9,228 bases of DNA from Candidatus Mcinerneyibacteriota bacterium (GTDB lineage Bacteria > AUK180 > JAQVHJ01). The position numbers were made by a program, and so were the translations under genes. Where the stretch lies: assembly GCA_030630935.1 (NCBI GenBank), contig DAOVMD010000089.1:1-9228 (forward strand), given 5' to 3'. Positions 1-9,228 of this stretch are shown one piece after another. The notes beneath the pieces are model-generated. The model ran no database searches and was not told the DNA's origin. It was given only the letters and a program-made list of their open reading frames with translations. The stretch's first letter is position 1; every line of letters begins with the position of its first letter.

Positions 1-4
1 ACCA

Positions 5-20
5 CCCCGAAAAAACGGGG
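5..20. repeat. Short GC hairpin at the left edge
   Basis: CCCCG at 5-9 and CGGGG at 16-20 form a perfect 5-bp stem around an A6 loop. No T-run follows on the plus strand. On the minus strand the T6 is in the loop rather than after the stem, so this is not a standard terminator. It lies in a GC-richer patch just outside the insertion sequence. Confidence 0.4.
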
Positions 21-46
21 TAAATTCCGGATTAAGCATGCTGCGA

Positions 47-67
47 CCTGAACATATGTAGTTCAGG
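47..67. repeat. Hairpin beside the IS left end
   Basis: CCTGAAC (47-53) and GTTCAGG (61-67) form a perfect 7-bp stem with a 7-base loop. It lies 20 bases outside the left inverted repeat of the insertion sequence. No gene is visible in bases 1-87. Together with the hairpin at 5-20 this flank is more structured and more GC-rich than its surroundings, so it may be a fragment of an older repeat. Confidence 0.45.
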
Positions 68-87
68 GAGTAGTCCCGATTATTACA

Positions 88-115
88 TCAACGATTTTTC
101 AAGGGTAATTAATTA
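88..115 (+). repeat. IS left terminal inverted repeat
   Basis: The outer 14 bp are perfectly complementary to the right end and an inner 8 bp also match, with six mismatched bases between. The transposase stop codon lies only 8 bases inside it, which is normal compact IS packing. Confidence 0.85.
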
Positions 116-122
116 TACCTTT

Positions 123-1532
123 TTATTTAAATCGAAAATCAATTTTAAAATTATATAGCCAGGGGATTCGTGGATTAATTCCTTCTTTTACTAATTTATC
201 GGGTAAGTTTTCGTAGTGTTTTTTCAACTTAAGTTTCTCCGGGATATTATACAGTGTAACAATTATAGTATCCTTTTTTATTTTCAAATCACCATCGATC
301 CCATGGAATATAGTATCGGCAAGATGTTTTGCAGTCCAATTTTTATAAGGCTTCGGTAATTTTTTTCTGAATTGATAAGTAGCAGCCTGTGCAATTAACG
401 CTAACGACATCTTGCCATAACGGATATTTAAATTCATGGTTGATGCTTTATCCCAACCCATTGCTGCTTCGAAATTGAAGAATTCCTCTATTGTCCAACG
501 TTTTGGATAGTCTTCTGTAAGCATCTTCATTTGCTTATTTCCGCTATGTAAAGAAGTTGAACCAAATCCTTTGTATTCATATTTTGATTTGATCTCTCCA
601 ATTCTTTGGGAAATCAAATTTATCAACATATCTTTTCTCCCAAATGGATAAGTATCCGAAGATAAAGAATATCCGGCCCATTGTCTTTCATATTTTAACC
701 CTTTCATATATTTTATGAGTTTTTCTGTGTTGGACATAGGCATAAGAACTTCATAATTTTCAGTTTCTTTAAACTTTTTAAAAATATCTACTGCTGCATG
801 CTCAGTGTCAGCCATAAATAAACCGCCTTGGGGAACAATCTCTTTCATCATATCTACTAATTCTAAAGCAGCTCCGCTTATCGTTTTTCCTGATGAACCT
901 ATCGTAAAAGCAACCGGTTGTCCTGTAATTGCATTAATGCAAAAGAATGTTTGTAGATTTTTTTTTGAACGGCTTTTTGGTTTACTCTTTTTTGCTGGCA
1001 TTATACGTTTCGAATAAGTATTAATTCTATGAGGGTCAATGGCAAATAGCTTTCCGTTGTAATCTCCTCTGTTTTTACGTAATTTGCCAAGAGCAATCTG
1101 GAGATCTTTCGCTTCTGATATGGTATGTAAATCTAATAACTCATGAATTGATTTATCTGTAGGCAAACAAAATAAACCATTGAGAATTTCAAAACCTTGG
1201 TGACAGAGTGAACGCTTACGCCGAATACCACCCACGCATAAAGATGCTTCATTAACCATCTGCAAAGCTAAGCGAGGTTCAATATCTCTGTCATTTTTTC
1301 CTGTCCAGGCCTTTAGTAAATCCCAACTCCCAAGCCTTAAATGCTCAGAAATCAGAAGCCATAGGCCTGTATAGATACCTGAAATTTTTTGGGATAATTG
1401 TTTTCTTACTAAACGCTCATTAATTTGAAGACTGATTTTATATTTTTTAATCTTTCTTTTGTTTTGATGAACCTCTATTTCCCTTTCTTTTTTTTCCGGA
1501 TTTAAAAGGTGTGTTTTTTTTTTGAAGTCCAA
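123..1532 (-). CDS. IS transposase, DDE catalytic part (orfB)
   Basis: This is the catalytic half of a cut-and-paste transposase. The likely catalytic triad, counted from the first codon at 1532, is D166 (in FAIDPHRI), D242 (in FMADTEHAA) and E349 (in RWTIEEFFNFE). The W-x-IE-x-FF context around the glutamate is the signature region of IS4-like RNase H-fold transposases. The N-terminal 45 residues are very lysine- and arginine-rich. The first in-frame codon after the upstream stop that could serve as a start is a TTG at 1532, without a ribosome-binding site, and the first internal ATG lies well inside the domain. This segment is therefore probably made only as a fusion with orfA: removing one A from the ten-A run at 1514-1523 gives a continuous protein of 596 residues starting at 1914. 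The ORF is otherwise intact, so the element may be active. A frameshift mutation or homopolymer error is the alternative explanation. Confidence 0.85.
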   Translation of the reverse strand: MDFKKKTHLLNPEKKEREIEVHQNKRKIKKYKISLQINERLVRKQLSQKISGIYTGLWLLISEHLRLGSWDLLKAWTGKNDRDIEPRLALQMVNEASLCVGGIRRKRSLCHQGFEILNGLFCLPTDKSIHELLDLHTISEAKDLQIALGKLRKNRGDYNGKLFAIDPHRINTYSKRIMPAKKSKPKSRSKKNLQTFFCINAITGQPVAFTIGSSGKTISGAALELVDMMKEIVPQGGLFMADTEHAAVDIFKKFKETENYEVLMPMSNTEKLIKYMKGLKYERQWAGYSLSSDTYPFGRKDMLINLISQRIGEIKSKYEYKGFGSTSLHSGNKQMKMLTEDYPKRWTIEEFFNFEAAMGWDKASTMNLNIRYGKMSLALIAQAATYQFRKKLPKPYKNWTAKHLADTIFHGIDGDLKIKKDTIIVTLYNIPEKLKLKKHYENLPDKLVKEGINPRIPWLYNFKIDFRFK

Positions 1533-1914
1533 ATTCAGTAATCGTACGTTCTACACTTCTAATACTAATATTATAACCGGTTTGTTTCAACTTTTGTGCA
1601 ATTACTTCAGGAGTGATTCTTGGATCAAGAAAACGATAACGGATGATCTGATTATTAATTGTTTCTGTCCGAACATAATTACTTTTGGGCCCGCGCTTCT
1701 TTTCTACTAATGCATTTGAGCCACCTGATTCATAGGCGTTTCTAATCTGATGATAACGTGAGCGGGTTATTCCATATTTCTTAACTACATCTTTTACTTT
1801 AACTCCCAAGCACTTTACTTCTATCAGCATTGCTAATTTCTTAGTCAAATTATCATCTGACTTAATTGTAAAAGAACCTGCCTGTCCCTCTATTACGATT
1901 TTACCTTTTTTCAT
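1447..1914 (-). CDS. IS orfA, helix-turn-helix DNA-binding part of the transposase
   Basis: This small protein of about 155 residues has a helix-turn-helix near its start (a V-K-D-V-V-x-K-Y-G-I-T-R-S-R-Y segment). It is followed by the 'KKRGPKS' basic linker and a second winged-helix-like unit (ITPEVIAQKL through VERTITEFGL). Such pairs of HTH units bind the ends of the element. I chose the ATG at 1914, not the upstream in-frame ATG at 2037, because GGAGGA (1921-1926) lies six bases before it and the promoter at 1942-1970 lies between the two. The zero-frame end after the A-run is lysine-rich and looks like unselected read-through. It overlaps orfB by 86 bases, and the frame relation is +1 (equivalent to loss of one A). 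Confidence 0.8.
   Translation of the reverse strand: MKKGKIVIEGQAGSFTIKSDDNLTKKLAMLIEVKCLGVKVKDVVKKYGITRSRYHQIRNAYESGGSNALVEKKRGPKSNYVRTETINNQIIRYRFLDPRITPEVIAQKLKQTGYNISIRSVERTITEFGLQKKNTPFKSGKKRKGNRGSSKQKKD
1514..1523 (-). promoter_or_regulatory. A10 slippery run joining orfA to orfB
   Basis: Ten consecutive A residues on the coding (minus) strand lie at the exact place where the HTH ORF must switch to the DDE ORF. Runs of nine or more A are known sites of transcriptional slippage in several IS families. A transcript with nine A (or twelve) puts both halves in one frame. I see no strong stimulatory stem-loop just downstream, which favours polymerase slippage over ribosomal frameshifting. 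Confidence 0.6.
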
Positions 1915-1941
1915 AGTCTTTCCTCCTTTAATTTTTACCTT

Positions 1942-1970
1942 ATTATACCACAAAACAGGCAATAAGTCAA
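1942..1970 (-). promoter_or_regulatory. IS transposase promoter
   Basis: On the minus strand, TTGACT (1965-1970) and TATAAT (1942-1947) are separated by exactly 17 bases. That is one mismatch from the sigma70 consensus over both boxes. The predicted transcript starts near 1935, just before the GGAGGA ribosome-binding site at 1921-1926. Confidence 0.8.
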
Positions 1971-2186
1971 GTAATTTATGGCGGTTCCTTTTTGTCTCAC
2001 ACTTTTTCAATAAAAATGTAAACATATTCATTTTCATATAGTTTGCGTTTATATCATCTCTTTTAAAAATAAATAAAAAGAATCAAGTTTTATTATATTT
2101 CCTTGCTAATCTTGTAGTCGCCATATTATATTTGTCTTTATGGTCAATTGATAGCATAAGGCTCGTTATTTGTATTCATAAATGTT

Positions 2187-2214
2187 TAATTAATATGTGC
2201 TGAAAAATCGTTGA
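2187..2214 (-). repeat. IS right terminal inverted repeat
   Basis: TGAAAAATCGTTGA at 2201-2214 is the exact complement of the left terminus. A further 8 bp match at 2187-2194. Confidence 0.85.
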
Positions 2215-2289
2215 CGCGTCGGGATGACTTCCGTTAAACTCCAGCCACGCGCTAAAGCAAAGTGCGGCAATCTAACATGGTTCAACAGT
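2215..2289. other. GC-richer fragment between the IS and the radC remnant
   Basis: About 75 bases (ACGCGCTAAAGCAAAGTGCGGC region) have clearly higher GC than the DNA around them. A minus-strand frame is open from an ATG at 2303 for 37 codons and runs across the IS end to 2190, but it has no ribosome-binding site and matches no family I recognise. The piece is probably left over from a deletion or another element that joined the truncated radC to the insertion sequence. Confidence 0.35.
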
Positions 2290-2647
2290 TCACCAAATGT
2301 CATAGGAATTTATTCCTAATATGGATAACTCATAGAATTCCGTTCTCTTTTTTATAAGAGTTGAAGCACCAGAAATGGTTAATGTAAGAAAAAACTCTCT
2401 TTTTTTATTCTTAATATCTTTCACAAGCTTTATTATATCTTCAGAATTTTTAATTTTAATCCCTTCCTGAACAATAAATCTTTTTACAAAATATCATTTG
2501 CTAAAACCTTAACATCTGTTCTATTTATTCCCCTTCCTAATATTAGTATTAAAAGCTATGTATTTGCAAGTGTCTTGGGGCCATATGTCATGATTTTTTT
2601 CTTAATTAAACAATCATTGGGTTTTTCTGTGTTGATTTTTCAGACAT
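2290..2647 (-). pseudogene. radC: radC-like JAB/MPN-domain protein, decayed remnant
   Basis: Translation of the minus strand in pieces recovers RadC homology. Starting from an ATG at 2647 (MSEKSTQ, with AGAAGG before it) the frame breaks. The next frame then reads the conserved N-terminal stretch 'YGPKTLANT*LLILILGRG', with an internal stop where the family usually has an acidic residue, and continues through RTDVKVLANDIL to a second stop. A third frame reads GIKIKNSEDIIKLVKDI, KKREFFLTLTISGAS and TLIKKR, which matches the first strand region of the JAB domain. The helix-hairpin-helix segment normally lying between these parts is missing. The metal-binding HxH...D part that should follow is gone, as homology ends near KKRT. 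About 358 bases remain of the roughly 680 expected. Its promoter is intact. RadC proteins are common in mobile and defence-linked neighbourhoods and their biochemical role is unsettled. Confidence 0.75.
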
Positions 2648-2676
2648 AATTAACCTTCTAAGTTTAATTGTTTAAT

Positions 2677-2705
2677 ATTATATCATAGAATATAGGTTAG
2701 GTCAA
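2677..2705 (-). promoter_or_regulatory. Promoter of the radC remnant
   Basis: On the minus strand, TTGACC (2700-2705) and TATAAT (2677-2682) are separated by 17 bases. The predicted start of transcription is near 2670, about 23 bases before the old ATG at 2647. The near-consensus boxes suggest that the decay of the gene is recent. Confidence 0.7.
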
Positions 2706-2724
2706 TAAAAATTATGTTTTTCAC

Positions 2725-2761
2725 TTATCCCGACATGATGTCGGAGTAAATGTCGGGATAA
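2725..2761. repeat. 12-bp inverted repeat of the TATCCCGACAT family
   Basis: TTATCCCGACAT (2725-2736) and ATGTCGGGATAA (2750-2761) are perfect complements with a 13-base centre. The centre contains another GTCGG, so a second shorter dyad (CGACAT-G-ATGTCG, 2731-2743) overlaps the first. There is no T-run on either side, so this is not a typical terminator. Confidence 0.75.
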
Positions 2762-2786
2762 ATGGATTTGCGAGGGTTTTCGGCAC

Positions 2787-2820
2787 TATCCCGACATAAA
2801 AATTGTTTTATGGCGAGATA
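2787..2820. repeat. Second imperfect inverted repeat of the same family
   Basis: TATCCCGACATAAAA at 2787-2801 pairs with TTTTATGGCGAGATA at 2806-2820 at 13 of 15 positions, with a four-base loop. It shares the TATCCCGACAT core with the repeat at 2725. A third related half-site (TATCCCGTCG) lies near 2848-2857. Transcribed as RNA it could form a stable hairpin 50 bases after the deaminase-fusion stop codon and protect or end that transcript, although no U-tract follows. Confidence 0.6.
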
Positions 2821-2869
2821 GATACTTTTAACCTTTAATTGCAACGCTATCCCGTCGTAACAACATGCT

Positions 2870-4351
2870 CTATTTTCCAATAACTTTATAAAACGTTGAT
2901 GGTCCTGAGCTTATTCTTGTTATTAAACTTAAATCAAGAAATTTCTTTAAATGTCTTTCTGCTTGTCTATCGGAATAACCCAATTTTTCAGCATACTCTT
3001 TTTTAGTAATTTTATTTTTACTTCTAATGAACTCATAACCAGCTATTTCTTTAAGAGTTAGGCTCGAGAGCATTTTATCAATCTCTTTTAATTTTTCTAC
3101 TGATCGAGCAAAAGTTAATGAAAGAATTGGTTCATTAAATTTATAATGCGGTAACGGTAAACCATAATTTTCATTCATTAACTTAAATGTTTTCATTCCA
3201 AATTTTTTTCCTTCAACATAATTCATTTTGCTATAAACATACATTATAGCTTTATTTCTACTTAGTGATGGTGCATTAAAATTATTCAATTGTTCTATTG
3301 TAATTGGTTTTATTGGTGGACCGGGACTATTTATAACAATTTTTGAATTATCGATCTCAATACCTATATTTGCTTGCTCAATTTCATAATCCCTATGTAT
3401 AATTGCATTTATAACAGCTTCCCGAATTACAGATATTGGAAAATCAGAAAGGTCTTTTCGCTTAAATTTAGAAGTATCTTTGTGAAAAGGTAGAACCTTA
3501 TTTAACCATTTTTCAATTAAATTTGGTAATAAAACCAAAGGCTCATCAAAATCAATCGATTCAATTTTCTCTTTACCATATTCAATATGAGCTCGAATAA
3601 CAGATTGTGGATATTTTATTCCTGGAGTTTTACTAAATAAAAGATAACCAATGCCCGTTAATTTTTTCTTTTTTTCTTTTTCATCAAGAACTAGAACCCC
3701 CAAATTCACTAGATAATTATAGAACTCTATTGAATTAAATTTAAAAGGTAATTTTGCTTCTTTAATAAATTTTTCTATAGCATCAACAGATAAATCGTTA
3801 ACATTGGTGTTTTTGACACTCTTTCGAATATTAGGAATTTCAATTTCTTTTACCAAACCTGAAACTCTTTGGTTTGCTTGTTCTAAATAATCCGGAATAA
3901 TTTTTTCTATTTTATTTTGAAGATCCCTGTCAAACATTTTTACTTCAACACCACAACTTTCTAAATATCTAATTCCATCTCCTGAAACCGTGGGATCAGG
4001 GTCCTGTACACCAATATATCCTTTTTTAATCCGAGATTTTACAATACGCTTACTACAACCTTGTTTGGGATCATTCCTTTTAACACAAGGCTCTAATGTT
4101 ACAAAAAGAATGCAATTATCAAGGTTTAAAGACAAACATTTACGTTCAAGTAAAGTATACTCAGCATGTTCACCATCTCTCAATTCACCTCTTGCGGCAA
4201 CCTTTATTGAACCATCAGGGAAAAGCAAAACAGCACCCACATGTGGTACAATTTTTCCGTCTTCTCTTAATTCGGGTACTGATTTTGGCATAACTTCAAT
4301 TGCCTGTTCCATGTATTTTCTTGGATCAAATGTTTTTCCTTTCTTTGCCAT
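2870..4351 (-). CDS. Deaminase-ATPase fusion: RibD/dCMP-type deaminase, GHKL-type (HATPase_c_4) domain, winged helix
   Basis: The protein has 493 residues from the ATG at 4351, with GGTGGA about 10 bases upstream. A TTG two codons earlier sits too close to that site. Residues about 1-150 are a zinc-dependent nucleotide deaminase: HAE (H62, E64), then TLEPC (C89) and a cysteine ten residues later (C99) give the expected zinc ligands and catalytic glutamate. The following DPDPTVSGDGI segment resembles RibD-type deaminases. Residues about 195-420 match the region that follows AlbA_2 domains in Schlafen-like/RecG-related regulators: 'LTGIGYLLFSK', 'IREAVINAIIHRDY' (E311 and N315, the likely ATP/Mg site), 'INSPGPP' and a C-terminal GLPLP. 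Residues about 430-493 form a winged helix (YAEKLGYSDRQAERHLKKF). No AlbA_2 domain is present; the deaminase takes its place. No signal peptide or membrane segment is visible, so it should be cytoplasmic. The substrate (free nucleotide, pterin-like compound or nucleic acid) is unknown. A role in phage defence or nucleotide-linked regulation is inference only. Confidence 0.8.
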   Translation of the reverse strand: MAKKGKTFDPRKYMEQAIEVMPKSVPELREDGKIVPHVGAVLLFPDGSIKVAARGELRDGEHAEYTLLERKCLSLNLDNCILFVTLEPCVKRNDPKQGCSKRIVKSRIKKGYIGVQDPDPTVSGDGIRYLESCGVEVKMFDRDLQNKIEKIIPDYLEQANQRVSGLVKEIEIPNIRKSVKNTNVNDLSVDAIEKFIKEAKLPFKFNSIEFYNYLVNLGVLVLDEKEKKKKLTGIGYLLFSKTPGIKYPQSVIRAHIEYGKEKIESIDFDEPLVLLPNLIEKWLNKVLPFHKDTSKFKRKDLSDFPISVIREAVINAIIHRDYEIEQANIGIEIDNSKIVINSPGPPIKPITIEQLNNFNAPSLSRNKAIMYVYSKMNYVEGKKFGMKTFKLMNENYGLPLPHYKFNEPILSLTFARSVEKLKEIDKMLSSLTLKEIAGYEFIRSKNKITKKEYAEKLGYSDRQAERHLKKFLDLSLITRISSGPSTFYKVIGK

Positions 4352-4412
4352 ATACAATATTCCACCACAATTAGCTTTTCATCTATTGATTAAAAAAATA
4401 TTTAATTAAATT

Positions 4413-4441
4413 ATTATAACATACCAACAGAATAAAATCAA
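4413..4441 (-). promoter_or_regulatory. Promoter of the deaminase-ATPase gene
   Basis: On the minus strand, TTGATT (4436-4441) and a perfect TATAAT (4413-4418) are separated by 17 bases. Transcription would start near 4406, giving a leader of about 55 bases. The gene therefore has its own promoter in the 224-base gap behind dnaA and need not be read from the dnaA transcript. Confidence 0.65.
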
Positions 4442-4575
4442 ATAAAATTTAAAAACAATTGATTCTGGATAAGAATTATTTCTGTTCAATAAGAATGTTA
4501 TTAAATAAAGACAAATTTTTTTTTCCAAATCATAAATTAACAAGGTCAAGTTCTTTCAAAAAAAGATATAAAAAA

Positions 4576-5982
4576 TTAATCGCTGCCTTTTAATTCACTG
4601 ATAATATTTTGAATTTGATAACGAATGGGATCATTGGATTCTATTAATCGTTGAATCTTTTTATAGGCATGAATAACTGTGGTGTGATCTCTTCCCCCGA
4701 AAAGTTCTCCTATTTCAGGTAGGGACGCATCTGTAAGCTCCCGGGTTAGGTACATCGCAATTTGACGTGGTAACGCTATACTTTGAGTTCTTTTCTTTGC
4801 TTTTAAATCTGCAACCCTGATATCAAAGTACGTTGCAACGGTTCTCTGAATTAAATCAGCATTTATTTCAGAAGAGTCTTTTTGATGAATAATATCTTTT
4901 AAAATAATCTTTGCATTATCTAAAGTAAGGTCCTTTTTATTTATCAATGTATAAGCAATTACCTTAATTAATGCTCCTTCGAGCTCTCTAACATTAGACT
5001 TAAAACCCTTTGCTATGAAGTTAACAATATCATCAGGGATAGAAACGTTCTCATTCATTGCTTTCTTCTTTAAAATAGCAATTCTGGTTTCCAAATTAGG
5101 TGTCTGTATATCAACCACCATCCCTGAAGCAAATCGGGAAACTAAACGTTCCTGAAGATCGGGGATCTTTTTTGGCGGACGGTCAGAAGTAAGAACAATC
5201 TGCTTGCCACGCTCATATAAAGTATTAAATGTATGAAAAAACTCTTCTTGAGTACCCTTTTTTCCCGTTACAAACTGGATATCATCCATTAATAGTAGAT
5301 CGATACTCCGAAACTTCTTCTTAAATTTAATAATAGAATTGTCGCCATAGGAATAAATAAGTTCATTCATAAATTGCTCAGCTGATAAATAAAGCACCTT
5401 GCAATCCGATTGCTTCTTTAAAACTTCATGACCGATTCCCTGCATTAAATGTGTCTTACCCAAACCAACTCCGCCATATATAAATAATGGATTATAGCTT
5501 TTACCTGGATTTTTCGTAACATATAAAGCCATTCCCTTAGCAAATTCATTGCTGGGACCAACAACAAAATTCTCAAATGTATAATCGTTATTTAACGAGA
5601 CCTTAGGTATAAATGTTGAAGATGATTTCTTTTTCTTAATACTCTCCTTCTTTATACTAATAATCTCATTCTTTACTTGCCGCTCTGTCTTTGATTTTAC
5701 CGGCTTTTCACTTATTCGGAATACTATTGTGAAATCAAGCGGAATTAACCTTGTTAATACATCCGTTATCTGATCCTTGAAATTTGCCTCAATCCAGCTT
5801 TTATAAAAATGATTAGGTACATTTATCTCTAATTGACCATCTTCAAATCTATGTAACTCTAAAGGTCCTATCCAATTTTCAAAAATATGTGGGTCAACCT
5901 TCTTCTCCATCTCATTTATGAAGGTTTCCCAGATTTTTGTTAATTTTTCAACAGTTTCTGCCATTTTTCTCGTGTTATCCAC
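4576..5982 (-). CDS. dnaA: Chromosomal replication initiator protein DnaA
   Basis: DnaA is the AAA+ ATPase that binds DnaA boxes and opens the origin. All four domains are visible, numbered from the GTG at 5982. Domain I is about 14-85, and a lysine-rich linker runs about 90-125. The ATPase domain carries Walker A GGVGLGKTH (170-178), Walker B LLLMDD (229-234) and the RLVSRFASG arginine-finger segment (about 279-287). Domain IV has the box-recognition signature GGRDHTTVIHAYKK (429-442). The length is normal. The start is uncertain: GTG at 5982 lies inside a DnaA box, whereas the ATG at 5964 gives a protein six residues shorter with a weak purine-rich stretch before it. Two upstream boxes and one across the start suggest autorepression. 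A weak promoter candidate (TTGAAT at 6077-6082, TATAGT at 6052-6057, 19-base spacer) is not convincing. dnaN does not follow; the next gene downstream is the deaminase fusion. Confidence 0.97.
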   Translation of the reverse strand: MDNTRKMAETVEKLTKIWETFINEMEKKVDPHIFENWIGPLELHRFEDGQLEINVPNHFYKSWIEANFKDQITDVLTRLIPLDFTIVFRISEKPVKSKTERQVKNEIISIKKESIKKKKSSSTFIPKVSLNNDYTFENFVVGPSNEFAKGMALYVTKNPGKSYNPLFIYGGVGLGKTHLMQGIGHEVLKKQSDCKVLYLSAEQFMNELIYSYGDNSIIKFKKKFRSIDLLLMDDIQFVTGKKGTQEEFFHTFNTLYERGKQIVLTSDRPPKKIPDLQERLVSRFASGMVVDIQTPNLETRIAILKKKAMNENVSIPDDIVNFIAKGFKSNVRELEGALIKVIAYTLINKKDLTLDNAKIILKDIIHQKDSSEINADLIQRTVATYFDIRVADLKAKKRTQSIALPRQIAMYLTRELTDASLPEIGELFGGRDHTTVIHAYKKIQRLIESNDPIRYQIQNIISELKGSD

Positions 5983-5983
5983 A
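5975..5983 (+). promoter_or_regulatory. DnaA box at the dnaA start
   Basis: Perfect TTATCCACA. It overlaps the GTG candidate start codon of dnaA, so DnaA binding here could block its own expression. Confidence 0.8.
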
Positions 5984-6043
5984 TTTTTTGTGTTAGTATT
6001 TTTTTCACAAACACTTTAATAAAATTAAAAAAAATTAAGAAAC

Positions 6044-6080
6044 GAATAAAAACTATATTTTTAGATAGTTGTTTTTATTC
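6044..6080. repeat. Inverted repeat inside oriC
   Basis: GAATAAAAAC (6044-6053) and GTTTTTATTC (6071-6080) are perfect 10-bp complements around a 17-base centre. The stem can be extended past a two-base bulge (TAT with ATA). It ends five bases before the DnaA box at 6086 and lies in the likely dnaA promoter region, so it could be an operator, an unwinding element or a hairpin in the dnaA leader. Confidence 0.6.
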
Positions 6081-6085
6081 AAAAG

Positions 6086-6094
6086 TTATCCACA
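6086..6094 (+). promoter_or_regulatory. DnaA box
   Basis: Perfect TTATCCACA, upstream of dnaA and adjacent to the 10-bp inverted repeat. Confidence 0.85.
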
Positions 6095-6258
6095 ACCTAT
6101 AATTGTTAGTTCCTTCCCAATATCACGGAGGTTATATGCAAGTGTGTTGTTTTTATACACTTAAATATCTACATCATTGAAATAATTAGATTTCTTGAAT
6201 TATTGGGAAAATAACCGAAGATTGTGAAAACCATTACAATCAAGTGTTTTTCTTTACT

Positions 6259-6267
6259 TGTGAATAA
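6259..6267 (-). promoter_or_regulatory. DnaA box, one mismatch
   Basis: The minus strand reads TTATTCACA, one change from TTATCCACA. It faces the perfect box nine bases to its right, giving an opposed pair. Confidence 0.6.
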
Positions 6268-6275
6268 AACGGTGT

Positions 6276-6284
6276 TTATCCACA
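6276..6284 (+). promoter_or_regulatory. DnaA box
   Basis: Perfect TTATCCACA next to the AT-rich stretch at 6300-6375, a plausible place for initial strand opening. Confidence 0.85.
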
Positions 6285-6424
6285 GGTTATTAACATATGA
6301 AAGAGCTGTATTTTGTTGTTACTAAATATTATATCATACTTAAGTTATCTTTTCAAGAGAAAAAAAATTCTATGGATTAAGAAGGCAGAAAAGTATATTT
6401 TAAATTTTTCTGTTCGGGTTCGTG

Positions 6425-6583
6425 TTTGGGCTTGAGACGTTATTGATAAGACACTCCTGCTTGCAGGAGCACCCATGAACCACTCATAAAATCGGGTTCA
6501 GGGCTAAAGAACTCAAACTCTTAAGCCCAAAATCCTACGTAGTTTTGGGGATTACTCGAACTGAAGTTTTTGGGAGAAAACTT
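6425..6583. other. Cluster of five hairpins, possible structured RNA or repeat element
   Basis: Several perfect stems are packed together. TTTGGGCTT (6425-6433) pairs with AAGCCCAAA (6523-6531) and encloses two hairpins: CTCCTGC/GCAGGAG (6454-6469, two-base loop) and TGAACC/GGTTCA (6476-6500). The 3' strand of the outer stem overlaps a competing hairpin CCCAAAA/TTTTGGG (6526-6549). AAGTTTT/AAAACTT (6564-6583) follows. No ORF of useful size or clear promoter is visible. The nested layout looks like a folded RNA or a palindromic repeat element. The strand is unknown and no U-tract marks a terminator. Confidence 0.5.
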
Positions 6584-6603
6584 GTGGGGACGTATATTAT
6601 CTT

Positions 6604-6639
6604 TTTATCACAATGTACATTTGTGTGCATTGTGATAAA
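6604..6639. repeat. Long hairpin, 16-bp stem with four-base loop
   Basis: TTTATCACAATGTACA (6604-6619) pairs with TGTGCATTGTGATAAA (6624-6639) at 15 of 16 positions; the single mismatch can form a G-U pair in RNA. The loop is TTTG. No T-run follows on either strand, so it is not a standard terminator. It may be an operator, a miniature palindromic element or part of the structured block to its left. Confidence 0.75.
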
Positions 6640-6768
6640 TTGGGATTCATCTCCATAAAAGGATGAAAAAAAAAGAAAAATAATAAAAAAGCATCAGAAA
6701 ACCTCGCATCAATTAACCTCGATGCATTCCATATAAAAAAATGGAAAAACTTCCGATAAACAAATTGC
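6640..6768. other. A-rich spacer before the GTPase promoter
   Basis: No gene is visible. The stretch holds a purine/A-rich run (about 6661-6690), a direct repeat AACCTCG (6700-6706 and 6715-6721) and a small GCATC/GATGC stem (6706-6725). The A-tracts could bend DNA upstream of the promoter at 6769. Confidence 0.35.
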
Positions 6769-6797
6769 TTGATTTTTTTTCTTGTTTATGTTATACT
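6769..6797 (+). promoter_or_regulatory. Promoter of the GTPase-SDR operon
   Basis: TTGATT (6769-6774) and TATACT (6792-6797) are separated by 17 bases. The predicted transcription start is near 6804, leaving a leader of about 45 bases that ends in the GAGGAG ribosome-binding site (6838-6843), six bases before the ATG. Confidence 0.65.
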
Positions 6798-6849
6798 CAA
6801 AGATTCAATTTTAAGTAATGATATTCTTTAAAAAACAGAGGAGACAAGT

Positions 6850-8172
6850 ATGGCGAAGAAAGTTATAATTATGGGAGCGGCAGGTCGTGACTTCCACAAT
6901 TTTAACGTTTATTTTCGGACTAACAAGGAATATGAAGTAGTTGCATTTACTGCGACCCAAATTCCGGATATTGATGATCGAAAATATCCCAAGGAACTTG
7001 CTGGTGAATTTTATCCGGAAGGCATACCCATTTATGCAGAGGAAGATCTTAAGGATTTAATAAAAAAACATAATGTAAAGGAAGTTTATTTTTCTTATAG
7101 TGACGTAAAGCATACCTATGTAATGAGGGAAGCCTCTATCGTCCAGGCTGCAGGTGCGGACTTTGTTCTTTTAGGTCCAGCTTCAACTATGTTAAAATCT
7201 AATAAACCAGTAATCAGTATATGTGCGGTAAGAACCGGTTGTGGAAAGAGTCAGACAACCAGAAAGGTTTTGGAAGTTTTGAAGGAAGCAGGGAAGAAAT
7301 GTGCAGTTATAAGGCATCCAATGCCTTACGGTGATTTAGTTGCTCAAAGAGTTCAGAAGTTTAAAACAATGGAAGACCTTGTTAAGTATAAGTGTACAAT
7401 TGAAGAAAGGGAAGAGTATGAACCTCATATTATGGAAGGAAATTTATTATTAGCAGGGGTTGACTATCAAGAGATTTTAAATGAAGCTGAGAAGGAAGCA
7501 GACTTCATTGTTTGGGACGGAGGAAATAATGATTTTTCATTTTTCAAGCCTGATTTAAATATAGTAGTTACCGATCCCCATCGTTCGGGACATGAGCTCC
7601 GTTATTATCCTGGTGAAACAAATTTCCGAATGGCAGATGTTATTGTAATAAACAAGGTTGACACCGCGAAGCAGGCAGGCATTGATGAGATCAAGGAAAA
7701 CATTAAGAAGTTTAATCCTTCAGCAAAAATAGTTATGGGTAACTCTCCCGTTTCTGTTGATGATCCGGAAGCTATTAAAGGTAAGAAGGTTCTGGTAATC
7801 GAAGACGGTCCAACTCTAACACATGGTGAGATGGAATTTGGAGCTGGGTATGTTGCTGCACAGAATTGTGGTGTTAAAGAAATAATTGATCCCAGACCCT
7901 ATGCAGTTGGTTCAATAACTGAAACATATAAAAAATATTCACACGTGAGTAAGATTTTACCGGCTATGGGATATGGTGAAAAACAAATAGCTGAGTTGGA
8001 GGAGACCATAAATAAAGCAGATGTTGATTATGTAGTTGTTGCAACTCCAATCGACTTAGGAAAACTAATTAAAATAGACAAACCATCGGTTCGAGTTCAG
8101 TATAAACTTGAAGAGGTTGGTCATCCTGATTTAAAAGATATTATATCAGAGAAATTTAAAGATATTTTATAA
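6850..8172 (+). CDS. Cyclic 2,3-diphosphoglycerate synthetase-like P-loop GTPase (COG2403 type)
   Basis: A 440-residue cytoplasmic protein. Residues 1-115 form a Rossmann-like N-terminal domain beginning VIIMGAAGRDFHNF and ending near LLGPASTML. A P-loop NTPase domain follows, with AVRTGCGKS (126-134), a likely metal-site segment VWDGGNND (221-228) and NKVD (268-271), the guanine-specificity motif. This order is the one I associate with proteins annotated as cyclic 2,3-diphosphoglycerate synthetase or 'predicted GTPase'. The archaeal enzyme makes the osmolyte cyclic 2,3-diphosphoglycerate, but the role of bacterial relatives is not settled and the name should not be taken as a proven reaction. 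The start is supported by GAGGAG six bases upstream and a promoter at 6769. It is the first gene of a probable operon, seven bases ahead of the SDR gene. Confidence 0.75.
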   Translation: MAKKVIIMGAAGRDFHNFNVYFRTNKEYEVVAFTATQIPDIDDRKYPKELAGEFYPEGIPIYAEEDLKDLIKKHNVKEVYFSYSDVKHTYVMREASIVQAAGADFVLLGPASTMLKSNKPVISICAVRTGCGKSQTTRKVLEVLKEAGKKCAVIRHPMPYGDLVAQRVQKFKTMEDLVKYKCTIEEREEYEPHIMEGNLLLAGVDYQEILNEAEKEADFIVWDGGNNDFSFFKPDLNIVVTDPHRSGHELRYYPGETNFRMADVIVINKVDTAKQAGIDEIKENIKKFNPSAKIVMGNSPVSVDDPEAIKGKKVLVIEDGPTLTHGEMEFGAGYVAAQNCGVKEIIDPRPYAVGSITETYKKYSHVSKILPAMGYGEKQIAELEETINKADVDYVVVATPIDLGKLIKIDKPSVRVQYKLEEVGHPDLKDIISEKFKDIL

Positions 8173-8179
8173 TTTTAAA

Positions 8180-9169
8180 ATGAAATATTTGGTTATCGGA
8201 GGAACAGGATTTATTGGAAGCCACCTTGTAGAGTACCTATTAACGCAAGGAGGCACGGTTCGAGTACCAATTAGAGACTCAAGCTCTCTAGAATGGCTGC
8301 CAGTCGAGAATAAATCTCTTGAACTTATAAAGTGCGATTTATTTAATGAAATCGACAGGCAAAAATTATTTAATGGAATTGAAATTGTCTTCCATCTTGC
8401 AGGAGTTACAAAAGCCCTTAATTGGAGAAAATATAAAAAATTTAATTCTGTTCTAACGAAAGTTCTTTATGATTCTGCAAGTGATTCAAACAGTATAAAA
8501 AAGTTTATATTTTTAAGTTCTCAAGCTTCAAAAGGTCCATCACCGGCGAAGTTAGGTCTGAATGAGGAAGAGTTCTCCCGACCTGTATCTTTATATGGAA
8601 AAAGTAAAAGGTTGGCAGAGAAATATCTTGAAAGGAAGATCGGTGTTCAAAAAATTGTAATATACTTATCCGCAGTTTTTGGACCTCGCGAAAGAGACTT
8701 TTTTACTTTTTTTAAGATTGCTTCACGTCATATATGTTTCTTTATAGGTTATAAGCATAGGTTTTTTGATTTGATCTATGTTAAGGACTTAGTAAAGGCA
8801 CTTCATATCGTTTCAAGAGAGACTTCAGGAAAAGATATTAAGTTAAACATCGCAGGATCAAGATATGTAAACTGGAGAATCTTTTTAAGACATCTCTCAT
8901 ATTCAGTTCGGGGACATATATATAAGATTTTTATCCCGGAAATAATTTTTTTTCCTATTGCAATCCTATTTGATTTTTATTATCGGATTACAAGTCAACC
9001 TCCTCTTCTGAATAAGGAGAAACTTTGCGAGATTAGAGAGCTGTTTTGGCTGTTAGACTGCCGCAAGCTTTATACTGAATATAATTTCAAAGAAGATTTT
9101 GGATTTGAAAAGGGGATTAATGAAACCTTTGATTGGTATAAAGAAAAAGGCTGGGTAAAAGGAGTTTAA
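8180..9169 (+). CDS. NAD(P)-dependent epimerase/dehydratase (extended SDR), 3-beta-HSD-like
   Basis: An oxidoreductase of 329 residues. The nucleotide-binding motif GGTGFIGSHL is at 7-16, FHLAG near 71-75, the active-site serine region FLSSQAS at 111-117 and the catalytic Y139-x-x-x-K143 in YGKSK. The C-terminal part has a hydrophobic stretch (about 249-268) and then a 'LLDCRKLYTEYNF...GINETFDWYKEKGW' ending, typical of SDRs acting on membrane-linked or sterol/ketosphinganine-like substrates. The stretch could anchor it to the membrane. The R-x-S-S-S-L-E-W-L segment (32-40) resembles dihydroflavonol/3-beta-HSD-type members. No clear Shine-Dalgarno precedes its ATG, so it may be translated by coupling with the gene before it, seven bases upstream. 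It is followed after one base by a probable alpha-oxoamine synthase. The substrate cannot be read from the sequence. Confidence 0.85.
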   Translation: MKYLVIGGTGFIGSHLVEYLLTQGGTVRVPIRDSSSLEWLPVENKSLELIKCDLFNEIDRQKLFNGIEIVFHLAGVTKALNWRKYKKFNSVLTKVLYDSASDSNSIKKFIFLSSQASKGPSPAKLGLNEEEFSRPVSLYGKSKRLAEKYLERKIGVQKIVIYLSAVFGPRERDFFTFFKIASRHICFFIGYKHRFFDLIYVKDLVKALHIVSRETSGKDIKLNIAGSRYVNWRIFLRHLSYSVRGHIYKIFIPEIIFFPIAILFDFYYRITSQPPLLNKEKLCEIRELFWLLDCRKLYTEYNFKEDFGFEKGINETFDWYKEKGWVKGV

Positions 9170-9170
9170 A

Positions 9171-9228
9171 ATGACAGATTTATTTGAAAAGTGTGATAAA
9201 TTTCTTGAGGCGCGAAAGGTAATGAAGT
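9171..9228 (+). CDS. Start of a probable PLP-dependent alpha-oxoamine synthase (partial)
   Basis: Only 19 codons are inside the window (MTDLFEKCDKFLEARKVMK). The ATG has GGAG six bases upstream (9161-9164) and starts one base after the SDR stop, so the two genes are almost certainly co-transcribed and coupled. The short N-terminus (DLFEKC-x-KF-x-EA-x-x-VM) is like that of 2-amino-3-ketobutyrate CoA ligase or serine palmitoyltransferase-like enzymes, which condense an amino acid with an acyl-CoA. This identification rests on very few residues. Confidence 0.5.
   Translation, partial: MTDLFEKCDKFLEARKVMK

Follow-up and report, generated by a model that had tools for sequence, protein, structure and literature searches.

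A RibD-fold zinc deaminase joined to the C-terminal half of bacterial Schlafen proteins, a probable accessory anti-phage effector

Bacterial Schlafen proteins combine an SLFN_AlbA_2 RNase domain with a HATPase_c_4 (minimal histidine kinase) region and a wHTH domain. In the accessible portion of a 2026 survey, Schlafen-kinase-wHTH RNases are listed as backup effectors of BREX/BR systems and their N-terminal domain is assigned to tRNA/RNA processing (PMC12839542). No deaminase version of such an effector was found in that portion, where the word "deaminase" occurs in the reference list. A literature search for a deaminase-Schlafen-type fusion or a RibD effector found none in the papers covered; an earlier mention in the 2011 survey of the deaminase fold (PMC3239186) is possible. 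Deaminases act as anti-phage effectors in the AvcD, DcdG and DcdA cytidine-dCTP deaminase defences. Accessory genes inside hsd loci are represented by the PrrC/RloC guards of type I restriction-modification (R-M), and PrrC in a type IC locus is a guard activated by restriction inhibition (PMC12707154).

The protein described here shares its C-terminal half with bacterial Schlafen proteins (HATPase_c_4, the 3lmm fold and a modelled wHTH), and its homologues occupy the same operon slots as Schlafen-type relatives, next to hsd and DUF499/DUF1156 genes. However, the AlbA_2 RNase domain is replaced by a RibD-type deaminase, and since AlbA_2 is what a Schlafen protein has to carry, this is not one. 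Regarding AvcD, DcdG and DcdA, a deaminase effector is proposed here as well, but the C-terminal half is different and no RNA antitoxin was identified. PADLOC did not match the protein to its deaminase defence models (DcdG/AvcD etc.), and the particular likeness to DcdG/AvcD suggested from the letters alone is not supported, nor is dCMP/dCTP as the substrate; the protein is best not classed with that group. What PADLOC did match were pAgo-associated models, along the C-terminal half, and, weakly, one CARF model. An Argonaute system was considered and rejected: the pAgo/SIR2 matches trace to the C-terminal half, through which AlbA_2 proteins match the same models. Like the PrrC/RloC genes, some homologues are accessory genes inside hsd loci and a guard logic may apply to them, but the domains are unrelated, a deaminase here and an anticodon nuclease there. 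One homologue sits between hmaA and hmaB of an Hma system (HmaABC; type-1 BR), although the deaminase gene is not a core Hma gene.

Gene and domain architecture

The gene lies on the minus strand of the window, the whole 9.2-kb stretch of DNA that was analysed. Its ORF is intact, with the ATG at 4351, a stop codon ending at 2870, 493 codons and zero internal stops. The features are:

2870..4351, minus strand: deaminase-GHKL-winged-helix gene (ORF, Pfam, full-length homologues)
3860..4351, minus strand: deaminase domain, residues ~1-164 (Pfam, VIA-align, motif conservation)
3100..3800, minus strand: linker/adaptor and GHKL ATPase-like core, residues ~185-417 (HATPase_c_4, 3lmm_A match)
2873..3090, minus strand: C-terminal winged helix, residues ~421-493 (AlphaFold2 model, weak HTH_24, HTH_DeoR/MarR in homologues)
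4352..4575, minus strand: AT-rich 224-bp gap between dnaA and the deaminase gene (candidate TTGATT-17-TATAAT at 4441-4413)

The sequence-only reading had described one intact 493-residue ORF at 2870-4351; both points stand, the strand being minus, and its numbering of E64 and C89 is correct for the ATG at 4351. It had also read the protein as an N-terminal HAE...PC...C deaminase followed by an EAVxN/HRDY/SPG ATPase region and a winged helix, and each part was recovered. Pfam places dCMP_cyt_deam_1 at residues 12-114 (2e-9), Inv-AAD at 69-151 (1e-10) and HATPase_c_4 (PF13749) at 327-412 (1.1e-10), while HTH_24 at 441-477 stays below the cut-off (0.038) and AlbA_2 (PF04326) gave no Pfam match in this protein. 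The deaminase motifs are HAE at 62-64, PC at 88-89 and C99, and those of the GHKL core are the N-box EAVxN at 311-315, HRDY at 319-322 and SPG at 342-344.

An AlphaFold2 model was built on an alignment of 16 homologues (pLDDT 83, pTM 0.69), and structure comparison of this model with VIA-align recovered a deaminase fold. Residues 6-166 match RibD/RibG structures (Z ~21, 2.3 A, 145 residues), followed as fold neighbours by yeast cytosine deaminase and dCMP deaminase, with the TadA fold also close. Residues 122-417 match residues 136-408 of 3lmm_A (Z 21.7, 3.2 A, 238 residues). This structure is DIP2311, an AlbA_2-HATPase_c_4-type protein, the first ~135 residues of which we take to be its AlbA_2 domain. 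In AlbA_2-HATPase_c_4 relatives, AlbA_2 spans about residues 14-142, so the deaminase occupies the AlbA_2 position; Pfam, VIA-align and the domain layout of relatives thus bear out the domain swap proposed earlier. The modelled winged helix consists of helices 433-445, 450-457 and 461-473 and strands 477-479 and 487-490, and one homologue (L021) has an HTH_DeoR match at 1.2e-5.

Conservation was assessed on 16 sequences, the others being 29-43% identical to the window protein. H62, E64, P88, C89 and C99 are invariant, R54, G60, E87 and R92 are likewise without exception, and so are the GHKL-type E311, N315, H319, R320 and Y322. In its second glycine box the window protein has GKKFG, a poorer motif than the GRGLG-like one found in some homologues. 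As the zinc and catalytic motif residues are invariant in all 16 sequences, the deaminase is very likely catalytic.

Comparison with RibD

The N-terminal domain and RibD/RibG share the fold (Z about 21) and the HxE...PC...C zinc motif, yet the RibD reductase domain is absent from the window protein. At the position of R54 in the deaminase family, RibD has H or T in most cases. Before the first strand the family has mostly SP or DP in place of NP, and its PC-to-C loop is longer and includes R92 and K96. These differences (R54, SP/DP and the longer loop with K96) suggest that the substrate is probably not a riboflavin precursor. Identity with RibD was rejected also by the NCBIfam equivalog model, which scores 53.3 bits against a cut-off of 156.35 and matches only residues 36-158. 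The loci of the family do not lie in riboflavin operons, the context that would have spoken for a biosynthetic role, and the genome of the window has a RibD-like ORF of its own on a different contig.

These comparisons bear on whether the protein works outside defence, as an enzyme of nucleotide metabolism or salvage that carries a regulatory tail (a deaminase like those of the dCMP, guanine or riboflavin pathways). The order of the closest solved folds, RibD/RibG and then yeast cytosine deaminase and dCMP deaminase, would suit such an enzyme, as would the position of the window copy among housekeeping genes. The missing reductase half, the equivalog score of 53 against 156, the genome's own RibD and the altered pocket motifs (invariant R54 against H/T in RibD, SP or DP against NP) argue against it, as do the patchy distribution and the R-M/Hma contexts given below, and we regard it as very improbable.

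The substrate could also be a nucleic acid. The deaminase would then act on tRNA, mRNA or invading DNA as the counterpart of the Schlafen tRNase, an idea that overlaps with the explanation we prefer and differs from it only in the substrate. It draws on the tRNA/RNA-processing role given to the replaced domain in the accessible part of the survey (PMC12839542) and on the proximity of the TadA and cytosine-deaminase folds. Against it, RibD, the closest fold, acts on a small nucleotide, and we hold an editing activity to be possible but rather doubtful.

Distribution and genomic neighbourhoods

Full-length members are rare. They were found in 5/386 broadly sampled genomes including the window's own (4/385 others), in 1/365 genomes of another phylum, and at no fewer than ten loci (at least ten, one incomplete at a contig end) in a scan of GTDB contigs; a family search of 98 genomes from the phylum of genome G028 was empty. 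Those in other phyla are 39-43% identical to the window protein. Searches of plasmids and phages with the full architecture returned, among the matches listed, only C-terminal-half matches and none covering 80%, and the deaminase domain alone gave no match there. In a tree of C-terminal halves, 14 members form one supported clade (100/99), which L021 joins weakly, and record titles from Armatimonadota, Pseudomonadota, Chlorobiota and Bacteroidota are intermixed within it; MAG organism names are used as recorded, and the 'Klebsiella pneumoniae' label of L025 is doubtful. Judged from these sequences, such a rare and patchy spread across phyla is what horizontal movement of the gene would produce.

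Scans of viral contigs yielded zero full-length members. They did show this RGELRxGDHAE deaminase subfamily in two different arrangements, both on prophage-like contigs. One (L120, 7980-8897) has a different C-terminal region and lies near an AAA_21 ATPase gene; the other (L102, 4282-5316) is a 344-aa ORF with the deaminase at the C-terminus and a helical-looking N-terminus. These other partner regions fit a portable effector domain.

Five of 17 loci adjoin or lie within type I R-M, type ISP R-M/GmrSD or hmaABC operons, and two further ones have R-M neighbours, one of them weak (L116). The neighbourhoods are:

L031: hmaA - 7 bp - deaminase - hmaB (methylase, DUF1156) - DUF1016/YhcG nuclease - hmaC (DUF499)
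L028: hsdM-hsdS-AAA_13-deaminase-hsdR
L025: hsdS - 3 bp - deaminase - hsdR
L030: deaminase immediately preceded by Methylase_S and an HSDR_N fragment
L027: type ISP R-M, AAA_13, metallo-beta-lactamase-like gene, GmrSD - 43 bp - deaminase, a single run with 11-43 bp between genes
L115: SfiI-type R-M (SfiI + methylase) ~2 kb from the deaminase
L116: AbiEii upstream and an HSDR_N/MmeI_N-type gene downstream, a weaker case
L022: adjoins an AlbA_2-HATPase_c_4 gene
L023: adjoins Fic

The copies in L025, L027, L028, L030 and L031 are members of R-M or Hma operons and the window copy is not; no defence neighbour was found at L117, L118, L029, L169 or in the window. The hmaA of L031 matches PADLOC HmaA at 6e-188, and the deaminase gene thus lies inside the Hma system. 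AlbA_2-HATPase_c_4 relatives take the same slots, as hsdM-[AlbA_2]-hsdS-hsdR in L053 and DUF499-[AlbA_2]-DUF1156 in L058. L027 and L028 also carry an AAA_13 gene that is RloC-like by eye. In L028, ~105 bp of the start of hsdR are duplicated at 90% identity on either side of the deaminase gene (9727-9963 and 11732-12010). Together with the HSDR_N fragment in the same place in L030, this may be a trace of the entry of the module into hsd operons.

The enrichment near defence genes for which the sequence-only reading proposed a test was observed: R-M genes lie within 6.5 kb at 7/17 deaminase loci and 0/34 RibD loci (Fisher p 1.7e-4), or at 6/17 against 0/34 when L116 is left out (p 6.9e-4), with reference proteins that were drawn from the target loci and so favour them. 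The references were not blind elsewhere, as R-M genes were found with them at independent AlbA_2 loci. The control comprised 34 RibD loci with 465 ORFs, which are housekeeping loci; three (L080, L084 and L099) look like TadA or a misread frame and are still housekeeping.

Control genes are common in R-M loci. The protein could be a transcriptional regulator whose winged helix binds DNA while a nucleotide ligand is sensed or metabolised by the deaminase and GHKL parts; it would control R-M or other neighbours and kill nothing. The C-terminal wHTH is compatible with this, and so are the copies that stand alone (window, L117, L118, L029). A pure ligand sensor, however, would not be expected to keep its zinc ligands and proton-shuttle Glu invariant, and the same C-terminal half is joined to an RNase domain in Schlafen proteins that the accessible part of the survey describes as effectors (PMC12839542). 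We consider a regulator unlikely.

Regarding the window itself, the contig is short (9.2 kb) and the neighbours are dnaA, an IS element, a cPGS-like gene and an epimerase, with zero defence genes. The statement that the gene has no obvious partner is therefore right for the window and wrong for the family, given its R-M/Hma neighbours. The promoter claimed for the gene fared less well: a scan of the region found 10 promoter-like sites against 11.5 expected from shuffles, indistinguishable from chance, and the candidate at 4441-4413 is thus not evidence of a promoter. The ends of the IS element (88-2214) are perfect inverted repeats of 13 bp (TCAACGATTTTTC). It carries two minus-strand ORFs that overlap, with HTH and DDE_Tnp_1, and a partial copy of 95% identity is present at G000:C103. 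Where the two ORFs overlap, a stretch of ~10 T at ~1514-1523, which reads as A on the coding strand, suggests a programmed frameshift. Short repeats TATCCCGACAT, direct and inverted, lie downstream of the deaminase gene at 2726-2797. An oriC-like region at 5975-6284 has three perfect DnaA boxes TTATCCACA at 5975, 6086 and 6276, and the cumulative GC-skew minimum is located upstream of dnaA; the deaminase gene is thus close to a probable replication origin. The large GTPase-like ORF at 6850-8172 has a weak CobW match and, we presume, resembles cyclic 2,3-diphosphoglycerate synthetase. By itself the window copy adds nothing to the functional evidence; perhaps it carries the same module on its own.

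Proposed function

Relatives lie inside restriction and Hma operons, so the protein is probably an anti-phage effector of a kind not yet reported. The reading we favour, and consider reasonably likely, is an accessory effector built like a bacterial Schlafen protein, but with a RibD-fold zinc deaminase instead of the AlbA_2 RNase domain. It would be the deaminase counterpart of the Schlafen-kinase-wHTH backup RNases, with the deaminase held by the GHKL/wHTH half. The copies with no defence neighbour (window, L117, L118, L029 and L169) and the weaker second glycine box of the window protein count against this reading. The anti-phage theme raised by the sequence-only reading is strongly, though circumstantially, supported by the homologues located within type I R-M, ISP/GmrSD and Hma operons; that reading was right on the anatomy and probably on defence. 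Its single-protein defence system is not supported: most of the informative homologues accompany R-M or Hma genes, and this points to an accessory role.

We infer the following course. The GHKL ATPase-like core and the winged helix would form the sensing or holding half and keep the deaminase inactive as long as the adjacent restriction or Hma system is undamaged, or for as long as no nucleic acid of an invader is present. An attack on the neighbouring defence, or the arrival of such nucleic acid, would release the deaminase, which would then attack the nucleotide pool or an RNA/DNA target. This would stop phage growth, perhaps abortively, together with the host. More tentatively, and with somewhat less than even confidence, the family may be a class of R-M/Hma-associated guards, in which the GHKL/wHTH module would keep watch on the restriction complex it partners, or on nucleic acid of the phage, and set free a RibD-derived deaminase to damage nucleotides or tRNA/DNA, the same subfamily being coupled to other sensors in prophages.

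The sensing half of bacterial Schlafen proteins is paired here with a different weapon. Whether this half is a general trigger module can be approached by comparison, as RNase and deaminase versions occur in the same hsd/hma slot and can be set side by side, including the signal that switches them on. If the proposal is true, it would add a RibD-derived deaminase branch to the anti-phage effectors.
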